Shown here: one piece after another, positions 1 to 64,000 of the stretch | How positions within the stretch are numbered: position 1 is the first letter of the stretch | Layout of the letters: each line of letters starts with the position of its first letter | NCBI RefSeq assembly: GCF_004365875.1 | Contig: NZ_SODF01000001.1 | Span: 1,984,001-2,048,000 of the forward strand | Source: Kribbella kalugense | GTDB taxonomy: Bacteria; Actinomycetota; Actinomycetes; Propionibacteriales; Kribbellaceae | Length of the DNA stretch: 64,000 nt | Direction: 5' to 3' | Position numbers and translations under genes: made by a program | Notes under the pieces: model-generated | Databases searched by the model: none | Seen by the model: the letters and a program-made list of their open reading frames with translations, nothing else | Told to the model about the DNA's origin: nothing

Positions 1-1
1 T

Positions 2-1468
2 CGCTGGCAGTCGACAACTCCCGGCTCGGCGGACCTGGAAGAGATCCACGCCGCGATTGCACTGACCGAGGACAACCCGGACAGCGCTGGGCGCGCCAGA
101 GCCTTCGCCGAGCTGGCGGAGTACGAGGACATGTACGGCATGCCGGACAGCACGGGCCATGCGGAGGAATCCGTCCGGGTCGCGTTGCGGTCGGGCTCGC
201 CGGCGGCTCTCGGCAGGGCACTCTGCGCCCGCGCAGCCGTGTACGACAGGACAGCGCCGCTGGATTCGCTCGCCGACGCGGATCGCTCGGAGCAGTTGGC
301 ACGGTCCTGCGGCGATCTCGACACCTCCGTCAACGCCGGCATCTGGCGCTTCGACGCCCTGCACGCGCTCGGCCGGCGAGGCGACGCAGCTGACGTCACG
401 CGCGCTGCCTACCAGGACGCCGTCGCAGCCGGCGCCGGCATCTGGGCCTACTTCCTCGCCTACCAGGCCGCCCTCGAGCTGATCGACCTCGGCCGCTGGA
501 ACGAGTGCCGGGCGATGCTGCGATCAGCCGTGGCGGCACGCTGCAACGGCATCCCCGGAGCAGGGATCAGGTTGGCCGCGAGCCTGCTGGCGGTCCGATC
601 GGGGCGGATCGAGGAGGCGCGGCAGCATTTCGATCGGGCCCTGGAGCTGGTCTCCGAGGACTTCAACCCGCTCCGCCCGGTGATGACCGTCGCCGGTATC
701 GAACTGATGAGCGCCGAAGGTCACGTCGCCGACGCCGTGAGCTGGGCTCGCCCCCGGCTGTCCGTTCCCGAATATCCCGAGCCGGACGACGACGAGGCGC
801 TTCCGGTGTATGCGTTCGCAGCGGCCGAGACCGCCCGGGACGCCGGTCAGCACGGCCTTGCGGCCTCGGAGTCGGTCGACAGCGTTCTTGCCGACTGGGC
901 GTGGGAGCCGTTCGCCCACGCCCTCGGCGGGGTGGACGCTCAGGCGATGAAACGGGCGCTGGTGGCGGCCGAGCTGGCCCGCTGCCGCAACACCGCGGAT
1001 CAATCCGACCTCTGGCGTCAGGTCATCGAAACCGCGAGTACGGCGGGAAGTCGCTGGCACGAGGCCGTGGCCCAGTGGCGCTGCGCCGAAGCGAGCTTGA
1101 CGAGCGGCTGGCCACCGTCGAAGGCGGCCGATCTGCTACGACACGCGCATCTCCGCGCGGTCGAACTCGGTGCCCGGCCCTTGCAGACCGAGATCGAGTC
1201 GCTGGCCCGCCGATCGAAGATCGATCTCAGCGCGCCGATCCCGGTCGTGCACGATGCCGGCGACGCACGGTTGGCGGCGCTCACCGAGCGCGAGCGGGAG
1301 GTGCTGTCGTTCCTGGTGGCCGGCCGGTCCAACGGTGAGATCGCGAAGGAGCTCTTCATCAGCGACAAGACGGTCAGCGTGCACGTGTCCAACATTCTTC
1401 GGAAGACCGGGACGACGAGCCGGGTGGCGGCCGCCGCTCTGGCTGAGCGACGGCCGCCGGGTCAGTGA
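2..1468 (+). CDS. LuxR-family transcriptional regulator, C-terminal part (5' end outside window)
   Basis: The frame is open from base 2, so the gene begins before the window and the first ATG (131) is probably internal. About 488 codons are visible. Most of the visible part is Ala/Leu-rich helical sequence of TPR-like character (for example LGRWNECRAML and RSGRIEEARQHFDRALEL). The last 65 residues form a LuxR/GerE helix-turn-helix (LTEREREVLSFL, then EIAKELFISDKTV, then VHVSNILRKTG). This is the C-terminal layout of large LuxR (LAL-type) ATPase regulators. Whether an AAA ATPase domain lies upstream cannot be seen. The stop overlaps the end of the convergent small gene by 7 bases. No target can be deduced. 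Confidence 0.85.
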   Translation, partial: RWQSTTPGSADLEEIHAAIALTEDNPDSAGRARAFAELAEYEDMYGMPDSTGHAEESVRVALRSGSPAALGRALCARAAVYDRTAPLDSLADADRSEQLARSCGDLDTSVNAGIWRFDALHALGRRGDAADVTRAAYQDAVAAGAGIWAYFLAYQAALELIDLGRWNECRAMLRSAVAARCNGIPGAGIRLAASLLAVRSGRIEEARQHFDRALELVSEDFNPLRPVMTVAGIELMSAEGHVADAVSWARPRLSVPEYPEPDDDEALPVYAFAAAETARDAGQHGLAASESVDSVLADWAWEPFAHALGGVDAQAMKRALVAAELARCRNTADQSDLWRQVIETASTAGSRWHEAVAQWRCAEASLTSGWPPSKAADLLRHAHLRAVELGARPLQTEIESLARRSKIDLSAPIPVVHDAGDARLAALTEREREVLSFLVAGRSNGEIAKELFISDKTVSVHVSNILRKTGTTSRVAAAALAERRPPGQ

Positions 1469-1731
1469 ACCTGCGCTGGATGACGACGCCGATAGGCCCA
1501 GAGGACTGCCAGGGCGATGCCGGCGCCACCGATGGCGCTCGCACCGGCCTGCACGGCCTCGGTGACGGCGTCGTCGACCTGGATCGTCGCTCCCGGGTCG
1601 TGGACAACCACGACAGGCGTGCGGTAGTCGTCCTCCGGGTCGATCGGGTACGCCGATGCCTGGACCGCGCCGGCCACGGCGAACCCGCAAGCCACGACGG
1701 GTACTGCGATGAAGGTGCAGATGTGCTTCAC
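1462..1731 (-). CDS. Small exported or membrane-anchored protein, unknown function
   Basis: 89 residues. The N-terminus is a convincing signal peptide: basic start (MKHIC), hydrophobic core (FIAVPVVACGFAVAGAV) and an AxA-type site at QASAYP. A short acidic extracellular stretch follows (PEDDYRTPVVVVHD), then a C-terminal hydrophobic segment of about 20 residues (roughly 60-80) and a basic RRRHP tail. A purine-rich GAGGAAC lies just before the ATG. It is monocistronic and convergent with the LuxR gene. No family is recognised; small proteins of this build are common in actinomycetes. The open reading frame could be chance, but the signal-peptide and TM order argues against that. Confidence 0.6.
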   Translation of the reverse strand: MKHICTFIAVPVVACGFAVAGAVQASAYPIDPEDDYRTPVVVVHDPGATIQVDDAVTEAVQAGASAIGGAGIALAVLWAYRRRHPAQVH

Positions 1732-1840
1732 GGTTCCTCCTCACGGCGCGGATCGCCGTCTGTATTCACCGTGCGACCGGACCACCGGTCACCACATCGG
1801 GCGTTCCCCCTCAGATCCGCGACGTACCCCCTTAGCCACC

Positions 1841-2605
1841 TCAGGCCAGGCGTTTGGCCAAGGCCGTGGCGGCTGCGTCGTCTTTGATCTCGCGGATACC
1901 GACGATCGGGGTGACGGTGACGAATCCGGCCGCTAGGAGGGCCTCGTCGGAGCCGGCTACCGGGTTGGGCTGGACCGGCTCGATCTCGATCATCGGCTCG
2001 CCGGTCGGCGCCTTTGTGCCGATGACCCGGGAGCGTTTGATCGGGTGCAGGGAGGCGTGCCGGACGCCGGCCAGCTGGTCGAGCGGGCGGTCGGGGACGT
2101 TGATGGTGACGACTGTGCCGGCCGGCTCGGCGGCGATCCAGGCGAGGGCTTCGGCGGCGACTGTTGCCGAGGTCTCCCAGTACGACGGGGTCTCCGAGTC
2201 GATGCTGATGGCAACGGCAGACGTGCCCTGCTCGGCCGCGGTCAGCGCGGCGGCGACGGTGCCGGAGTGGAAGATCGGTACGCCGATGTTGTGCCCGCGG
2301 TTGATCCCGGACAGCACCAGGTCCGGCGGCCGTCCGAACGCGCCGACGTTCGCCAGCGTCACCGCGAGTGCCGGCGTACCGTCGATCCCGGTGAACGTGA
2401 CCCCGTTCTCCTCGTCGGACTCGGTCCGGATCGGGCGGCCGACCATCCTGGCCCGAGCGGATCCAACGCCGCTCTCGTCGACTAGCGGCGCAACCACGAC
2501 GACGTCGTACCCGAGCGCGGCGATGGCCGGCGCGAGCGCGCGGATCCCCGGTGCGAGATAGCCGTCGTCGTTGGTGATCAGGACTCTGAGCTGGTCAGGC
2601 GGCAT
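1841..2605 (-). CDS. surE: 5'/3'-nucleotidase SurE
   Basis: 254 residues, the usual SurE length. SurE is a metal-dependent phosphatase that removes phosphate from nucleoside 5'- and 3'-monophosphates. The N-terminal metal motif TNDDGYLAPG and the SGINRGHNIG motif with its conserved Asn are both present, followed by the Ser/Thr-rich FHSGTVAAA segment. It lies directly behind cobN on the same strand. A TTG at 2617, next to the cobN stop, is an alternative start that adds four residues (MGRG); the ATG gives the more normal SurE N-terminus. Co-transcription with cobN is likely from the spacing, but no functional link to cobalamin is implied. Confidence 0.92.
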   Translation of the reverse strand: MPPDQLRVLITNDDGYLAPGIRALAPAIAALGYDVVVVAPLVDESGVGSARARMVGRPIRTESDEENGVTFTGIDGTPALAVTLANVGAFGRPPDLVLSGINRGHNIGVPIFHSGTVAAALTAAEQGTSAVAISIDSETPSYWETSATVAAEALAWIAAEPAGTVVTINVPDRPLDQLAGVRHASLHPIKRSRVIGTKAPTGEPMIEIEPVQPNPVAGSDEALLAAGFVTVTPIVGIREIKDDAAATALAKRLA

Positions 2606-2617
2606 GCCTCTACCCAA

Positions 2618-5600
2618 TCAGCCGCGGTCCTCGATGTCACCTTCCGTCTCAAGTACTGCGTTGCGCAGCGTCTCCAGCGCCTCGTCCGACGGCTCCGCCC
2701 ACAGCCCGCGCTGGGCCGCCTCCAGCAGCCGCTCTGCGATCCCGTGCCGGGCCCACGGATTGGACTTGCGGAAGAACTCCGCCATCTCCGGATCGGCGAC
2801 GTACTCCGTCGTCAGCGTCTCGTACATCCAGTCGTCGACCACGCCCGCGGTCGCGTCGTACCCGAACAGGTAGTCGACGGTCGCAGCCATCTCGAAGGCG
2901 CCCTTGTACCCGTGCCGCCGCATCGCCGCCATCCACCGCGGGTTCACCACCCGGGCCCGGAAGACCCGCTTCGCCTCTTCGTCGAGGGTCCGGGTCCGGA
3001 CCTGCGCGGGTACGGCGGAATCCCCGACGTACGCCTTCGGGTTGGAGCCGGTCAGGTGCCGGACCATCGCGATCATGCCGCCGTGGTACTGGAAGTAGTC
3101 GTCGGAGTCCATGATGTCGTGCTCGCGGGTGTCCGCGTTCTTCGCCGCGACCTGGATCCGGGCGTACGCGCGTTCCATCGAGCCGCGGGCCTCCGCGCCG
3201 TCGAGGTCCTTGCCGTACGCGTACCCGCCCCAGACGGCGTACACCTCGGCCAGCTCGGCGTCGGTCCGCCAGTTCCGCGCGTCGACGAGCGGTAGCAACC
3301 CAGCTCCATAGGAGCCAGGCTTCGACCCGAACACTCGCGCGGTGGCCGACCGCAGGTCATTGCCTTCAGCAACATCAGCGTCCACGTGCGCGCGCAGGAA
3401 GTTGTCCGTGGCCGGCTCGTCCAGGGCAGCGACCGTACGTACGGCTTCGTCCAGCAGGGCCACCACGTGCGGGAACGCGTCCCGGAAGAAGCCGGAGATC
3501 CGGATCGTCACATCGATGCGCGGCCGGCCGAGCTCCTCCAGGCCGACCACCTCGAAGCTGGTCACGCGACGGGAGGCCTCGTCCCAGACCGGGCGGCAGC
3601 CGAGCAGCCACAGCACTTCGGCGAGGTCGTCGCCTTGGGTGCGCATGGCCGACGTACCCCAGATCGTCAGGCCGACGGACCGCGGCCACTCCCCCGTCTC
3701 GGCCTGATGCCGGGCCAGGAGCGAGTCGGCGAGCGCGACGCCGACGTCCCAGGCGTTGCGGCTCGGGATCGCCTTCGGGTCGACCGCGTAGAAGTTGCGG
3801 CCGGTCGGCAGCACGTTGACCAGACCGCGGGTCGGCGAGCCGGACGGCCCGGCCTCGATGAAGCGGCCGTCCAAGGCCCGCAGTACGTTGGTCAGCTCGT
3901 CACCCGTCCGGGCGAGCCGTGGGACGACCTCGGTTGCCGCGAAGGTCAGCGACTGCGAGACCTGGTCCGACGGACGGCCGAGCACCTCGGTGACGACGAC
4001 CGGCACCTTCGCGGCGTCCCAGCTCAAGGTCTCCATGCTGACGACGAGCTTCCGTGCGACTGCCTCGAGGATGTCGACACCGTCGGCGCCGGAGACCGCG
4101 GGCAGGTCCGCGAGCGTTGCGAGCTCGGCGAGGTCCGCGGCGCGGCCTGGGTTCGCCAGCAACTCGGCTTCGTCGACACCGAACGTCTCCCCGAGGGCGG
4201 TCCGCAGCCCAGGGATCGAGTACGAGCCGCCCCAGAGCTGACGCGCCCGCAGTACGGCGAGCACGAGGTTGACCCGCGCTTCACCATCAGGCGCACCACC
4301 GAGGATGTGCAGCCCGTCGCGGATCTGCACGTCCTTGATCTCACACAGATACCCGTCGAGGTGCAGCACGAACTCGTCGAAGGCCTCGTCCTCGGGCCGC
4401 TCGTCAGTGTGCAGGTCGTGGTGCAACTGCGCGGCCTGGATGAGCGTCCAGATCTGCGCCCGCAGCGTCGGCACCTTCTCCGGGTCGAGCGCGGACACGG
4501 TCGCGTACTCGTCGAGCAGGTACTCCAGCTTCGCCATGTCGCCGTACGTCTCGGCCCGCGCCATCGGCGGCACGAGGTGGTCGACAACGGTCGCGTGTGC
4601 CCGTCGCTTCGCCTGCGTCCCTTCACCCGGGTCATTGACGATGAACGGGTAGACCATCGGCAGGTTCCCGAGTACGGCGTCCGGCGCGCAGCCGGCCGAC
4701 ATCCCGATCCCCTTGCCAGGTAGCCATTCCAGCGTCCCGTGCTTACCGAGGTGTACGACGGCTTGCGCGCCGAAGCCGCCGTCCTCCGGCGCGGCCTCCA
4801 GCCAGCGGTACGCCGCCAGGTAGTGGTGCGACGGGGCCATGTCGGGGTCGTGGTAGATCGCCACCGGGTTCTCACCGAAACCCCGCGGCGGCTGGATCAT
4901 CAGCACGACGTTCCCGAACCGCAGCGCGGCCAGGGCGATGGCCCCGGACGGATCGACGTACAGCGAACCAGGCGGCTCACCCCACGCCTCAGTCATTGCC
5001 TTGCGCAACGACTCCGGAGCCCGGCCGAACCATTGCTGGTAGGTCGACAGCGGCACCTTCGCGACCGCGTTCTCCAACTGCTCGTCCGTCAGCCAGTCGA
5101 CATCGTGCCCGCCGGTCGCGATCAGCCGGTGGATCAGACCGTCAGCGCCCTCAGCACCTTGCAGCTCGCTCAGGTCGAGGCCGCCGAGGTCGTACCCGGC
5201 CTGCTCCAACTGCCCCAGCAAAACCACGGCCGAGGCCGGCGTGTCCAGGCCGACCGCGTTCCCGATCCGGGCGTGCTTCGTCGGGTACGACGACAACATC
5301 AGCGCGATCCGCTTCTCGGCGGCCGGCACGTGCCGGAGTCGCGCGTGAGCGACCGCGATCCCGGCCAGCCGCGCGCATCGCTCGGGGTCCGGCGCATACC
5401 GGGCCAGCCCGTCGGCGTCGTACGACTTGAACGAGAACGGGATCGTGATCAACCGGCCGTCGAACTCCGGAATCGCGACCTGCGTCGCCGCGTCCAACGG
5501 GCTGACCGCCGCGTCGCTCTCGAGCCACTGCTCACGGGTCGAGGTCAGTGCGAGGCCTTGAAGCAACGGGATGTCGAGCGACGCCAGCGCACCGGCGTCC

Positions 5601-6310
5601 CACGCGTCGTCCGCACCGCCGGCGCTCGCGTTCGCCGCCACCGCACCACCCGCGGCGAGCAGTGTGGTGACAAGTACGTCGCACTTCCGGAGCAGATCGA
5701 AGAGCCCGACGTTCTCGGCCGGATCGAGCCCGCGCAGCGTGCCGCAGTACACCGGCAACGGCTGGGCGCCGGCCTCGACGACCGCATTCGCAAGTGCGTC
5801 GACGAAGGCCGTGTTCCCGGAGATCTCGTGCGCGCGGTAGTAGACGATGCCGACCACGGGCCGCTCGTCCTCGACGTACGTACCCCGCACGCCGTACGCC
5901 GGGAGCGCCTGCGGCGGATCGAACTCGTCGCCGGTCAGCAGCAGCGTGTCCCGCAGGAAGCCGGCCAAGTTGCGGAGGTTGTCCGAGCCGCCCTCGCGGA
6001 GGTAAGCGAGCGCCTCGGTGACCGCGCCGGCGGGCACGGTCGACAGCGACATCAGCTCGGCGTCAGGCGCGGCCTCGCCACTGACCACGACGGCCGGCTT
6101 GCCGGAAGCGACGACGGCATCGAGTCCTTCTTCCCAGGCGCGGCGACCGCCGAGCAGCCGGACGACGACGACCTCGGCCGCGTCCAGCAGCGGCCCCAGC
6201 TCAGCCAGCTGGAGGCGGGCCGGGTTGGCGACCTTCCAGCCGGCGTCCGCCTCCGCGGCGGCGAGCAGATCGGTGTCGGCGGTGGAGAGCAGCAGAAGAT
6301 TGGCAGCCAT
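2618..6310 (-). CDS. cobN: Cobaltochelatase subunit CobN
   Basis: 1230 residues, typical for CobN, the large subunit of the aerobic cobaltochelatase that inserts cobalt into hydrogenobyrinate a,c-diamide with CobS and CobT. Recognisable stretches include VHLGKHGTLEWLPGKG, NDPGEGTQAKRRAHATVVDH and the C-terminal DYLFGYDATAGVVDDWMYE, all characteristic of the CobN/magnesium chelatase H family. The start is set at the ATG at 6310, preceded by GGAAGGAA about 9 bases upstream. A longer frame exists to 6391, but it runs through a cobalamin riboswitch and is rejected. CobS/CobT partners are not in the window. Expression is expected to fall when cobalamin is plentiful because of the riboswitch. Confidence 0.95.
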   Translation of the reverse strand: MAANLLLLSTADTDLLAAAEADAGWKVANPARLQLAELGPLLDAAEVVVVRLLGGRRAWEEGLDAVVASGKPAVVVSGEAAPDAELMSLSTVPAGAVTEALAYLREGGSDNLRNLAGFLRDTLLLTGDEFDPPQALPAYGVRGTYVEDERPVVGIVYYRAHEISGNTAFVDALANAVVEAGAQPLPVYCGTLRGLDPAENVGLFDLLRKCDVLVTTLLAAGGAVAANASAGGADDAWDAGALASLDIPLLQGLALTSTREQWLESDAAVSPLDAATQVAIPEFDGRLITIPFSFKSYDADGLARYAPDPERCARLAGIAVAHARLRHVPAAEKRIALMLSSYPTKHARIGNAVGLDTPASAVVLLGQLEQAGYDLGGLDLSELQGAEGADGLIHRLIATGGHDVDWLTDEQLENAVAKVPLSTYQQWFGRAPESLRKAMTEAWGEPPGSLYVDPSGAIALAALRFGNVVLMIQPPRGFGENPVAIYHDPDMAPSHHYLAAYRWLEAAPEDGGFGAQAVVHLGKHGTLEWLPGKGIGMSAGCAPDAVLGNLPMVYPFIVNDPGEGTQAKRRAHATVVDHLVPPMARAETYGDMAKLEYLLDEYATVSALDPEKVPTLRAQIWTLIQAAQLHHDLHTDERPEDEAFDEFVLHLDGYLCEIKDVQIRDGLHILGGAPDGEARVNLVLAVLRARQLWGGSYSIPGLRTALGETFGVDEAELLANPGRAADLAELATLADLPAVSGADGVDILEAVARKLVVSMETLSWDAAKVPVVVTEVLGRPSDQVSQSLTFAATEVVPRLARTGDELTNVLRALDGRFIEAGPSGSPTRGLVNVLPTGRNFYAVDPKAIPSRNAWDVGVALADSLLARHQAETGEWPRSVGLTIWGTSAMRTQGDDLAEVLWLLGCRPVWDEASRRVTSFEVVGLEELGRPRIDVTIRISGFFRDAFPHVVALLDEAVRTVAALDEPATDNFLRAHVDADVAEGNDLRSATARVFGSKPGSYGAGLLPLVDARNWRTDAELAEVYAVWGGYAYGKDLDGAEARGSMERAYARIQVAAKNADTREHDIMDSDDYFQYHGGMIAMVRHLTGSNPKAYVGDSAVPAQVRTRTLDEEAKRVFRARVVNPRWMAAMRRHGYKGAFEMAATVDYLFGYDATAGVVDDWMYETLTTEYVADPEMAEFFRKSNPWARHGIAERLLEAAQRGLWAEPSDEALETLRNAVLETEGDIEDRG

Positions 6311-6327
6311 GCGCGACCGTTCCTTCC

Positions 6328-6450
6328 CGGGGTATCCACGCCCCGACTTCAGGTACGACGGCGGCAGTTCCTGACTCCCCTTGCGGGTCACAGTGGCGGG
6401 ACCGTCCCGGACTCACACCGGGTTCCTGCTGATGCCATCGATTGACGGTC
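6328..6450 (-). promoter_or_regulatory. Cobalamin riboswitch upstream of cobN
   Basis: Read on the minus strand, the 169-base gap before cobN contains the conserved cobalamin aptamer elements in order: AACCCGGTGTGAGTCCGGGA, then GGTCCCGCCACTGTGACCC, then the B12 box AGTCAGGAACTGCC. A GC hairpin follows (CGGGG, loop CGTGGATA, CCCCG; plus coordinates 6328-6345), where the kissing-loop P13 helix is expected. The ribosome binding site GGAAGGAA lies just beyond that helix, which suggests control of translation initiation. A possible -10 box (TAGAGT on the minus strand, 6454-6459) lies at its 5' side, so cobN may have its own promoter behind the DUF3500 gene. Confidence 0.9.
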
Positions 6451-6479
6451 GTGACTCTAGTCGACGGTGCGAACGCGAC

Positions 6480-7448
6480 TCACTGGTGGAATGCGTAGTG
6501 CGCCGCCAGGAGGTCGGTGCCCCAGTCGTTGCGGAGGTCGCGCCAGACGGAGTGGATGTGGTTGGCGTCGTCCTGGGTGTTGTCGTACTCGGCCAGGAAG
6601 CTCGGGCCGGCGACCGAGTAGTAGTGCCGGTGGCCGACACCAGGCTCGGTCTCTCCGGCCCAGGCGAACGTCAGCTGCTCGATGCCGTGCTCGGTGATGT
6701 CCTGCCAGGTCTGCAACCCGATCGGCCCGGCGGCACGACCGACGTACTGGCCGATGAGCAGGCTGAGCACCTGGCGTTGGTCCTCGTTCATGTCGCCGTA
6801 CGACAGACCGCGGTGCAGCATCGACGCGTCGGCGACCGGGTCGTGGCGGGTCAGGAGGTCGTCCGGAGCCTCGGGTGAGACGACCGCGATCTCACGTTGG
6901 GCCGGCTCGAGGGCGTGCAAGAGCTGAAAGCCCAGGTCCTGCTCGGCGGCCAGGAAGCGTCGGCCTGCCTTCGGGCCGGTACGGACTTCGGCCGGGTTCG
7001 AGCCGATGAACTGCGGGGTGAACGCGATCGCTCCGTCCACCAGCGTCACGTGCAGCGCCAGGTGGTGGCCGTTCAGCCGCCAGGCCCACGGATCGGTCCC
7101 GTTCGGGTCGCCGAGCACCCGGAGGAAGTACCGGTCCGCGACAGTCGCGCCCTCCCACTCCCCCGACGGCGGCAGGTCCGGCAGCCCACGACACACGACC
7201 TCCGCGTCCAGAACCGCCCAGACATCGGCCGCGCCCCGGTCACTGCAGTCGGTCGCGACGAGCCGTTCGACCAGCTTCTGCTGCGTCGGCGTCAGCTCGG
7301 TCAGCGCGAGGCCTGGCACAGGTCCTGGCAGGTAGGTCCACTGCTGATGGTCCGGAATGTCGAACGGGGCCCGGATCTTCTCGACCTGGGCCGGCGTGAG
7401 ACTCGCCAGCAGTTCGAGGACCGTGTCCCGCGTCTGCGCTACAACCAT
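6480..7448 (-). CDS. DUF3500 family protein
   Basis: 322 residues, resembling the DUF3500 family, whose function is not established. Visible features are a His-rich middle (NGHHLALHVTL), a GRAAGPIG segment and a C-terminal cluster GVGHRHYYSVAGPSFLAEYD followed by DDANHIHSVWRD. These repeated His and acidic residues could bind metal (inference). The ATG at 7448 is preferred over an upstream in-frame start because GGGAG lies about 10 bases before it. It overlaps the end of the histidine phosphatase gene by 10 bases, implying translational coupling. It is the last gene before the cobalamin riboswitch. A role in cobalamin metabolism is only suggested by position. Confidence 0.8.
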   Translation of the reverse strand: MVVAQTRDTVLELLASLTPAQVEKIRAPFDIPDHQQWTYLPGPVPGLALTELTPTQQKLVERLVATDCSDRGAADVWAVLDAEVVCRGLPDLPPSGEWEGATVADRYFLRVLGDPNGTDPWAWRLNGHHLALHVTLVDGAIAFTPQFIGSNPAEVRTGPKAGRRFLAAEQDLGFQLLHALEPAQREIAVVSPEAPDDLLTRHDPVADASMLHRGLSYGDMNEDQRQVLSLLIGQYVGRAAGPIGLQTWQDITEHGIEQLTFAWAGETEPGVGHRHYYSVAGPSFLAEYDNTQDDANHIHSVWRDLRNDWGTDLLAAHYAFHQ

Positions 7449-8119
7449 GCCGATCGCTCCCGTTCCGTCGGTTCGTAAGGCGTCCACTGCTCGAACGGCC
7501 GGTCCAGCTTGTACCGGAAATCGGTTTGCCGCAGCAGGACGCGTGTTTCGGCGTTCGCCGGATTGCGCAGCGACTCGAGGAACGGGACCGACCAGTGGAA
7601 CCAGCGCATGCAGAACAGCCGCATGGTCAGGCCGTGTGAGACGAGCAACACGTTCCTCGGCGCGTCGGCCACCTCGAAGTCACGGTGGATGGTCTCCAGG
7701 AACGTCGACACCCGGTCGTACACGTCCGCACCCGACTCGCCGTGGGTGAACCGGTAGAAGAAGTGCCCAAACGCGTTCCGGAGCTGTTCCTGCTGCTCGA
7801 TGTCCGCGGTGTCCTGGAGATTGGCCCAGTCCTGCTCGCGTAGCCGCGGCTCCTCCTGCTGACTGCTGATCAGGTCGTCCAGCCCGAGCGAGTCCAGCGT
7901 CTGACGAGCCCGCAGGTACGGCGAGACGTAGACCCGGACCGGCTCGTTCTCGAACAGCTCCCGCAGACCCTTCCCCGTCTCGGCCGCCTGCTCATGCCCG
8001 TGCGGCGTCAACGGAACGGCGTGGTCAGGGATCCGCTCGTAGATCGTCTTATCCAAATTCGCCTCAGACTCCCCATGCCTGACCAACACAATCCGCAACG
8101 GCCGATGACTCAACCCCAT
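7439..8119 (-). CDS. Histidine phosphatase family protein
   Basis: 226 residues. The N-terminal RHG motif (IVLVRHGESEAN, catalytic His15) and the second catalytic His in LLVSHGLTMRLF define the phosphoglycerate mutase-like branch. YVSPYLRARQT supplies the phosphate-pocket Arg. The start ATG at 8119 has GGAAGGG upstream. It overlaps cobD by 10 bases and the DUF3500 gene by 10 bases, so the three are probably one transcript. Histidine phosphatases next to cobD can be alpha-ribazole phosphatases (CobC), and that is a reasonable hypothesis here. However, the sequence is longer than CobC and shows no CobC-specific feature that I can name, so the substrate is left open. Confidence 0.88.
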   Translation of the reverse strand: MGLSHRPLRIVLVRHGESEANLDKTIYERIPDHAVPLTPHGHEQAAETGKGLRELFENEPVRVYVSPYLRARQTLDSLGLDDLISSQQEEPRLREQDWANLQDTADIEQQEQLRNAFGHFFYRFTHGESGADVYDRVSTFLETIHRDFEVADAPRNVLLVSHGLTMRLFCMRWFHWSVPFLESLRNPANAETRVLLRQTDFRYKLDRPFEQWTPYEPTERERSAWL

Positions 8120-9066
8120 CGTTTTCCCTTCCGTCGGCTGTGTATGGCGCCTTGCGCCTCGCGCAGCAGAGCGGCCAGTGCCGCGAGGCCGGCGGCGGCG
8201 ATTCCGACTCGTCTCGCGAGCGCCGCCGTACGACGGATGTCGTCCACCGCCGGCGCCGGTCCGTCGCCGAGCGTGCCGCGGTCCTCTGCGCAGCTTCCGT
8301 AGCTGTTCGTGCCACCGAGCGTCAGCCCGAGCGCACCCGCGAACGCCGCCTCGACCGGCCCGGCATTAGGACTCGGATGCTTCGGCGCATCCCGCCGCGA
8401 CACCGCGAGCGCCTCGCGCGGTCTTCCAGCCACGACCCCGGTCAGCACCGCACACACCCTCGCGGGAACCAGGTTCAGCACGTCGTCCAGCCGCGCCGAC
8501 GCCCAGCCGAAGTTCTGGTACTTCGGTGACTTGTAGCCGACCATCGCATCGAGCGTGTTCACCGCCCGATAGCCAAGCAGCCCGGGGACGCCGAAGACGC
8601 CCCACAGCAGCGGCGCGACACAGGCATCGGAGGTGTTCTCGGCGATCGACTCCACCGTCGCCCGAGCCAACTCGTCCGACTCCAGCTCGGTGGCATCACG
8701 AGCACACAGGTGACTCAGGCGGTCGCGAGCACCCGGGATGTCTTTCTCCTCGAGCAGTTCGGCCATCGTCTCCGCCTCGCGCTCCAAGCTGCGGGCGCCC
8801 AGCACCGTCCACGTGGCGGCTGCGGTGACCGCGGTGTGCAGGATCGGATGCTTGCGAGTCAGCCGCTCGAGCGCGACGCCCAGGACTGTGGTGGTTCCCA
8901 CGAGCACGGCGGTGTGCGCGGTCCCGGCGAGACGCGAGTCGGCGTACAGCTGCCGTTCGAGGCCCGCCGCGGTCCGGCCGAAGCCGGCCACCGGGTGGAA
9001 GCGGCGCGGATCGCCGAGGACGCGGTCGGCGGCGAAGCCGAGGAGGAGACCGATTGCCCGGGACAC
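8110..9066 (-). CDS. cobD: Adenosylcobinamide-phosphate synthase CobD/CbiB
   Basis: 318 residues. This membrane enzyme joins (R)-1-amino-2-propanol phosphate, or its precursor, to adenosylcobyric acid, a late step of cobalamin synthesis. Family hallmarks are the N-terminal DRVLGDPRRFHPVAGFGR, the central ATVESIAENTSDACVAPLLW and the RAVNTLDAMVGYKSPKYQNF segment. Several hydrophobic helices fit a multi-pass protein. The start is GTG (9066), divergent from the serine hydrolase gene with only about 45 bases between them. It is the first gene of the minus-strand block leading to cobN, which ties the block to cobalamin. The last residues (SRRKGKR) are basic. Confidence 0.95.
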   Translation of the reverse strand: MSRAIGLLLGFAADRVLGDPRRFHPVAGFGRTAAGLERQLYADSRLAGTAHTAVLVGTTTVLGVALERLTRKHPILHTAVTAAATWTVLGARSLEREAETMAELLEEKDIPGARDRLSHLCARDATELESDELARATVESIAENTSDACVAPLLWGVFGVPGLLGYRAVNTLDAMVGYKSPKYQNFGWASARLDDVLNLVPARVCAVLTGVVAGRPREALAVSRRDAPKHPSPNAGPVEAAFAGALGLTLGGTNSYGSCAEDRGTLGDGPAPAVDDIRRTAALARRVGIAAAGLAALAALLREAQGAIHSRRKGKRWG

Positions 9067-9110
9067 CCTTGGCAGTCTGCCAGGTGGGGGTTTGTGATTG
9101 GGTGAGTGGC

Positions 9111-9938
9111 ATGGGAATCGCGGAGCTGCTCCAGGGGGTCGCCGGGAGTGGGGAGTTCGGGGTGTGGCTCGGCCGGCTGGACGGCGTACCGGTGTTCGAA
9201 CACCATGCGGAGCGGCCGCATTACTCGGCCAGCACGATGAAGCTGCCGGTGGCGATGGCGATCATGCGCAAGGTCGAGGCCGGTGAGCTGGCGCTGGACC
9301 AGCCGGTGACCGTGCACAACGACTTCGCGTCCGCGGCCGGCGGCCGGTTCGGGGTGGACCCGGACGAGGACGAGGCGCCGGCGACCTGGACCAAGCTCGG
9401 TACGGCGGTGCCGCTCGGCTGGCTCGCGACCGAGATGATCACCCGCTCCAGCAACTTGGCGACCGACCTCGTGCTCGAACAGGTCGGCGCCCCCGCGGCC
9501 CACGCCGCCTTGATCGAATCGACGTTGCCCGGCTCGCCCTCCCCCGCGTCCAAGATCCAGCGCGGCATCGACGACGGGGCCGCGCAACGCGCCGGGATCA
9601 GCAACCTGATGAGCCCGGCCGGACTGGCCGGCGTACTCGTTGCGGTGGGCAATCAGAAAGGTGCCTCCGGCGACTACCTGCGCGACCTGCTGGCCGGCAA
9701 CCAGTGGAACGGCGAGATCCCGGCCCTGCTGCCGACCGGTACCCGGGTCGAGCACAAGAACGGCTGGGATACCCGGATCCGCCACGACGGCGGCATCGTC
9801 CGCCCCGCCGACGCGGACCCATTCGTGGTGGTCGCGTGTACGACGTCCGACCTGCCGGACTCCGAGGCGCAGAAGCTGATCGCAGGGATCGCGCTCGAGG
9901 CCTGGAACCACCGGCACGACCTGGAGACCGTCCGGTGA
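9111..9938 (+). CDS. Serine hydrolase, class A beta-lactamase fold
   Basis: 275 residues from the ATG; a GTG three codons upstream (9102) is an alternative. Three penicillin-recognising motifs are visible: S-x-x-K as S41-TM-K44 in SASTMKLPVA, an SxN-type RSSNLATD, and a KTG-like HKNG with Asn instead of Thr. There is no signal peptide, so it is probably cytoplasmic, unlike a resistance beta-lactamase. It ends in GTGA shared with the epimerase start, so it is translationally coupled to two murein-peptide enzymes. A DD- or LD-peptidase or amidase acting on imported muropeptides is the most economical role (inference). The missing Thr in the third motif makes beta-lactam hydrolysis uncertain. 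Confidence 0.85.
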   Translation: MGIAELLQGVAGSGEFGVWLGRLDGVPVFEHHAERPHYSASTMKLPVAMAIMRKVEAGELALDQPVTVHNDFASAAGGRFGVDPDEDEAPATWTKLGTAVPLGWLATEMITRSSNLATDLVLEQVGAPAAHAALIESTLPGSPSPASKIQRGIDDGAAQRAGISNLMSPAGLAGVLVAVGNQKGASGDYLRDLLAGNQWNGEIPALLPTGTRVEHKNGWDTRIRHDGGIVRPADADPFVVVACTTSDLPDSEAQKLIAGIALEAWNHRHDLETVR

Positions 9939-10999
9939 AGATCACGACGCACCTGGTCTCCGCGCCGCTGCACACCCCGTTTGTCACTGCCCTCCGTACG
10001 GCGACACACGTCGAGTCGCTCCTGGTCGAGGTGAGCGATGGCGAGCTGAGCGGCTGGGGCGAGGCTCCGCAGGTCTGGAAGGTGACCGGCGATTCGCTGG
10101 CCGGTTCGCAGGCCTGTGTCGAAGGACCGATCACGACCGCGCTGAACGGGCTCGGCCCGGACGACCTGACCGAGGCGCTGCGCCGGGTGCAGGGCGCTGC
10201 CGTCGGCAACTTCGGAGCCAAGGATGCCGTCGATGTCGCGCTGCATGACCTCGCGGCGCGCCGGCGCGGGCAGACGCTGCACGGGTTCCTCGGGTCGACG
10301 GTCGACGTCGTACGCACCGATGTGACGTTGTCGGTCGGCGATGCGGCGGCGCTGGCGGCTGCTGGGCGGGATCGAGTCGCGGACGGGTTCGACGTACTCA
10401 AGATCAAGGTCGGCACCGATGCGGCCGGCGACATCGAGCGGGTACGACGGGTCCGCGAGGCGATCGGCTCCGAACCGCGGCTGCGGCTGGACGCCAACCA
10501 GGGCTGGACCCGCCGCGATGCGGTCACGGTCATCCGGGCGCTGGAGGACGCCGACTGCGCGATCGAGCTCGTCGAGCAGCCGGTCGCGGCGGCCGACCTC
10601 GACGGGATGGCGTGGGTGACCGACCGGGTCAGTACGCCGATCCTCGCCGACGAGTCCGTGTACGGCGTACGCGATCTGGTCGCAGTGATCCGGATGGGCG
10701 CGGCCGACCTGGTGAACGTGAAGCTGGCGAAATGCGGCGGATTGGCACCAGCGCGCACGCTGCTCGAGCTCGCCCGTGAGCACGGTCTCGGCGCGATCGT
10801 CGGCTGCATGATGGAGAGCCACGTCGGCGTCGGTGCGGCCGCCGCACTCGTCTCGGCGTACCCGACGACGGCGGTCAACGACCTGGATGCGGCCTGGTGG
10901 CTGCGCGAAGCGCCGGTGACCGGCGGGATCCGGTACGACGGCTCGCTGATCCACCTGCCTTCTGATCCCGGCCTCGGCGTGACAGGCTTGACCGCATGA
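9935..10999 (+). CDS. Dipeptide epimerase (L-Ala-D/L-Glu epimerase-like), enolase superfamily
   Basis: 354 residues from the GTG at 9935, which overlaps the upstream stop by four bases (GTGA). A longer open frame to 9704 lies inside the upstream gene and is not used. Enolase-superfamily residues are in place: the KIKVG Lys pair, the metal ligands LDANQGW, VEQPV and LADESV, and the second-half Lys in NVKLAKCGG. The capping-domain start LVSAPLHTPFVTALRTAT is typical of muconate lactonizing subgroup dipeptide epimerases. L-Ala-D/L-Glu epimerases convert the L-Ala-D-Glu released from peptidoglycan so that it can be degraded. The neighbours (NlpC/P60 peptidase, serine hydrolase) support that substrate, though other dipeptides are possible. 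Confidence 0.9.
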   Translation: MKITTHLVSAPLHTPFVTALRTATHVESLLVEVSDGELSGWGEAPQVWKVTGDSLAGSQACVEGPITTALNGLGPDDLTEALRRVQGAAVGNFGAKDAVDVALHDLAARRRGQTLHGFLGSTVDVVRTDVTLSVGDAAALAAAGRDRVADGFDVLKIKVGTDAAGDIERVRRVREAIGSEPRLRLDANQGWTRRDAVTVIRALEDADCAIELVEQPVAAADLDGMAWVTDRVSTPILADESVYGVRDLVAVIRMGAADLVNVKLAKCGGLAPARTLLELAREHGLGAIVGCMMESHVGVGAAAALVSAYPTTAVNDLDAAWWLREAPVTGGIRYDGSLIHLPSDPGLGVTGLTA

Positions 11000-11862
11000 A
11001 GTTAGCCGCCATCAACGTCCCGATCAGTACGGTCTGGACCTCGCCGGACGCACCGCGTGACATCGACGCGCCGGCAACCGCCGCACAGCCCGACGTCGCA
11101 GGTTGGGCCAAGTCGATGGATACCGAGACCCGGCTCGGCCTCCACGGCCGGACCTTGACCCAGTTGCTGTTTGCCGAGCCTGTGCTGGTTCGCTCGGAGC
11201 GGGACGGCTGGTCCGAGATCACCGCGCCGTGGCAGCCGTCGTCCCAGGACGAGCTGGGGTATCCGGGCTGGATTCCGTCGAGCCACCTGGGTGAGCTGCC
11301 GGAGAGCGCGTCCGACCCGATCGCCATCGCCGTACCGACCGCTTCGCTGCTGGCCGAGCCTGGTGGTCAGGCGCTGGCCGAGTTGTCGTTCGGGACCGTG
11401 CTGGCGTCGATGGAGCACGCCGATGGGTACACGCGGGTGGCGACGCCCGACGGTGGGTCCGGCTGGCTCGCTGACGCCGTACTGCGGTCTGCTGCGGAGC
11501 CGTCGGGAGCTGAGGAGCGGCTGCGACTTGGTGAACTGTTCCTCGGACTCGAGTACCTGTGGGGCGGTACGTCGGCGCACGGGCTGGACTGCTCCGGGTT
11601 GATCCACACGGTGGGTCGCGTACTCGGTCTGCGGACGCCGCGGGATGCGCACGACCAGGCGGACACGCTGGAGAACATTCCGATCGAAGAGGCACAGCCG
11701 GGTGACCTGTACTTCTTCGCTCGCGACGGCAAGCCGGTGCACCACGTCGGGTTCGTGTCCGAGGCCGGAATGCTGCATGCGTCCGAGACCGGTAAGCGGC
11801 TCGAGAACGAGCCGCTTACCGACGAACGCCGCGCGACGCTGGTAGCTGCCGCCCGGTTCTAG
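10996..11862 (+). CDS. NlpC/P60 family gamma-D-glutamyl endopeptidase (YkfC-like)
   Basis: 288 residues; ATGA overlap with the epimerase. The N-terminal 170 residues hold two SH3-like segments (LVRSERDGWSEITAP and TRVATPDGGSGWLADAV). The C-terminal NlpC/P60 domain has the catalytic Cys in SAHGLDCSGLIHT, the His in KPVHHVGFV and the third polar His in LHASETG. There is no signal peptide, so it is probably cytosolic like B. subtilis YkfC, which cuts the D-Glu-diamino acid bond of free murein peptides to release L-Ala-D-Glu. That product is the epimerase substrate, so the two genes form a logical pathway. A 13-bp hairpin is embedded near the 3' end. The stop overlaps the convergent terC stop by four bases. 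Confidence 0.92.
   Translation: MKLAAINVPISTVWTSPDAPRDIDAPATAAQPDVAGWAKSMDTETRLGLHGRTLTQLLFAEPVLVRSERDGWSEITAPWQPSSQDELGYPGWIPSSHLGELPESASDPIAIAVPTASLLAEPGGQALAELSFGTVLASMEHADGYTRVATPDGGSGWLADAVLRSAAEPSGAEERLRLGELFLGLEYLWGGTSAHGLDCSGLIHTVGRVLGLRTPRDAHDQADTLENIPIEEAQPGDLYFFARDGKPVHHVGFVSEAGMLHASETGKRLENEPLTDERRATLVAAARF
11791..11820. terminator. Perfect 13-bp hairpin inside the 3' end of the NlpC/P60 gene
   Basis: Left arm 11791-11803 (GGTAAGCGGCTCG), loop AGAA, right arm 11808-11820, with no mismatch. It encodes part of the last 25 codons of the peptidase and lies between two convergent genes whose stops overlap. There is therefore no free intergenic space for a terminator, and a bidirectional terminator moved into coding sequence is likely. 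There is no U-run on either side. Confidence 0.55.
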
Positions 11863-12875
11863 TTGGTGTGGTTCTCCGGCGCCGGGTCTTCAGCCGGCGC
11901 TTCGGACTTCGTCTTCCTGGACTTGTGCAGGCTCGCCACCGTGGTGATGCCGAGGGTGACGATGATGAAGCCGAGCGAGAACCAGATCGGGATCTCCGGC
12001 GCCCACTCGATGTGGTGGCCGCCGTTGATGAACGGCAACTCGTTCACGTGCATGGCGTGCAGGACCAGCTTCACGCCGATGAACGCGAGCACCACCGACA
12101 GGCCGAGCGACAGGTAGACCAGACGCTTCAGCAGGTCACCGAGCAGGAAGTACAGCTGGCGTAGACCCATCAGCGCGAACACGTTCGCGGCGAAGACCAG
12201 GAACGGCTCCTGCGTCAGGCCGTAGATCGCCGGGATCGAGTCGAGCGCGAACAGCAGGTCGGTGGTGCCGAGGGCAATGATCACGATCGCCATCGGCGTG
12301 ACGAACCGCTTGCCGTTCTTCTTCAGCGTGAGCTTGACGCCGTTGTACTCGTCGGTCGCGTTCAGCCGCTTCTTCGCGAACCGGATGACCGCGTTCTCCT
12401 TGAAGTCGTCATCGTCGTTCTCACCCTGCTTGGCCAGGTGGATCGCGGTGTAGACCAGGAACGCGCCGAAGATGTAGAAGACCCAGGAGAACTCGTTGAT
12501 CGCGGCCGCGCCGACCGCGATGAAGATGCCGCGGAAGAACAGCGCCAGGATGATGCCGATCAGCAGCGCTGTCTGCTGGTACCTCCTCGGCACCGCGAAC
12601 CTGGACATGATGATCAGGAAGATGAACAGGTTGTCGACACTCAGGCTGTACTCGGTGAGCCAGCCGGCGAAGAACTCACCGGCGTACTGCCCGCCGGAGA
12701 ACACCCAGACCCCGAGGCCGAAGACCACCGCGAGACCGATGTAGAACGCGATCGCGGTCGCCGATTCGCGGGTTGTCGGCTCGTGGGGCCGACGGCCGAT
12801 AACGAAGACGTCGAACGCCAGCAGTGCGAGCAGCACGCCGACGGTGATGTACCAAACGTAGTCAGCTACGTGCAT
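11859..12875 (-). CDS. TerC family integral membrane protein, probable manganese exporter
   Basis: 338 residues with about eight to nine hydrophobic helices. TerC-family acidic motifs are present in the membrane: EYSLSVDNLFIFLI (first half) and TTDLLFALDSIPAIYG (second half). A charged cytoplasmic loop (about residues 150-190, QGENDDDDFKENAV) separates the halves, and the tail is charged (KSRKTKSEAPAEDPAPE). TerC relatives such as Alx, and the unrelated MntP, are tied to manganese export. The yybP-ykoY riboswitch found upstream strongly supports a Mn2+ role here. The ATG has a CCGGAGGAATTCT leader with a good Shine-Dalgarno. A terC homologue next to uvrB is also seen in Streptomyces. Tellurite resistance is only the historical name of the family. 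Confidence 0.9.
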   Translation of the reverse strand: MHVADYVWYITVGVLLALLAFDVFVIGRRPHEPTTRESATAIAFYIGLAVVFGLGVWVFSGGQYAGEFFAGWLTEYSLSVDNLFIFLIIMSRFAVPRRYQQTALLIGIILALFFRGIFIAVGAAAINEFSWVFYIFGAFLVYTAIHLAKQGENDDDDFKENAVIRFAKKRLNATDEYNGVKLTLKKNGKRFVTPMAIVIIALGTTDLLFALDSIPAIYGLTQEPFLVFAANVFALMGLRQLYFLLGDLLKRLVYLSLGLSVVLAFIGVKLVLHAMHVNELPFINGGHHIEWAPEIPIWFSLGFIIVTLGITTVASLHKSRKTKSEAPAEDPAPENHTN

Positions 12876-12902
12876 AGAATTCCTCCGGAGCTCAGATAGA
12901 CA

Positions 12903-13022
12903 GTCACTCCGAAGGTCTCTTCCGCTTGACCGGTTACAGCCAGTCAGGCCGGAGGCACCGGGTCAGGACCGAGCCTGACCGTGATGACGATGCCACCGCG
13001 AAGGAATACTCCCCTTCATCTA
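12903..13022 (-). promoter_or_regulatory. yybP-ykoY (manganese) riboswitch upstream of terC
   Basis: Read on the minus strand, the leader starts GATGAAGGGGAGTA, which matches the conserved 5' side of the yybP-ykoY aptamer, and ends GGAAGAGACCTTCGG, which matches the 3' side. GAAGG pairs with CCTTC to close the P1 helix. Between them lie a GC helix around GGTCAGGCTCGGTCCTGACC (GGTCAG with CTGACC) and a CGTCATCACGG segment as in known members. The aptamer ends roughly 25 bases before the start codon, close to the GGAGGA ribosome binding site. Mn2+ binding is expected to turn the gene on. Confidence 0.85.
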
Positions 13023-13153
13023 CGACCATTCTGACGGGTCGACGACCGACACACCAAATCAACGACACCGTGTCCGCCTGTCGAAATCGTCACACCTTGA
13101 TCAGCAAACCGTCACTGCCGGTGGTGACCGAGCGTTCACCCCAGCCTGGTCGG

Positions 13154-13993
13154 TCAGCGGAAGTCGGCTGCGTGGTCGCGCGCCCAGCTGGCGAACGAGA
13201 CCGGCGGGCGGCCGAGGACCCGCTCGGCCGTCGTGGTCTTGAACCAGCCGCCCTCCTCGGTGCCGCGGCGTACGAAGTGCAGGATCGCGTCGACGATCTC
13301 CGGCGACTCGCCCGCACCGAACATCTCGCGGGCCAGCCCCTCGCCGATCTCCTCGACGGTGATCGGCTCGCCCACCGCTTCGGCGATCAGCGCGACCTGG
13401 TCGCTCAGAGTCAGCGGCTCGGCACCCGTCAGCAGAGCGGAGACCTCCTGCGGTTCGGCGCCGGACAGAGCCGCGAGAGCGACTGCCGCGATGTCGCGCT
13501 CGTGGATCGGCGCCGAGACCGAGCCGGGATGAACGAGCCGGACGGTACGCCGGGACCTGATTGACGACGCCCAGGCGAGCGCGTTGCCGGCCAGCACCAG
13601 CGGCCGGATCGGAACCAGTTCCGGCCCACTGCCGGTCAGCAGGTCCTCGGTCATCCGGTGCTCGACCGTGATCGGGTTGGAAGTTGCCCACGGCACCAGA
13701 ACGCTGCCCGAGGACAGCAGCACGACACGTTCGACGCCGGCCACCAGCGCGGCCTTACCGAAGTCGGCTGCGCCGCGCGGTTCGGCGTACAGGAAGACCT
13801 GCGTGACGCCGTCGAGGGCCGCGGGCAGCGTGTCTGGTTGGGTCAGGTCGGCCTGGACGACGTCGATGCCGGGTCCGAAGTCGGCCTTGGCGAGATCGCG
13901 GACCGAGGCGCGGACCGGCGTACCGGCCGCGCGCAGCCCGTCGAGAACGTGCCGGCCGATGGCGCCACGGGCACCGATGACGAGAGTGGTCAT
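13154..13993 (-). CDS. NAD(P)-binding NmrA-like / atypical SDR oxidoreductase
   Basis: 279 residues. The N-terminal Rossmann motif is TTLVIGARGAIGRHVLDG (GxxGxxG form). NmrA/HSCARG-type segments follow: VRASVRDL, DVVQADLTQPDTLPAAL and VFLYAEPRGA. VERVVLLSSGSV carries the Ser of the atypical SDR group, without a clear YxxxK catalytic pair. IHERDIAAVALAAL is the usual end of the substrate domain. ATG 13993 is chosen over 14011 because GAGGAG lies about 10 bases upstream. It could be a redox sensor or a quinone/flavin reductase. It sits about 115 bases behind a double-domain Lrp regulator on the same strand, which may regulate it. Confidence 0.82.
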   Translation of the reverse strand: MTTLVIGARGAIGRHVLDGLRAAGTPVRASVRDLAKADFGPGIDVVQADLTQPDTLPAALDGVTQVFLYAEPRGAADFGKAALVAGVERVVLLSSGSVLVPWATSNPITVEHRMTEDLLTGSGPELVPIRPLVLAGNALAWASSIRSRRTVRLVHPGSVSAPIHERDIAAVALAALSGAEPQEVSALLTGAEPLTLSDQVALIAEAVGEPITVEEIGEGLAREMFGAGESPEIVDAILHFVRRGTEEGGWFKTTTAERVLGRPPVSFASWARDHAADFR

Positions 13994-14108
13994 GGACAGG
14001 GAGCTCCTCACGATTGGTCGTCGACCAGCATGTGGAGGCTGCGCTCGAAGTGGCGTGAGGTTTGTGGAAGTTGTTCAGATCTCGACAGCTAGCGGCGGTC
14101 CGGTGTCG

Positions 14109-15095
14109 TTATCCGACAGAGCGCCGTACGCCGTAGTGCATCGAGGCGGCCTTCACCGTGCGCAGTACCGGCGTCAGGTTGACCTGGGTGACGCCGGACT
14201 GGCCGGCGATCTCGGTCGTCAGGTAGCGGTACAGGCCGTCGGGCGAGTGGCTGCCGATCGCGGCGAACAGCGATGTCGATCCGGTGGTTGCCGCCACGAA
14301 GGCGACCTCGGTGTGCCCGGCGAGGGCGCGGCCGGTCGCGTCGAGACGATCCGGCGTCACGGCCAGCCGCAGCATGGCCCGCGCGGGCACGTCCTGCAGC
14401 CGCGGATCCGCGTCGACGTCGAAGCTCATCACGCCGGTGGTGACCAGGGTGCGCAGGCGGCGCCGTACGGTCGGCGCGGACACCCCACAGACCTTGGCGA
14501 GCCGCTCGATCGGCGCCCGGCCGTCGCTCCGCAGTACGTCGAGGAGCCGGCGGTCGAGCTCATCGAGCGTGACCACCTCGGCGGTCGGATCGGGCTCGGG
14601 CACCTGCCGTTGGAGCTCCGCGATCTGCTCCGGGCGCAAGGGACCAGCCTTGGCGTACGGCGAACCGGCTCCGCCGTAGAAGACCTGCAAAACCTCGGCA
14701 GCCTCGACGTCGATCACCTGCCGGGTCCGAGGCAGTACGTCGAGCAGGAGCGGGCCGACGTCGTCGCCGTACACCGTGCACTCGATCTCGGTACCGCCCG
14801 CGCACAGGTTCACCCAACTGGTGTCCGGGCGCCGAGCGAGTGCGTCGGCGACCTCACCGGCCGCGCTCGGGACAGCGCGCACCCGCAGCAACCATTGAAC
14901 CTCCTGGGTCCGGCCCGGATGACTCAGCGCTGTGACGCGCAGGGCGCCGCTCTCCCTGAGGCGGGCGTAGCGGCGAGCAACGGTCTGATCGGAGACGCCG
15001 AGGACGTCGCCCAACCGACGAAACGGTGCTCGGGCGTCGATGTGCAAGGCATGCAGCAGCCCGCGATCGAGCTGGTCGAACGGATCCGCGGTCAC
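14109..15095 (-). CDS. Tandem Lrp/AsnC family transcriptional regulator
   Basis: 328 residues, twice the usual Lrp length. Two complete modules are visible. Module 1 has an HTH (LDRGLLHALHIDARAPFRRL with SDQTVARRYARLRESG) and a degenerate RAM domain. Module 2 begins near residue 175 with an HTH (LDELDRRLLDVLRSDGRAP with SAPTVRRRLRTLVTTG) and a second effector domain. A fused pair could act as a pseudo-dimer. The start GTG (15095) has a TATTCT -10-like box on the minus strand eight bases upstream (15104-15109), so the gene may be leaderless. The ligand is unknown. The nearest candidate target is the NmrA-like gene downstream. Confidence 0.88.
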   Translation of the reverse strand: MTADPFDQLDRGLLHALHIDARAPFRRLGDVLGVSDQTVARRYARLRESGALRVTALSHPGRTQEVQWLLRVRAVPSAAGEVADALARRPDTSWVNLCAGGTEIECTVYGDDVGPLLLDVLPRTRQVIDVEAAEVLQVFYGGAGSPYAKAGPLRPEQIAELQRQVPEPDPTAEVVTLDELDRRLLDVLRSDGRAPIERLAKVCGVSAPTVRRRLRTLVTTGVMSFDVDADPRLQDVPARAMLRLAVTPDRLDATGRALAGHTEVAFVAATTGSTSLFAAIGSHSPDGLYRYLTTEIAGQSGVTQVNLTPVLRTVKAASMHYGVRRSVG

Positions 15096-15144
15096 AGATG
15101 TCGAGAATAGAACACGATCATCGAGATCCGTGGAGCATTCGGTC

Positions 15145-15495
15145 CTACGCCGGGCGCAACCGACGGGGCAGCTTCGCCACGATCGTCTCGTACGACGTGT
15201 CGATCAGCTCGAGGATCTCGTCGTCGGGAACCTTGCCGCCGAGACGGACGGTGTTCCACCCCGATCGGCCGATGTAGGCCATCTTGCTGATGTCCTCCGG
15301 GTAGGTGTCGACCAGCTCGTCGGCCTCCTCCCGGTTGGCGCCGCACTTGAGCCCGACCGACGCGCCACCGCCGAGGAACGCGAAGATCTTGTCGCCGACC
15401 TTCGCGACGACATCGCCGTCCCACGGCTCGTCCTGCCAGGCCCCGGGCTTCGCCAGACAGTGCTCGAGAATCTCGCTCCCGCTCAGCCTCGCCAC
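15145..15495 (-). CDS. MmcQ/YjbR family protein
   Basis: 116 residues from the GTG at 15495, which has GAGGAGGAG a few bases upstream; an apparent longer frame overlaps the VOC gene in another frame and is not real. MmcQ/YjbR hallmarks include ILEHCLAKPGAWQDEPW near the start, a central VGLKC, and the C-terminal WNTVRLGGKVPDDEILELID stretch. The family has a double-wing fold often described as DNA-binding-like, and its cellular role is not settled. It follows the VOC gene by 13 bases and is probably co-transcribed with it. It ends about 50 bases before the Lrp gene. Confidence 0.88.
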   Translation of the reverse strand: MARLSGSEILEHCLAKPGAWQDEPWDGDVVAKVGDKIFAFLGGGASVGLKCGANREEADELVDTYPEDISKMAYIGRSGWNTVRLGGKVPDDEILELIDTSYETIVAKLPRRLRPA

Positions 15496-15508
15496 GTCCT
15501 GCTCCTCC

Positions 15509-15877
15509 TCAGCTGTGAGAGACAACCTCGACATTGTTGCTGTCCGGATCGCGCATGAAGACCGCGTAGTAGCCCGGGTGGTATTCAGGCCACTCCTTCG
15601 GCTCATGCAGGATCTCGGCTCCCAACTTATGGACCGCGTGATAGATGCTGTCCACGACGGCACGGCTGGAGGCCGTGAACGCGACATGGATCTCGCGCTG
15701 GCTGCCCCCGGTCGTCTGCTTCCCCAGCCAGAACTTCGGTACGCCGTCTTCCGCCGACAGCCCGAGCACGTCGCCGAAGTCCATCGACACGCTGATGCCG
15801 AGGGGCGCCAGCACGGTCTCGTAGAAGGCGCGGCTCGCGGTCAGGTCATCGCACTGCAGCGACACGTGGTCGAACAT
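15509..15877 (-). CDS. VOC superfamily (glyoxalase/bleomycin resistance-type) protein
   Basis: 122 residues, one VOC module with paired beta-alpha-beta units. The start MFDHVSLQCDDLTASRAFYE is the classical first half, with His4 as a likely metal ligand. The second half contains IHVAFTASS and ends GYYAVFMRDPDSNNVEVV, with a Glu near the C-terminus as the other usual ligand. GGGAGG precedes the ATG. It could be a lyase, dioxygenase or binding protein; the sequence does not decide. It is divergent from the nitrilase gene and upstream of mmcQ. Confidence 0.88.
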   Translation of the reverse strand: MFDHVSLQCDDLTASRAFYETVLAPLGISVSMDFGDVLGLSAEDGVPKFWLGKQTTGGSQREIHVAFTASSRAVVDSIYHAVHKLGAEILHEPKEWPEYHPGYYAVFMRDPDSNNVEVVSHS

Positions 15878-15944
15878 GGTCCCTCCCCTGGTGGCTCTGA
15901 AATGCACAGTAGACCTCGGCGGGGACAGAACTACGCTGCTCGGC

Positions 15945-16868
15945 ATGACCTCCGTTGTCGTCGCCGCCGTACAAGCCGGTTCCACCCTGTTCGACACTCC
16001 CGCGACGCTGGCCAAGGCCGAGCGGTACATCCGCGAGGCGGCGTCGGCCGGCGCTCGGCTCGTCGTACTGCCGGAGGCGTTCCTCGGCGGGTATCCGAAG
16101 GGACTCGACTTCGGCGTGACCGTCGGATCCCGGTCGCCCGAAGGCCGCGACGTCTTCCGGCGGTACCGCGAGGCCGCCGTCGAGCTGGCCGGTCCGGAGC
16201 TCGCGCGGCTGGCCGAACTCGCGGCCGAGTTGAGCGTCCATCTCGTCGTCGGGGTGATCGAGCGAGCCGGCGGGACGCTGTACTGCACCGCGGTCTTCAT
16301 CGACCCACGGGACGGCGTCGTCGCGCACCACCGCAAGCTCATGCCGACCGCGGCCGAGCGCTTCCTCTGGGGTCAGGGCGACGGCTCGACGATGCCCGCC
16401 GTACCCACGGACTTTGGTGTGCTGGGCGCGGCGATCTGCTGGGAGAACTACATGCCGCTGTTCCGGCAGACCATGTACGCCAAGGGCGTCGAGCTCTGGT
16501 GCGCACCAACCGTCGACGACCGGGATCAGTGGCAGGCGACGATGCGGCACGTCGCACTCGAGGGCCGCTGCTTCGTGATCAGCGCAAACCAGTACCTGAC
16601 CCGAGCCGACCTCCCCGACGACCTCCACCCCATCCAGGGCGATGCGCCAGACACCGTACTCATCAACGGCGGCAGCGTGATCATCTCCCCACTAGGCAAC
16701 ATCCTCGCCGGCCCACTACGTGACGGAGAAGGCATCCTGCTAGCAGAGCTCGACCTCAACGACCTGGACCGCGCCCGCTTCGATTTCGACGCCAACGGCC
16801 ACTACGCCCGCCCAGACATCTTCACCCTAACCACCAACGAGTCCCCCCAACACACCGTCATCCGGTAG
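15945..16868 (+). CDS. Carbon-nitrogen hydrolase, probable nitrilase
   Basis: 307 residues from the ATG at 15945. The catalytic triad of the superfamily is visible: Glu in LVVLPEAFLGGYPKG, Lys in VAHHRKLMPT and Cys in GAAICWENYMPLFR. The CWENYMPL context and the FLGGYPKG start are typical of the true nitrilase branch (nitrile to acid plus ammonia) rather than amidases. A TACGCT -10-like box lies seven bases before the ATG (15932-15937), so the transcript is probably leaderless. The gene stands alone, divergent from the VOC gene. The substrate is unknown; plant- or soil-derived nitriles are a reasonable guess. Confidence 0.9.
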   Translation: MTSVVVAAVQAGSTLFDTPATLAKAERYIREAASAGARLVVLPEAFLGGYPKGLDFGVTVGSRSPEGRDVFRRYREAAVELAGPELARLAELAAELSVHLVVGVIERAGGTLYCTAVFIDPRDGVVAHHRKLMPTAAERFLWGQGDGSTMPAVPTDFGVLGAAICWENYMPLFRQTMYAKGVELWCAPTVDDRDQWQATMRHVALEGRCFVISANQYLTRADLPDDLHPIQGDAPDTVLINGGSVIISPLGNILAGPLRDGEGILLAELDLNDLDRARFDFDANGHYARPDIFTLTTNESPQHTVIR

Positions 16869-16918
16869 GAGCACCAGAGCCAACCGAGTCGTGGATCCGG
16901 GTCGACCTGAGACCGGAG

Positions 16919-19024
16919 CTATTTGGCGCCGGCGTTGGTCATTTGGCGGAGTTCCTTTTTGAGTTCGGAGATCTCGTCTCGGTAGCGGGCGGCTACCTCG
17001 AACTGGAGCTCGGCGGCCGCGTTGTGCATCTGGTCGGTGAGTTGCTGGATGAGGTCGGCCAGGTCGGAGGACGGGAGGCCGCCGGCCAGTTCCTTCGCCT
17101 TCTCGCCCGCCTTCAGCTTGCCGCCGCCTGGGACCGGAGCCTTGCCGCGGGACTGGTTCCGGCCGGAGCCGAGCAGCTCGGCGGTGTCGGCGTCCTCGCG
17201 GGCCAGCATGTCGGTGATGTCGGCGATCTTCTTCCGCAGCGGCTGCGGATCGACGCCGTGCGCCACGTTGTAGGCGGTCTGCTTCGCGCGGCGCCGGTTC
17301 GTCTCGTCGATCGCCTGTTCCATCGACGGGGTGATCTTGTCGGCGTACATGAACACCTGGCCGGACACGTTTCGGGCCGCACGGCCGATGGTCTGGATCA
17401 GCGACCGGCCCGAACGCAGGAAGCCTTCCTTGTCCGCATCGAGGATCGCGACCAGCGATACCTCGGGCAGGTCGAGGCCCTCCCGCAACAGGTTGATGCC
17501 GACGAGGACGTCGTACTCACCCATCCGCAGCTCGCGGAGCAGCTCGACCCGGCGCAGGGTGTCGACCTCACTGTGCAGATACCTGGTCCGGATACCCATC
17601 TCCAGCAGGTAGTCGGTCAGGTCCTCGGACATCTTCTTGGTCAGCGTCGTGACCAGGACCCGCTCGTTCCGCTCGACCCGGCCGCGAATCTCATGGATCA
17701 GGTCGTCGATCTGGCCCTTGGTGGGCTTCACGATCACCTCGGGGTCGACCAGACCGGTCGGCCGGATGAGCTGCTCGACGTACCCGTCGGACTTGTCCTG
17801 CTCGTACTGCCCCGGGGTCGCGGACAGGTAGACGGTCTGGCCGATCCGCTCCAGGAACTCCTCCCAGCGCAGCGGCCGGTTGTCCATCGCCGACGGCAGC
17901 CGGAACCCGTGCTCGACCAGGGTCCGCTTGCGAGACATGTCGCCCTCGTACATCCCGCCGATCTGCGGGACGGTGACGTGCGACTCGTCGATGACCAGCA
18001 GGAAGTCCTCGGGGAAGTAGTCCAGCAGGCAGTGCGGCGCCGTACCGGGCTCGCGGCCGTCGGTGTGGCGCGAGTAGTTCTCGATGCCGGAACACGTCCC
18101 GATCTGACGCATCATCTCGATGTCGTACGTCGTACGCATCCGGAGCCGCTGTGCTTCCAGCAACTGGCCGCCGCGCTCCAGCTCGGCCAGCCGCCCCTCC
18201 AGCTCGGCCTCGATCGAGGTGATCGCGCGCTCCATCCGCTCCGGCGCGGTCACGTAGTGCGTCGCGGCGCCGATGTAGAGCTCTTCCTCCTCGCTCAGCA
18301 CCTCGCCGGTCAGCGGGTGCAGCGTCATCACCCGCTCGATCTCGTCGCCGAAGAACTCCACCCGGACGGCGAGCTCCTGGTAGACCGGGAAGACCTCGAG
18401 CGTGTCGCCGCGGACCCGGAACGTGCCGCGGGTGCCTGCCAGGTCGTTGCGGGCGTACTGCACGCCGACCAGCTTGCGGAGCAGGCCGTCGCGATCCATC
18501 TCGTCGCCGACCTTCACGTGGATCATCCGGTTCAGGTACTCGTCCGCGGAGCCCAGGCCGTAGATGCAGGACACGGTCGCGACCACGACCACGTCGCGGC
18601 GGGTCAGCAGGGACCAGGTCGCGGAGTGCCGGAGCCGCTCGACCTCCTCGTTGATCGAGGAGTCCTTCTCGATGTAGGTGTCCGTCTGCGGGACGTACGC
18701 CTCGGGCTGGTAGTAGTCGTAGTACGAGACGAAGTACTCGACCGCGTTCTCCGGGAAGAAGTTGCGTAGCTCGGTCGCGAACTGGGCGGCGAGGGTCTTG
18801 TTCGGCTGCAGGATCAGCATCGGGCGCTGGATCTTCTCGGCGAGCCAGGCGACGGTCGCGGTCTTACCCGTACCGGTCGCGCCCAGCAGTACGACGTCCT
18901 GCTCGCCGGCGTTGATCCGCCGCTCGAGGTCCGCGATCGCGGCGGGCTGGTCACCTGCCGGATCGAAGTCCGACACCACCTTCAACGGGGCGACCATCCG
19001 CTGGAGATCCGACACCTGTCTCAT
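16919..19024 (-). CDS. uvrB: Excinuclease ABC subunit B
   Basis: 701 residues from ATG 19024 (a GTG at 19033 and an ATG at 18997 are other possible starts). UvrB loads with UvrA, verifies the lesion and recruits UvrC in nucleotide excision repair. Features in order: helicase Walker [15 protein letters not shown], the beta-hairpin region [20 protein letters not shown], Walker [10 protein letters not shown], motif [14 protein letters not shown] and QTIGRAARN, and the C-terminal UvrC-binding UVR domain ([20 protein letters not shown]). Full length and intact. It lies in the conserved actinobacterial order polA - rpsA - coaE - uvrB. Confidence 0.98.
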
Positions 19025-19070
19025 GCCACCCACCGTACGGCCCGCCGCCGACAGTTTCTAAAACCCCAGG

Positions 19071-19901
19071 TCAGAAGCTTTTGACCACGCTGTTGTTCAT
19101 GTAGATGAGTTCGTTTACTCGGCGGGCGTAGACGCGGGTTTCCAGGGCGGCGTCCGTGGCGGTTACTCGGTCGAACTTGTCTTGGTAGGCGGTGACGAAG
19201 CCCTTCATCGAGACCTTGGCGCCGTTCTTGCCGACCCAGACTCCGGTGTACGACAGGGCGTAGCAGGCCTTGATGTTCGGGTTGGCCGGCTTGCAGGCGA
19301 CGCCGCTGCCGATCCGGACGCCCTGCATGCCATTCGACTCGACGTCGACCAGGTGCTCGGCAAAGCTCTTGGCGTTGTACAGCTCGGTCTGGCGGACCCA
19401 GTAGTACCCGTCGATCAGCCCGCGTGCGCTGAACTGCTGCAGGATGTAGTTCTTCCCGCTCTTCGACTTGTCCCAGTCCGGCAGCCAGCCCTTGGACGGC
19501 GTGAACCAGACCCCCCAGCCGACCTCGACACCGAGGTCGTTCGGGCCTTTGGAGTCGTTCGGGGTCGGAGTCGGCGACGGCGTGTACAGCGAGCCCACCG
19601 GATCCGGCGTCTGCTGGGCCGCCGGCTTGTCGTTCCCATTGCCGTTCACCAGCAGTACGACGCCGACAGCGACCAGCAGTACTGCGACGACCGCGCAGGC
19701 CATGATGATCCACGGCGTCCGGTTCGACTTCGGCGGCTCGTGTGGCCGCTGCGGCCCGGGACCCCAGCCACCACCTGCGGCCCCACCCGCGGACCCACCT
19801 GCGGCACTGCCCGGCCGGCCCTGCTGCCCGGGACCCCAGCCCGCCGGAGCGGGAGCAGGTGCGGGCGGCGGGCCTGGCGGCGGACCGTACTGCTGACTCA
19901 T
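19071..19901 (-). CDS. Proline-rich single-pass membrane protein C of a paralogous triplet
   Basis: 276 residues. An N-terminal cytoplasmic tail of about 55 residues rich in Pro, Gly and Ala is followed by one membrane helix (TPWIIMACAVVAVLLVAVGV, about 65-88). Then come a Pro/Thr linker and an extracellular domain of about 180 residues. The domain begins LGVEVGWGVWFTPSKGWLPD and contains GYYWVRQTEL and a C-terminal NNSVVKSF. These match its two upstream neighbours (VGxGV...P..GW; G.(F/Y)WVRQ; terminal S(V)(V/I)..S). It has two Cys (VACKPANPNIKACY) that may form a disulfide. GGAAGAA precedes the ATG, 31 bases behind the previous gene. Function unknown. Confidence 0.85.
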   Translation of the reverse strand: MSQQYGPPPGPPPAPAPAPAGWGPGQQGRPGSAAGGSAGGAAGGGWGPGPQRPHEPPKSNRTPWIIMACAVVAVLLVAVGVVLLVNGNGNDKPAAQQTPDPVGSLYTPSPTPTPNDSKGPNDLGVEVGWGVWFTPSKGWLPDWDKSKSGKNYILQQFSARGLIDGYYWVRQTELYNAKSFAEHLVDVESNGMQGVRIGSGVACKPANPNIKACYALSYTGVWVGKNGAKVSMKGFVTAYQDKFDRVTATDAALETRVYARRVNELIYMNNSVVKSF

Positions 19902-19932
19902 ATTTCTTCCTCGCGGTAGTTCTGGGGATCCG

Positions 19933-20862
19933 TCACATGCTGTCGATCACGGACTTCTTCATGATCGCGGCGTCCGCATCGGCCTTCTGGGCGAAGTCGA
20001 CCCGGGTCCGGTAGTCCAGCGCGGTGACCACGCCGTCCTTGCGCCGGTACACCTCGACGGTGCCCTTGACGTTCACGTCCGCGCCGGTCTTGTCCTTGGC
20101 CGTGGAGGTGTAGTCGATCGCGACGCACTCCACCAAGACGTCCTTGGGGCACGGCAGGTTCCGCACGTTGCCGAGCTGCGCGACCTCTTCCTCGGTCTCA
20201 CCTTCGACGATCCCCAGCAGGTACGCCTGCGCGGTGACCTTCTCCTTCTGCCGGACCCAGAAGAACCCGCGTGGCTGTCCGTCGGGTGCATAGGTCGCGA
20301 CCTGCTTGCCCTGGGTCTCCTGGGTGACCAGGCTCCAGCCTGCGACCGGTACGAGCGACACGCCGAAGCCGACCGCGATCGCGTTCGACGGCGGCTGGTA
20401 CGACGACTTCGGCGCCGTCGGCGTACCCACCGGCGTACTCGGCGTGTTGCTCTGGTCGGCCTTGTCGTCGCCACCGCCGGACAGCAGCACCAGTGCAACC
20501 GCGACCAGCGCGACCACGACCAGGCCGGCGCCGATCGGGATCAGCAGCGGCGGGAAGCCCTTCTTCTTCTTCTCCGGCGGGGGCCGCCGCAGCGACGGCG
20601 GCCCGACCTTGTCACCCCACGCCGACGAGGTCTCCATCGCCGGACCAGAACCCGGACCGGGACCCTGGCCAGGAGCAGGACCGGGAGCTTGTCCCGGGCC
20701 TGGTCCCTGCGCTGACCCGCCGTCCCAGGGTGACGGTGGCGGTGGCACCTCGAGGTCCCAGGGCGACGGCGGGAGCTGTTCCTCCGGCTCGGCGTCCGGC
20801 TCCGGCCCGGGGTCGTTGACCCAGGGGTTGCCGCTGGAACCCTTGTCGCGCTTTCCGCTCAC
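19933..20862 (-). CDS. Proline-rich single-pass membrane protein B of a paralogous triplet
   Basis: 309 residues; the GTG start is shared in a GTGA overlap with the stop of the upstream gene. The cytoplasmic tail of about 105 residues is acidic and Pro-rich (PGPEPDAEPEEQLPPSPWDL), with a basic patch before the membrane (PPPEKKKKGFPP). There is one helix (LLIPIGAGLVVVALVAVALV) and then a Thr/Pro linker. The extracellular domain starts NAIAVGFGVSLVPVAGWSLV, contains GFFWVRQKEK, a Cys pair (NLPCPKDVLVECVAI) and the end AAIMKKSVIDSM. It is clearly homologous to the proteins before and after it. Function unknown; adhesion, sensing or envelope stress are possible but unproven. Confidence 0.85.
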   Translation of the reverse strand: MSGKRDKGSSGNPWVNDPGPEPDAEPEEQLPPSPWDLEVPPPPSPWDGGSAQGPGPGQAPGPAPGQGPGPGSGPAMETSSAWGDKVGPPSLRRPPPEKKKKGFPPLLIPIGAGLVVVALVAVALVLLSGGGDDKADQSNTPSTPVGTPTAPKSSYQPPSNAIAVGFGVSLVPVAGWSLVTQETQGKQVATYAPDGQPRGFFWVRQKEKVTAQAYLLGIVEGETEEEVAQLGNVRNLPCPKDVLVECVAIDYTSTAKDKTGADVNVKGTVEVYRRKDGVVTALDYRTRVDFAQKADADAAIMKKSVIDSM

Positions 20863-21920
20863 TGACTCTTGACCACCGACTGCAGCATCGCCGTGGAGTC
20901 CGGCTGGATGGTGGCGATCTTGTCCTTGCGCCCGTACACCCGGATGATCGTGATCACGCCGTCGTTACGCTCGATCACGCCGACGAAGCCGACCACCGGC
21001 AGGCTGCCGTTCTGGCTGGTCGACACCGCGTCGAACTCCTGCGTGGTGAGGACCTTGACCGTGGTCTTGTCGTCCGGTCCCGGCTTGCTCACCTTCGGCT
21101 GGCCGGTCTTCACCGACGTCAGGTCCTTGGTCTCCGCGGACAGCAGCTTCGGCAGCACCGTGTCGGTGTTCTCACCGGCCTCGGCCTTCCAGGCGTTCAC
21201 CATGAAGTACGCCTCGCCCTGCTTCAGCAGGTACACCCCGTCGAACCCGGTCAGGCTCTTGCGGATGTAGCCGGGCTGCGGCTTCACGTACACACCCTGG
21301 CCGACCTCGATGCCCTCGTCGACGTTCGTCGGTTCGGTGCTCTGGCCGGTCGTCGGCTGGGTGACCGGGCCCGGGTCCGCCTTCTTGTCGTCGCCGCCCT
21401 TGAAGACGAGCGCCAGGATGATGCCGATGACCGCGACCACGGCGAAGCCGCCGCCCGCGAGCAGCAGCGTCTTGCTGCCGCCGCCACGCTTGCGCGAAGG
21501 CTGACCGAACTGACCCTGACCCCACTGCTGCTGGCCGCCGTACTGCGGCTGGCCCGGGTACCCCTGCTGGTACTGCTGCTGACCGGGGTAGCCCTGCTGC
21601 TGCTGTTGCGGGTACTGCTGCTGACCCGGGAAGGTCTGCTGCGGCTGGCCCTGCTGCGGGTACGGCGCCTGCCCAGGCTGACCCTGCTGCGGCGGGTACG
21701 GCGGTTGACCGGGCTGGCCCTGCGGACCAGGCTGACCCGGCTGCCCGTAGCCCGGCGGCGGCTGCTGCGGACGCCCATACCCAGGCTGCCCCTGCGGCGG
21801 CTGCTGACCGTACCCAGGCTGGCCCTGCGGACCAGGCTGCTGCCCCGGCTGACCGCCGTACGGCGGCTGTCCGCCCTGGCCGCCCTGGCCGCCACCGTAG
21901 GGCGGTTGCTGGTTGCTCAT
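20859..21920 (-). CDS. Pro/Gln/Gly-rich single-pass membrane protein A of a paralogous triplet
   Basis: 353 residues; the ATG overlaps the stop of the PrsW-like gene (ATGA). About 140 N-terminal residues are low-complexity GQPGYGQQ / PYPQQGQP-type repeats, expected to be disordered and cytoplasmic. A basic SRKRGGGSK patch and one helix (TLLLAGGGFAVVAVIGIILALVF) follow. The extracellular part begins EGIEVGQGVYVKPQPGYI, contains GVYLLKQGEAYFM, and ends TAMLQSVVKSQ, which places it in the same family as its two downstream neighbours. It has no Cys in the ectodomain, unlike the other two. The basic residues after a long cytoplasmic tail support an N-in, C-out topology. Confidence 0.85.
   Translation of the reverse strand: MSNQQPPYGGGQGGQGGQPPYGGQPGQQPGPQGQPGYGQQPPQGQPGYGRPQQPPPGYGQPGQPGPQGQPGQPPYPPQQGQPGQAPYPQQGQPQQTFPGQQQYPQQQQQGYPGQQQYQQGYPGQPQYGGQQQWGQGQFGQPSRKRGGGSKTLLLAGGGFAVVAVIGIILALVFKGGDDKKADPGPVTQPTTGQSTEPTNVDEGIEVGQGVYVKPQPGYIRKSLTGFDGVYLLKQGEAYFMVNAWKAEAGENTDTVLPKLLSAETKDLTSVKTGQPKVSKPGPDDKTTVKVLTTQEFDAVSTSQNGSLPVVGFVGVIERNDGVITIIRVYGRKDKIATIQPDSTAMLQSVVKSQ
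21520..21905. repeat. Low-complexity Pro-Gln-Gly-Tyr coding repeat
   Basis: DNA encoding irregular repeats of GQPGYGQQ, PYPQQGQP and PGQQQYPQ in the N-terminal tail of membrane protein A. Short degenerate CTGCTG/CTGGCC units recur. It is a coding repeat in frame with the gene, not a CRISPR or intergenic array, and is a likely site of length variation by slippage between strains. Confidence 0.7.
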
Positions 21921-23122
21921 GCCTGCGTCTCCCCAGTCGTCGCTTCGTACCCACCGGCGCCGGTCGGTGCTGTCACCCCGCGAGCGGACTTCGGCACAGA
22001 CCGCACCGAGTTGCCACAGGCGGAGCAGAAGTCGGAGTGCGGGAGCAGCGGCATCTCACAGCGCGAGCAGAACGCCAGGTCGCCCGACGCGTGGTTGGAA
22101 CCACCCCGGGCGGCAGACTCCAGCGCCGCCTCGAGCAGACCCTTGTGGAGCACCGTCCGGACCCGGATGATCAGCGCACCCAGCAGTAGCAGGCCCCAGA
22201 CCACGCCGAGGATCGAACCGACGGTCGAACCGTGGCCGCCGACGAAACCGAGCAGGTAGACCCCGCCCTGGAACAGTGCGTTGACCACCATCGCCTGGAG
22301 CAGGCCGAACACCCAGCGCGGTGTGAACCCGTCGTACCCCTCGCCCAGGCCGGAGAACTCCGCACCCGCGAGGCCGGTGGCCGAGCCGTACACCAGTGGC
22401 TTGATGAAGCCGTGCAGCAGCACGATCGAGATCCACGTGCCGGCACTGCTGCCCGGACCGGCGAAGCCGCCGCTGATCCAGCCCCAGTGCAGCACCAGCG
22501 TCTCGAAGCAGGCGTACCCGACACCGGCCACCACACCGAAGGTGAAGCCGTCCATCAGGTCGTCGTACCGCGGCCGTGAGGCCAGGTAGAGCGGGCCGAT
22601 CTGCCGGATCAGCTCCGACACCACCGGCACCAGCAGAAGCAGGATCAGCAGGTCCCGCCCGGACGGACCGGCGCTGTTACCGCCGATCGTGTCCAGCGAG
22701 AGCGTCAGCTTGTCCTTCCACAGCCAGGTGAAGACAGCCGCGAGTACGCCGGTCAGCACGAAGGCCGCGGCGACCACCGGGATCGGCTCGTCCTCCCAGA
22801 GGTTCACGTCGTACAAGTAGATGATGTAGACGATCGGGATGGCGAAGGCCGCGATCATGATCGCCACCGGCAGGGCGCCGAGCGCCGCCGTCACCACGGT
22901 CAGCAGCAGGGCGATGCCCAGCGCGACCTTGTAGGTGTACGGCTGCTGGCCGGAACCCTGCGGCATGATCGTCGAGACCAGTTTGAACGACGCCACCGGC
23001 TCATCCGGCCTGGCGGCGTACGCCTTCTTGCGCTCGGCATCCCCGGTACGCATGTCGTTGCCACAGTGGTGGCAGAAATGCGAGACCTCGGGGACGTCGG
23101 AGCTGCAGCGCGGACACACCAC
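21917..23122 (-). CDS. PrsW-like intramembrane protease family protein with zinc ribbons at both ends
   Basis: 401 residues. An N-terminal zinc ribbon (C3PRC6 and C17HHC20) is followed by a membrane region of about eight to nine helices (residues about 65-335) and a second ribbon near the C-terminus (FCSRC, then FCSACGN). The membrane part resembles the PrsW family: LYDVNLWEDEPIPVV, GYACFETLVLHWG and LLHGFIKPLVYGSATG fit the Glu and His motifs. The first motif, normally EE..K, reads VVSELIRQIG, so one of the two Glu and the Lys appear to be missing. It may be inactive or altered. GTG 23122 has GGGAGG six bases upstream. The stop overlaps membrane protein A, so the four genes are probably one operon. 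Confidence 0.82.
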   Translation of the reverse strand: MVCPRCSSDVPEVSHFCHHCGNDMRTGDAERKKAYAARPDEPVASFKLVSTIMPQGSGQQPYTYKVALGIALLLTVVTAALGALPVAIMIAAFAIPIVYIIYLYDVNLWEDEPIPVVAAAFVLTGVLAAVFTWLWKDKLTLSLDTIGGNSAGPSGRDLLILLLLVPVVSELIRQIGPLYLASRPRYDDLMDGFTFGVVAGVGYACFETLVLHWGWISGGFAGPGSSAGTWISIVLLHGFIKPLVYGSATGLAGAEFSGLGEGYDGFTPRWVFGLLQAMVVNALFQGGVYLLGFVGGHGSTVGSILGVVWGLLLLGALIIRVRTVLHKGLLEAALESAARGGSNHASGDLAFCSRCEMPLLPHSDFCSACGNSVRSVPKSARGVTAPTGAGGYEATTGETQA

Positions 23123-23255
23123 GCCATCCTCCCAACCTCGGACGTCCGGACCGGCGCGGGGCGCGCCGTCGGTGGCCGGCCCCGATCAACCCTGGGCCGA
23201 ACCGGGACAGATTCTCGTACAGCCGGTCCCGGATTCATCATTTACCGCGCAAGGG

Positions 23256-23864
23256 TCACCTTTTCGTGTCCGGACCGTGGCCTGCGAGTTGTTCCCACAC
23301 CTTGTCGAGCCGATGGTCCAGATCGTCGAGGCTGCCGGAGTTGTCCACGACAACATCCGCAACCGCCAAGCGGTCCTCACGCGAGGCCTGACTGGCGATC
23401 CGCTGATTCGCTTCCGTGTCAGACATCCCACGGTGCGACGTCAATCGCTGCACCTGCAGCTCGACCGGTACGTCGACCACGAGTACGACGTCGAACCTGT
23501 CGGCCTGACCGGTCTCGACCAGCAGCGGGATGTCGTGTACGACGATCGCGTCCGCCGGCGAGCCGTGCTCGATCTCGGCCGCCCGGGCACGGACCCGTGG
23601 ATGGATGATCGCCTCCAGCGTCCGCCGGGCGGTCTCGTCACCGAACACGATCTTCCCGAGCGCCGGCCGGTCCAGGTCACCGTCGGCGGTCAGTACGCCG
23701 GGACCGAACGCCGCCACCACCTCGGCCAGCCCGTCGGTCCCGCGCGCGACCACCTCCCGCGCCAGTACGTCGGAGTCGATCACCACGGCACCCCGCTCGG
23801 CCAGCCGCGACGACACCGCGCTCTTGCCGGCGCCGATCCCGCCAGTCAGTCCCACTCTCAGCAC
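23256..23864 (-). CDS. coaE: Dephospho-CoA kinase
   Basis: 202 residues, the usual size for the single-domain enzyme that phosphorylates the 3'-OH of dephospho-CoA, the last step of CoA synthesis. P-loop GLTGGIGAGKSAVS at the N-terminus, DSDVLAREVVA (substrate Asp), HPRVRARAAEIE and DIPLLVETG are the family signatures. Mycobacterial CoaE carries a C-terminal UPF0157 domain; it is absent here. The GTG start lies six bases after a TAGGGT -10 box on the minus strand (23871-23876), so the gene is probably leaderless. It is divergent from the small unknown gene at 23898. Confidence 0.96.
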   Translation of the reverse strand: MLRVGLTGGIGAGKSAVSSRLAERGAVVIDSDVLAREVVARGTDGLAEVVAAFGPGVLTADGDLDRPALGKIVFGDETARRTLEAIIHPRVRARAAEIEHGSPADAIVVHDIPLLVETGQADRFDVVLVVDVPVELQVQRLTSHRGMSDTEANQRIASQASREDRLAVADVVVDNSGSLDDLDHRLDKVWEQLAGHGPDTKR

Positions 23865-23897
23865 CCCAGCACCCTATCGAGCGGCCTAGCATGGCTT

Positions 23898-24545
23898 ATG
23901 GGGTGGTGGTCGAGGCGACGGGATGTGGAGGAGCTCGGTCACGTCCGGCTGATGGCTGAGGAGGACGTGGTCCAGTTCGGGGAGGAGCTGGCCCGGTTCG
24001 GTGAGCTGCTGGAGAGCACCGAACTCGATGCGGAGACCCGGCACGACTACCAGACCGCGCTCGACGCGTACGAGACCGCCGAACGGCTGGTCGACCGGCT
24101 CAGCTCGTTCGAGTCGATCAGTGCGGTCGTGGACACCCTGACCTCAGGACGCTACGCACTGGCGTGTGTCCGCGCCCGCGTGGCGGGCGATCCGCTACCA
24201 GAGCGTCGTACGCCGTGCTTCTTCAACCCGCAGCATGGCCCGGCCACCGGCAACGTGGTCTGGACACCACGCAACGGGCCGACCCGGACCGTGCCGGCCT
24301 GCGCCCAGGACGCGGCCCGGATCAAGGCGGGCGAGGACCCACCGGTCCGGATGGTCCGGTACGGCGAGCAGCAGGTGCCGGCGTGGGAGGCAGGGGCTCC
24401 GAACGAGCCGTACCGGATCGGCTTCTTCTCCGCGAGCGGCGCCCGCGCGCACGTGATGGAGCTGAAGATGCGGCTCAAGGGTGAAGGCCGCGGCCAGTGG
24501 GGCACGGACCTCGGCAAACCCCGGATCCGCCGCCCCTACGACTGA
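23898..24545 (+). CDS. Conserved-looking protein of unknown function
   Basis: 215 residues from the ATG at 23898; longer frames upstream run antisense through coaE. The N-terminal half is a charged helical region with coiled-coil character (VQFGEELARFGELLEST, TALDAYETAERLVDRL). The C-terminal half has two Cys in TPCFFNPQHGP and VPACAQDAARIKAG, probably structural. It ends with a basic tail (KPRIRRPYD). No signal peptide or membrane segment. A TAGCAT -10-like box ends five bases before the ATG (23887-23892), suggesting a leaderless transcript. It is convergent with the methyltransferase (10-base overlap). I do not recognise a named family. Confidence 0.75.
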   Translation: MGWWSRRRDVEELGHVRLMAEEDVVQFGEELARFGELLESTELDAETRHDYQTALDAYETAERLVDRLSSFESISAVVDTLTSGRYALACVRARVAGDPLPERRTPCFFNPQHGPATGNVVWTPRNGPTRTVPACAQDAARIKAGEDPPVRMVRYGEQQVPAWEAGAPNEPYRIGFFSASGARAHVMELKMRLKGEGRGQWGTDLGKPRIRRPYD

Positions 24546-25384
24546 TTCACCCGCGCGTGCGCGATCCCGGAGTACTCCAGGCTCGGACCGATCGGCTTGC
24601 CGTCCGCACCAGTCAGGTGGTCCCGGACCAGGTCCTCTGCGGTCGCGTTGCTCACCAAGGTCAGTCCGCGCGACGTGACAAAGTCCTTTACGTCCTCAGG
24701 ATCCAGGCCAAACCGCAGCGGCTCGTTGTGCCGCTCGAGGTACGCCCGGAGCTTCTCGGCCCCGTCCGCGGACCGGTAGACGTAGTCGAACGCCACACTC
24801 GATGCCGGCGCGAACCGGCTGATTGTCGCGAGCGTGTCGTCGATCGCGTCCGCGGTCAGGTACGGCGTGACGCCTTCCCAAATGAAGAGCGTGGGCACGG
24901 ACAGGTCATCGAAGACGTCGGCCAGCTTCTGGCTGTGGAAGTCGATCGGGGCATACCGGACCGCGGCCTCCCCGAAAGCCCGCCGTACCCGCTCCTGCTT
25001 CCACGCGCTGGTGGCCGGATGGTCGACCTCGACGAACGCCACGTCCGGGAACTGCGGACCGAACCGATAGGCCCGGGTGTCGGCACCAGCGCCCAGGATC
25101 ACGACCTGCTTGATGCCCGCCTCGAGCTCCGTGAGCAGGATCGCGTCGAGGTGCTTCGTCCGGGCCGTGATGAACAGCGACAGTCCGGCAAGCTCACGCT
25201 CGGCCCACAGCAGCGCGATCGCCCGCAGCGGGCGCACCCGGAGCAGCAACTGGTAGCGGCGGCTGATGAGCCGCTCAGCGAGGTGATCAGGGTTGTGACG
25301 GACCGGGTCGGTCGAGCGGGCGCCGGCCGCGCGCAACGCGGCGACCCCTTCCGCTGTGTGACTGCGTGCTGACGTCTCGTCCAC
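24536..25384 (-). CDS. SAM-dependent methyltransferase, leucine carboxyl methyltransferase-like family
   Basis: 282 residues. The N-terminus (EGVAALRAAGARSTDPVRHNP), the SAM motif VVILGAGADTRAYRF, the acidic VAFVEVDHPATS and the later FIWEGVTPYLT are the pattern of the actinobacterial LCMT/TIGR00027 family. Members methylate small-molecule or polyketide carboxylates or hydroxyls; the substrate here is unknown. Start GTG 25384. The gene is the last before the strong hairpin at 25407-25442 that separates it from rpsA, so it is probably transcribed alone. Confidence 0.9.
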   Translation of the reverse strand: MDETSARSHTAEGVAALRAAGARSTDPVRHNPDHLAERLISRRYQLLLRVRPLRAIALLWAERELAGLSLFITARTKHLDAILLTELEAGIKQVVILGAGADTRAYRFGPQFPDVAFVEVDHPATSAWKQERVRRAFGEAAVRYAPIDFHSQKLADVFDDLSVPTLFIWEGVTPYLTADAIDDTLATISRFAPASSVAFDYVYRSADGAEKLRAYLERHNEPLRFGLDPEDVKDFVTSRGLTLVSNATAEDLVRDHLTGADGKPIGPSLEYSGIAHARVNQS

Positions 25385-25406
25385 GCAGAGACCGTACTAG
25401 GACAGC

Positions 25407-25442
25407 CGAAGCCCCCGCACCCAGAAGGATGCGGGGGCTTCG
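25407..25442. terminator. Intrinsic-type terminator of rpsA
   Basis: A perfect 13-bp stem (25407-25419 with 25430-25442, arm CGAAGCCCCCGCA) and 10-base loop, placed 15 bases after the rpsA stop on the minus strand. No clear U-run follows, which is common in actinobacteria. Confidence 0.85.
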
Positions 25443-25456
25443 AAGGGTCGAACTGA

Positions 25457-26953
25457 TCAGCCCTGGCCGGTCAGCTTCTCGCGGAGTGCCTGCAGCGCCT
25501 CGTCGGAAGCGAGCGCACCCTCGACGGGAGCGTCGTCCTGCGGGGCGGAGCTGCTGCCGCCACCGGACGCCGAGGAGTACGTCGACGCCTCGCCGGCCTC
25601 GACGTCCGCCGTCTTGGCGTCCTCGATCTGCTTCTTGTGGGCCTCCCAGCGCGTGTGGGCCTCGGCGTACTGCCGCTCCCACTCCTCGCGCTGAGCGTCG
25701 AAGCCCTCGAGCCACTCGCCCGTCTCCGGGTCGAAGCCCTCCGGGTAGATGTAGTTGCCCTGGTCGTCGTACGTCGCCGTCATGCCGTAGAGCGTCGGGT
25801 CGAAGTCGTCCGAGACCGGGTCGACACCCTCGTTGGCCTGCTTCAGCGACAGCGAGATCCGGCGCCGCTCCAGGTCGATGTCGATGATCTTCACCATCAC
25901 GTCGTCGTTCACCTGGACAACCTGCTCCGGGATCTCGACGTGCCGCTCGGCCAGCTCGGAGATGTGCACCAGACCCTCGATGCCCTCCTCCACGCGGACG
26001 AACGCACCGAACGGAACCAGCTTGGTGACCTTGCCGGGCACGATCTGGCCCATCTGGTGGGTCCGGGCGAACTGCTGCCACGGGTCTTCCTGGGTCGCCT
26101 TCAGCGACAGCGAGACGCGCTCGCGGTCCATGTCGACGTCCAGCACCTCGACGGTGACCTCCTGGCCGACCTCGACCACCTCGGTCGGGTGGTCGATGTG
26201 CTTCCAGGACAGCTCCGACACGTGCACCAGACCGTCGACGCCGCCGAGGTCCACGAACGCACCGAAGTTGACGATCGAGGAGACGACACCCTTGCGGATC
26301 TGGCCCTTCTGCAGCTGGGTGAGGAAGTTCATCCGCACCTCGGACTGCGTCTGCTCCAGCCACGCCCGGCGGGACAGGACCACGTTGTTGCGGTTCTTGT
26401 CCAGCTCGATGATCTTGGCCTCGATCTCCTGGCCGACGTACGGCTGGAGGTCGCGGACGCGACGCATCTCGACGAGCGAGGCGGGCAGGAAGCCACGGAG
26501 GCCGATGTCCAGGATGAGGCCACCCTTGACGACCTCGATGACGGTGCCGGTGACGACGCCGTCCTCTTCCTTGATCTTCTCGATCGTGCCCCAGGCCTTC
26601 TCGTACTGGGCGCGCTTCTTCGAGAGGATCAGACGGCCTTCTTTGTCCTCCTTCTGGAGAACCAGGGCCTCGACGTGATCGCCGACGTTGACGACCTCGT
26701 TCGGGTCGACGTCGTGCTTGATCGACAGCTCACGGGAGGGAATCACGCCTTCGGTCTTGTAACCGATGTCGAGGAGAACCTCGTCCCGGTCGACCTTGAC
26801 GATGGTCCCTTCAACGATGTCGCCGTCGTTGAAGTACTTGATGGTCTGATCGATCGCCGCGAGGAAGTCTTCCTCCGACCCGATGTCATTGACCGCTACC
26901 TGCGGGGTGGTGCGAACTGCGGGGTCGAGAGGTGCCTCGATGCTGGCCGTCAT
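25457..26953 (-). CDS. rpsA: 30S ribosomal protein S1
   Basis: 498 residues with four S1 RNA-binding repeats, the usual actinobacterial form. They start near residues 44 (GDIVEGTIVKVDRDEVLLDI), 130 (GVVTGTVIEVVKGGLILDIG), 215 (GQIRKGVVSSIVNFGAFVDL) and 300 (GQIVPGKVTKLVPFGAFVRV). A C-terminal region of about 110 residues is acidic and Ser/Gly-rich (STYSSASGGGSSS). S1 helps mRNA bind the ribosome. In Mycobacterium the C-terminus of S1 has been discussed in connection with pyrazinamide, but nothing here bears on that. The start has only a weak Shine-Dalgarno. The 5' leader is long. Confidence 0.97.
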   Translation of the reverse strand: MTASIEAPLDPAVRTTPQVAVNDIGSEEDFLAAIDQTIKYFNDGDIVEGTIVKVDRDEVLLDIGYKTEGVIPSRELSIKHDVDPNEVVNVGDHVEALVLQKEDKEGRLILSKKRAQYEKAWGTIEKIKEEDGVVTGTVIEVVKGGLILDIGLRGFLPASLVEMRRVRDLQPYVGQEIEAKIIELDKNRNNVVLSRRAWLEQTQSEVRMNFLTQLQKGQIRKGVVSSIVNFGAFVDLGGVDGLVHVSELSWKHIDHPTEVVEVGQEVTVEVLDVDMDRERVSLSLKATQEDPWQQFARTHQMGQIVPGKVTKLVPFGAFVRVEEGIEGLVHISELAERHVEIPEQVVQVNDDVMVKIIDIDLERRRISLSLKQANEGVDPVSDDFDPTLYGMTATYDDQGNYIYPEGFDPETGEWLEGFDAQREEWERQYAEAHTRWEAHKKQIEDAKTADVEAGEASTYSSASGGGSSSAPQDDAPVEGALASDEALQALREKLTGQG

Positions 26954-27115
26954 GTGGTGGGTTGCTCCGTGGACTGGTGGTGTTGTGCGGTCGCGCTAAG
27001 TTCCGTTGGATCGCATCAAACCGCTGGATTGCCTGAAGAGCACAGATTCACCACCGACTGCTGCGAGCACGAGCCTGCTCCGTCCGAGGTCGCGCGGGCC
27101 CATAGCGCATCTCAC

Positions 27116-27145
27116 AGAATACCGGTCTTGACGAAGGCAGCACAA
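27116..27145 (-). promoter_or_regulatory. Candidate rpsA promoter
   Basis: On the minus strand TTGTGC (27145-27140) and TATTCT (27121-27116) are spaced 18 bases apart, a good vegetative-type match. Transcription from there would give an rpsA leader of about 155 bases, long enough for S1 autoregulation (inference). The rest of the 250-base gap 26954-27203 shows no gene. Confidence 0.4.
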
Positions 27146-27203
27146 CCTGGGGCACCCGGTCCCTACCGGCCGCCCGCCGAGGTGTCCCGACGTGCCATCG
27201 ATC

Positions 27204-28079
27204 TCAATGTACGACGTCCAGTGCCGGACGTCCTCCGGAGAGGGTGCCGGTGTCCACCATCCGGGAGACCAGACGGTGCGCGGCAGCGGCGACTTCGTGC
27301 TCCGCCGCGCGGGAAGCCAGGTCCAGGAGAGCCCACAGATCGGCCGCCCGGCCGAGGTCCACGAGCCGCTCCCCCAGGCCCATTCCCCGCAGGACCTCCA
27401 GCACGGCGCCGGCCAGAACCGGGTCCTCGCAGAACCGGAAAAGGTTTCCAACATCGGCGTACGGCGATCCCGCGTGGGCGAACTCCCAGTCGATCAGCCC
27501 GGTGATCCGCGCCGTCGCCGGGTCGACCAGGAGGTTCTTCGGGTTGAAGTCGCTGTGGACGAGGCAGACCCGGTCGACGCCGTCGGCCATCAGGTCCTCT
27601 GCCTCGTTCAGAACGACCGCAAGTCGCTCCGGGTCCAGTCCGAGGCGGAGACCGGCGGCGTACTGCTCTAGGTCGCCGAGCCCGAACGGCTCCACTGCCA
27701 GCTCGCCGCCACGGAACATCCCGGACTGAAGGAACGGCATCCCGCTCAGCCTCGCCAGCACCTCGCCGAGCTGCATTCCGACCGTCCGGCGCTGCTCCTC
27801 CGAGGCCGTGTCGAGAAAGACCTGCAGATTGACCCCGGGCAGCCGCTCCATGAGCAGGTACGGCGGGTCGTCGTACGACCCCTCCCGCTTCAAGTCCAGC
27901 ACCCGTGGCACCGGTAGCAGGCCCCTGACCAGTTGGAGCAGTGCAGCGTCGACGGCAGCCCGGTCCGGGTCTTTCACGTACAGCTTGAGTACTGCGTCCT
28001 CGCCGCCCGCACTGACCGCGAACGTCTGGCCGCCGTAGCCCCCGGTGAGAGGAACGGCACTGGCTGCGAAGTCGTCCAT
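27204..28079 (-). CDS. Aminoglycoside phosphotransferase (APH)-family kinase
   Basis: 291 residues. The bilobal APH/choline kinase fold is marked by the small lobe GGYGGQTFAVSAGG and AVLKLYVKDP (ATP-binding Lys), the hinge YLLMERLPG, the catalytic loop VHSDFNPKNLL and the metal-binding LIDWEFAHAG. The family phosphorylates small molecules of many kinds, so antibiotic resistance should not be assumed. The ATG at 28079 lies seven bases after a TAGTGT -10 box (28087-28092, minus strand) that overlaps the -10 box of the divergent methyltransferase gene. Confidence 0.88.
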   Translation of the reverse strand: MDDFAASAVPLTGGYGGQTFAVSAGGEDAVLKLYVKDPDRAAVDAALLQLVRGLLPVPRVLDLKREGSYDDPPYLLMERLPGVNLQVFLDTASEEQRRTVGMQLGEVLARLSGMPFLQSGMFRGGELAVEPFGLGDLEQYAAGLRLGLDPERLAVVLNEAEDLMADGVDRVCLVHSDFNPKNLLVDPATARITGLIDWEFAHAGSPYADVGNLFRFCEDPVLAGAVLEVLRGMGLGERLVDLGRAADLWALLDLASRAAEHEVAAAAHRLVSRMVDTGTLSGGRPALDVVH

Positions 28080-28086
28080 GCGCCCG

Positions 28087-28096
28087 ACACTAGAGT
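28087..28096. promoter_or_regulatory. Overlapping divergent -10 boxes
   Basis: TAGTGT on the minus strand (28092-28087) and TAGAGT on the plus strand (28091-28096) share two bases. Each lies 6-7 bases before the start codon of its gene, so both genes are probably leaderless and RNA polymerase could open only one promoter at a time. Confidence 0.5.
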
Positions 28097-28102
28097 GTGC
28101 GC

Positions 28103-28903
28103 GTGAATAGGCCGGTATGGGTGGAGCTGAGCGAGGCGGAGGCCTCGCGGGCCAGTCGTGCCTACTGGGATTCGGCGGCCGACGAGTACCTGGAGGAGCA
28201 CGGCGAGTTCCTCGGTGACGACCGGTTCATCTGGTCCCCGGAAGGCGTCGACGAGTCATCGGCCCAGCTGCTCGGACCGGTCCGGGGTAAGCGGATCCTC
28301 GAGGTCGGCTGTGGTGGGGCGCAGTGCTCGCGCTGGCTGGTCGGTCAGGGCGCCGACGTGGTCGCGTTCGACATCTCGGTCGAGCAGCTGCGGATCGCCC
28401 AGGAGCTGGACGCGCGGACCGGTACGACGGTCCGCACAGCCGCGGCCGACGCGACAGCACTGCCCTACCGGGACAGCTCGTTCGACATCGCCTGCTCGGC
28501 CTTCGGCGCTCTCCCGTTCGTGGCCGACGTCGGTACGGCGTTCCGCGAGCTCGACCGCGTGCTGAGGCCCGGTGGCCTGCTGGTGTTCTCCGTGACCCAC
28601 CCGTTCCGCTGGACCATGCCGGACGACCCATCGCCCGCCGGTCTGCGGATCACGCACTCCTACTTCGACCGGACGCCGTACGTCGAGGTCGACTCCTCCG
28701 GTACGCCGGTGTACGCCGAGCACCACCGGACCACAGGTGACTGGATCCGTGAGCTGACCGGAGCTGGGTTCGTCGTCGACGATCTGCTCGAGCCGGAGTG
28801 GCCCGCCGGACACGAGCTGGTCTGGGGCGGCTGGGGGCCCGAGCGTGGCCCGCTGGTCCCCGGAACGGCCATCTGGACCGCACACAAAGGACTGGGCACA
28901 TGA
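28103..28903 (+). CDS. Class I SAM-dependent methyltransferase
   Basis: 266 residues. The SAM-binding motif I is KRILEVGCGGAQCSRWL, followed by VVAFDISVEQL (motif II acidic residue), TALPYRDSSFDIACSAFGA and the post-motif LDRVLRPGGLLVFSV, typical of the UbiE/Methyltransf_11 group. The GTG at 28103 fits a leaderless start, six bases after TAGAGT; a GTG at 28097 is also in frame. The stop forms an ATGA overlap with the acyltransferase gene, so they are coupled. The substrate is not evident. Confidence 0.9.
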   Translation: MNRPVWVELSEAEASRASRAYWDSAADEYLEEHGEFLGDDRFIWSPEGVDESSAQLLGPVRGKRILEVGCGGAQCSRWLVGQGADVVAFDISVEQLRIAQELDARTGTTVRTAAADATALPYRDSSFDIACSAFGALPFVADVGTAFRELDRVLRPGGLLVFSVTHPFRWTMPDDPSPAGLRITHSYFDRTPYVEVDSSGTPVYAEHHRTTGDWIRELTGAGFVVDDLLEPEWPAGHELVWGGWGPERGPLVPGTAIWTAHKGLGT

Positions 28904-29940
28904 CCCGATTCCCAGCAGTCGACGGCCTACGTGCAATCGCTGCGGTCGCAGTGGTGACCGCAATGGTCGGACTGCACACGGACGCGCCGTTCGCCGGCGT
29001 GGTGTCCAGGTTGGATGTCGGCTGGGCGATCTTCTGCGCGGTCTCCGGGTTCCTGCTCTACCGGCCGCATGTGCTCGCGTGGTTCTCCGGCACGCTGCCG
29101 CCGCTCACGCTCCCCTACTTGCGCAGCCGGGCGCTGCGGATCCTCCCCGCCCTGCTGGTCGCCGTCGTCCTGTCGATCGTCTTCGTCCCGCACCCAGCGA
29201 CCACCTACCTCAAGTGGGCGGTCTTCACTCCACTCCCCTTCTACCTGCTCCTCCCCGGCCTAGGCAGGCTGCTGACCGGGTACGAGCGACCGACTCGCCG
29301 CAGTGTCCGCTGGCGGCTCCTCGTGCTGGTCGCGCTGACCGTCATAGGACCGGTCTGGATGGCAGCAGTCCCACAGGCGGCTCTCTGGCTGCCCGGGTAC
29401 CTCGGCTGGTTCGCGGTCGGCATGGGTCTGGCGCTGTGGCAGGTCGCCCGCGCCACAGGTCGACTCGGACCGTCGACACTCGACACGCTGACCAGAGTGC
29501 CCGGCACGCTCTGGGGAATCGCCGCAGCCCTCCTACTGATCGCCGCGACCCCACTAGCCGGGCCATACGACCACTCCGTGCCCACACCGGCCCAGGCACT
29601 GCTCAAGAGCCTGCTCTACACGGTCATCGTGGCGTGCGTGCTCTTCCCGGTCCTGACCCCCACCGCACGGACAGTACGCGTGCTGGGTGGTCGTCCGGCA
29701 CAGATCGCCGCACAACTCTCGTACGGCGTGGTGGTGTACGGGTTCGTCGTACTAGGCCTGCTCCACGGACCGTTCGTCGTACAGCTGCCGGTGACGCTGG
29801 TGGCATCGGTCGTGATCGCGGCCGCGAGTTACCGCCTGATCGAGCGGCCGGCGCTGCGCTTCGGAGTACGCCGGAAGAACACGGCAGTGGCCAGGACCGC
29901 TAGCAACGCGACCAGTCCGAGCAGTAGCCCGGCACGGTAG
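28900..29940 (+). CDS. Membrane acyltransferase (acyltransferase 3 family)
   Basis: 346 residues from the ATG in the ATGA overlap at 28900. About ten hydrophobic helices. Acyltransferase-3 hallmarks: FPAVDGLRAIAAVAVV at the start, WAIFCAVSGFLLYRPHVL, and a conserved-type YLIxRP end, here YRLIERPALRFG. The usual catalytic His near the N-terminus may be the one in VGLHTDAP. Such proteins O-acylate sugars of cell-surface polymers or secondary metabolites. The natural end of the family is near RFGVRR; about 20 further residues of Ser/Thr/Ala-rich tail are encoded antisense to the end of the AftD-like gene, giving a convergent overlap of 112 bases. Confidence 0.85.
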   Translation: MTRFPAVDGLRAIAAVAVVTAMVGLHTDAPFAGVVSRLDVGWAIFCAVSGFLLYRPHVLAWFSGTLPPLTLPYLRSRALRILPALLVAVVLSIVFVPHPATTYLKWAVFTPLPFYLLLPGLGRLLTGYERPTRRSVRWRLLVLVALTVIGPVWMAAVPQAALWLPGYLGWFAVGMGLALWQVARATGRLGPSTLDTLTRVPGTLWGIAAALLLIAATPLAGPYDHSVPTPAQALLKSLLYTVIVACVLFPVLTPTARTVRVLGGRPAQIAAQLSYGVVVYGFVVLGLLHGPFVVQLPVTLVASVVIAAASYRLIERPALRFGVRRKNTAVARTASNATSPSSSPAR

Positions 29941-32534
29941 GCCCGGTCGGGCATGAAGGCTGCCGTGACGACCTGCTCGGGTCCGGCCGGTACCACCCAG
30001 CCCTGCTGCCAGCCGCCGATCCGGATCGGCGTGAGCTTGTGGCCGCTGCTGTCGTACGCCTCCCAGCCTTCGTTGTAGTTCTGTGCAACCGCCAGCACCG
30101 ACTGCTGGTCCGCGTCCGGCACCTCGACAGTCAGCTCGGCCGGGTTCGGACGCCACACGTCCACGCCCTGCACCGGCGTCACAGACACGTCACCGAACCC
30201 AGCCTTGGCCAGCGTGGTCTCGATCGGCACGAGCCCGCGGTTCGCCAGCACCTCCACGTCGTGTCGCCCGGACCGCAGGGGGACGGACGTCAGCTGTCCA
30301 CACAGGCTGAACGAGACCGGCCGTCGTTGCAGCAGGTCCTGCATGGTCGCCACGACCTGCGTCTGCAGTTGTACGCCGTCGATCCGGAGAGTCGGCCCGT
30401 TCCCGCAGTACGGCGTGATCCGGCGATTCGGATCGACTGCCTTGCGCAGGTCGTCCGCGCCGAGCACCTCGACCTCCGTCACGCCGACCGGGCTCCGCCG
30501 AGCGTCCTGCAACGGCTTAGTCGCGGTGAAGTCGATCTCGATCGTCCGCGCGTGCCGCTTCGCGAACCGGACGTTCCCGTCGGCGTCGACCGCGGCCCGG
30601 ATCGGCACGCTGCCGTCGAAATGCAGCATCACCTCGGCCGGCCGCGAGCCATCCAGGTAGGTGTCGGACCGGAACCGCAGCCCCTGCACATCCCTTGCCG
30701 CCGGCAACTTCACCGTCAGGCTCGGCGCCGGGTCGTCCGGGTCCGCGATCCAACCGGTCCCGGTGTCGCGGTCCACGGCCGCACCTGGCCGCCCTTCCGG
30801 TGCCGTGACCGCCCGCGAGGATGCCGTTGCCGTGATCGCACCCGGCATGAACAGCAGCCGCTCGAGCGCGTCACCCTCCTTCGCCAAGGCGGTCCCTTGC
30901 ACCTCGTACGACGCGGCCGACGGCAACTGCACGTTGCGGGACAGTCCGTTCGACTCATCCGCAGCCTGGGCCTGGCCTTTGCTACACAACGCCCGTACGC
31001 CGACATGCAGACAGGCGGACCGTCCGATCTGCCGATTCCGCAGTACCACCGCACTCGGCTGCCGGTCGACCGCCTGACCGCCGGCGTCCGTTTCGATGAA
31101 CGGCAGCCCGTCGAGCTTGCCGTCCGCGTCCGCACTCAGCACGGCGCCTCCGCCCCCGCCGAGCGCAGTCACGACGGTCGGTACGTCGTCAACCGTGCCA
31201 CCGACCGCGACGAGCCGGGACCGCGGGAGCAGTCGGCCCGGTGTGGTCGGCCCGACGTCGTAGATCTCGACAGTCGGGTACGGGAGGCGGGTCTGCCCGG
31301 CCGGGCCGAAGTACGCGACTCGCTTGATGCCGGCGTCGGCCAGACTGTCGTGGACCGCCAACGCGGGCACACCGTCCGTCTGGTCGTTGCGCACCACGAC
31401 GTATCGGACGCCGTCGCGGGTGAGCTCCTGCCGCAGAGTCTGGTCACCGACGCCGGAGTCGATACGACGCCGGACATCATCCGTGAGCGCAGCCATGGGT
31501 CGCTTGACCAGGGCGGCGAGTGGCTCGGTCGTATTCGACAGGACCAGCACACTGCCCGGCGCGGCCTGCTCGTCCAACCACGCCGCCGCCCCATGCCAAT
31601 GTGCCGGGATCGTGGTGAACGCTCCGTCTGGTCGAGCGGCAACCACAGGCACCGCTGCGGCCACTGCCAGACAGGTGACGAGCACAGGTACGACGCGACG
31701 GTGGATGCTTCGGGACGCCGCCAGGCTGGCCAGCCGGCGCAGGTAGTGCGCGGCGGCGAGGGCCAGCGGCAGGCCGATAGCCACACCGATCGCCGGTTGC
31801 CAGCGCGGGCCTGGCGGCGCATCGCCGTACCGGATGACCAGCAGCAGCGGGATCAGCCACCAGAGCGACGCCGCGACCACGAAGCCGAGCCAGCCCAGTG
31901 CGAGCTTCACCTTCGCGCGACTGAGCAGCCAGATCGCCGGCACGATCAGCGTGGCGGCCGCTGCGACCGGATTAGCACCACCGATCAGCGCGAACGCGAG
32001 AGCCGACCAACTGACCCGCCACCAGCCGGACCGGGCACGCGGTGAGACGAGAGGCAGCAAGACCCAGGGGGCCATGGCCATCGGCCACACCTCGATCGGC
32101 AGCTCACCGAACGTCCGCGGGATCAGCGCGTAGAACAACGCGACGGCGAGACGCGTCCAAGGCACGCCGTACTGCAGGACGTTGCAGAGCTTCCAGACAC
32201 CGAGGAACGCGACACAGAGGACCAGCGACCACCACAGGCGCTGGGCGATCCAGTCCGGCACAGACAGCGCGTCCAGCAGCCAATGGAACGGTCCCATCGG
32301 CAGGAGGTAGCCGTAGGCGTCGCTCTGGACCTGGCCGAACGCAGTGTGCGGATCCCACAAGTGCAGTGCGCGCGAGAGGAAGTTGCCCGGTGCAGCCGTC
32401 AGCTCGAGCTTGCTGTCCGGAACGATCTTGCCGGGGGCTTGCTGGAAGCACAGGGCAATCAGAGCCAGGCAGCCCAGCACGAGCCTCGCTCGCCAGACCA
32501 CCTGTTCCGCACTGCCTGTCTTCAGCCTCCCCAC
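29829..32534 (-). CDS. AftD-like alpha-(1-3)-arabinofuranosyltransferase family protein (DUF3367), GT-C membrane protein
   Basis: About 901 residues from the GTG at 32534. The N-terminal part has about 11 membrane helices with the GT-C type first loop (GKIVPDSKLELTAAPGNFL, then HLWDPHTAFGQVQSDAYGY) and VPDWIAQRLWWSLVL, all strongly AftD-like. A large extracellular region with beta-rich, carbohydrate-binding-like sequence follows (about residues 340-850), then a C-terminal helix and basic tail. Mycobacterial AftD is about 1400 residues, so this is a shorter relative. The start is chosen because a TAATGT -10-like box on the minus strand lies seven bases upstream; the open frame to 32714 would run into the divergent flippase gene. 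Confidence 0.82.
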   Translation of the reverse strand: MGRLKTGSAEQVVWRARLVLGCLALIALCFQQAPGKIVPDSKLELTAAPGNFLSRALHLWDPHTAFGQVQSDAYGYLLPMGPFHWLLDALSVPDWIAQRLWWSLVLCVAFLGVWKLCNVLQYGVPWTRLAVALFYALIPRTFGELPIEVWPMAMAPWVLLPLVSPRARSGWWRVSWSALAFALIGGANPVAAAATLIVPAIWLLSRAKVKLALGWLGFVVAASLWWLIPLLLVIRYGDAPPGPRWQPAIGVAIGLPLALAAAHYLRRLASLAASRSIHRRVVPVLVTCLAVAAAVPVVAARPDGAFTTIPAHWHGAAAWLDEQAAPGSVLVLSNTTEPLAALVKRPMAALTDDVRRRIDSGVGDQTLRQELTRDGVRYVVVRNDQTDGVPALAVHDSLADAGIKRVAYFGPAGQTRLPYPTVEIYDVGPTTPGRLLPRSRLVAVGGTVDDVPTVVTALGGGGGAVLSADADGKLDGLPFIETDAGGQAVDRQPSAVVLRNRQIGRSACLHVGVRALCSKGQAQAADESNGLSRNVQLPSAASYEVQGTALAKEGDALERLLFMPGAITATASSRAVTAPEGRPGAAVDRDTGTGWIADPDDPAPSLTVKLPAARDVQGLRFRSDTYLDGSRPAEVMLHFDGSVPIRAAVDADGNVRFAKRHARTIEIDFTATKPLQDARRSPVGVTEVEVLGADDLRKAVDPNRRITPYCGNGPTLRIDGVQLQTQVVATMQDLLQRRPVSFSLCGQLTSVPLRSGRHDVEVLANRGLVPIETTLAKAGFGDVSVTPVQGVDVWRPNPAELTVEVPDADQQSVLAVAQNYNEGWEAYDSSGHKLTPIRIGGWQQGWVVPAGPEQVVTAAFMPDRAYRAGLLLGLVALLAVLATAVFFRRTPKRSAGRSIRR

Positions 32535-32628
32535 CGGCGGGACATTAACGGATCCGGCGGCTTCCGGACGGCATCGTTGCCGTACCGTGAGGTCGGCAAT
32601 ATCACCCAGCGATCCGAGGCAGCGCAGA

Positions 32629-33876
32629 ATGACGTCGGGCACCACCCAACCGCAGGCGCCCCGCAGTGCCTTCCTGCGCAGTGCCACGGTCGTCGCGGTC
32701 GCGATGGCGATCATGAACGTGGCGGCCTACGGGTTCACGCTGATCGGTTCCCGCCGGCTGATCCCGGAGCAGTTCGGCGCGATCACTGCCCTCCTGGGCC
32801 TGCTGCTGATCGGCAACGTCGCCTCACTCGGACTGCAGGCTGCCGGAGCTCGTCGGCTCGCCACACACACCGGGGACGGCGCGGCTTCTCTGGCCGACGC
32901 GATGCTGCGGGCAGGCCGTCGGTCTGCTCTCGGACTCACCGTGCTCTGCCTAGTACTGACGCCGCTGTTCATGTGGCTGCTGCACATCGACTCGGTCGTC
33001 GCGATCCTGCTGCTCGCACCGACTCTGGGCAGCCTCACACTGATGGGCTCACAGCTCGGCGTCCTGCAAGGCAGCCACCGCTGGACCGAGCTGGCCGCCA
33101 TTTACTTCTCCACGGGCATCGGCCGACTGGTGCTCGGTGGCGGCGCGCTGCTCATCCACCCGTCGCTCGACTGGGCGATGGCCGGCCTTGCGCTCGGTGC
33201 CGTCGTACCCGCTCTGCTGGGCCAGTTCTTCCTGCGTGGATCGAGCGGTGCGACCGGCGAGCAGGTCAAGGAGGCACTGCGGGAGACCGTGCACGGCACG
33301 CACACCCTGCTGGCGTTCTTCGCGCTCGCCAATGCGGATGTGCTCTTCGCTCGCGCCCTGCTCGACGAGAAGGACAGCGGGTACTACGCGGCCGGTCTGA
33401 TCATCGCGAAGGCCTGTCTGTTCCTGCCGCAGTTCGTCATCGTGCTGGTGTTCCCGTCCCTGGCGAACTCCCCCGGCGACACCGTCCGGCTGCGGCGCGC
33501 GATACTGGCCGTCGCCGGCCTGGGCGTGTGCGCGGTGATCGGCACTCTGATCCTGCCCGGCGTCGTGGTCGAGGTCATCGGCGGCAAGGACAAATACGCG
33601 CCACTCGGTCCGTACACCTGGATGTTCGCAGTGGCCGGCTCGGCGTACGCCGTACTGCAGTTGGTCGTGTACGCCGCGATCGCGCAGCAGGAGAAGCGCG
33701 CCGCACTGGGCATCTGGGCCGGCCTGGTCGTCCTGGCGGTCGCAGCAAGCATCGTGCTCGGCGCCCATATCGCCACCGGCCTCACCGGCGTGAAGGTGCT
33801 GGTCGCGATGACCAGCGCCTGCGCTCTCCTGCTCTCCGGCGGCCTGGCGGCCGGACTGCACCGCCAGGCCACTTAG
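32629..33876 (+). CDS. Polysaccharide / lipid-linked oligosaccharide flippase family protein
   Basis: 415 residues, about 12 membrane helices, low in charged residues. The order of helices and the segments FTLIGSRRLIPEQFGAITA (start) and YYAAGLIIAKACLFLPQFVI (middle) resemble the Wzx/MurJ/MATE-type polysaccharide exporter group. The start ATG is at 32629; longer frames run over the divergent AftD-like gene. It is divergent from that gene with about 95 bases between them. Together with the acyltransferase they suggest assembly or modification of a surface glycan. The substrate is unknown. Confidence 0.82.
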   Translation: MTSGTTQPQAPRSAFLRSATVVAVAMAIMNVAAYGFTLIGSRRLIPEQFGAITALLGLLLIGNVASLGLQAAGARRLATHTGDGAASLADAMLRAGRRSALGLTVLCLVLTPLFMWLLHIDSVVAILLLAPTLGSLTLMGSQLGVLQGSHRWTELAAIYFSTGIGRLVLGGGALLIHPSLDWAMAGLALGAVVPALLGQFFLRGSSGATGEQVKEALRETVHGTHTLLAFFALANADVLFARALLDEKDSGYYAAGLIIAKACLFLPQFVIVLVFPSLANSPGDTVRLRRAILAVAGLGVCAVIGTLILPGVVVEVIGGKDKYAPLGPYTWMFAVAGSAYAVLQLVVYAAIAQQEKRAALGIWAGLVVLAVAASIVLGAHIATGLTGVKVLVAMTSACALLLSGGLAAGLHRQAT

Positions 33877-33877
33877 C

Positions 33878-34852
33878 TCACCAGAGACTGGATTTGGCGA
33901 AGCGCCGAGCAATGGTGTTCGCCAGCACCAGGAGGACCAGTCCGATCACCGACCTGAACAAGCCGATCGCCGCGGCATAGCTGAACTGCGGCACCTGGGA
34001 TGCGAAGCCCAGCTTGTACACATAGGTGTCGATCACTTCCGAGGTCTGCAGGTTCAGCGTGTTCTGCAGCAGCAGGACCTTCTCGAACCCGGCCGACATG
34101 ATCGACCCGATGTTCAGGATCAGCAGGATCACCGCGACCGGGCGGATCGCCGGCAGGTCCACGTGCCAGATCCGGCGCAGCCTGGACGCGCCGTCGACGA
34201 TCGCGGCCTCGTGCAGCTCGGGCGACACGCTGGTCAGCGCGGCGAGGTAGATGATCGCCGAGAAGCCCATCGTCTGCCAGGCACTCGACCAGACGTACAG
34301 ATGCCGGAAGTAGTCCGGGTTGTTCAGTACGTCGATCGGCCCGATCCCGAACAGACCGAGGAACTGGTTCAGTACGCCGGTGTTCGGGTCGACGATCACC
34401 ACGATCAGCCCGACCACCACCACGGTCGAGATGAAGTGCGGTGCGTACGTGATCAGCTGGACGGACCGTCGGTACCACCGGCGCCGGGCCATGTTCAGCC
34501 CGAGCGCCAGCAGGATCGGCAGCCAGAACGTCGCGAACAGCTCGTACACGTGCAGGATCAACGTGTTCTTCATCAGCCGCCAGAACTGGTACGACTCGAC
34601 GAACCGTTCGAAGTGCTTGAAGCCGACCCACCGGCTGCCGAAGATGCCGTCGACGACGTTGTAGTCCTTGAAGGCGATGATCGCGCCGTACATCGGCCAG
34701 TAGGCGAAGATCGCCAGCCAGATCAACGGCAGCGCGAGCATCACGTACAGCTGCCAGTGCCTGCGCATCCGCGCGCCGAGCCCCAGCGCCTGCTTCGTCG
34801 GACGGGCAGCACTGTGCGCGGGCGTCCGTCGTACCAGAGTGTCTGTAGTCAT
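33878..34852 (-). CDS. ABC transporter permease, LplB-like (carbohydrate uptake CUT1)
   Basis: 324 residues, six membrane helices after a polar N-terminus (about 40 residues). The inner-membrane EAA motif is intact (LHEAAIVDGASRLRRIWHVDLP region). The close-to-family sequence AYWPMYGAIIAFKDYN and YAPHFISTVVVVG are typical of LplB permeases, which pair with LplC and a lipoprotein to import oligosaccharides. It is the third gene of the minus-strand cluster, four bases behind the LplC-like gene. Its stop abuts the convergent flippase gene. Confidence 0.9.
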   Translation of the reverse strand: MTTDTLVRRTPAHSAARPTKQALGLGARMRRHWQLYVMLALPLIWLAIFAYWPMYGAIIAFKDYNVVDGIFGSRWVGFKHFERFVESYQFWRLMKNTLILHVYELFATFWLPILLALGLNMARRRWYRRSVQLITYAPHFISTVVVVGLIVVIVDPNTGVLNQFLGLFGIGPIDVLNNPDYFRHLYVWSSAWQTMGFSAIIYLAALTSVSPELHEAAIVDGASRLRRIWHVDLPAIRPVAVILLILNIGSIMSAGFEKVLLLQNTLNLQTSEVIDTYVYKLGFASQVPQFSYAAAIGLFRSVIGLVLLVLANTIARRFAKSSLW

Positions 34853-34856
34853 GACG

Positions 34857-35792
34857 TCATCCCTTCAGTGAGCCGACCATGGCGCCCTTGACGAAGTGCT
34901 TCTGCACGAAGGGGTAGATCAGCAGTGGCGGGATGATCGCGATCACGATCAGTGAGTACTTCAGCTGCTCCTGCAACTCCTTCATCCGGATCAGCTCGGC
35001 GGTGTCGCGGACCTGGGACGGATCGAAGTTGTTCTGGATCAGGATCTGCCGGAGCACCATCTGCAGCGGGAACAGGTGCTCGTTGGTCAGGTAGATCAGC
35101 GCGCTGAACCACGAGTTCCATTGGGCAACCGCGTAGAACAGCAGGTTCACCGCGATGATCGGCTTGCTCAGCGGCAGCACGATCCGCCAGAAGAACCCGA
35201 AGTCGGTGCAGCCGTCGACCTTCGCGGCCTCGGCCAGCTCCTCGGGGATCGTCGACTGGAAGAAGGTCCGGGTGATGATCATGTTCCAGACCGCGAGCGC
35301 TCCCGGCAGGATGATCGCCCAGCGGGTGTTCAGCAGCCCGAGCCGGTCGACCACCAGGTACGTCGGAATCAGGCCGCCGCTGAACATCATCGTGAACACG
35401 AACAACGCCATGATGATGCCCTTGCCCGGCAGCCCACGCCGCGACAGCGGGTACGCCGCCAACAGCGTCAATGCGGTCGCGATCAACGCACCGCCGATCG
35501 CGTAGATCACCGAGTTGCCGAAGCCACTCACGATCGAGTCGTAGTCGAAGATCGCCTTGAACGCCTCGAGGCTGAACCCGACCGGCCAGAGCCAGACCTT
35601 GCCGGAGACAACGTTCTTCGGGTCGCTCAGCGAAGCGCTGACCACGTAAACAAGCGGGTAGAGCACGGCCAGCGTGAACAGGCCGAGCGCGGTGTAGTTG
35701 CAGATCATCACGATCCGGTCGGACCGGGTCTCGCGGACCGGTGCGGGTGCCCCGGTCAGAGCTGTTTCTGTAGCTGTGGCCACGGTCGTCAC
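34857..35792 (-). CDS. ABC transporter permease, LplC-like (carbohydrate uptake CUT1)
   Basis: 311 residues with six helices. The EAA loop reads ELAEAAKVDGCTDFGFFWRI followed by VLP. The start LYPLVYVVSASLSDP and the C-terminus FVQKHFVKGAMVGSLKG are strongly typical of LplC/YtcP permeases. Its start overlaps the stop of the binding-protein gene by four bases (ATGA). It forms the heterodimer partner of the next gene. No ATPase gene is present in this cluster, so a shared MsiK/UgpC-type ATPase encoded elsewhere is expected (inference from actinobacterial CUT1 systems). Confidence 0.92.
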   Translation of the reverse strand: MTTVATATETALTGAPAPVRETRSDRIVMICNYTALGLFTLAVLYPLVYVVSASLSDPKNVVSGKVWLWPVGFSLEAFKAIFDYDSIVSGFGNSVIYAIGGALIATALTLLAAYPLSRRGLPGKGIIMALFVFTMMFSGGLIPTYLVVDRLGLLNTRWAIILPGALAVWNMIITRTFFQSTIPEELAEAAKVDGCTDFGFFWRIVLPLSKPIIAVNLLFYAVAQWNSWFSALIYLTNEHLFPLQMVLRQILIQNNFDPSQVRDTAELIRMKELQEQLKYSLIVIAIIPPLLIYPFVQKHFVKGAMVGSLKG

Positions 35793-37543
35793 CCCTGGTA
35801 GGTCTCGTAGGCGGCTTGCTGGATCTCCAGGTAGGGCTGCAGTCCGATCTTGTTAATGCGGTTCTTGTAGTCGTTCCACTGCCCGTCGTCGGCCGGGTCG
35901 AGCTTCCCGGTGACGAACTTCGCCATCGACGACGTGACCTCGCCCTTCAGGTTCAGGCCGATCTCCGCGTCCTGCGCGGCCTGGTCGGCCTCCAAGGTGA
36001 CGGGCGGGAACTGCTGCTCCATCGGCTGCTTGAACGGGAACAGCTGGTCCCGGGTCTGCTCGTACAGCGGTGACTCGAACGTCGGCTTCTTCGGGTTGAC
36101 CCGCTCAGCCAGCCGGAAGTCGCCCGACCGGTACATCACGCCGTACTGGTCCCAGGTCTTGCCCTTGGTCGCGTCGGTGTTCCAGGAGTCGAATCCGTAC
36201 ACCGACTGCTTGCCGTTGATGCCCTTGTCACCCTTGGCCGACCAGCGGATGTCCGGACCGGCGTACGAACGCAGTACGACTTCGAGATCCATCTGATAGT
36301 CGGCCCAGCGGACCAGCAGGTCAGGCCGCCGGCACTTGCGAGTGACGACCAGAGTCGAGACCTCGAGGCCGACGTCGAGGTAGTCCCACGGCGCGATCTG
36401 GACACCGCCTGGGCCCTTGAGCGGCTCCATCGTCTGGTACTGGCGCCAGCGGGCGTTGGGATCGACCAGGTCCAAGGTCATCAACGTGCCCCAGTAGTAC
36501 ACCCGGGCTCCACCGAGGATCGGCCCGCTCGGGTTGTCGCCGTACCGTTTGATCTGGTCCTCGTTCGCGGTGAAGATGTCCTTCGCCAGCAGGCCGTCGG
36601 CGTACAGGTCGTGCAGGTACTTGAGGCCCTCGCGCCATTCGTCCTTGACGTAGGTGACGCCGACCTTGCCGTCGTCGACGACCAGCCACGGCTCGCCCGG
36701 GTTGTAGAGGAACGCGTTCATGAAGTAGGTGTCCAGCGGCTGATCCTTGTAGCCGCCGAACGGAATCGTCTTGCCACCGCCGGCGAGGTCCGCCTTCTTG
36801 AACGCCGTGAGTACCTCGCGGAACTCGTCCGTCGTCGTCGGCATGTCCAGGCCGACCTTGCGCAGCCAGTCGGTGTTGAGAATGGCCCGGCCGTTCGAGG
36901 CGCGGCAGTGGTAGCAGTCGTTGATGTCCGGGAAGCTGTAGATGCCCTTGTCCGGGGCAACCATCAACTTGCGCGCCTCGGGGTAGTCCTTCATCGCCTG
37001 GTGCAGGTTCGGCGCGTACTTGTCGAGGTACGGGTTCAGGTCGACGAACAGGTTCTGCGCGCCGTACAGATACAGCTGCGAGCGGGTGAAGGTGATGCCG
37101 AGAAAGGCGTCCGGTACGTCGCCGGCCGCGATCATCGCGTTGACCTTCGTCATCGTCTCGGCGTCGTTGCCCTTGCCGGCCACCTGACGCCACTGGATCC
37201 GGATGCCGGTCTGCTGCTCCATCCAGCGGGTGAACTCGTTCTTCTCCCAGTCGCCGACCGTCAGGCTCTGCGGTACGACGACGGTGAACGTCGCCGGCTC
37301 GGTGACGATCGCTCGCCGCTCGCGGGCCACCGGTCCGACGTACCCGGGCGGGTAGATGATGCCAGTCCTCTTCTGGCCGAGTGTGGTGGGTGGTGCGCTC
37401 AGGCTGTCCGGTGCGGCACCGGCGGCGGCCTCACCTGAACTGCAGCCGCTCAGTAGACCGCTGCCGCCTGCGGCCGCGATTCCGAGCGCACCTGCGACCA
37501 CCGCGCGCCGCTTGACCGGCGTGGTCCGGATGTCTTCGTGCAT
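35789..37543 (-). CDS. Extracellular solute-binding lipoprotein of the LplA/LipO type
   Basis: 584 residues. The N-terminus has a twin-Arg-like signal (VKRRAVVAGALGIAAAGG) and a lipobox LLSGC, so it is probably exported by Tat or Sec and lipid-anchored. The mature part has the family sequences FTVVVPQSL, FTRWMEQQTGIRIQW and WADYQMDLEV of large oligosaccharide-binding proteins (about 550 residues). First gene of the importer. The 205 bases upstream contain a LacI-type palindrome, but no LacI gene is adjacent. The ligand is unknown; plant or microbial oligosaccharides are likely. Confidence 0.92.
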   Translation of the reverse strand: MHEDIRTTPVKRRAVVAGALGIAAAGGSGLLSGCSSGEAAAGAAPDSLSAPPTTLGQKRTGIIYPPGYVGPVARERRAIVTEPATFTVVVPQSLTVGDWEKNEFTRWMEQQTGIRIQWRQVAGKGNDAETMTKVNAMIAAGDVPDAFLGITFTRSQLYLYGAQNLFVDLNPYLDKYAPNLHQAMKDYPEARKLMVAPDKGIYSFPDINDCYHCRASNGRAILNTDWLRKVGLDMPTTTDEFREVLTAFKKADLAGGGKTIPFGGYKDQPLDTYFMNAFLYNPGEPWLVVDDGKVGVTYVKDEWREGLKYLHDLYADGLLAKDIFTANEDQIKRYGDNPSGPILGGARVYYWGTLMTLDLVDPNARWRQYQTMEPLKGPGGVQIAPWDYLDVGLEVSTLVVTRKCRRPDLLVRWADYQMDLEVVLRSYAGPDIRWSAKGDKGINGKQSVYGFDSWNTDATKGKTWDQYGVMYRSGDFRLAERVNPKKPTFESPLYEQTRDQLFPFKQPMEQQFPPVTLEADQAAQDAEIGLNLKGEVTSSMAKFVTGKLDPADDGQWNDYKNRINKIGLQPYLEIQQAAYETYQG

Positions 37544-37674
37544 CCCGCCTCCCGATGCCAGCTAGGGAATATCCGATAGGATCTCGGATCTTTGCCCGGG
37601 AGGATGACACACAACCCGGCGGCACGGAAGAGGTCGGCGGTCACCGGCCGGAATCGGCCGGTCACTGTCAGGAT

Positions 37675-37714
37675 CTTGCAAGCAAGCGCTTTCCGCTGAA
37701 CGTTTCACATGTGA
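37675..37714. promoter_or_regulatory. Palindromic operator cluster between the sugar importer and the Nudix gene
   Basis: Three perfect palindromes lie within 40 bases: CTTGCAAG (37675-37682), AAGCGCTT (37684-37691, in the context GCAAGCGCTTTC) and TCACATGTGA (37705-37714). The central one matches the LacI/GalR operator style with a CG centre. The group lies about 130 bases before the binding-protein gene and 35 bases before the Nudix gene, so it could control either. Confidence 0.55.
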
Positions 37715-37736
37715 CTTCTTGCAAACCCGGCTTCGG

Positions 37737-37742
37737 TAGGGT
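37737..37742 (+). promoter_or_regulatory. -10 box of a probable leaderless Nudix transcript
   Basis: TAGGGT ends six bases before the ATG at 37749, so transcription would start at or next to the A of the start codon. No Shine-Dalgarno is present. Confidence 0.5.
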
Positions 37743-37748
37743 GCTGCC

Positions 37749-38228
37749 ATGCCGACCCCGAAGTTCATCCTCGACCTGCGCGAGAAGATCGGGCACGACC
37801 TGCTCTGGCTGACCGGCCTGACCGGTGTCGTGCTCGACGATCAGGACCAGGTGTTGCTGGTCCGGCGTGCGGACACCGGCAACTGGGCGCTGATCGGCGG
37901 CATCCTCGAGCCCGGTGAACAGCCGGCCGTCGGCCTGGTCCGGGAGATCTTCGAGGAGACCGCGGTCGAGGCCGCCGTCGAGCGCCTGCTCAGTGTCGAG
38001 TCGTTCCCGCCGGCCAGCTACCCCAACGGCGACCGGGTCCAGTTCCTCGACCTGTGCTTCCGCTGCCGCCCACTCCGCGGCGAGGCTCGCGTGAACGACG
38101 ACGAGTCCGTCGACGTCCGTTGGTGGCCGCTCGACGGCCTACCGCCGCTCCGCGACACCGACCTGATGCTTCTCCAGCGCGCCCTCTCCCCCGACGGACA
38201 GCCGCTCTACCTCACTTCCGAAGACTGA
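37749..38228 (+). CDS. Nudix hydrolase
   Basis: 159 residues. The Nudix box reads GILEPGEQPAVGLVREIFEE, with the REx2EE metal-binding core intact. Preceding TGNWALIGG and a following ESFPPASYPNGDRVQFLDL are typical of the subgroup that hydrolyses nucleoside diphosphate derivatives. N-terminal 30 residues (FILDLREKIGHDLLWLTGLT) match the common actinobacterial Nudix start. It stands alone and its end overlaps the convergent gene by 17 bases. The substrate cannot be told from the sequence. Confidence 0.93.
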   Translation: MPTPKFILDLREKIGHDLLWLTGLTGVVLDDQDQVLLVRRADTGNWALIGGILEPGEQPAVGLVREIFEETAVEAAVERLLSVESFPPASYPNGDRVQFLDLCFRCRPLRGEARVNDDESVDVRWWPLDGLPPLRDTDLMLLQRALSPDGQPLYLTSED

Positions 38229-39078
38229 GCTGCAGGTCCCGTAGCCAACGCTCGCTCATCGCCGGCTGCCGCCCGAGCTCGTCGGCGAGCGCACGCCGTA
38301 CGTCGGGGGTCCGCCCGGCGGCCACCACCTGGACCGCCTCGGCGAGCGCCAGCCGCGTCTCCTCCGCCCGGCGCGGTTCGGCGACGTCGGCGTCGGACCA
38401 GCGGGTCCGGCGGAACGACTCGGCTGTCTTCGGCTGGGTGTTGCCGAAGTACGACCAGAGCCGCCCGTCCAGGGAGACGTTGCGGATCGCGGTGGCTGGG
38501 AGCTCGCCGGCGAAGTCCGCGTGCTGCTGCCAGCGCCAGGTATTCGGGCTGGTCTTCGTTCGCCAGGTGATGCCGACGAACCGCAACTGCCGGCGGATCA
38601 CGTCCCACTGCGCCCGTTCGTCGTCGATCCACTCACGCAGTACGGCGTACAGGTTCTCGAAGGTGGAGCCCTGGTAGACGAGGTCGACGAAGACCGTCGG
38701 CCGGCCGCGCATCAGCTCGGCCGGCGCCAGGCCCTCCGCGGTCAGGTTGGTCCGGAGCTGGCGGAGCTCCTCGGCGGTGAAACCCTGCCCGCTGAGGCCG
38801 TAGAGCGACAGCGGGAGCGGGTGCAGACGGGAGCTCCACCCGGTGTCCGCGAGCGCGCCGCTGAGCAGGTCGTACAGGCTGTCGACCGACCGGCCGACGA
38901 AGTGCAGCTCACCGTCGGCGCACTGCCCGAGGACTCGCGCCGCGCACTCGATCAGGCCGTCCAGGAAGAACAGCGGCGGCACCTCGACGCCGTCGAGCAT
39001 CGAGCCGAGCTGATCCGGCCGGACCAGATCCCAACGAAACGGCCGGTTCGGCTGGTCTGGCCGGTTCAGCTCCGGCAC
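38212..39078 (-). CDS. Unknown protein with possible phosphoribosyltransferase-like fold
   Basis: 288 residues, no membrane or signal segment. ELHFVGRSVDSLYDLLSG resembles the first strand and loop of type I phosphoribosyltransferases. RPTVFVDLVYQGSTFENLY resembles a PRPP loop (hydrophobic strand, acidic residue, then a GST-type turn), but only one Asp is present instead of the usual DD/ED pair. These are weak resemblances, not a firm assignment. The C-terminus (LALAEAVQVVAAGRTPDVRR) is helical. It lies four bases behind polA on the same strand, so is probably co-transcribed with it. Confidence 0.7.
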   Translation of the reverse strand: MPELNRPDQPNRPFRWDLVRPDQLGSMLDGVEVPPLFFLDGLIECAARVLGQCADGELHFVGRSVDSLYDLLSGALADTGWSSRLHPLPLSLYGLSGQGFTAEELRQLRTNLTAEGLAPAELMRGRPTVFVDLVYQGSTFENLYAVLREWIDDERAQWDVIRRQLRFVGITWRTKTSPNTWRWQQHADFAGELPATAIRNVSLDGRLWSYFGNTQPKTAESFRRTRWSDADVAEPRRAEETRLALAEAVQVVAAGRTPDVRRALADELGRQPAMSERWLRDLQLSLRK

Positions 39079-39082
39079 GGGC

Positions 39083-41812
39083 TCAGTGGGCGGCTTCGTG
39101 CCAAGTGCGGCCGACGCCGACCGACACGTCCAGCGGGACGTCCATCTCGACGGCGGCGCCCATGTCGCGGCGGACCAGCTCCTCCAGCGGCTCCCGCTCG
39201 CCCGGCGCGATCTCGAAGACCAGCTCGTCGTGCACCTGCAGCAGCATCCGTGACTTCAGTCCCGACTCACGCAGCGACCGGTCGACCTTCAGCATCGCCA
39301 TCTTGATCACGTCCGCGGCCGACCCCTGGATCGGCGCGTTCAGCGCCATCCGCTCGGCCATCTCGCGGCGCTGCCGGTTGTCGCTGGTCAGGTCCGGCAG
39401 GTACCGCCGCCGGCCCAGGATCGTCTCGGTGTACCCGGTCTTGCCGGCGTCGATCACGATCGACCGCAGGTAGTCCCGGACGCCGCCGAAGCCCTCGAAG
39501 TACTCGTCCATCAGGCCCTTGGCCTCGTCGACGCCGATCTTCAGCTGCTGACTCAGCCCGTACGCCGACAGGCCGTACGCCAGGCCGTAGTTCATCGCCT
39601 TGATCTTGGCCCGCTGTGCCTGGGTCACGTCGCCCGGCTCGACCGAGAACACCCGGGACGCGGTCACCGAGTGGAAGTCCATCCCGGAGTTGAACGCGTC
39701 GATCAGGCCCTGGTCCTTCGAGACGTGCGCCATGATCCGCATCTCGATCTGGCTGTAGTCCGCCGACATCAGCGACTCGTTGCCCTCGCCGACGACGAAC
39801 GCCTGCCGGATCCGGCGGCCCTCCTCGGTCCGGATCGGGATGTTCTGCAGGTTCGGGTCGGTCGAACTCAGCCGGCCGGTGGCCGCGATGGTCTGGTTGA
39901 ACGTGGTGTGGATCCGGGCGTCGCGCGGGCTGATCGTCTTCAGCAGCCCCTCGACCGTCTGCCGCAGCCGGGTCGCGTCCCGGTGCGCCAGCAGGTACGC
40001 CAGGAACGGGTGCTCGGTCTTCTCGAACAGCGCCTGCAGCGAGTCCGCGTCCGTGGTGTACCCGGTCTTGGTCCGCTTGGTCTTCGGCATCTGCAGCTCG
40101 TCGAACAGCACCACCTGCAGCTGCTTCGGCGACCCGAGATTGATCTCCTTACCGATCACCTCGTACGCCGAGGTGGCCGCCTCCCGTACGCCGGTGGCGA
40201 ACCGCTCCTCCAGCTGCTCGAGGTACGGCCGGTCGACCGCGATACCGTCCCGCTCCATCGCCGCGATCACCTGGATCAGCGGGAGCTCGACGTCCGCGAG
40301 CAGCGCCGTACCGGCCTGCTTCTCGAGCTCGGCGTCGAGGGTGTCGGCGAGGTCCGCGATCGCGCGCGCCCGCAGCATCGTGTGGTCGGCGGCTGGGCCG
40401 CCCTCGATGTCGTCGAAGCTGAGCTGCCCGTTCTCGGCCTCTTCGTTGCGCAGCTCACGCTTGAGGTACCGCACGGTGAGGTCGGCGAGGTCGTACGCGC
40501 GCTGATCCGGCCGGACCAGGTACGCACTCAGCTGGGTGTCCGAACTCAGACCGGCCAGGGTCCAGCCCCGCTCCAGGAAGCCGAGGAGCGGACCGTTCAC
40601 GTCGTGCAGCGCCTTGGGCTGCTTCTCGTCGGCCAGCCAGGTCTTCCAGGCCGACTCGTCGTCGGGCGTCAGCACGGTCGGGTCGAACCAGGCAGCTTGG
40701 CCCGACGTGCCCGCCAGCGCGAGGCCGGTGATCTCGCCGGTCCCACCACCCCAGCTCCCCTGCACCGCGACGCCGATGCGCTCACCGGTGCTCGCGTGCT
40801 CCTTGAGCCAGGCAGCCACCTCGCCCGGCTTCAGCTGCACGCCGTCCAGCTCGAAGCCGTGGTCGACAGTCGCGTCGACCTCCTCGTGCTCGGCGACCAG
40901 CCGCTCGCGCAGCACCCGGAACTCCAGGCTGTCGAACAGCGTGTGCACCTTCTCGCGGTCCCACGGAGTCCGGACCAGGTCGTCCACCGTGACGTCCAGG
41001 GTCAGGTCGCGGACCAGCTCGTTGATCTGCCGGTTCCGGATCACGTCGGCGAGGTGCTCGCGCAGCGACTCGCCGGCCTTGCCCTTGATCTCGTTGACCC
41101 GGTCGATCACGTCGTTCAGCGAGCCGAACTGGTTCAGCCACTTGGCCGCGGTCTTCGGACCGACCCCGGGCACACCGGGCAGGTTGTCGCTCTGCTCCCC
41201 CACCAGCGCCGCGAGATCCGGGTAGAGCCTCGGAGTCACGCCGTACTTCTCCTCGACCGCGGCCGGGTCCATCCGGGCGATCTCGGACACGCCGCGCTTC
41301 GGATACAGCACCGTGACGTCCTCGCTGACCAGCTGGAACGCGTCCCGGTCACCGCTGCTGATCAGCACCTCGAAGCCCTGCTCGGCGGCCTGCGTCGCGA
41401 GCGTGGCGAGGATGTCGTCGGCCTCCCAGCCGTCGATCTCGGTGGTCGGGATCCGGAGCGCCTCCAGCACCTCCTTGACCAGCGAGACCTGCCCCTTGAA
41501 CTCGTCCGGCGACTTCGAGCGGCCGGCCTTGTACTCCGCGTACTGCTCGGAGCGGAAGGTCTTGCGGGACACGTCGAACGCGACACAGATATGCGTCGGC
41601 TGCTCGTCGCGGAGCATGTTGATCAGCATCGAGGTGAACCCGTACACCGCGTTGGTGTGCTGCCCGGTGGTGGTGGAGAAGTTCTCCACCGGGAGCGCGT
41701 AGAACGCCCGGTACGCCAGCGAGTGCCCGTCCAGCAGCAGGATCCGCGGTCGCCCGGTGCCCGGGGTCGCGGTGTCCTTGGTCATCGTAGAAGTGCCTGT
41801 ATCTGGAGCCAC
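39083..41812 (-). CDS. polA: DNA polymerase I
   Basis: 909 residues from the GTG at 41812, which lies six bases after a TAGAGT -10 box on the minus strand (41819-41824), a leaderless arrangement; ATG 41785 is the alternative (900 residues). The order of domains is a 5'-3' exonuclease (LLLDGHSLAYRAFYALP, EADDILATLA, SSGDRDAFQLV), a middle 3'-5' exonuclease-like domain without obvious DEDD residues (as in other actinobacterial PolA), and the polymerase (SADYSQIEMRIMAHVS, KAMNYGLAYGLS, LLQVHDELVFEI). Functions in repair and Okazaki fragment processing. Full length. Confidence 0.98.
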   Translation of the reverse strand: MAPDTGTSTMTKDTATPGTGRPRILLLDGHSLAYRAFYALPVENFSTTTGQHTNAVYGFTSMLINMLRDEQPTHICVAFDVSRKTFRSEQYAEYKAGRSKSPDEFKGQVSLVKEVLEALRIPTTEIDGWEADDILATLATQAAEQGFEVLISSGDRDAFQLVSEDVTVLYPKRGVSEIARMDPAAVEEKYGVTPRLYPDLAALVGEQSDNLPGVPGVGPKTAAKWLNQFGSLNDVIDRVNEIKGKAGESLREHLADVIRNRQINELVRDLTLDVTVDDLVRTPWDREKVHTLFDSLEFRVLRERLVAEHEEVDATVDHGFELDGVQLKPGEVAAWLKEHASTGERIGVAVQGSWGGGTGEITGLALAGTSGQAAWFDPTVLTPDDESAWKTWLADEKQPKALHDVNGPLLGFLERGWTLAGLSSDTQLSAYLVRPDQRAYDLADLTVRYLKRELRNEEAENGQLSFDDIEGGPAADHTMLRARAIADLADTLDAELEKQAGTALLADVELPLIQVIAAMERDGIAVDRPYLEQLEERFATGVREAATSAYEVIGKEINLGSPKQLQVVLFDELQMPKTKRTKTGYTTDADSLQALFEKTEHPFLAYLLAHRDATRLRQTVEGLLKTISPRDARIHTTFNQTIAATGRLSSTDPNLQNIPIRTEEGRRIRQAFVVGEGNESLMSADYSQIEMRIMAHVSKDQGLIDAFNSGMDFHSVTASRVFSVEPGDVTQAQRAKIKAMNYGLAYGLSAYGLSQQLKIGVDEAKGLMDEYFEGFGGVRDYLRSIVIDAGKTGYTETILGRRRYLPDLTSDNRQRREMAERMALNAPIQGSAADVIKMAMLKVDRSLRESGLKSRMLLQVHDELVFEIAPGEREPLEELVRRDMGAAVEMDVPLDVSVGVGRTWHEAAH

Positions 41813-41859
41813 ACACCGACTCTAGTGGGTCCCATGGACAGTTCTGACACACTGCTTCC

Positions 41860-42279
41860 GTGACAGATGAAACGAACCTCGGACCAGGCATGGGCATGGA
41901 GGGCACCCTCCTCCAGCTGATGGGAATCGTTGTCAGCGAAGCGTCACCCGAGCGGGTGGTCGGCACGATGCCCGTCAAGGGCAACACGCAGCCGTACGGT
42001 CTCCTCCACGGCGGCGCCTCCTGCGTGCTCGCGGAGAGCCTCGGCTCGATCGGATCCGCACTGCACGCGGCGACGTACGGGAAGGTCGCGGTCGGCGTCG
42101 ACATCAACGCGACCCATCACCGCGCGGTCCGCGAGGGGACGGTCACCGGGGTCGCGACGCCGATCTACCTCGGCCGTACGACGACGTCGTACGAGGTGGT
42201 CGTCACCGACGAGCGGGACAAGCGGGTCTGCACCGCTCGGATCACTTGCCAGCTGATTCAGGCTCCGCCGGGGAGCTGA
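41860..42279 (+). CDS. PaaI-family hotdog-fold acyl-CoA thioesterase
   Basis: 139 residues, one hotdog domain. The active-site region GNTQPYGLLHGGASCVLAES matches the PaaI pattern (HGG followed by an acidic residue on the helix). GVDINATHHRAVREGTV and a terminal VVVTDERDKRVCTARITC complete the fold. GTG start at 41860. It is divergent from polA, a location also seen in other actinomycetes. Likely hydrolyses an aromatic or medium-chain acyl-CoA; the precise substrate is unknown. The end overlaps the convergent GNAT gene by 38 bases. Confidence 0.92.
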   Translation: MTDETNLGPGMGMEGTLLQLMGIVVSEASPERVVGTMPVKGNTQPYGLLHGGASCVLAESLGSIGSALHAATYGKVAVGVDINATHHRAVREGTVTGVATPIYLGRTTTSYEVVVTDERDKRVCTARITCQLIQAPPGS

Positions 42280-42844
42280 TCACGCCGAGCTGTGCGCGGC
42301 GGGCGAAGGCCGATCGGCGGGACGACAGCAGGGCGAGCAGGTTCGGCGCGTGCTCGGCTGCGAGCCGGCGACGGACGGTGAGCGTGTTCGCGAACCGCAG
42401 TACACCGGCCTGCCCGAGACCGAGCCGGGCCAGGAAGCGGTTCGCCTCGCGGGCGATCGCGGGCGCGACGACGGCGAGGTGGGCGCAGCTCTCGTGCTCG
42501 GCCCAAGCGACCGCCTCCGCGATCAACGCCTTGCCGAGACCGTGCCGGCGGGCGGAGTCGCTGACGTGCAGGTACTCGACCGTGACCGTGGTGTCGTCGT
42601 GCAGCGGGCTGACCGCGGTCCGGCGCAGGTACGCCATACCGTGCACGTCGCCGTCCAGCTCGACCACCAGCAGCCGGCCGAACGGATCGTCCAGGTGCTT
42701 GCTGACGGCAACCTCCGCGGCGGCCGTCGACGGCGGCGCCGGCAACCGGGACGGCAGCCCGGCGGTGGTCAGCTCACGCCACAACGCGACCAGAGCGCCG
42801 GCGTCGGTCTCTCGGGCGTCCCTCACCTCGATGGCTGCCACCAC
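42242..42844 (-). CDS. GNAT family N-acetyltransferase
   Basis: 200 residues from the GTG at 42844. CAGGAGGTC lies directly upstream, at proper distance from that GTG (or the adjacent GTG at 42841), while the longer start at 42868 has none. The acetyl-CoA motif A is VEYLHVSDSARRHGLGKALI (V...RxxGxG/A), followed by AVAWAEHESCAHLAV. An additional C-terminal region of about 50 residues (VRRRLAAEHAPNLLALL) extends beyond the fold. The substrate is unknown. The stop overlaps the thioesterase stop region. Confidence 0.88.
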   Translation of the reverse strand: MVAAIEVRDARETDAGALVALWRELTTAGLPSRLPAPPSTAAAEVAVSKHLDDPFGRLLVVELDGDVHGMAYLRRTAVSPLHDDTTVTVEYLHVSDSARRHGLGKALIAEAVAWAEHESCAHLAVVAPAIAREANRFLARLGLGQAGVLRFANTLTVRRRLAAEHAPNLLALLSSRRSAFARRAQLGVISSPAEPESAGK

Positions 42845-42968
42845 AGCGACCTCCTGGGTCCGGTCCACCCCCGAGGTGAACGGACGGGCCGATACGCTCG
42901 TCCTCGCGCAACAGTAGGCCCTCCGGGGTCACATGCAAAGCTGACCAGAGCTGTCCGGAGGGACCAGG

Positions 42969-43709
42969 TTGTTCATCGGAATCGGGACCGTCGTGAACGT
43001 TGCGACGGTGCTCGTCGGATCGGTACTCGGCGTACTCGTCGGGCATCGACTCAGTCACCGGACCAGGGAGCTGGTCACCGACGCGATCGGCCTGGTCACG
43101 CTGCTGATTGCGATCTCCTCGGCACTCACCGTCGGCGACAAAGCGCTCAGCGACGCGGTCGGCGACAGCGCCCCGGTGCTGATCGTGCTGGGCGCGATGC
43201 TGATCGGCGGGATCATCGGCTCGCTGCTGCACATCGAGGAACGGCTGGAGGGCTTCGGCTCGTGGATGCAGCGCCGGTTCGACCGCGGTGAAGGGCAGAG
43301 CACCTTCGTCGAAGGGTTCGTGTCGGCGTCGATGGTGTTCTGCGTCGGGCCGCTGACGTTCCTCGGCTCGCTGTCCGACGGTCTCGGCCGGGGCGCTGAT
43401 CAGCTGTATCTGAAGGCGGTACTGGACGGGTTCACGTCGATCGCGTTCGCCGCGTCGTTCGGCTGGGGCGTGGCCGCGTCCGCGCTCGTCGTTCTCGTAG
43501 TACAGGGATCGATGACGGCGGTCGGCGCGCTGCTGGGCGACGTACTGCCGGATGCGCATGTGACCGCGCTCGGCGCGACCGGTGGCGTGATGCTGATCGG
43601 GGTGGCGCTGCGGCTGCTGAAGATCAAGCAGGTCGCGGTCGCCGATCTACTGCCCGCGTTGATCGTTGCCCCGCTGCTGGTTCAGTTGCTCGTTGTCATC
43701 CGCAACTGA
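42969..43709 (+). CDS. DUF554 family membrane protein
   Basis: 246 residues, six to seven helices. The start is TTG with GGAGGG six bases upstream. Typical DUF554 sequences are IGTVVNVATVLVGSVLG at the start, EGFVSASMVFCVGPLTFLGS in the centre and LKAVLDGFTSIAFAASFGWG. The function of the family (E. coli YdfK/YqgA type) is not known. It stands alone, convergent with livF. A perfect hairpin begins within its last 13 codons. Confidence 0.92.
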   Translation: MFIGIGTVVNVATVLVGSVLGVLVGHRLSHRTRELVTDAIGLVTLLIAISSALTVGDKALSDAVGDSAPVLIVLGAMLIGGIIGSLLHIEERLEGFGSWMQRRFDRGEGQSTFVEGFVSASMVFCVGPLTFLGSLSDGLGRGADQLYLKAVLDGFTSIAFAASFGWGVAASALVVLVVQGSMTAVGALLGDVLPDAHVTALGATGGVMLIGVALRLLKIKQVAVADLLPALIVAPLLVQLLVVIRN

Positions 43710-43718
43710 ACCAGCAGC
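43673..43718. terminator. Perfect 17-bp hairpin between the DUF554 gene and livF
   Basis: Arms 43673-43689 and 43702-43718 are exactly complementary (GCTGCTGGTTCAGTTGC), with a 12-base loop. It includes the DUF554 stop codon and ends seven bases before the livF stop. A bidirectional terminator for two convergent genes. Confidence 0.8.
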
Positions 43719-43725
43719 ATGGGTC

Positions 43726-44442
43726 TCAGTCCTCGCCGAGATAGGCCTTACGGACCGAGTCGTTCACCAACAGGTCGCTGCCGCTACCGGACAGCACGAT
43801 CTTGCCGACCTCGAGCACGTAGCCGAAGTCGGCCCGCTTCAAGGCCGCCTGGGCGTTCTGCTCGACCAGCAGGATCGTCGTACCCTGCCGCTGCAGCTCG
43901 GTCACCGTGGACATGATCCGCTTCATCATGATCGGCGACAGACCCATCGACGGCTCGTCCAGCATCATCAGCTTCGGCCGGCTCATCATCGCCCGGCCCA
44001 TCGCCAGCATCTGCTGCTCACCGCCGGAGAACGTACCGGCCGGCTGCTTGCGCCGCTCCCCCAGGATCGGGAACAGCTCGTACGCCGCTTCGAGGTCGGC
44101 CCGCACCGCGGCCGGGTCCCGGCGCGCGAACGCGCCGAGCATCAGGTTCTCCTCGACCGACAGCCGCGGGAAGATCCGCCGGCCCTCGGGCGAGTGGGCC
44201 AGACCCCGGGTGACGATGTCGTGCGCCGCCACGTGGTCGATCCGCTCACCCTGGAACCAGATCTCGCCGGCCGTCGGCCGGAGCAGCCCGGAGATCGTCT
44301 TCAGCGTGGTGGTCTTGCCGGCGCCGTTGGTGCCGATCAGCGACACCACCTGCCCCTGCTCCACGCTGAAGCTGATCTTCTTCACCGCAAGGATCTTGCC
44401 GTAGGCAACTTCCAGGTCCTTGACCTCGAGCATCGCGGTCAT
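43726..44442 (-). CDS. livF: Branched-chain amino acid ABC transporter ATP-binding protein LivF
   Basis: 238 residues. Walker A GTNGAGKTTTLKTI, Q-loop, signature FSGGEQQMLAMGRAMM, Walker B LMMLDEPSMGLSPI and the switch His region VEQNAQAAL are intact. The VEQNAQAAL and GLSPI forms are typical of LivF. It forms the ATPase pair with LivG. The start overlaps livG by four bases. Last gene of livKHMGF, ending at the 17-bp hairpin. Confidence 0.96.
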   Translation of the reverse strand: MTAMLEVKDLEVAYGKILAVKKISFSVEQGQVVSLIGTNGAGKTTTLKTISGLLRPTAGEIWFQGERIDHVAAHDIVTRGLAHSPEGRRIFPRLSVEENLMLGAFARRDPAAVRADLEAAYELFPILGERRKQPAGTFSGGEQQMLAMGRAMMSRPKLMMLDEPSMGLSPIMMKRIMSTVTELQRQGTTILLVEQNAQAALKRADFGYVLEVGKIVLSGSGSDLLVNDSVRKAYLGED

Positions 44443-45395
44443 GGCTTCTCCTCCCCGGGTGTCGAATCCGGTACGGCGTCCTGCGGAGCATCCTCGTCGT
44501 CGTCCTCACCGGTGCCGATGTAGGCCTCGATCACCCGCGGGTCGGACTGCACCTCGTCCGGGGTGCCCTCGATCAGGGCCTGCCCCTGGACCAGACACAG
44601 CACCCGGTCGCACAGGTTGAAGATGAACCGCATGTCGTGCTCGATCACCACGACCGACAGCCCGGAGTCCCGGATCTTGAAGATCAGGTCCATCGCCTGC
44701 CGGGTCTCCTGCGGGTTCATACCGGCCGTCGGCTCGTCCAGCAGGATGAGCTTCGGGTCGGTGGCCAGCGCCCGCGCGATCTCGAGCCGGCGCTGGTCGC
44801 CGTACGGCATGTTCCGGGCCAGGTGCTCGGTGGACTTGCCGAGGCCGACGAAGTCGAGCAGCTCCTGGGCCCGAGCCCGGGTCGCCTCCTCCTCGCGCCG
44901 GAACTTCGGCCCGCGGAGCACCGAGGTGAGCGCGCCCGCGCTGGTCCGGCAGTACCGCCCGACCATCACGTTCTCCAGCGCGGTCATGTTCGCGAACAAC
45001 CGGATGTTCTGGAACGTCCGGGCCATTCCCGCGCGCACGACCGCCCGCGGCTTCGGCGGCAACGGCGTCAGCGCCGCCAGCTCCTGAACCGGCACGGCCT
45101 CGAGGTCCAGGGACTCGCCCTTCTTGACCTTCGGTGCCTTCGGCGCCTTCCGCGGTACGCCGGCGAACCGGACCTGACCGCTGGTCGGCTTGTACAGACC
45201 GGTGAGGCAGTTGAAGAACGTTGTCTTGCCGGCCCCGTTCGGGCCGATCAGACCGACGATCTCGCCCTCGCGGACGGTCAGGTTGACATCGTTGACCGCC
45301 AGCAGACCACCGAACCGCATGGTCACGCCGGAGGCTTCCAGGACCGGCTCGCCGATCGGCCGGGTGGCCTCGGGCCGGGACTCGGTCACTGTCAT
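44439..45395 (-). CDS. livG: Branched-chain amino acid ABC transporter ATP-binding protein LivG
   Basis: 318 residues, longer than the usual 255. Walker A GPNGAGKTTFFNCL, the LivG-type motif PRAVVRAGMARTFQNIRLF, Walker B LILLDEPTAGMNP and VIEHDMRFIFNLCDRV are present. The extra length is a Lys/Pro-rich insertion after FAGVPRKAPKAPKVKKG (about residues 80-115) and an acidic C-terminal tail (GTGEDDDEDAPQD). Starts by ATGA overlap with livM. Confidence 0.96.
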   Translation of the reverse strand: MTVTESRPEATRPIGEPVLEASGVTMRFGGLLAVNDVNLTVREGEIVGLIGPNGAGKTTFFNCLTGLYKPTSGQVRFAGVPRKAPKAPKVKKGESLDLEAVPVQELAALTPLPPKPRAVVRAGMARTFQNIRLFANMTALENVMVGRYCRTSAGALTSVLRGPKFRREEEATRARAQELLDFVGLGKSTEHLARNMPYGDQRRLEIARALATDPKLILLDEPTAGMNPQETRQAMDLIFKIRDSGLSVVVIEHDMRFIFNLCDRVLCLVQGQALIEGTPDEVQSDPRVIEAYIGTGEDDDEDAPQDAVPDSTPGEEKP

Positions 45396-47107
45396 TGCGC
45401 CTCCCCGACGGCCAGGCGTTGCTCTTCGACTTCGACGGCCAGCTCTTCGTCCTCTTCGTGGAACTCGAGCTGCCTTCGTCTGCTCGCGACCAGCCCCTCG
45501 GGCCGGAACCGCATCATCAGCACGAGCAGCAGCCCGAACATCAGCAGCCGGTACTCGGAGAAGAACCGCAGCTTCTCCGGCAGCAGCTTCAGGATCGTTG
45601 CTCCCAGCAACACACCGGCGATGGTGCCCATACCGCCGAGCACGATCGCGGCGAGCAGGAACGCCGACTCGATGAACTGGTACTGATCAGGGCTTACCGC
45701 CGCGTCCTGGTGGGCCTTGATGGTGCCGGCCAGACCGGCCAGGAACGCACCGACCGCGAACGCGAGGATCTTCAGCCCGAAGACGTTCACGCCCATCGCC
45801 TCGGCGGCCTTCTCGTCCTCACGGATCGCCACCCAGCCGCGCCCGATCCGGCTGTTGTTCAGCCGGGCGAAGACCAGGATGACGAAGCCGATCAGGATCA
45901 GCAGCAGGAAGTAGTAGTTCGAGAACCTGCCGAGCTCGATGCCGGCGAGCGAATGCTCGTCGCCGAAGTTGAACCCGCCGATCTGCAGGTCCGGGATACC
46001 CGGGATACCGTTCGGACCGTTGGTCAGGTTCGGGCCGTTGTTGCCGTCCAGGTTGCCCATCGAGAACCGGAAGATCTCACCGAAGCCGAGCGTCACGATG
46101 GCCAGGTAGTCACCTGAGACCCGCAGCGTCGGCGTACCGATGATCAGGCCTAGCGTCGCGGACACCGCAGCGCCGACCAGCATCACGACCAGGAACGGCG
46201 GCTTCCACCCGACCGTGGCGAACGCCGAGTTCGACAGCACCGCCGCCGTGTAGGAACCGGCCCCGAGGAACGCGATGTACCCGAGGTCGAGCAGGCCGGC
46301 CAGACCGACGACGATGTTCAGGCCCATCGCGGTCGCGCCGAAGATCAGCACCTGGTTCGCGATCGACATGTTCGCGTCCGACCCGTTCTGCGTGAACGGG
46401 AACAGGAACGCCACCACGAACGCGGCCAGCGTGAGCACCTTCTTGTGCCGCTGCCCGACGTGACTGACGAACGTCATCGTGCCGGTCCGGAACAACGCCG
46501 TCGCGATCACGGCGATGAACACCAGGCAGAGGATGAACGACCAGGCGTCCTGCAGACCGAGCGCGTACGCCGCGGCGAACAGCACCGCGGCCATCAGCAC
46601 CGCGATCGTGAGGATCTCGATGCCGCCCGGCAGCCTCGCCTCACTCATGTCCCGCAATTGCCGCAACGGCAGCAACCAGCCCGAGACCGCGATCAGCAGC
46701 GCACCCACCAGCGAGATGTACCCGCCCGGGTTCACGTTGATCAGGCCGTCGGACTCGGTGCCGATCGCAACCAGGATCAGCACCATGTAGAGCGACAGAC
46801 CGGCGCCGAGCGTCCGGATGCCGAGCGTGGCGTCGAGCCAGGCACCCAGCCTGGTCATCGGGCCCTTCTCGGCCAGCAGCAGCACCAGCGACAGCACCGC
46901 GCCGATGAGCGTCAGGATCTGCAGACCACCGGGATAGAAGTTGATCGACAGGTCGTTCAGGATCTGGCCGTCGTAGCTCCAGGACAGGAACGATCCGACG
47001 ACCAGCAGTACCACACCGGCGATGCCCAGCGGCCACGCGATCGGCCGTTCCGGCTTCGCGGCCGGCGCATCCGTTGCCTCCGGCACCGGAGTTTTGACAT
47101 CCGTCAT
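45392..47107 (-). CDS. livM: Branched-chain amino acid ABC transporter permease LivM (N-terminally extended)
   Basis: 571 residues from the ATG at 47107, which overlaps the livH stop by four bases; the longer frame to 47185 is within livH. The C-terminal 330 residues are the LivM permease: NIVVGLAGLLDLGYIAFLGA, the EAA-type GWVAIREDEKAAEAMGVN, and GGMGTIAGVLLGA. About 240 N-terminal residues add about seven further helices, as also seen in some actinobacterial LivM proteins. The C-terminal tail is acidic (FHEEDEELAVEVEE). Confidence 0.93.
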   Translation of the reverse strand: MTDVKTPVPEATDAPAAKPERPIAWPLGIAGVVLLVVGSFLSWSYDGQILNDLSINFYPGGLQILTLIGAVLSLVLLLAEKGPMTRLGAWLDATLGIRTLGAGLSLYMVLILVAIGTESDGLINVNPGGYISLVGALLIAVSGWLLPLRQLRDMSEARLPGGIEILTIAVLMAAVLFAAAYALGLQDAWSFILCLVFIAVIATALFRTGTMTFVSHVGQRHKKVLTLAAFVVAFLFPFTQNGSDANMSIANQVLIFGATAMGLNIVVGLAGLLDLGYIAFLGAGSYTAAVLSNSAFATVGWKPPFLVVMLVGAAVSATLGLIIGTPTLRVSGDYLAIVTLGFGEIFRFSMGNLDGNNGPNLTNGPNGIPGIPDLQIGGFNFGDEHSLAGIELGRFSNYYFLLLILIGFVILVFARLNNSRIGRGWVAIREDEKAAEAMGVNVFGLKILAFAVGAFLAGLAGTIKAHQDAAVSPDQYQFIESAFLLAAIVLGGMGTIAGVLLGATILKLLPEKLRFFSEYRLLMFGLLLVLMMRFRPEGLVASRRRQLEFHEEDEELAVEVEEQRLAVGEAQ

Positions 47108-48420
47108 GCGCGGTCCACCACCCTCGCGCCGAGCAGGCCCTGCGGCCTGAAGACCAGAACCAGAATCAGGATGACGAAGGCCCACACGTCCTTCCAGGTA
47201 CTCCCGCCGAACTGGCCCGGGATGTACTGCGTGGCCATCGCCTCAACCACACCGAGCACGAGACCGCCGACAACGGCGCCGTACACGTTGCCGATACCAC
47301 CGAGCACGGCGGCGGTGAACGCCTTCAGACCGGCCAGGAAGCCCATCCGGAAGTCGATGTTGTTGTTCTGCAGACCCTGCGAGACACCCGCGATGGCAGC
47401 GAGTACCGCACCGAGGGCGAACGCGACCACGATGATCCGGTCCACGTTGATACCCATCAGCCGGGCGGTGTCCGGGTCCTGCGACACGGCCTGCATACCG
47501 CGACCGAGCCGGGTCCGGTTGATGAAGAACCACAGCACCACGGCGCAGACCGCGAGGGCCGCGACCGTGAAGACCGCGGACCGCTGGATGGTCACGCCGC
47601 CGACCTGCAGCGCCGTACCGGTCACCACGTCGAGCTGCGGGAACGGGATGCGCTGCTTCGCACTCGGCCACTCGACCTTGTCGATCAGCAGCTTGAAGAT
47701 GATCCAGCCGATCTCAGCCGACAACGCGGTCGCGGCTGCCGTGGCGGCCACGGCCTGCAGGTTGATCTGCACCCGCGCGTGCTTCTTCGCGGCCAGACCG
47801 GCCAGCACGCCCACCGCCGTACCGATGATCGCACCGCCGACGATGGCGGCGACGACGTACAGCGCGGACACGTCGGTGTTGATCAGCCGTACGACGATCC
47901 ACAGCACGACGGCACCGCCCGCGGCGCCGAGCAGCGGGGCACGGTCGTACCACTTGGTGATCGGGTTGTTCAGGTGGACCTTGGCCTGCCGTCCACCGAC
48001 GATGTACCCGATGGCGATCGCCAGACCGGCGAACACCACCACGGTCCAGCCCGGCTGCTCGTAGAAGAGCCGGATGAACTCCTGCAGGAACACCGAGATA
48101 CCGATCGCGGTGATCAGTGGTGCCAGTCGTGGCGCGTTCCGCAGGGGACGGTACGCGACACGTTCCATCAGCACCGCGGTGCCGACCGACGCGATCATCG
48201 CGCCGATGATCATCACCGGCAGGATCCAGACGCTGGTATGACCGTTGAAGAACAACAAGTACGTGGTCAGCGCGCCGAACGCGCCGATCATGAAGACCTC
48301 GCCGTGGGCGAAGTTGATGAGCTGCACGATGCCGTAGACGACGGTGTAACCCACCGCGATCAGGGCGTACAGCGAGCCCAAGGTCAGCCCGTTGACGAGC
48401 TGTTGCAGGAACTGGTCCAC
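47104..48420 (-). CDS. livH: Branched-chain amino acid ABC transporter permease LivH (with internal insertion)
   Basis: 438 residues from GTG 48420, with GGGAGGTCGAC directly upstream. N-terminal LivH sequence (LTLGSLYALIAVGYTVVYGI, INFAHGEVFMIGAF) and C-terminal RLGRGMQAVSQDPDTARLMG and GFLAGLKAFTAAVLGGIGNV are typical. Normal LivH is about 300 residues. Here an extra 120-140 residues (about 120-260) insert additional helices and polar loops (HLNNPITKWYDRAPLLGA; AAKKHARVQINLQAV). It follows livK by 84 bases that hold a hairpin. Confidence 0.93.
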   Translation of the reverse strand: MDQFLQQLVNGLTLGSLYALIAVGYTVVYGIVQLINFAHGEVFMIGAFGALTTYLLFFNGHTSVWILPVMIIGAMIASVGTAVLMERVAYRPLRNAPRLAPLITAIGISVFLQEFIRLFYEQPGWTVVVFAGLAIAIGYIVGGRQAKVHLNNPITKWYDRAPLLGAAGGAVVLWIVVRLINTDVSALYVVAAIVGGAIIGTAVGVLAGLAAKKHARVQINLQAVAATAAATALSAEIGWIIFKLLIDKVEWPSAKQRIPFPQLDVVTGTALQVGGVTIQRSAVFTVAALAVCAVVLWFFINRTRLGRGMQAVSQDPDTARLMGINVDRIIVVAFALGAVLAAIAGVSQGLQNNNIDFRMGFLAGLKAFTAAVLGGIGNVYGAVVGGLVLGVVEAMATQYIPGQFGGSTWKDVWAFVILILVLVFRPQGLLGARVVDRA

Positions 48421-48456
48421 GTCGACCTCCCATCTGCCTCAGTTATGACACGCCAC

Positions 48457-48483
48457 GGGGGCGGGAGGATCACTCCCACCCCC
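48457..48483 (-). terminator. Intercistronic hairpin between livK and livH
   Basis: On the minus strand an 11-bp stem GGGGGTGGGAG / CTCCCGCCCCC (one G-U pair) with a five-base loop lies in the 84-base gap. It may partly stop transcription or protect the livK message, giving more binding protein than permease. This is an inference. Confidence 0.6.
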
Positions 48484-48504
48484 GAGACATGAGGTCGACT
48501 CTGC

Positions 48505-49734
48505 TTACTTGTCTTCGAACGCCTTGGTCTCGACGGTGGCCCACTTGCCGCCGGCAACCTTGTAGACGGTCAGCACCTTGGAGGTGGTGTCACCGTACTG
48601 GTCGAAGGAGACCTTGCCGGTCACGCCGTCGAACGAAACCTTGCTCATGGCATCGACCGTCGCCTGCCGGGCCGACTCGACGTCCTTGGCGTCCTTCAGC
48701 GAGACCTTCAGCGCGTTGATGATCGCGTTGGCCGCGTCGAAGGAGTAGCCGCCGTACGCCGCGTATGGCTCCTTGTAGTTCTGCGCGTTGTAGTCCGAGA
48801 CGAACTTCTTCGCCGAGTCCAGCGAGTCCACCGGCGCGCCGACCGAGGTGGCCAGGTCGTTGTCGGAGGTCTTGCCGGCCAGGGTGATGTACTTCGGGTC
48901 GAAGATGCCGTCGCCGCCCATCAGCGGGACGTTCAGACCGGCGGCCTTCATCTGCTGCGAGAGCGGACCGGCCTGCGGGTACTCACCACCGTAGTAGATC
49001 GCCTGCGGTGCGGACGGCTTGATCGCGGAGATCACGGCCTGGTAGTTCGAGTCGTCCGGGTTGATCGTCTGCGCCGCGACGACGGTACCGCCGAGCTTCT
49101 TGAACTCGTCGGTGAAGGTGCCGACCAGGCCCTGGCCGTACGCCTTCTTGTCGTGGATCGTGGCGACCTTGGTGATCTTGGCGGTCTCGTACAGGTAGCG
49201 GGCCGCGAACGGGCCCTGGACCGCGTCGGTGGTGCAGGTACGGAAGTACGTCGGGTACGGCCGCTTCGGAGCGGTCTGCCAGTTGGCGCCCTGGGTCAGG
49301 CCCGGGCCGGTGTTGGCCGGCGAGACCTGGACGATGTTCTTCGGCGCGAGCACCGGCTGGACCTGCTGGCTGACGCTGGTGTTCAGCGTGCCGACCACGC
49401 CGATCACGTCGGCGTCACCGGCCAGCGCCGTGGCGGCGTTCTTACCCGGGTCCGGCTTGGCCTCGTCGTCCTTCGGCACGACCTCGAGCTTCCAGCCCGG
49501 AATCGCGCCGGAGTCGTTGGCCTGCTTCACGGCCAGCTCGACCGAGTGCTGGATACCCAGACCCAGTGCCGACAAGTCTCCCGACAGAGGCGCGATCACG
49601 CCGATCTTGGCAGTCTTCGTCGAGCCCCCGGAGCTCCCCCCGGAGTCGTTGCCACTGCGTGAACCGCAGGCAGTCAGGGCCAACGACGCAACGATCAGCG
49701 ACGCGCCGACCCTTACTACGGAACGCTGGTGCAC
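48505..49734 (-). CDS. livK: Branched-chain amino acid ABC transporter substrate-binding lipoprotein LivK
   Basis: 409 residues from the GTG at 49734, which has GGGAGGAACA directly upstream; the ATG at 49746 would place that ribosome binding site inside the gene. Lipoprotein signal VVRVGASLIVASLALTAC with Cys at the lipobox, followed by a Ser/Gly linker. The periplasmic-binding type I fold is seen in IGVIAPLSGDLSALGLGIQ, VVGTLNTSVSQQVQPVL and YYGGEYPQAGPLSQQMKAAG. First gene of livKHMGF. It probably binds Leu/Ile/Val or related amino acids. Confidence 0.95.
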   Translation of the reverse strand: MHQRSVVRVGASLIVASLALTACGSRSGNDSGGSSGGSTKTAKIGVIAPLSGDLSALGLGIQHSVELAVKQANDSGAIPGWKLEVVPKDDEAKPDPGKNAATALAGDADVIGVVGTLNTSVSQQVQPVLAPKNIVQVSPANTGPGLTQGANWQTAPKRPYPTYFRTCTTDAVQGPFAARYLYETAKITKVATIHDKKAYGQGLVGTFTDEFKKLGGTVVAAQTINPDDSNYQAVISAIKPSAPQAIYYGGEYPQAGPLSQQMKAAGLNVPLMGGDGIFDPKYITLAGKTSDNDLATSVGAPVDSLDSAKKFVSDYNAQNYKEPYAAYGGYSFDAANAIINALKVSLKDAKDVESARQATVDAMSKVSFDGVTGKVSFDQYGDTTSKVLTVYKVAGGKWATVETKAFEDK

Positions 49735-49926
49735 TGTTCCTCCCATGTCTGGATAGTCCGGCGAATCCCCGGACTCCCGCGTTTGCCGCGAGCATCCGCA
49801 GGCTAGACCTCTGGGGGCTCTTCAAGCGATGTCACGGAGCGTGTGTTGTGAGGTCGTTACAGCGGTAAGCAGCATGGGCAGAAGTAGTTGCTGTACGCCC
49901 GCTCAGTCAGATGAGCACAGAGTGAT

Positions 49927-50508
49927 TCACTCGCTACTGCCAGCCTCGTCAACGACCAACTGCGCGACCTGCCGCATCGAAACTCTTTTATCCATTGCGG
50001 TTTTCTGGATCCACCGGAACGAGTCCGGCTCGGACAGCCCGAACTTGGTCTGCAGGATCGACTTGGCCCGGTCGACCAGTTTGCGGGTCTCCAGCCGCTC
50101 GGCCAGGTCCGCGACCTCCCGCTCCAGCTCGGCCAGCTCGACGTACCGAGAGGCGGCGATCTCGATCGCGGGCAGCAGATCCGCCTTGGAGAACGGTTTC
50201 ACCAGGTACGCCATGGCGCCGGCGTCACGGGCCCGCTCGACCAGCTCGCGCTGCGAGAACGCGGTCAGCATCAGCACCGGCGCGATCCGCTCACCGGCGA
50301 TCTTCTCGGCCGCACTCAGCCCGTCCAGCTTCGGCATCTTGACGTCCAGAATCACCAGATCCGGCCGAAGATCCGTCGCCAACCGGATGGCCTCTTCCCC
50401 ATCCCCCGCCTGCCCGACGACGTCGTACCCCTCCTCAGCCAGCATCTCGGCCAGATCCATCCGAATCAAAGCCTCATCCTCAGCGATCACCACACGCTTA
50501 GCAGTCAC
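49927..50508 (-). CDS. ANTAR-domain response regulator (AmiR/NasT type)
   Basis: 193 residues from GTG 50508 (VTAKRVVIAEDEALIR). The receiver domain has the acidic pocket AEDEA, the phosphoacceptor Asp in VILDVKMPKLDG, Thr in MLTAFS and Lys in YLVKPFSKADL. A helical linker follows, then the RNA-binding ANTAR domain (LVDRAKSILQTKFGLSEPDS, RVSMRQVAQLVVDE). ANTAR proteins act by antitermination. A regulator of this kind next to pyk and polA is conserved in actinobacteria (PdtaR type in Mycobacterium), with its histidine kinase encoded elsewhere. It is not evidently tied to the liv operon. Confidence 0.95.
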   Translation of the reverse strand: MTAKRVVIAEDEALIRMDLAEMLAEEGYDVVGQAGDGEEAIRLATDLRPDLVILDVKMPKLDGLSAAEKIAGERIAPVLMLTAFSQRELVERARDAGAMAYLVKPFSKADLLPAIEIAASRYVELAELEREVADLAERLETRKLVDRAKSILQTKFGLSEPDSFRWIQKTAMDKRVSMRQVAQLVVDEAGSSE

Positions 50509-50532
50509 ACCGCACACCTTAGCGATCCCCCC

Positions 50533-51309
50533 TCAGCTCTTCGGCCCCACGAACCCATCCAGCGCGGCGACCCCCTCCTTCCGGCTCACCGCGATCGCGT
50601 TCCGCCGCGGTTGCCGCCAAGGAATCCCGAGCAGATCCAACGTGTCGGTCAGGATCTTCCGGATGTCGTCCGACTCGTTGGAGAACATGTACCGAACGTA
50701 GAAGTAGCGCTTGCCTGACTCCGGCTTGCTTGCCCAGTTCACGAACCGGCACCCATCCGAATGAAACAACCCGCGCAGCAACTGTTCGGGGTACTTGGCA
50801 ACTATCTCCCGCTGCCAATCCTCCAACTCGATCTTCCGCAGATGCTTCCGCCCCGGACCATGCTGCGGAAACACACAAGGCCAGTGCTTCCACCGCGCCT
50901 CAACCCGAATCGCTCCGTCACCTCCCCGCAGACAGGGACTCGCGCCGGGTTTGACCTGTCGAATCGTCTCGGCAATCTCCTGATTGAGCTCGACATACCG
51001 CTCGTCGTTGACGATCTGCAGCGTGAAAACTCCACGCCGCGCCCTGGCGATCGATCCGTCCCCCAGATACCACCCCAGCAACAACGCGTACGCCGCCTCG
51101 TCGAGCTCGGCCCCGTCACACCGAGGACACGGCGTCGCCGGGTATCCGCTCCCCTTGCGGATCCAGCCGTCCCGTTGATAACGCCGCCGCCACGTCCGAA
51201 TCGTCCGCAACGCAACACCGTGGATCGCGGCATTGACGCGATCGGGGACGCCATCATCAGACATCCGCAACGCCGACTCCACCGTCTCCCGCGACCTGAA
51301 GTGCCCCAT
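50533..51309 (-). CDS. HTH - LAGLIDADG homing-endonuclease-like protein (left copy)
   Basis: 258 residues from the ATG at 51309. The N-terminus is a homeodomain-like helix-turn-helix (IHGVALRTIRTWRRRYQ). A CPRC knuckle near residue 62 follows. Two LAGLIDADG-type motifs each keep their acidic residue: ALLLGWYLGDGSIA and LLRGLFHSDGCRF. Between them is RWKHWPCVFPQHGPGRKH, a long stretch shared with the copy at 51515. The protein ends GFVGPKS. Two intact DG motifs suggest a monomeric endonuclease or a WhiA-like DNA-binding derivative. It is divergent from the tRNA and from its paralogue. Confidence 0.82.
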   Translation of the reverse strand: MGHFRSRETVESALRMSDDGVPDRVNAAIHGVALRTIRTWRRRYQRDGWIRKGSGYPATPCPRCDGAELDEAAYALLLGWYLGDGSIARARRGVFTLQIVNDERYVELNQEIAETIRQVKPGASPCLRGGDGAIRVEARWKHWPCVFPQHGPGRKHLRKIELEDWQREIVAKYPEQLLRGLFHSDGCRFVNWASKPESGKRYFYVRYMFSNESDDIRKILTDTLDLLGIPWRQPRRNAIAVSRKEGVAALDGFVGPKS

Positions 51310-51363
51310 ACCCAATGCTCCCGCCGGCCACCGACAGTTTTCTGTTCGAGCGACCGGATGGGC

Positions 51364-51369
51364 TAGGAT
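51364..51369 (+). promoter_or_regulatory. -10 box of the tRNA gene
   Basis: TAGGAT, a good vegetative -10 match, 25 bases before the tRNA. A weak -35-like TCTGTT lies 17 bases upstream (51341-51346). Confidence 0.5.
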
Positions 51370-51394
51370 CTTCGAGCGCACACGGAGCGCATCA

Positions 51395-51467
51395 GCCCTG
51401 GTACCCCAACGGCAGAGGGAGCGGATTCAAAACCCGCACAGTGTGGGTTCAAATCCCACCCAGGGCA
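51395..51467 (+). tRNA. Atypical class I tRNA, anticodon CAA (reads UUG)
   Basis: 73 bases. The acceptor stem GCCCTGG / CCAGGGC and the T-arm GTGGG-TTCAAAT-CCCAC are perfect. The D-stem CCCC pairs with AGGG (one C-A mismatch), and the D-loop has GG. Anticodon stem GCGGA / CCCGC (one A-C mismatch next to the loop), loop TTCAAAA with anticodon CAA (51428-51430). Variable region only five bases (ACAGT); the discriminator is A, and CCA is not encoded. The anticodon is that of tRNA-Leu, but all normal bacterial tRNA-Leu have a long variable arm. The amino acid is therefore uncertain. Confidence 0.85.
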
Positions 51468-51514
51468 CAAATAGGTGGCCGGAATCTGTCGGTCGTGGCT
51501 GGCAACCTCGGGTC

Positions 51515-52264
51515 ATGTACGACGAGGAGACGCGGGCCACCGCACGAGCCGCAATGGCCGGCGGTGAGAGTCTCAACTCGATCAGCAAGCATCTCGGCGT
51601 CAGCCGAGCTACGCTCCGTGACTGGCGGAACCGTGAGGGTCGTAGGACGTACCCGAGTGACTGTCCTCGGTGCGCGAACGGGAAGCTGCCGGGTACGTCG
51701 TACGCGCACTTGCTCGGGTTGTATCTCGGAGACGGCTGCCTGTCGAAGCACCGCCGAGACGTGTACGCGCTCCGGATCGCCTGTGACGACGCCTACCCCC
51801 GGCTGATCGACGAGACGGCGGACGCGATTCTCGCCGTACACCCGAGCCGACCGGTGCACCGCGTCCAGGCCGTCGGATACACGTCGGTGGTTGCGTACTG
51901 GAAGCACTGGCCGTGCTTGTTCCCGCAGCACGGACCAGGACCCAAGCATCGCCGGACCATCGAGCTGGCGACCTGGCAGCAGGAGATCGTTGCCGAGTGC
52001 CCCGAACTCTTCCTCCGCGGCCTGTTCAACTCCGACGGCTGCCGGGTCGCGAACTGGACGAGTCGCACAGTCGGCGGCGTACAGAAGCGGCACGAATATC
52101 CCCGCTACATGTTCTCCAACGAGTCCGCCGACATCATGCAACTGTGCCAGTGGGCTCTCGACCTCCTGGACATCCCTTGGCGCATGCCCCGCCGAAACGC
52201 GTTGTCCGTAGCCCGCCGAGAAGCGGTAGGCAGACTAGACGAATTCATCGGCTCGAAGTCGTAG
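51515..52264 (+). CDS. HTH - LAGLIDADG homing-endonuclease-like protein (right copy)
   Basis: 249 residues from the ATG at 51515; longer frames would run through the tRNA and are rejected. N-terminal HTH (SLNSISKHLGVSRATLRDWR), CPRC knuckle (DCPRCANGKLPG), first motif AHLLGLYLGDGCLS, the shared YWKHWPCLFPQHGPGPKHR, second motif FLRGLFNSDGCRVANW, and YPRYMFSNESADI. It ends FIGSKS. Roughly half the residues are identical to the left copy, with matching motif order and ends. Both LAGLIDADG acids are kept. Functions could include nicking or cutting at the tRNA locus, or regulation; none is established. Confidence 0.82.
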   Translation: MYDEETRATARAAMAGGESLNSISKHLGVSRATLRDWRNREGRRTYPSDCPRCANGKLPGTSYAHLLGLYLGDGCLSKHRRDVYALRIACDDAYPRLIDETADAILAVHPSRPVHRVQAVGYTSVVAYWKHWPCLFPQHGPGPKHRRTIELATWQQEIVAECPELFLRGLFNSDGCRVANWTSRTVGGVQKRHEYPRYMFSNESADIMQLCQWALDLLDIPWRMPRRNALSVARREAVGRLDEFIGSKS

Positions 52265-52352
52265 GTGAGCCGCCTATACAACGTGCCTGAGCATCAGGCC
52301 GGGGCGCCTTTGGGTCGCCTTCCGTGCAGTTCGCGGGACTGTGGACACCCTT

Positions 52353-52392
52353 TGGGGTCTGGAGACAGGAAATAACCTGTCTCCAGACCCCA
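52353..52392. terminator. Perfect 17-bp hairpin between the right HTH gene and pyk
   Basis: Arms 52353-52369 (TGGGGTCTGGAGACAGG) and 52376-52392 pair without mismatch around a six-base loop. It lies in the 209-base gap between convergent genes and would serve both. The remainder of the gap shows nothing else. Confidence 0.85.
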
Positions 52393-52473
52393 GTTCTTGT
52401 CTCCGGCCCCGGTTCATGGCTCGGGCGGAGGCGGGCGGTCAGGTGGCCGGCCGCCTCGGGCGGTGCGTGCTGG

Positions 52474-53925
52474 TTACGGGTTTTGGCTTCGGTAGGCGGG
52501 GGCTATGCCGTCTATGGCGTCGCCCATTCGGTGGACTCGGAGGGCGTTGGTGGAGCCGGGGATGCTGGGTGGGGAGCCGGCAACGATGACGACCAGGTCG
52601 CCCTTGTTGAGTTTGCCGAGCTCCAGCAGGCGCTGGTCTACCTGGCGGACCATTTCGTCGGTGTGTTCGACGGTGGGGACGATGAACGTTTCCACGCCCC
52701 ACACGACGCTCAGCCAGGCGCTGACCGACGGGACCGGGGTGAACGCGAGCAGCGGGACCTCGGTGCGGTAGCGGGCCAGCCGGAGCGCGGTGTCGCCGGA
52801 CTGGGTGAAGGCGATCAGGTACTTCGCGTCCAGCCGCTCGGCCACGTCCGCGGCCGCACGGGCGATCACGCCGCCCTTGGTCTTCGGCTCCCACTCGATC
52901 GCCTGGACCCGGCTCAGGCCGTGTTCCTCGGTCGACTCCACGATCCGCGACATCGTCTTGACGGTCTCGATCGGGAACCGGCCGACGCTGGTCTCACCGG
53001 ACAGCATGACCGCGTCCGCGCCGTCGAGTACGGCGTTCGCGACGTCGGAGGCCTCGGCCCGGGTCGGCCGCGGGGCGGAGATCATCGACTCCAGCATCTG
53101 GGTGGCGACGATCACCGGCTTCGCGTTCAGCCGGGCCTGGTCGATGATCAGCTTCTGGACCAGCGGGACCTCCTCCAGCGGGAGCTCCACGCCGAGGTCA
53201 CCGCGGGCCACCATGAAGCCGTCGAAGGCGTCGATGATCTCGTCGAGGTTGGCGACCGCCTGCGGCTTCTCGATCTTGGCGATCACCGGGATCCGGTGAC
53301 CTTCCTCTTCCATGATCTTGTGCACGATCCGGATGTCGTCCGCGCGCTGGACGAAGGACAGCGCGATGATGTCGGCCGGCAGGTGCAGTGCCCAGCGCAG
53401 GTCCTCGGCGTCCTTCTCCGACATTGCCGGCACGCTCACCGTGACACCGGGCAGGTTGATGCCCTTGTGGTTGGACACCGGCCCGCCGACGGTGACCCGG
53501 CAGATCACGTCGGTCTCGGTGACCTCCTCGGCCACCAGCGCGATCCGGCCGTCGTCGATGAGCAGCTGGTCGCCGGGGCTCACGTCGCCCGCCAGACCGT
53601 CGTACGTCGTACCGCAGATGGTCTGGTCACCCGGCACCTCCCGGGTGGTGATCGTGAACCGCTCGCCGTAGGTCAGCGTTGCCTTGCCCTCGGCGAACTC
53701 GGCCAGGCGGATCTTCGGGCCCTGCAGGTCGACCAGGATGCCGACGTTGTGGCCGGTCTCCGCGGCTGCGGTGCGGATCCGCTGATAGATGCGCTCATGC
53801 TCGGCATGGGCGCCATGACTCAGGTTGAGTCTTGCGACGTCCATACCTGCTTGGACGAGTTCCAGGATGCGCTCGGGGGCGGCAGTAGCCGGGCCGAGCG
53901 TACAAACGATCTTTGCGCGACGCAC
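52474..53925 (-). CDS. pyk: Pyruvate kinase
   Basis: 483 residues from the GTG at 53925. Makes pyruvate and ATP from phosphoenolpyruvate. N-terminal RRAKIVCTLGPAT, the substrate motif ARLNLSHGAHAEH, LVDLQGPKIRL, the catalytic Lys motif VIAKIEKPQAVANL, MVARGDLGVE and VATQMLESM are intact. The C-terminal effector domain ends GTG-less (AIDGIAPAYRS), with normal length. A TAGGGT -10 box on the minus strand (53934-53939) is eight bases before the start, while GCAGGAG is too far to act as ribosome binding site, so the transcript is probably leaderless. Confidence 0.97.
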   Translation of the reverse strand: MRRAKIVCTLGPATAAPERILELVQAGMDVARLNLSHGAHAEHERIYQRIRTAAAETGHNVGILVDLQGPKIRLAEFAEGKATLTYGERFTITTREVPGDQTICGTTYDGLAGDVSPGDQLLIDDGRIALVAEEVTETDVICRVTVGGPVSNHKGINLPGVTVSVPAMSEKDAEDLRWALHLPADIIALSFVQRADDIRIVHKIMEEEGHRIPVIAKIEKPQAVANLDEIIDAFDGFMVARGDLGVELPLEEVPLVQKLIIDQARLNAKPVIVATQMLESMISAPRPTRAEASDVANAVLDGADAVMLSGETSVGRFPIETVKTMSRIVESTEEHGLSRVQAIEWEPKTKGGVIARAAADVAERLDAKYLIAFTQSGDTALRLARYRTEVPLLAFTPVPSVSAWLSVVWGVETFIVPTVEHTDEMVRQVDQRLLELGKLNKGDLVVIVAGSPPSIPGSTNALRVHRMGDAIDGIAPAYRSQNP

Positions 53926-54024
53926 GTCACAAAACCCTACTCCTGCAAACCACTGCCCCCGCTGGTCCACCCCCGTTACTGGACAGTTAACAGCTGAAGG
54001 CAATCAGGTACATCGCCTGAATCG

Positions 54025-55611
54025 TCAAGAAGACAAGGGGGTGTAGGCCCCGACGGTCACGTCACCACTCGGCTGCGCGGTGACCGTCTGCAGACCGACC
54101 GGCAGCCCTTTCAGGTACGTGATGAGGGTGACCTCACCTGGTTTCCGCAAGGTGTAGCCGAGCGCGAAGGCGTACGCCGCTCCCCCGGTCGTCCCGTTGG
54201 TGTACGTCGTGACCTCCCGCTGGTCGACCACGGTGTGCTCAGGCCCGACCTGACGGTGCAAATGACCGGACAACAGCAATGTCGCGCACCCGCGGGTGGC
54301 GGTGTCGGCGAACGACGACGGGTCGTGCACCACCATCGTCGAGATCCGCTTGTCGTCGGGCTGGTCGCAAGCGACGTCCGCGAGCCGCTTCGACTGGTGG
54401 TCGATCGTCTCGTCGCCGGGCGTGTCGGCGCTGCCGAGCCCGGTCTTGGTCGGGTCGCTGTCGCCGAGGAACCGGATCCCCTCGACCTCGACCGGCTTGC
54501 TGTCGAGCACGGTGAACCCGGCCTTGCGCATGAAGTCCTCGACGTGCCCGCCGGCGTCGTGGTTGCCGGCCACCGCGACCACCTTGAGGTCCTTGAAGTG
54601 CTGCTTCAGCGAGTTGATGCTGAACGCTTCCCAGCTCTGCCCGGACGAGGTGTCGTCACCGGCGTCGATCAGCAGCTTCGCGCCGGCCGCCTTACCCACC
54701 GCGGACGCGAACCCGTCGATGCCGATGTTGTCGTGCCGGTCCGAGACCAGCAGCGCGACCGTCTCGTCTTTGTTCGGCTGGTGGATCTGGGTGGTGACAT
54801 CGGAGACCCGGTCCTTCAGCTCGCCGTACAGCTCGGTGGACTTCCGGTACGTCTCGACCAGGGTCCGGATCACCCCGACGCCGCCGGTGGTGGAGAACCC
54901 GGACGCGACCTCGACCGACTTCAGCCGGTCGTCGAACGACAGGTCCGGTAGCAGCTTGACCAACGGCTGCCACTGCGTTGGCGGTACGTCGGCCGGTCGC
55001 ATCCGTCCGGGTCCGTAGATCGACGCGATCGTGATCAGCATCGCGACCAGTACGACGATGGCCCGATGCTCGAACCGGCGCTCGTGCCGGTGGACCAGAT
55101 GCCACAGCTCTCGCCGGCGTCGCGCCCCCAGCGCCGTCCAGAGGGTGGCCACCACCACGACGACGAGCAGGCCGGATCCGGCTCCGGCGACCGCGTTGTC
55201 GACCGCCATCTGCTGGATGACCTGCTTCATCCGCGCGATCTCACCGTCGGGCTGGGACGCGATCAGGGTGTCGCGGGTGAGCAGCTCGGTGAGGTTGTCG
55301 GCGTCGGTCTCCTGTACGTCGATGTTGATGCCGATGCCGCCAGGTGTGTTGGCCGGGATCCGCAGCCGCGGCAGCACGGCGCCGAGGTCGAGCGTGGCGT
55401 ACCCGTCGAACGTCGGCGAAACCGTTGCCGCGTGCGCGCCGATCGTGACCCGCTCGGAATCGCTCACGAACCCGAACAACCCGACCACGACCGAGGTCAG
55501 CACGAACAGCACGCTCAACCCGGCCCACGGTGCGATCGCACGGAGCCGGGCTCGGGTCACGAGGCGGGTAGCCACGTGCACCAACTTATTGCGGAGCTCA
55601 AGCCGTCGCAT
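54025..55611 (-). CDS. Membrane-anchored metallophosphoesterase
   Basis: 528 residues. First a membrane helix (about 28-48, WAGLSVLFVLTSVVVGLFGF), an extracellular domain of about 95 residues, then two more helices (AGSGLLVVVVVATLWTAL; HRAIVVLVAMLITIASIYG). The C-terminal calcineurin-like domain contains the metal motifs LVSDRHDNIG (D-x-H), LIDAGDD, VAGNHDAGGH, VVHDPS and LSGHLHRQ. Three helices would put the catalytic domain outside. Substrate unknown; nucleotides, phosphodiesters or cell-wall phosphates are possible. It is preceded by the gltD terminator hairpin. Confidence 0.9.
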   Translation of the reverse strand: MRRLELRNKLVHVATRLVTRARLRAIAPWAGLSVLFVLTSVVVGLFGFVSDSERVTIGAHAATVSPTFDGYATLDLGAVLPRLRIPANTPGGIGINIDVQETDADNLTELLTRDTLIASQPDGEIARMKQVIQQMAVDNAVAGAGSGLLVVVVVATLWTALGARRRRELWHLVHRHERRFEHRAIVVLVAMLITIASIYGPGRMRPADVPPTQWQPLVKLLPDLSFDDRLKSVEVASGFSTTGGVGVIRTLVETYRKSTELYGELKDRVSDVTTQIHQPNKDETVALLVSDRHDNIGIDGFASAVGKAAGAKLLIDAGDDTSSGQSWEAFSINSLKQHFKDLKVVAVAGNHDAGGHVEDFMRKAGFTVLDSKPVEVEGIRFLGDSDPTKTGLGSADTPGDETIDHQSKRLADVACDQPDDKRISTMVVHDPSSFADTATRGCATLLLSGHLHRQVGPEHTVVDQREVTTYTNGTTGGAAYAFALGYTLRKPGEVTLITYLKGLPVGLQTVTAQPSGDVTVGAYTPLSS

Positions 55612-55626
55612 CTTCTGGCGCGCGGT

Positions 55627-55659
55627 TGCGGGCTACAAACAAGTTGCCTGTAGCCCGCA
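55627..55659 (-). terminator. Probable terminator of gltBD
   Basis: An 11-bp perfect stem (TGCGGGCTACA, 55627-55637 with 55649-55659) and 11-base loop lies five bases after the gltD stop on the minus strand. Confidence 0.7.
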
Positions 55660-55663
55660 TCCG

Positions 55664-57129
55664 TCAGACCGCGAGAGGTCGGGCCGTCGGCGGGATCGGC
55701 GTCGGAAGGGTCGAGGACCCGGTGAGGAGCGTGTCGACCCCGTTGGCGCAGGAGCGGCCTTCGGCGATCGCCCAGACGATCAGGGACTGGCCGCGGCCGG
55801 CGTCGCCGCAGGCGAAGACGCCCTCGACCGAGGTCTGGTACGTCTTGTCCCGCTTCACGTTGCCGCGCTCGTCGAGCTCGACACCGAGCTGCTCGAGGAA
55901 GCCCTCCCGCTCCGGGCCGAGGAAGCCCATCGCGAGCAGCACCAGCTGGGTCGGGATCGTCCGCTCGGTGCCCTCGACCGGCACGAACTTGCCGTCCTTG
56001 AACTCCACCTCGACCAGGTTCAACCCGGAGACGTTGCCCTCGGCATCCGCCTCGAAGTTGACGGTGGAGACCGAGTAGACCCGGTCGCCGCCCTCCTCGT
56101 GCGCGGACGCGACCCGGTAGATCATCGGGTACGTCGGCCACGGCTGGTTGCCGGGCCGGTCGTCGCCGGGTCGCGGCATGATCTCCAGCTGGGTCACCGA
56201 GCGAGCACCCTGCCGGTGCGCCGTGCCCAGGCAGTCGGCGCCGGTGTCGCCGCCGCCGATGATGACGACATCCTTGTCAGTGGCAACGATCTGGTCCTCG
56301 ACGGCCTGACCGAGCGAGGCCCGGTTGGACTGCGGCAGGTACTCCATCGCCTGGTGGATGCCGCCGTACTCACGGCCCGGCACCGGCAGGTCGCGGGCCG
56401 CGGTGGCGCCGGTCGCGATCACCACCGCGTCGTACCGCTGCTTGAGCTGGGTGCCGGTGACGTCCACGCCGACGTTGACTCCGGAGCGGAAGACCGTGCC
56501 CTCCTCCTTCATCTGCTGGATCCGGCGGTCGACCTGGAGCTTCTCCATCTTGAACTCCGGGATGCCGTACCTGAGCAGGCCGCCCGGGGTGTCGGCGCGT
56601 TCGTAGACCGCGACCGTGTGCCCCGCCCGGGTCAGCTGCTGTGCGGCGGCCAGGCCGGACGGACCGGAGCCGACGACCGCGATCGTCTTACCGGTCAGCC
56701 ATTCCGGCGGCTGGGGCCGGACGTCGCCGGTCTCCCAGGCCTTGTCGATGATCGCGACCTCGACGTTCTTGATCGTCACCGGGTCCTGGTTGATGCCGAG
56801 CACGCACGAGGTCTCGCACGGCGCCGGGCAGAGCCGGCCGGTGAACTCCGGGAAGTTGTTGGTCGCGTGCAACCGCTCGATCGCGCTCGACCAGTCGTCC
56901 CGCCAGACCAGGTCGTTCCACTCCGGGATCAGGTTGCCCAGCGGGCAGCCGTTGTGGCAGAACGGGATGCCGCAGTCCATGCAGCGGCCGGCCTGCTTGG
57001 TGATGATCGGCAGCAGCGCCTTGCCGGGCCCGCCGGGGTAGACCTCTTTCCAGTCCTGCACCCGCTCGCCGACCGGCCGACGGTCGGCGACCTCCCGCGG
57101 TGTGGTCAGGAATCCCTTCGGGTCAGCCA

Positions 57130-57130
<1 letters not shown>
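55664..57130 (-). CDS. gltD: Glutamate synthase (NADPH) small subunit
   Basis: 488 residues, the standard length. Transfers electrons from NADPH through FAD and iron-sulfur clusters to GltB. The N-terminal cluster motifs CMDCGIPFCHNGCPLG and CPAPCETSCVLG, the FAD motif TIAVVGSGPSGLAAAQQL, the NADPH motif VVIIGGGDTGADCLG and a GVFACGDAGRGQSLIVWA end are complete. The start forms a TGATG overlap with gltB, so both are coupled. GltB and GltD convert glutamine plus 2-oxoglutarate to two glutamate. Confidence 0.98.
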
Positions 57131-61653
<4,523 letters not shown>

Positions 61654-61928
61654 TCAGGGGCTCCCGTCGTCCTACGGTCAACAACTGGCCGCGGGACAAC
61701 ATTGGCCCAAGCCGGGTGTCCCGAGACTACCTCATGACGCCCGCCAGCTGGACTTCCAGTCCACCGCGAAACGCCTTGATAACCCACAGTAAGCAAGCGC
61801 TCACTACTAGCCCCCATCTTCCCAGCCCACCGCCCCCACAACCACCCGCCACCCAGAAATTCACCCACTGAGACCAGATCGGCAGAAGAGGTGGGTGGAG
61901 TGGACCAATTGGGTGATAGATCTGCTCG
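61654..61928. other. Intergenic control region between gltB and the phosphotransferase gene
   Basis: 275 bases without a gene. It holds an inverted repeat TGGACT-TCC-AGTCCA (61749-61763), about 100 bases before gltB, a possible operator. It also holds a looser CACCCAC / GTGGGTG pair (61862-61897 region). TAGTCT on the minus strand just downstream of the inverted repeat is a possible gltB -10. Confidence 0.4.
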
Positions 61929-62795
61929 ATGGTTTGGCGGCCGGGGCGTGGTTGGGTTCTGCTCAGTGTGGGGAATGGGCGGGCGGATGGTGGCGTGTGG
62001 AGCACGCCAGAGGGGTTTGTGGCCAAGCGGCTGGTGCCCGGTGAGGGGCGGCCGGGGCATTACGCGTACTGGCGCCGGCAGGCCGAAGTGGCCGGTAGTG
62101 GTCTACTCGAGCGGACCGTCGGGCTGCGCGCGCCGCGGTGTGTGAAGGTCGAGAGCGATCCGGATGGCATCACGCTCTGGACGGATGCCGTTCAGACGAC
62201 TCCGCTCACCTCCGTCGACGCGGCCGCCGCTATCGGGCGGTTCGCCCTGAATCGGCTGGAGCCTGCCCAGTGGTTCGCTCGGCGGATCATGCGCGACCGG
62301 CTGGCTGATGATCAGCAGCACGGTGGCTGGGCCGCGCTCGAAACGGCCGAGGTTTTGCCCGCCCACGTACGGCGTACCGGCCATCAGCTGTGGACGCACC
62401 GGGACGAGGTGATGTCCGAGCTCGATCGACTGCCGAAGCAGCTCATCCACGGCGACGCGCATCCGCCCAACCTGCTCCGGGCGGATGGCGACGACGTCAT
62501 CGCGGTGGACTGGGATCAGTTCGGCATCGGCCCGTTGGGCTTCGACCTCGGGTACCTACTGCAGTTCACCCCAACACCGATCGCGGATCTCGTCGCCGCC
62601 TACCAGACCGGCAGCGCGGCCACCTGGCCGGCCAGAGACGTACGGCGAGGTGCCGTGCTGACCGCTGCCGTCACCCTGGTCGCGCGTGCAGCGTGGGCGC
62701 TCAATCAACCCGAGCCCGGAGTTCACCTGGAGCGCTTGCTCAGGCTGTCGGCCGTCGTCGACGAGGCGGTCAGCCACGCCTCGTGGAACGCCTGA
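61929..62795 (+). CDS. Phosphotransferase of the APH family
   Basis: 288 residues. The catalytic loop QLIHGDAHPPNLLRAD and metal motif VIAVDWDQFGIGPLGFDL are intact. The ATP-binding Lys is probably in EGFVAKRLVPGE. An in-frame TAG lies four codons upstream of the ATG, so this is the first possible start, but the opening 20 residues (VWRPGRGWVLLSVGNGR) look unlike a folded N-lobe. A neighbouring frame reads a plausible alternative, so a small indel or later start is possible. The substrate is unknown. Its last 73 bases overlap the convergent kinase-like gene. Confidence 0.8.
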   Translation: MVWRPGRGWVLLSVGNGRADGGVWSTPEGFVAKRLVPGEGRPGHYAYWRRQAEVAGSGLLERTVGLRAPRCVKVESDPDGITLWTDAVQTTPLTSVDAAAAIGRFALNRLEPAQWFARRIMRDRLADDQQHGGWAALETAEVLPAHVRRTGHQLWTHRDEVMSELDRLPKQLIHGDAHPPNLLRADGDDVIAVDWDQFGIGPLGFDLGYLLQFTPTPIADLVAAYQTGSAATWPARDVRRGAVLTAAVTLVARAAWALNQPEPGVHLERLLRLSAVVDEAVSHASWNA

Positions 62796-63505
62796 TAGCT
62801 CGGGAACCGCGCGGTCGTCGCCTCGAGGAGAACGTCTTCGAGCGCCGGCGGCGGGTCCGGGAGCAGGATCAGGCCGGCGCGGGCCATGACGTAGGCGTTG
62901 GTTCGGGTGTCGATAGGCGCGCCCAGCGAGAGTTCTTCAGGCGCCATGAAGCGGGTCGAGCCGAACATGCGGCCCATGGTGTTGCGGTAGGCGCCGCGGT
63001 GATACGAGTCGAGGTCCATCACCGTCAGGCGATGGGTTGCGAAGTCGTAGATCAACGACCCGTCGTAGAAGTCGCCCTCGACCCAACCGGCCGCATCGAG
63101 GGCGGCGTGCAGGTCGTAGAGGGTGTCTAGGGCGGTGAGGATCTCCCCGGTCGGGAGGGCTTGGAAACGTCCGGCGGAATCGTGGAGAAGGTCACCGTCG
63201 CGCCAGTCGTAGACCAAGAGCGGACCGCCCGGGGACTCGACGACGGTGTGCAAGGTGGGCAGCGCGGAGTGGGTGACGGAGCGGCTGAGCTCGATCGCGT
63301 TGCGGAGGAGGGACACTCGGTCGGCGAAGCCGAGATAAGAGTCTGACGCGGCGGGGTCGCCGGCGGTCTTGACGAAGTACCGGGCATCGCCGGTCCGTAC
63401 GCCGTACGAGAAGTTGCCGGAGTCCTGGGTGGTGAATCGGGTGAAGATGGTGCCTAGCTGGTCGAGGTAGTTGGCCGGAAGGACGTCGATCTCACCGGGG
63501 AACAT
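62723..63505 (-). CDS. Protein-kinase-like fold protein
   Basis: 260 residues from the ATG at 63505. A shortened kinase pattern is visible: YFVKTAGD (ATP Lys), PLLVYDWRDGDLLHD (hinge), GDFYDGSLIYD in the position of the catalytic loop (HxD replaced by GD), VMDLDSYHRG in place of DFG, and GSTRFMAPEELSLG like the APE motif. The frame extends to 63796 but the ATG agrees with the alignment. It may be a small-molecule kinase or pseudokinase. It is divergent from acdS, with 26 bases between. Confidence 0.78.
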   Translation of the reverse strand: MFPGEIDVLPANYLDQLGTIFTRFTTQDSGNFSYGVRTGDARYFVKTAGDPAASDSYLGFADRVSLLRNAIELSRSVTHSALPTLHTVVESPGGPLLVYDWRDGDLLHDSAGRFQALPTGEILTALDTLYDLHAALDAAGWVEGDFYDGSLIYDFATHRLTVMDLDSYHRGAYRNTMGRMFGSTRFMAPEELSLGAPIDTRTNAYVMARAGLILLPDPPPALEDVLLEATTARFPSYQAFHEAWLTASSTTADSLSKRSR

Positions 63506-63531
63506 CCCGCTGACCCTAGTGGAGGAACTTG

Positions 63532-64000
63532 ATGGGGCTGAGTGATTTTCCGAGGTACCCGCTGCTGTTCGGGCCGAGTCCGGTGCATCCGCTCGAGCGG
63601 CTGAGCGCGTACCTCGGTGGCGCGAGCGTCTGGGCGAAGCGGGAGGACTGCAACTCGGGGCTCGCGTACGGCGGGAACAAGACCCGGAAGCTCGAGTACC
63701 TCGTGCCGGACGCGCTCGCCCGCGGTGCGGACACGCTGGTCTCGATCGGCGGGTACCAGTCGAACCACACCCGGCAGGTGGCCGCGGTCGCGGCAAAGGT
63801 TGGGTTGAAGGCCGTCCTGGTCCAGGAGAACTGGGTCAACTGGCCCGATGCGCTCAACGACCGGGTCGGCAACATCCTGCTCAGCCGGATCATGGGCGCG
63901 GAGGTGCGGCTCGATCCGGCCGGGTTCGGGATCGGGTTCAAGGACAGCTGGAAGCAGGCCCTCGCGGACGTGGAGTCCCGCGGCGGTACGCCGTACGCCA
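63532..64000 (+). CDS. acdS: 1-aminocyclopropane-1-carboxylate deaminase (3' end outside window)
   Basis: 156 codons are visible of a protein usually about 340 long. GGAGGAAC lies six bases before the ATG. The sequence [32 protein letters not shown] (PLP Lys50), [18 protein letters not shown] (Ser77) and [19 protein letters not shown] are strongly AcdS-like. The QENWVN form and the Lys and Ser positions match true ACC deaminases rather than D-cysteine desulfhydrase. The enzyme breaks down the plant ethylene precursor to 2-oxobutanoate and ammonia and is typical of plant-associated bacteria. Active-site Tyr residues lie beyond the window. Confidence 0.93.

Follow-up and report, generated by a model that had tools for sequence, protein, structure and literature searches.

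Two divergent genes in the chromosome of Kribbella kalugense, here called A and B, are probably free-standing homing endonuclease genes (HEGs), each of which appears to spread with an adjacent tRNA-Leu gene and would replace the resident tRNA-Leu(CAA) on arrival. They were examined in a stretch of 64,000 nucleotides, referred to in full as the window, whose positions are used for the coordinates given below. The site lies between an ANTAR-type response regulator gene and the pyruvate kinase gene pyk, and two architectures of tRNA-Leu(CAA) alternate there: a class II form of 84-87 nt and a short form of 74-79 nt.

The locus and its two proteins

Gene A, supported as an open reading frame and by its homologues (50533..51309, reverse strand), and gene B (51515..52264, forward strand, with its ATG at 51515) encode HTH-LAGLIDADG proteins of 258 and 249 amino acids. 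Both point away from a single tRNA gene (51395..51467, forward strand), just as the original prediction had described. Comparison with homologues places the start of A at ATG 51309, giving the 258-aa reading, and not at GTG 51381. The proposed paralogy was borne out by 51% identity over 230 residues (E 1e-75), and the proteins have in common the stretch WKHWPC(V/L)FPQHGPG, the GDG and SDG motifs, and a C-terminal G.KS. The expected synteny was also present, with the ANTAR gene on the left (49927..50517, reverse strand) and pyk on the right (52474..54003, reverse strand), both of them conserved neighbors. Between B and pyk, positions 52339-52406 form a near-perfect inverted repeat that matches Rfam weakly on each strand and is likely a terminator hairpin.

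Each protein carries its HTH at the N-terminus, at residues 13-48 of the 258-aa reading of A (51166..51273, reverse strand; a Pfam match, its coordinates adjusted to the 51309 start) and at residues 3-40 of B (51521..51634, forward strand). The first and second LAGLIDADG motifs of A are LLGWYLGDG (51055..51081) and LRGLFHSDG (50752..50778), both on the reverse strand, and those of B contain D73 (51710..51736) and D174 (52013..52039), both on the forward strand. For A and B alike, the matches to HTH_23 and LAGLIDADG_3 fall below the Pfam cut-off, and a sequence search of the PDB returned weak matches only (I-AniI, E 0.45). The AlphaFold (AF2) model of B has a mean pLDDT of 90.2 and adopts a LAGLIDADG fold with two motifs, rather than the GIY-YIG domain of SegB-type enzymes. 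In structural comparison it best matches LAGLIDADG endonucleases, namely intein endonucleases, I-Tsp061I and I-DmoI. An acid is present at both active-site positions, with D73 and D174 kept in all 207 proteins compared (206 HEGs, repeats included, and one viral copy). A and B are likely to be free-standing LAGLIDADG homing endonucleases.

It had been left undecided whether the locus holds a homing element or a pair of tRNA-linked regulators. The regulator WhiA (DUF199) shares the LAGLIDADG fold and combines it with an HTH, and its structural match to the B model has the same Z as that of I-DmoI. Furthermore, the WhiA Pfam domain PF14527 is found in 4 of 120 distant relatives of the viral HEG, among the matches listed. 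A and B might be domesticated WhiA-like regulators of the neighboring tRNA-Leu gene that adjust UUG decoding by binding its promoter or leader, the nuclease fold being merely inherited. This explanation is fairly unlikely. In WhiA the HTH is C-terminal and the active site is dead, whereas A and B have N-terminal HTHs and invariant acids, and a regulator would not need both catalytic aspartates. Searches of Pfam and NCBIfam at E values up to 1 matched neither A nor B to WhiA. Regulation would also be at odds with a patchy distribution (89 of 394 genomes and 27 of 138 genera in the class sample) and with frequent broken copies beside an intact tRNA, and it leaves unexplained why the form of the tRNA follows the HEG tree. 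The homing element is the part of the earlier proposal that is favored by the LAGLIDADG fold, the conserved acids, and the existence of empty sites, and the regulator part is less likely.

Median dN/dS is 0.188 for A (n = 30) and 0.196 for B (n = 24), compared with 0.051 for the ANTAR gene and 0.143 for pyk. Synonymous differences per site have medians of 0.54-0.58 in the HEGs versus 0.24-0.30 in the flanking genes, an excess that would suit deeper HEG lineages and to which codon bias may contribute. Decay is common. At least 8 of the 38 Kribbella genomes hold a split or truncated HEG copy (G019, G021, G027, G028, G031, G032, G035 and G036), and further broken copies are present in the class sample. 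In genome G016, what remains of A is a stretch of 27 residues. The intactness filter drops some intact A copies whose match extends into the leader, and its count of broken copies was not used.

A short motif that is likely part of a promoter precedes each gene, TGTCGGTG for A (51329..51336, reverse strand) and TGTCGGTC for B (51487..51494, forward strand). Where TGTCGG is present in leaders, it mostly lies 30-35 bases 5′ of the start codon, a spacing that suits a leaderless promoter. In relatives, the motif of A adjoins a class II tRNA that is absent from the window. A leader motif common to the whole family was considered and rejected, since just 64 of the 206 leaders contain TGTCGG(T/C)(G/C) (expectation, about 0.04 per leader).

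The short tRNA-Leu(CAA) and its linkage to the HEGs

The gene between A and B specifies a tRNA-Leu(CAA) of 74 nt according to ARAGORN, scoring 53.1 bits to the Rfam tRNA model. A long variable arm is normal for tRNA-Leu, but this tRNA has a 5-nt variable loop in its place. Its D-arm nevertheless resembles that of class II tRNA-Leu, with a three-pair stem, AA, and GGCAGA (alignments A1 and A2). When 26 distinct short tRNAs are compared, standard pairs fill 98.7% of the pair cells, and both sides have changed in 10 of 20 pairs, against a mean of 5.7 after shuffling. Such two-sided changes, together with the standard pairing, indicate that the cloverleaf of the short tRNA is under selection. A tRNA-Leu that lacks the long variable arm may be a widespread bacterial form, with stems under selection.

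The other leucine tRNAs of this genome, with anticodons UAG, UAA, GAG and CAG, are class II. The short model R1 has one match in the genome and the class II CAA model R2 has none, so that the tRNA in the window is the sole CAA tRNA found and appears to be the only UUG tRNA gene, a statement that depends on these two models and on a set of 54 tRNA matches of which 4 lack an anticodon reading. Because tRNA-Leu(UAA) might read UUG by wobble, tRNA-Leu(CAA) need not be essential. Elsewhere in the same genome, additional low-scoring tRNA calls (Pro, Arg, His and Ser; L091, L092 and L095) cluster at positions 637200-640050 of contig C2 (genome G000), an arrangement reminiscent of a mobile tRNA array.

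Genes for tRNA-Leu with other anticodons lack the variable arm as well. Ten second-site matches to the short model in relatives of the same order (L253-L262) are short tRNA-Leu genes with the anticodons UAA (7) and UAG (3), and the notion that the short form exists for CAA only was abandoned. The short CAA tRNAs of Kribbella (20 distinct among 26) have a mean pairwise identity of 0.854, and the class II CAA tRNAs (7 among 11) one of 0.904. The controls, taken from the 30 best-scoring of the 38 genomes, give 0.950 for UAA (14 distinct among 30) and 0.998 for CAG (2 among 30). The CAA tRNA might be hypervariable through an arms race.

The association between HEG and tRNA extends far beyond Kribbella. 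After removal of 11 repeats, the combined set comprised 197 loci, of which 196, all actinobacterial, have an HEG segment. The nearest tRNA is a tRNA-Leu for 233 of the 235 segments in these loci (226 CAA and 7 UAG), and the remaining 2 lie at contig ends and hence have none. Similarly, 200 of the 205 filter-passing homologues with a tRNA in the locus, a set that still includes the 11 repeated loci, are within 300 bp of a tRNA, which is always tRNA-Leu. In this genome, the chance that any tRNA lies within 300 bp of a 750-bp gene is about 0.9%. The best 80 loci from named genomes, mostly Streptomyces, all contain tRNA-Leu(CAA), and in one locus (L170) it is 2.2 kb from the HEG. The original prediction had regarded the gene pair and the tRNA as one defined cassette. 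Its linkage to the tRNA stands, but the unit that recurs is one HEG with one tRNA-Leu, and not the pair.

Some loci depart from the common arrangement. The HEG is divergent from a class II tRNA-Leu(UAG), and not a CAA tRNA, in L278, L279, L280, L283, L284, L285 and L289. The seven UAG loci belong to one genus (g19), and for one of these loci the close homologues carry the name Mycolicibacterium or Mycobacterium. In family f23, as in g19, the HEG is divergent from the tRNA.

The HEG family was found in 46 of 97 genomes, this one counted, and the ANTAR gene in all 97. The latter adjoins each of 51 HEG loci, and pyk is present in every locus that reaches so far. Insertion into the ANTAR-pyk interval, which had been suspected from synteny, is supported by the comparison of relatives, as it revealed HEG-less sites. 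At the ANTAR loci of 40 of the 51 HEG-less genomes, tRNA-Leu(CAA) was present in every case (29 class II and 11 short), and the 11 short loci rule out the idea that the short tRNA occurs only with an HEG. Six HEG-less short loci have a tRNA-pyk gap of 13-41 bp, and it is in this gap that relatives hold the HEG. The gene is therefore polymorphic in presence or absence at one site, as an open reading frame of its own outside any intron or intein. In one HEG-less locus (L204), a leader of the HEG type is still present. Every CAA site found occupies the same chromosomal place, and so the case for mobility must rest on trees and not on new sites.

Two tRNA forms and the trees of HEGs and flanks

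Among 38 Kribbella genomes, R1 matches 26 (short form) and R2 the other 12 (class II), and at the thresholds used no genome matches both or neither. Gene B or its remnant is found in all 26 short-form genomes versus 1 of the 12 with class II (Fisher p 1e-8), and A or its remnant is found in all 12 class II genomes and in 22 of the 26 short ones. Orientation follows a regular pattern. Where A is the only HEG, it faces the ANTAR gene together with the class II tRNA. Where both genes are present, A lies on the ANTAR-facing strand without a tRNA, and the short tRNA and B face pyk. Many Kribbella genomes retain an intact A in this way without its tRNA, which speaks against the proposed unit. Genome G027 provides the reciprocal case, in which the class II tRNA accompanies A, and B is retained in the absence of the short tRNA. 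At the same site in genus g6, whose close matches are named Nocardioides, A-like genes accompany class II tRNAs and B-like genes accompany short ones.

Every tree comes from a quick search, with branch support given by SH-aLRT, and the flanking genes used adjoin the site. On the Kribbella codon tree of ANTAR and pyk, the tRNA form requires 11 changes, at least 8 of them forced by starred branches. Shuffling gave a mean of 10.4 changes, with 405-414 of 500 shuffles as low as the observed value, and thus phylogenetic signal was not seen in this alignment, in which five rows are less than half filled. The closest Kribbella genomes of opposite form (G009 and G021) are 97.7% identical over 2100 flank bases.

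The Streptomyces trees provide the main evidence. Enough flank sequence was available for 88 of 99 loci (8 class II and 80 short). The tRNA form requires 8 changes on the flank tree, with 500 of 500 shuffles as low, versus only 3 on a tree made from the 87 filter-passing HEGs in those loci, with 0 of 500 shuffles as low. The tRNA form thus follows the HEG in Streptomyces, which suggests that the two travel together; the co-transfer itself is deduced from the trees. All 8 Streptomyces genomes (g34) of the class sample that match R2 carry an HEG, and at least 6 HEG-less Streptomyces match R1, one of which (L322) was read in sequence. On a tree of 148 HEGs from all families the tRNA form requires 21 changes, a looser coupling that is mixed in family f20.

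These patterns bear on another explanation, in which A and B are ordinary free-standing HEGs for which the gap between tRNA and pyk serves as a safe site, and the tRNA form changes by unrelated recombination or through phage tRNAs while the HEG hitch-hikes. The short tRNA does occur without an HEG, and in phages that lack this HEG; tRNA-Leu(UAA) is variable as well; and coupling in f20 is loose. Even so, hitch-hiking is unlikely, given that the class II form in Streptomyces is matched only in genomes that carry an HEG and follows the HEG tree, and that B so consistently accompanies the short form in Kribbella. A role of the short tRNA in immune evasion, by which it would escape variable-arm nucleases and the HEG would be a carrier selected for spreading it, is very improbable, because, although phages carry short tRNA-Leu, the Streptomyces lineages with class II tRNA and HEG among short relatives show that change is not one-way.

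Proposed mechanism and related systems

Under the preferred reading, in which each HEG spreads with its own tRNA-Leu, the HEG product would cut HEG-less alleles at the tRNA-Leu locus, its putative target. Repair from the HEG-bearing copy would then import, by co-conversion, both the HEG and the tRNA form that belongs to it, be it short or class II. The imported tRNA would sustain UUG decoding and, being presumably resistant, would escape cutting. Later, the HEG would decay and be lost while the tRNA remains, leaving the site open to re-invasion. The window may record two such units that met at one site, in a presumed order of events by which unit A kept its gene and leader and lost its class II tRNA, and the short tRNA of B remained. 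More generally, one of two redundant CAA tRNAs would have been lost after such a meeting in Kribbella, namely the class II tRNA in the 22 short-form genomes that keep A or its remnant and the short tRNA in G027.

It is quite possible, although tentative, that the system amounts to a natural home-and-rescue drive, in which rival HEGs hit the single-copy actinobacterial tRNA-Leu(CAA), each carrying a cleavage-resistant form, and the tRNA has been swapped to and fro across Streptomyces, Kribbella and Nocardioides. Should this be so, a gene at the core of translation has been replaced repeatedly by a selfish element that bears a rescue copy, which would explain why two tRNA-Leu(CAA) architectures share one site. 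It would also provide a natural counterpart to engineered drives, and Streptomyces would offer a tractable bacterial system for the study of drive, resistance and decay. In synthetic home-and-rescue and Cleave-and-Rescue drives, a cutter travels with a copy of the target gene that provides rescue (PMC7968924; PMC7951863). Those are engineered CRISPR constructs, whereas the HEG-tRNA unit is natural and bacterial, with cutting and resistance that are putative.

The unit also resembles SegB of phages T4 and T6, a free-standing endonuclease encoded among tRNA genes that is reported to promote inheritance or amplification of the tRNA segment (PMC13096335; PMC2988022). In contrast to SegB, which is a phage-borne GIY-YIG enzyme, A and B are predicted LAGLIDADG cutters with an HTH, are chromosomal, and are tied to tRNA-Leu, and the HEG-tRNA unit appears to swap two forms of one tRNA. 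I-DmoI and I-Tsp061I are intron-encoded, whereas A and B are free-standing, have an N-terminal HTH and adjoin a tRNA gene. As far as the literature was searched, neither the HEG-tRNA unit nor a short bacterial tRNA-Leu(CAA) was found in print, and the latter is not named in the available part of PMC7609411. The nearest published case is a mycobacterial tRNA cluster that contains a short tRNA-Leu(TAG) and for which an HNH gene has been reported (PMC6582537).

A search of viral contigs found the HEG on one contig, whose tRNA array includes a short tRNA-Leu(CAA) next to an HEG copy of 31-32% identity. Searches by tblastn found no match for B in annotated phages and plasmids and none for the viral copy in phages. 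Corynebacterium phage StAB (L383) bears a likeness in that a 77-nt tRNA-Leu(CAA) gene (799-875) is followed directly, 47 bp on, by an endonuclease gene (922-1599). That nuclease is annotated as HNH, whereas A and B are LAGLIDADG proteins, and B lacks a tblastn match in the phage collection. Short tRNA-Leu genes are also carried by the phages Comrade, ATCC 8014-B2 and Bonray (L384, L385 and L386), with the anticodons CAA, UAG and GAG. Finally, two tandem HEGs lie behind a single tRNA in Streptomyces rimosus (L164) and in genomes G255 (L236) and G271 (L282), and those of S. rimosus come from different HEG clades.
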